Below, one piece after another: positions 1 through 5,110 of a stretch of DNA of 5,110 nt. The stretch is from JBFJWU01 sp041623475 [NCBI: bacterium]. GTDB taxonomy: Bacteria > J088. The stretch is taken from NCBI GenBank assembly GCA_041623475.1, contig JBFJWU010000267.1:1-5110 (forward strand). The letters are read 5' to 3'. Made by a program: the position numbers and the translations under genes. Numbering within the stretch: the first letter of the stretch is position 1; every line of letters begins with the position of its first letter. The notes below the pieces were generated by a model. The model saw only the letters and a list, made by a program, of their open reading frames with translations, was not told the DNA's origin and searched no databases.

Positions 1-35
1 GCGAAAACCCACGGCACAAACAGGTTCAGGGATAA
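1..35 (+). CDS. rpmJ: 50S ribosomal protein L36, 3' end only
   Basis: Partial gene cut by the window start. Reading from base 3, ten codons give ENPRHKQVQG followed by TAA at 33-35. This matches the conserved L36 C-terminus, for which the usual form is ENPKHKQRQG or AEPKHKQRQG. The first two bases (GC) are the end of a preceding codon and would allow the TGC of the usual cysteine before ENP. The histidine of HKQ is one of the zinc ligands in zinc-binding L36 proteins. L36 is a very small protein of the large ribosomal subunit. The odd residue is V in place of the usual R in HKQRQG. Only 12 bases separate its stop from the rpsM start, so the two genes are very probably co-transcribed. The identification rests on ten residues plus gene order (rpmJ-rpsM is a common arrangement). 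Confidence 0.82.
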   Translation, partial: ENPRHKQVQG

Positions 36-47
36 AGGGGAACAATC

Positions 48-428
48 GTGGCACGAATTGGTGGCGTTGACCTGCCAAACAACAAACGGATCGAAATCGC
101 ACTGACATCGATTTACGGTATCGGTCGCAAACGTGCGACGGACATCGTTGACCAGGCGAACATTGACGCTTCGCTGCGGACCCACGAGCTGTCTCCTGAA
201 GAGGTCGCTCGACTGAGGAACATCATTGACGAAGCCTACAAAGTCGAAGGCGACTTGCGTAAAGAAATCTCGATGAATATCAAACGGCTGATGGACATCG
301 GTTGCTACCGCGGTCTGCGTCACCGGGCCGGGCTGACGGTCCGCGGTCAAAAGACCCACGCAAATGCACGGACTCGCAAAGGGCCGCGCAAGACTGTCGC
401 GGGCAAGAAACAGGCACCAAGGAAATAG
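48..428 (+). CDS. rpsM: 30S ribosomal protein S13
   Basis: S13 sits in the head of the small ribosomal subunit, where it contacts the P-site tRNA and bridges to the large subunit. The product has 126 residues, slightly longer than the roughly 118 of E. coli. The N-terminus [14 protein letters not shown], the IYGIGRKRA element (residues 22-30), which belongs to the helix-two-turn-helix fold, and the basic tail [17 protein letters not shown] (99-115) are diagnostic. The start is GTG at 48, the only start giving the conserved MARI N-terminus, with AGGGG at 36-40 as ribosome binding site 7 bases upstream. A small deviation is T97 in GLTVRGQ, where most bacteria have GLPVRGQ. It is followed 18 bases later by rpsK. 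The short gap before it leaves little room for the long separate leader and promoter that precede rpsM in E. coli. Confidence 0.98.
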
Positions 429-446
429 GCAGGATACTGAGCAGTT

Positions 447-839
447 ATGGCAACAACCAAATCAAAATCAGGTAAAAAGAAAGCGGCAAAAGTCGTGCCT
501 CATGGTGTGGCGCACATTCATGCAACTTTCAACAATACGATTATTTCAGTGGCTGATCCCAGTGGTGCGGTCCTGCTATGGTCATCCCCCGGCAGGTGCG
601 GATTCAAGGGGACACGTAAAAGTACGCCCTTTGCTGCCCAGGTAGCTGCCGAGGATGTTGCCAAGCAGGCCATTGACATGGGTGTTGAATCTGTCGAAGT
701 GAACTTGCGTGGTGCGGGCATGGGACGTGAGATGTCCCTGCGCGCGTTGAACGCAGCAGGATTAAAAATTACAAAGATCCGCGACGTGACGCCGGTGCCG
801 CACAATGGTTGCCGCCCGCCTAAAAAACGTCGCGTTTAG
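447..839 (+). CDS. rpsK: 30S ribosomal protein S11
   Basis: S11 is a primary component of the small-subunit platform, near the E and P sites and the 3' end of 16S rRNA. The product has 130 residues, the normal family length. [16 protein letters not shown] (residues 20-35), [18 protein letters not shown] (52-69) and the near-invariant end [18 protein letters not shown] identify it. The N-terminal 15 residues are rich in lysine and serine, as usual for the disordered tail. The NG pair in PHNG is the site where E. coli S11 carries an isoaspartate, so the same modification is possible here. Two stretches are unusual: SSPGRCGF where most S11 proteins have a glycine-rich AGGSGF-like turn, and GAGMGRE (residues 94-100) where GPGPGRE is typical. 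The ATG at 447 has only a weak AGGAT (431-435) upstream. Confidence 0.98.
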
Positions 840-865
840 ATCAGTTCGGGGCATCAGGAGCAAAA

Positions 866-1495
866 ATGGCACGTTACACTGGACCAGTTTGTCGGCAATG
901 CCGGCGCGAAGGACTCAAGCTCTATTTGAAGGGCGAGCGCTGCTACACGTCGAAATGCAGTTTTGATCGACGGGGGTATGCCCCGGGTCAGCACGGCCGG
1001 GCGCGTATGCGATTTAGTGAGTACCGGCTGCAGTTGCGCGAAAAACAGAAGGTCAAGCGTATGTACGGCCTGATGGAACGCCCGTTCCGGAATAATTTCA
1101 AACGTGCCGACCGGATGAAAGGTGTCACGGGTGAGAACCTGTTGCAGCTTCTGGAGTGCCGTCTGGACAATGTCGTTTTTCGCGCCGGGTGGGCGCGCAG
1201 TCGACCGGAAGCCCGGCAGATGGTCAGGCATCGTCACATTGTTGTCAATGGACGCAAAACGGATGTCCCTAGTTTTGTGGTCCGGATCGGTGACGTGATC
1301 GAAATCAAACAACAAAGTCATCGTAATGAAAACATTCGAGAGTCGATTGAGTTCCAGGAAAGCCTTGGATTGACAGCGCCGTGGCTGGAAATCGACAACA
1401 AGCAAATGAAGGCCGAAGTCAAACGCCTGCCAGAGCGCGAAGATATTACGATGCCGATCGACGAATCATTGATCGTCGAACTTTACTCCAAGTAA
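866..1495 (+). CDS. rpsD: 30S ribosomal protein S4, zinc-binding (C+) type
   Basis: S4 is a primary 16S rRNA binder that starts assembly of the small-subunit body and helps maintain decoding accuracy. The product has 209 residues, the usual length. The N-terminal part carries cysteines at 9, 12, 26 and 31 (CRQC and CYTSKC), which form the zinc-ribbon seen in C+ S4 proteins; E. coli S4 lacks it. YAPGQHG (38-44) and REKQKVKRMYG (58-68) are conserved core motifs. The S4 RNA-binding domain spans roughly residues 99-150 (RLDNVVFRAG...SRPEARQMVRHRHIVVNGRK...GDVIEIK). The ATG at 866 is preceded by AGGAG at 856-860, a good ribosome binding site. In E. coli S4 represses its own operon through a leader pseudoknot before rpsM; I see no clear equivalent here. 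Confidence 0.98.
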   Translation: MARYTGPVCRQCRREGLKLYLKGERCYTSKCSFDRRGYAPGQHGRARMRFSEYRLQLREKQKVKRMYGLMERPFRNNFKRADRMKGVTGENLLQLLECRLDNVVFRAGWARSRPEARQMVRHRHIVVNGRKTDVPSFVVRIGDVIEIKQQSHRNENIRESIEFQESLGLTAPWLEIDNKQMKAEVKRLPEREDITMPIDESLIVELYSK

Positions 1496-1508
1496 TCAGT
1501 TACCAAGC

Positions 1509-1522
1509 GAGGTCTTAAAGTG
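1509..1522 (+). promoter_or_regulatory. Ribosome binding site that decides the rpoA start
   Basis: GAGGT at 1509-1513 lies 6 bases before the GTG at 1520, an ideal Shine-Dalgarno position. A second possible start, ATG at 1538, lies six codons downstream in the same frame and has its own AGGG at 1527-1530. The stronger match favours GTG at 1520, but the ATG cannot be excluded and would only shorten the N-terminus by six residues. Confidence 0.6.
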
Positions 1523-2539
1523 GTCGCAGGGTTGGAAATGATCAAACCCCAGGAAATTGTCGTTGAAGAAGAAACGCTGACCGAAGTCTACGGGAAGCTG
1601 ACAATTCAGCCGCTCGAGCGCGGGTATGGCCACACGCTGGGAAATGCGCTCCGTCGTGTGTTGCTGTCCAGCCTGACGGGGTCGGCAATAACCGGTATCG
1701 AAGTTGATGGTGCTGTGCACGAATTCAGCTCGATTGCCGATGTGCGTGAAGACGTTACCGAGTTGATTATGAACCTCAAGAAGGTTCGCATTCGTATGCA
1801 CGGTGACGGTCCAGAGGAAATGACTATTGACGTCAAAGGTCCAGGGGTCGCCACCGCTGACGATTTCGAAGGCGGTCAAAACATTGAGGTCCTGAATCCT
1901 AAACATGTTCTGGCACATATCGGCGACGGAGGGTCCCTGCGGATTCGAGCAATCGTCGAACAGGGACGTGGGTTTCGCTCGAGTGAGGAGAACAAGGATC
2001 CTGACTGGCCGTTGGGACGGATTGCGATTGATTCGATTTTTTCGCCAATCAAGAAGGTCAATTTTGAGGTTTCAAACGCCCGTGTCGGTCAGCGAACCGA
2101 CTACGACAAACTGGTAATGCAGGTCGAGACGGATGGCAGCGTTACACCGGTTGATGCCGTGGCGATTGCGGCCAGTGTGTTGCAGGATCAGTTGTCGATC
2201 TTTTCTGGAGTCAGTGCGCCCGCAGCGGGTGCTGTAGCTGCAGCAGGTTCGACGGCAGCAAGTTCGGTCGCTGGATCGATCAATCCGGTCTTTATGAAGG
2301 CAATTCGTGACCTAGACTTGCAGAACCGCAGCATCAACAGTTTGGAAGCCGCAGGAATTGCCTACCTTGGCGATCTTGTCCAGTTGACCGAAACAGAGCT
2401 GTCTGCAGTCAAAAACCTGGGTAAAAAGAGCCTGACGGAAATCAAGGAACTGCTGGAGTCGTCGGGGTTGACCGTCGGTATGAAAATCGAAGGCTGGCCG
2501 CCACAGCAGCTCGACCGAGAAGGCGCTCAGGAGGCCTGA
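1520..2539 (+). CDS. rpoA: DNA-directed RNA polymerase subunit alpha
   Basis: The alpha subunit dimerises to nucleate assembly of RNA polymerase, and its C-terminal domain contacts UP-element DNA and activators. The product has 339 residues, close to the E. coli 329. The N-terminal domain (about 1-230) holds the dimerisation segment PLERGYGHTLGNALRRVLLSS (31-51) with R45, and the conserved RVGQRTDYDKL (188-198) and DGSVTP (205-210) motifs. A flexible linker, very rich in alanine, serine and glycine, covers about 232-254. The C-terminal domain (255-328) contains R270 and N273, matching the DNA-contacting E. coli R265 and N268 in sequence context, plus NLGKKSLTEIKELL (299-312) and the terminal GWPP. 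All key residues are present, so the subunit should be fully functional. The start is GTG. Its last codons carry the ribosome binding site of rplQ, which begins 4 bases after the stop, suggesting translational coupling. Confidence 0.98.
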   Translation: MVAGLEMIKPQEIVVEEETLTEVYGKLTIQPLERGYGHTLGNALRRVLLSSLTGSAITGIEVDGAVHEFSSIADVREDVTELIMNLKKVRIRMHGDGPEEMTIDVKGPGVATADDFEGGQNIEVLNPKHVLAHIGDGGSLRIRAIVEQGRGFRSSEENKDPDWPLGRIAIDSIFSPIKKVNFEVSNARVGQRTDYDKLVMQVETDGSVTPVDAVAIAASVLQDQLSIFSGVSAPAAGAVAAAGSTAASSVAGSINPVFMKAIRDLDLQNRSINSLEAAGIAYLGDLVQLTETELSAVKNLGKKSLTEIKELLESSGLTVGMKIEGWPPQQLDREGAQEA

Positions 2540-2546
2540 TCCGATG
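2529..2546 (+). promoter_or_regulatory. Perfect Shine-Dalgarno of rplQ inside the rpoA 3' end
   Basis: AGGAGG at 2529-2534 is a full anti-16S match located within the last codons of rpoA, 9 bases before the rplQ ATG at 2544. The position ties L17 synthesis to ribosomes finishing rpoA and fixes the rplQ start. Confidence 0.7.
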
Positions 2547-3290
2547 CAGCACAACAAGAAGGGTCGAAAGCTGGGCAGACGCCCGGATCATCGCAAAGCG
2601 ATGATGAGAAATCTGGCGTTGAGCTTGATTGCTGAAGAACGGATCGAGACAACGGTTCCGCGTGCAAAGGAATTGCGCCGGTTTGCCGAACGATTGGTCA
2701 CGTACGCGAAACGCGGCGATCTTCACGGGCGTCGATTGATCATCCAGCGTCTTGGCGGATTTCCCACCGCGCCGGCAGCAGCAGAAAAATTGCTGGAGGA
2801 TATTGCGCCGCGTTATTCTGAGCGGGCGGGCGGGTACACTCGTGTCCTCAAGACAGGCAGTCGTCGCGGAGATGCGGCACCCCTGGCACTGATCGAATGG
2901 GTCGAGGAAGAACTTCCGGAACGCAAAAAAAAGAAAAAACCGGCCACAAAGTCAACCGCAACTGCACAGCCAGCTGAGGCCGAGGTCGACTCGGACGAGG
3001 TGGCAAATGACGAGGCTGCAGAGACAGCCGAGCAGGAAACGGCTGTCGCCGAACAGGCTGAAGATGCGTCACCCGATGCCGGTGAAGCCTCTGGCGATGC
3101 AACATCCGACGAGTCAGCAGAGGTGGTTGCGGACGAATCAGAATCCCCGACAGCCGAAGCCGAGCCGGAGGGCGATGACGCAGAAGCGGCGAGCGAGGTC
3201 ACTGAGGAAAATAGCAGCGATTCAGATTCCAGCGAGCCCGATCCATCTGGTGACCCCGATGCCGGGGATGAAGACGCTGACAAGAGCTGA
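2544..3290 (+). CDS. rplQ: 50S ribosomal protein L17 with long acidic C-terminal extension
   Basis: L17 is a large-subunit protein located near the exit side of the peptide tunnel. Residues 1-120 form the family core: GRKLGRRPDHRKAMMRNLALSLI (7-29), ETTVPRAKELRRFAERLVTYAKRG (35-58) and YSERAGGYTRVLKTGSRRGDAAPLALIEWV (91-120). The whole product has 248 residues, about twice the usual length (E. coli 127). After a basic patch (R127 and five lysines, 128-132) comes a low-complexity tail. From residue 145 to the end I count 41 Asp or Glu, a single basic residue (K247) and no aromatic residue, with alanine, serine and proline filling the rest. The tail is probably disordered; its function is unknown to me. 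The extended frame is uninterrupted and ends in TGA at 3288-3290. The AAA/AAG lysine codons make an A-rich run that could be slippery. The aminotransferase gene follows 32 bases later. Confidence 0.96.
   Translation: MQHNKKGRKLGRRPDHRKAMMRNLALSLIAEERIETTVPRAKELRRFAERLVTYAKRGDLHGRRLIIQRLGGFPTAPAAAEKLLEDIAPRYSERAGGYTRVLKTGSRRGDAAPLALIEWVEEELPERKKKKKPATKSTATAQPAEAEVDSDEVANDEAAETAEQETAVAEQAEDASPDAGEASGDATSDESAEVVADESESPTAEAEPEGDDAEAASEVTEENSSDSDSSEPDPSGDPDAGDEDADKS
2925..2939 (+). other. Slippery A8-G-A6 run at the L17 core/tail junction
   Basis: Five lysine codons (AAA AAA AAG AAA AAA) create A8 at 2925-2932, G at 2933 and A6 at 2934-2939. The heptamer A AAA AAG at 2927-2933 is in the correct phase for a -1 ribosomal frameshift, the same heptamer and phase as in E. 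coli dnaX. A -1 shift would give 14 further residues and stop at TGA 2975-2977, yielding an L17 of about 144 residues without the acidic tail. GAGGAAG at 2904-2910 is a purine-rich upstream element, but its 16-base spacing is longer than ideal. I find no strong stem-loop at the usual 5-9 base distance downstream. The sequence motif is certain; use of it is speculative. Confidence 0.3.
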
Positions 3291-3322
3291 TTCCCAGCAC
3301 CACTGATAGCCCGGCCCCGAAA

Positions 3323-4498
3323 ATGATTGAACTCAGCAAACGCATCCAGCAGGTTGCGCCTTCGATTACGCTTGCGATCACTGCCAAAGCCAAGCAATTA
3401 AAGGCAGCAGGAGAAGATGTAATCGGTTTTGGAGCCGGAGAGCCGGACTTTGACACACCGGAGTCGGTAAAACAAGCCGCAATCGAGGCCTTGAACCAGG
3501 GCCGCACTAAATACACTCCCGTCGACGGTATTCCTGAGCTGAAGGACGCAATTCGCGACCGAATCGCCGCCGACCATCAATTGTCTTACGATTATCCCGA
3601 AATTGCGGTAACCGTGGGGGCGAAGCAGGCGATCTACAACCTGATTCAGGCACTTATTAACCCCGGAGACGGAGTACTGATACCGGCTCCGTACTGGGTG
3701 TCGTATCCCGACCAGGTACGGCTTGCGGATGGCGAGCCACAAATTGTGGAAACCCGGTTTGAAGACGGATTTCGCCTTTCCGCACAAGCGCTGGACGATG
3801 CCGTCAAGCCGAACAGCCGGTTGCTGATCCTCAACTCGCCGTGCAACCCGACAGGTGCTGCGCTCGGCCGGGATGCACTGGTCGAGATTGCCGACGTCGT
3901 CAGAAAGCACAATTTGCTGGTCATCAGTGACGAGATTTATGAAAAGTTGGTCTATGACGGTTTCCGGCAAGACAGTATCGTTGCGGTAGATCCGACCCTG
4001 AAGGACCAGACTGCGATCGTAAATGGAATGAGCAAGGCCTACGCGATGACCGGTTGGCGGCTGGGGTATATCTGTGGACCCCAGGAGTGGGTCCGTGCGG
4101 CTGTGAAACTCCAGGGCCAGTCGACGTCAAATCCTACATCATTTGCACAGTATGCAGGTGTAAAGGCGTTGCAACTTGACGACAGCGAAATTGAAGCCAT
4201 GCGCGACCAATTCGAAACCCGGCGTAACGAAATTGTCGATGCCTTGAATGACATCAGCGGTGTGTCCTGCCCAAAGCCAGACGGAGCGTTTTATGTGTTT
4301 CCGTCGATTGCCAATGCGATCGAGGGCCGGTTTGAAAATACCGTCGACTTTGCCGCCGAGTTGTTGAATTCTGAAAAAGTTGCAGTTGTGCCGGGCGAGG
4401 GTTTTGGCGCCCCGGGACACATCCGGCTGAGTTACGCCAGTGGCCTGGACGAAATCAGGTCAGGAATACAGCGAATCAAGCGTTTTATCGACGGCTGA
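3323..4498 (+). CDS. aspC: Class I PLP-dependent aminotransferase, aspartate aminotransferase-like (subgroup Igamma)
   Basis: Probable cytosolic enzyme transferring the amino group between aspartate and 2-oxoglutarate, giving oxaloacetate and glutamate. The 391 residues match the family length and resemble the Thermus and Bacillus type along the whole chain. Visible motifs are GAGEPDFDTPE (37-47), KYTPVDGIPELKDAI (63-77), PYWVSYP (123-129), NSPCNPTG (171-178, N175 contacting PLP), SDEIYE (202-207, D203 pairing with the pyridine nitrogen), NGMSKAYAMTGWRLGY (234-249, K238 as the Schiff-base lysine, R246 at the phosphate) and HIRLSYA (366-372, R368 binding the substrate alpha-carboxylate). K101 in GAKQA aligns with a lysine linked to acidic-substrate binding in the Thermus enzyme, as far as I recall. 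Some relatives also act on prephenate or other amino acids, so substrate is inferred. The ATG at 3323 fits the family N-terminus but lacks a clear Shine-Dalgarno; expression may depend on read-through from rplQ. Confidence 0.92.
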   Translation: MIELSKRIQQVAPSITLAITAKAKQLKAAGEDVIGFGAGEPDFDTPESVKQAAIEALNQGRTKYTPVDGIPELKDAIRDRIAADHQLSYDYPEIAVTVGAKQAIYNLIQALINPGDGVLIPAPYWVSYPDQVRLADGEPQIVETRFEDGFRLSAQALDDAVKPNSRLLILNSPCNPTGAALGRDALVEIADVVRKHNLLVISDEIYEKLVYDGFRQDSIVAVDPTLKDQTAIVNGMSKAYAMTGWRLGYICGPQEWVRAAVKLQGQSTSNPTSFAQYAGVKALQLDDSEIEAMRDQFETRRNEIVDALNDISGVSCPKPDGAFYVFPSIANAIEGRFENTVDFAAELLNSEKVAVVPGEGFGAPGHIRLSYASGLDEIRSGIQRIKRFIDG

Positions 4499-4503
4499 AC
4501 CCC

Positions 4504-4571
4504 GGACCGGCACCATTCGGTCCTCAACTTCCTGAACAGGCTCTGGACCGGATCCCGCGGGACTGCGGGAT
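4504..4571 (+). other. Two adjacent hairpins with a competing alternative pairing after the aminotransferase
   Basis: GGACCG (4504-4509) can pair with CGGTCC (4518-4523) over an 8-base loop, starting only 5 bases after the stop codon. ATCCCGC (4552-4558) pairs perfectly with GCGGGAT (4565-4571) over a 6-base loop. A second GGACCG at 4545-4550 could take CGGTCC away from the first, giving mutually exclusive folds. Neither hairpin is followed by a T-run, so these are not classical intrinsic terminators. They may protect the 3' end of the operon mRNA or act in Rho-dependent ending. Confidence 0.4.
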
Positions 4572-4613
4572 TGGTACAGGAGGGCGCAGCTGACAGCCCA
4601 GCCGCCGACAGTG

Positions 4614-4651
4614 TTGACATTTTTCCCCCAGCTACGAAAAAAATGCATACT
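4614..4651 (+). promoter_or_regulatory. Possible sigma-70-type promoter for the downstream structured transcript
   Basis: TTGACA at 4614-4619 is a perfect -35 consensus. The -10 is poor: AAAAAT at 4639-4644 matches 4 of 6 with a 19-base spacer, while CATACT at 4646-4651 matches 4 of 6 but lies too far (26 bases). Transcription would begin near 4650-4658. The case rests on the -35 and on the intrinsic terminator about 200 bases downstream. Confidence 0.35.
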
Positions 4652-4862
4652 TCACCCAGCATGGGCCGGTAATCGGCGGTTTCTGTGTCCGATAAACTGG
4701 CACGGCAATTGCTAAGTCAATATCAGACATTCGTCACACAGTTTGCCGGATGCCGATCGCTCCTTGGGGCAAATTTAACCCCACCCACCTGTGCACCAGG
4801 GAAGCGATCAGGCCTGCGGCGTCGGTAAGAGCCGAAGGCATTGCCTTCGGCTCTTTTTTTTT
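4651..4862 (+). ncRNA. Candidate small structured RNA of unknown family, about 210 nt
   Basis: No convincing reading frame lies here, yet the stretch has a promoter-like box before it, a strong intrinsic terminator at its end and several complementary segments. By hand I find: a hairpin CTGTGT (4683-4688) with ACACAG (4736-4741), continued outward by CGG (4677-4679) with CCG (4746-4748); a long arm GATCGCT (4755-4761) with AGCGATC (4803-4809), continued inward by CCTTGG (4762-4767) with CCAGGG (4796-4801), including one G-U pair, and outward by GCC (4752-4754) with GGC (4811-4813); and a possible closing stem, ACC (4654-4656) with GGT (4824-4826) flanked by CTT (4650-4652) with AAG (4827-4829). 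Some of these pairings exclude each other. Transcript ends are inferred. GCCTGCGGCG at 4812-4821 resembles a piece of E. coli 6S RNA, but the rest does not clearly match, so I assign no family. It could instead be a long 3' UTR of the aminotransferase. Confidence 0.35.
4827..4862 (+). terminator. Strong intrinsic (Rho-independent) terminator
   Basis: A perfect 13-bp stem pairs AAGAGCCGAAGGC (4827-4839) with GCCTTCGGCTCTT (4843-4855) over a 3-base loop, and nine T residues (4854-4862) follow. The T-run is on the + strand only, so it ends rightward transcription. It lies 329 bases after the aminotransferase stop, unusually far for that gene, and may therefore belong to a separate small RNA or close a long 3' UTR. 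Confidence 0.9.
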
Positions 4863-4949
4863 CGACAAAATCAATCTCGCACCCGGTTGCCTGCGCCAAG
4901 ATATGGTGCTGGTTGTCCGTTTGAGCACAAAATATACGCTACTTAGGCC

Positions 4950-4971
4950 TAATTATATGTTAATTATATGT
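4950..4971 (+). repeat. Two tandem copies of an 11-bp AT-rich repeat
   Basis: TAATTATATGT occurs at 4950-4960 and again, identical, at 4961-4971, followed by a partial third start (TAAATAGT, 4972-4979). The 11-bp period is close to one DNA helical turn, so both copies face the same side. The surrounding 4927-4990 is markedly AT-rich against the GC-richer genes and lies immediately upstream of a TTGACA box. It could act as an UP-element-like or bending region, or as paired protein-binding sites. Confidence 0.6.
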
Positions 4972-4988
4972 TAAATAGTTAAAATTAT

Positions 4989-5021
4989 TTGACATTTGCA
5001 GGGTCAAACTGTTAGTTTGAC
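4989..5021 (+). promoter_or_regulatory. Putative promoter overlapped by an operator-like perfect palindrome
   Basis: TTGACA at 4989-4994 is a perfect -35 box. With an 18-base spacer the -10 would be TAGTTT (5013-5018), which keeps T1, A2 and T6 only. GTCAAACT (5003-5010) and AGTTTGAC (5014-5021) are exact inverted repeats separated by GTT, covering the spacer and -10 and ending 6 bases before the ATG at 5028. The hexamer TTTGAC occurs three times: 4988-4993, 5016-5021 and inverted at 5003-5008. This arrangement resembles a repressor site, but the dyad could also form an mRNA hairpin. No regulator is identifiable. Confidence 0.4.
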
Positions 5022-5027
5022 GGTGAA

Positions 5028-5110
5028 ATGGTTTCCTGCTGTCGAATTCCGGGTCAATTGGCCGCCTGTGCGCTTGTCGTCATCGCGCATCTGTCTGGAT
5101 GTGCGACAAC
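5028..5110 (+). CDS. Probable lipoprotein, N-terminal part only
   Basis: The frame from ATG at 5028 is open to the window end (27 codons and two bases of the next). The translation has a short n-region with R6, a hydrophobic stretch LAACALVVIAHL (residues 11-22) and the lipobox LSGC with Cys at 25. This is the layout of a type II (lipoprotein) signal peptide, whose cysteine is lipidated and becomes the first residue after cleavage, placing the protein in the cell envelope. Function cannot be read from this fragment. An in-frame TAG at 5013 excludes longer starts. There is no well-spaced Shine-Dalgarno (GGTGA at 5022-5026 is too close), so translation may be leaderless or Shine-Dalgarno independent. 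It lies 530 bases after the aminotransferase stop and beyond a strong terminator, so it has its own promoter. Confidence 0.55.
   Translation, partial: MVSCCRIPGQLAACALVVIAHLSGCAT

Follow-up and report, generated by a model that had tools for sequence, protein, structure and literature searches.

The region between a class I aminotransferase gene and the lipoprotein reading frame that follows it raises the question of whether an independent small RNA gene lies there or whether the region is the untranslated end of the message upstream. We analysed it within the surrounding 5,110-nt stretch of DNA (the window, to which all coordinates refer). About 180 nt of foldable and probably non-coding sequence run up to a strong terminator here, which makes a small RNA a reasonable candidate. 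We tentatively favour a reading in which a discrete and structured RNA, non-coding, about 210 nt long and of no described family, is made from 4650-4862. This small RNA is plausible but unproven, and the likelihood of an ordinary structured 3′ UTR is almost as high.

Gene context and transcription signals

The ribosomal protein and RNA polymerase genes that precede the aminotransferase gene are transcribed in the same direction (Table 1), with rpsD placed between rpsK and rpoA, and we infer that rpsM-rpsK-rpsD-rpoA-rplQ-aminotransferase forms one operon. The top NCBIfam match of the aminotransferase was NF041091, with 402 bits against the model's own cut-off of 550. L17 (2544-3290) has a long acidic, Ala/Glu-rich C-terminal extension and a partial NCBIfam match to the 'sunset domain variant' of L17 (147 bits against a cut-off of 280). 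On the far side of the region, the lipoprotein frame, as read from the sequence, opens at ATG 5028 with a lipobox-like LSGC after a long gap. G+C drops to 0.29-0.30 at 4900-5050, a stretch that includes a second intergenic exact TTGACA, at 4989. Downstream of it, just 5′ of the lipoprotein ATG, lies an operator-like dyad, GTCAAACT-GTT-AGTTTGAC (5003-5021).

Table 1. Positions of the genes, signals and predicted structural elements discussed in the text.
Feature	Positions	Strand	Basis or remark
rpsM leader with Shine-Dalgarno-like GGGG (37-40), possible partner of the P3 loop	19-41	+	statistically marginal
rpsM, rpsK, rpsD, rpoA, rplQ, then class I aminotransferase		+	whole block co-directional
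Class I aminotransferase (aspartate-aminotransferase type)	3323-4498	+	gene upstream of candidate RNA
Exact -35 consensus TTGACA	4614-4619	+	sequence
Possible -10, AAAAAA (3/6, spacer 17) or AAAAAT (spacer 19)	4637-4642 or 4639-4644	+	
Candidate RNA body, predicted three-way junction	4650-4826	+	MFE, pair probabilities, codon usage
Closing stem P1, 5′ strand	4654-4667	+	pairs with 4811-4826 (predicted)
Closing stem P1, 3′ strand	4811-4826	+	predicted fold
Arm P2, 11 bp with one mismatch, then branched inner part	4668-4754	+	predicted fold
Hairpin P3, GAUCGCUCCUUGG/CCAGGGAAGCGAUC plus three inner pairs	4755-4809	+	predicted fold
Unpaired C-rich 20-nt P3 loop AAUUUAACCCCACCCACCUG, proposed base-pairing region	4772-4791	+	predicted fold
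CCCACCTG-N5-CAGG, motif common to short-form 6S RNAs	4784-4800	+	
Intrinsic terminator	4827-4862	+	terminator scan, inverted repeat, T-run

The earlier note on this DNA had described a complete transcription unit with a consensus -35 box and a perfect terminator. The -35 hexamer is indeed exact, and it is placed such that a transcript beginning near 4650 would start at the foot of the closing stem of the predicted fold, which argues for a discrete RNA. The promoter score at this TTGACA was equalled by 18 of 1000 dinucleotide shuffles of 4541-4660. However, the best -10 matches only 3/6 positions (spacer 17) and is not convincing, exact TTGACA occurs five times on the plus strand of the window (three times within genes), and a promoter scan of 4300-5110 on both strands called no site where 0.5 were expected. 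The proposed unit is thus half supported, with a strong terminator and a weak putative promoter.

The arms of the terminator (4827-4840/4842-4855) form a perfect inverted repeat, scored as 13 pairs with a 3-nt loop by the terminator scan, and T9 at 4854-4862 is the sole plus-strand run of at least six Ts beyond position 2042. The same scan of 4300-5110 found three sites against 1.4 expected, including a weak second terminator-like site of 5 pairs inside the candidate region (4665-4677). The intrinsic terminator of an independent sRNA gene is therefore present, although it may also belong to the upstream operon. It sits 328 nt past the aminotransferase stop codon. Plain operon terminators are usually closer, so the distance supports a discrete RNA. 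However, because it is the first strong terminator past that stop codon, it can equally serve the upstream operon. One explanation is thus that 4499-4862 is the long 3′ UTR of the ribosomal/RNA-polymerase/aminotransferase operon, with the terminator ending the operon, no separate RNA and a fold such as GC-rich sequence gives. The lack of a called promoter is consistent with this 3′ UTR, but 328 nt is long for a plain one, and the exact TTGACA, with a score that few shuffles reach, also speaks against it.

We also considered the opposite strand, where two consecutive exact TATAAT boxes (4968-4963 and 4957-4952) form a possible leftward promoter from which a functional transcript could run towards 4640. 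An exact TATAAT is accompanied there by a -35 matching 4/6 positions at a spacer of 19, but within 4300-5110 the minus strand has a single terminator-like site, which is weak (5 pairs) and falls inside the aminotransferase gene (4359-4344), and on neither strand did any Rfam match exceed the gathering score. We regard such a transcript as highly improbable.

Coding potential and predicted fold

The candidate region, 4650-4826, looks non-coding. Its plus-strand ORF of 47 aa at 4685-4828 has a codon-usage score of −0.19, within the range of wrong frames (median −0.18; the 1st percentile of 47-codon pieces of the six genes is −0.01), and no match in Pfam or PHROGs at E≤10. Codon scores of the 11 stop-free segments of at least 30 codons in 4499-5030 ranged from −0.30 to +0.02, and the highest-scoring of them, on the minus strand at 4632-4733, was above the 1st but below the 5th percentile of gene pieces. 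The small ORFs thus scored within or close to the range of wrong frames, and they matched no family. The same score is −0.23 where the lipoprotein frame begins; it can therefore overlook genuine coding sequence and is not decisive. The assertion that the region has no credible reading frame is therefore upheld in part: the plus-strand frame scores like wrong frames and belongs to no family, both of which favour a discrete RNA, but the score behind the first point also calls the lipoprotein start non-coding. This failing of the score is one reason to weigh a small protein gene in the 47-aa frame, as are the GGCGG that precedes its GTG start and the location of its stop codon, at the base of the terminator. 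Given its codon usage and the empty family searches, we consider a small protein gene very unlikely.

In the fold predicted for the candidate RNA, a short closing stem (P1) would hold two arms, P2 and P3, in a three-way junction (Table 1). Only one sequence underlies this predicted junction, and a review cautions that single-sequence structure predictions are not evidence of functional structure (PMC8250186). The long complementary arm previously placed at 4752-4767/4796-4813 is real with slightly shifted ends and corresponds to P3, whose 13 pairs (4755-4761/4803-4809 and 4762-4767/4796-4801) are interrupted by one bulged base. Most pairs of the stems have a probability of at least 0.8, which speaks against the 3′ UTR explanation, and the ten best of 363 suboptimal folds share the same shape. 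A local alternative that pairs GGGG with CCCC and CCUG with CAGG is less stable than P3 by 4.0 kcal/mol.

The stability of the fold has to be judged apart from the terminator. The fold of 4640-4862 has a z of −5.18, but terminator-free pieces reach only −1.81 to −2.92, so that the strong fold is owed mostly to the terminator. For 4650-4826, the MFE was −65.5 with a z of −2.38, and 1 of 200 shuffles was as good; this low frequency, together with the well-defined fold and its open C-rich loop, favours a discrete RNA. In a window-wide scan (168 windows of 177 nt, both strands), however, 4650-4826 had a z of −2.02 and ranked 12th, behind five windows located in genes. The six best of the 168 windows all contain the terminator, and 4621-4797, the other terminator-free window over the region, was absent from the best 14. 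We conclude that the stability of 4650-4826 without the terminator is ordinary (z about −2), no more unusual than that of some windows in genes, as the 3′ UTR explanation would have it.

If the favoured discrete RNA is made, it could arise by either of two routes: it may start near 4650 from the putative TTGACA promoter, or cleavage may release it from the rpsM-rpsK-rpsD-rpoA-rplQ-aminotransferase message at its 3′ end. Both routes would end at the terminator. The product would be an sRNA without a described family, positionally tied to ribosomal protein genes and the gene for RNA polymerase alpha; if none is made, the locus would illustrate that a strong terminator can disguise an ordinary 3′ UTR as an RNA gene.

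Related sequences and the question of 6S RNA

The earlier note recognised no known RNA family with confidence and suggested running covariance models for 6S, tmRNA, SRP RNA and riboswitches. The first point agrees with our searches, since Rfam gave nothing above the gathering score over the whole window or, with laxer filters, over 4610-4870 alone, and the suggested models likewise produced no match over their gathering scores. Six sub-threshold matches in 4610-4870 had E values of 0.25 to 2.1, and five of them overlap the terminator. The negative results in both regions extend to SRP RNA, RNase P RNA and known riboswitches. ARAGORN found no tRNA or tmRNA gene in the window, and tmRNA, also missing from the Rfam matches, was rejected. 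Elsewhere in the window, Rfam places the alpha-operon ribosome-binding-site element (RF00140) very weakly on the rpsM leader (18-80), which is also its location in E. coli; with 15.2 bits, E 4 and a gathering score of 38, the match is chance by its score.

No homologue of the candidate was found in the genomes and loci searched, which counts against a discrete RNA. An RNA model built from the window only matched none of 299 Pseudomonadota genomes, in a search that had no positive control; run with default filters against the window and 51 of the 78 loci, 6S loci included, it had a significant match to itself alone. The genes themselves have distant relatives. RpoA matched 288 of the 299 genomes, at 50% identity at best, and 6 loci in genome contigs, all titled as alphaproteobacterial groups (best 49%). 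When the window proteins were compared with 28 loci, S13 and S11 each matched 25 and RpoA and L17 each matched 26, whereas S4 and the aminotransferase matched none. The 26 loci that carry rpoA comprise 6 alphaproteobacterial and 20 Pseudomonadota loci, one of which (L009) comes from the same genome as another (L005), and the negative for the aminotransferase is weak because most of the 28 loci stop 1.5 kb past rpoA. From the low RpoA identity and the lack of S4 matches, the window probably stems from a lineage other than those searched, or from a very deep one. Among plasmids, a DNA search with the window gave no match, and protein searches with the aminotransferase and RpoA gave best places that were all below 60%. 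Viral contigs, searched with the aminotransferase, S4 and RpoA, gave one hit (L079, 49%). Positions 1-5231 of this IMG/VR contig carry the 49% identical aminotransferase near a resolvase-like gene and look like host DNA beside a mobile element. What we take to be a uvrB-like gene adjoins the aminotransferase where rplQ would be, which makes this a different locus.

A resemblance to 6S RNA had been suggested from the string GCCTGCGGCG, which we take to belong to the enterobacterial form of 6S. As this string occurs in only 1 of 30 6S genes examined (L029), it is no general 6S signature, and the hint fared no better in model searches. The Rfam 6S model (RF00013) had no match at E≤5 on the window or at E≤10 on 4610-4870 alone, although two Geminicoccaceae 6S genes under its cut-off still score 37-41 bits and a 6S match was present in 182 of 200 Pseudomonadota genomes. 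We also weighed a very divergent 6S RNA, a decoy that would bind RNA polymerase and serve as template for product RNAs, encoded shortly behind rpoA and missed by library models, using a model of our own. Twenty short-form genes from the Pseudomonadota 6S matches, chosen mainly by length (about 154-161 nt), were aligned (A1), folded and modelled (R1); they were 20 of 22 such sequences, leaving out a near-copy (L075, of L072) and one stored reversed (L007). We infer that the set is of an alphaproteobacterial type; L008 is from Geminicoccaceae. With filters off, R1 reached 7.1 bits at 4668-4755, the sixth of 49 noise-level hits in the window and not over the motif described below, and a 6S sequence profile had no hit in the window. 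The assignment to the 6S family was rejected, with Rfam, the 20-gene model, the sequence profile and the window-only model all negative.

Structure and one short motif bear on the same possibility. A hallmark of 6S, as set out in PMC8414754, is a large 5′ central bulge between the closing stem and the apical stem. No such bulge is predicted here: in the MFE structure of this single sequence, as in the top ten of its 363 suboptimal folds, P2 follows directly on P1 (4667/4668). As predicted, the candidate would fit 6S in length, at about 180 nt, and in branching (6S: roughly 150-200 nt, terminal stem, hairpin opposite the bulge), and the order of closing stem, apical arm and 3′ hairpin is that of the consensus of the 20 short-form genes. 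Single-sequence folds of 6S genes themselves vary: all four elements (closing stem, bulge, apical arm, 3′ hairpin) appear in L065 and nearly so in L077, whereas L074 and L037 fold differently. On its 3′ side the candidate also carries CCCACCT followed by AGG. CCCACCT(G/A) with AGG 3-9 nt on was found in 20 of 20 short-form and none of 8 long-form 6S genes (8 of the 30 6S loci returned by the genome search), and in 1 of 5000 shuffles of 4640-4862. Its absence from both strands of 280 kb of other DNA means little, because by a hand estimate about one occurrence is expected. Moreover, the motif was noticed post hoc and the set was picked partly by length, so it deserves modest weight and the 20 of 20 is not unbiased. 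In the short-form consensus fold the motif forms the 3′ hairpin, and the equivalent fold here is 4.0 kcal/mol weaker than P3. We retain a divergent 6S RNA as a rival because of this motif, and 6S is counted in PMC4227106 among the RNAs expected to evade homology detection; with the failed models and the abutting stems, we nevertheless judge it improbable.

Possible loop pairing and known systems

A discrete RNA folded as predicted would display the 20-nt C-rich loop of P3 as a single strand, which may pair with G-rich ribosome-binding sites of mRNAs. Among the seven starts in the window, the best partner of the loop (taken with base 4792) was rpsM, at −17.1 kcal/mol, with ACAGGU, GGG and the Shine-Dalgarno-like GGGG of the rpsM leader pairing with bases 4779-4792. 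Shuffled loops did as well in 82 of 2000 cases over the seven starts and in 43 of 2000 for rpsM alone, which lends some support to a discrete RNA. Of 4821 window segments, 2.0% pair with the loop as well; against a discrete RNA, three sites inside genes pair better than rpsM. We therefore regard the pairing hypothesis for rpsM as marginal, and pairing through the P3 loop, taken by itself as a mechanism, as doubtful.

In E. coli, ribosomal protein S4 exerts control at this gene cluster. A feedback of another kind can be envisaged, in which an RNA from the 3′ end of the S13/S11/S4/alpha/L17 cluster covers the Shine-Dalgarno region of the window's first gene, rpsM, with its C-rich loop. Transcribing the cluster to its end would then hold down its translation, in addition to S4 control or in its place. 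We give this feedback very little credence.

Three known systems offer comparisons. The candidate is like 6S RNA (RF00013) in length, predicted closing stem, predicted 3′ hairpin and the short motif of short-form 6S, but it fails the Rfam model and our own and has no predicted 5′ central bulge. A group of sRNAs has C-rich loops aimed at Shine-Dalgarno sequences; the candidate differs from them in having no Rfam family above the gathering score and resembles them in its predicted unpaired CCCCACCCACCU loop. OppZ and CarZ of Vibrio cholerae are RNAs that derive from the 3′ ends of operons and act in autoregulation (PMC7398697). Unlike these, the candidate is a putative transcript with a marginal pairing (82 of 2000 shuffled loops as good) and no known chaperone; like them, it is located where a gene cluster ends at its 3′ side, would use the terminator of that cluster and has a predicted accessible loop with a possible mRNA partner encoded in the cluster.
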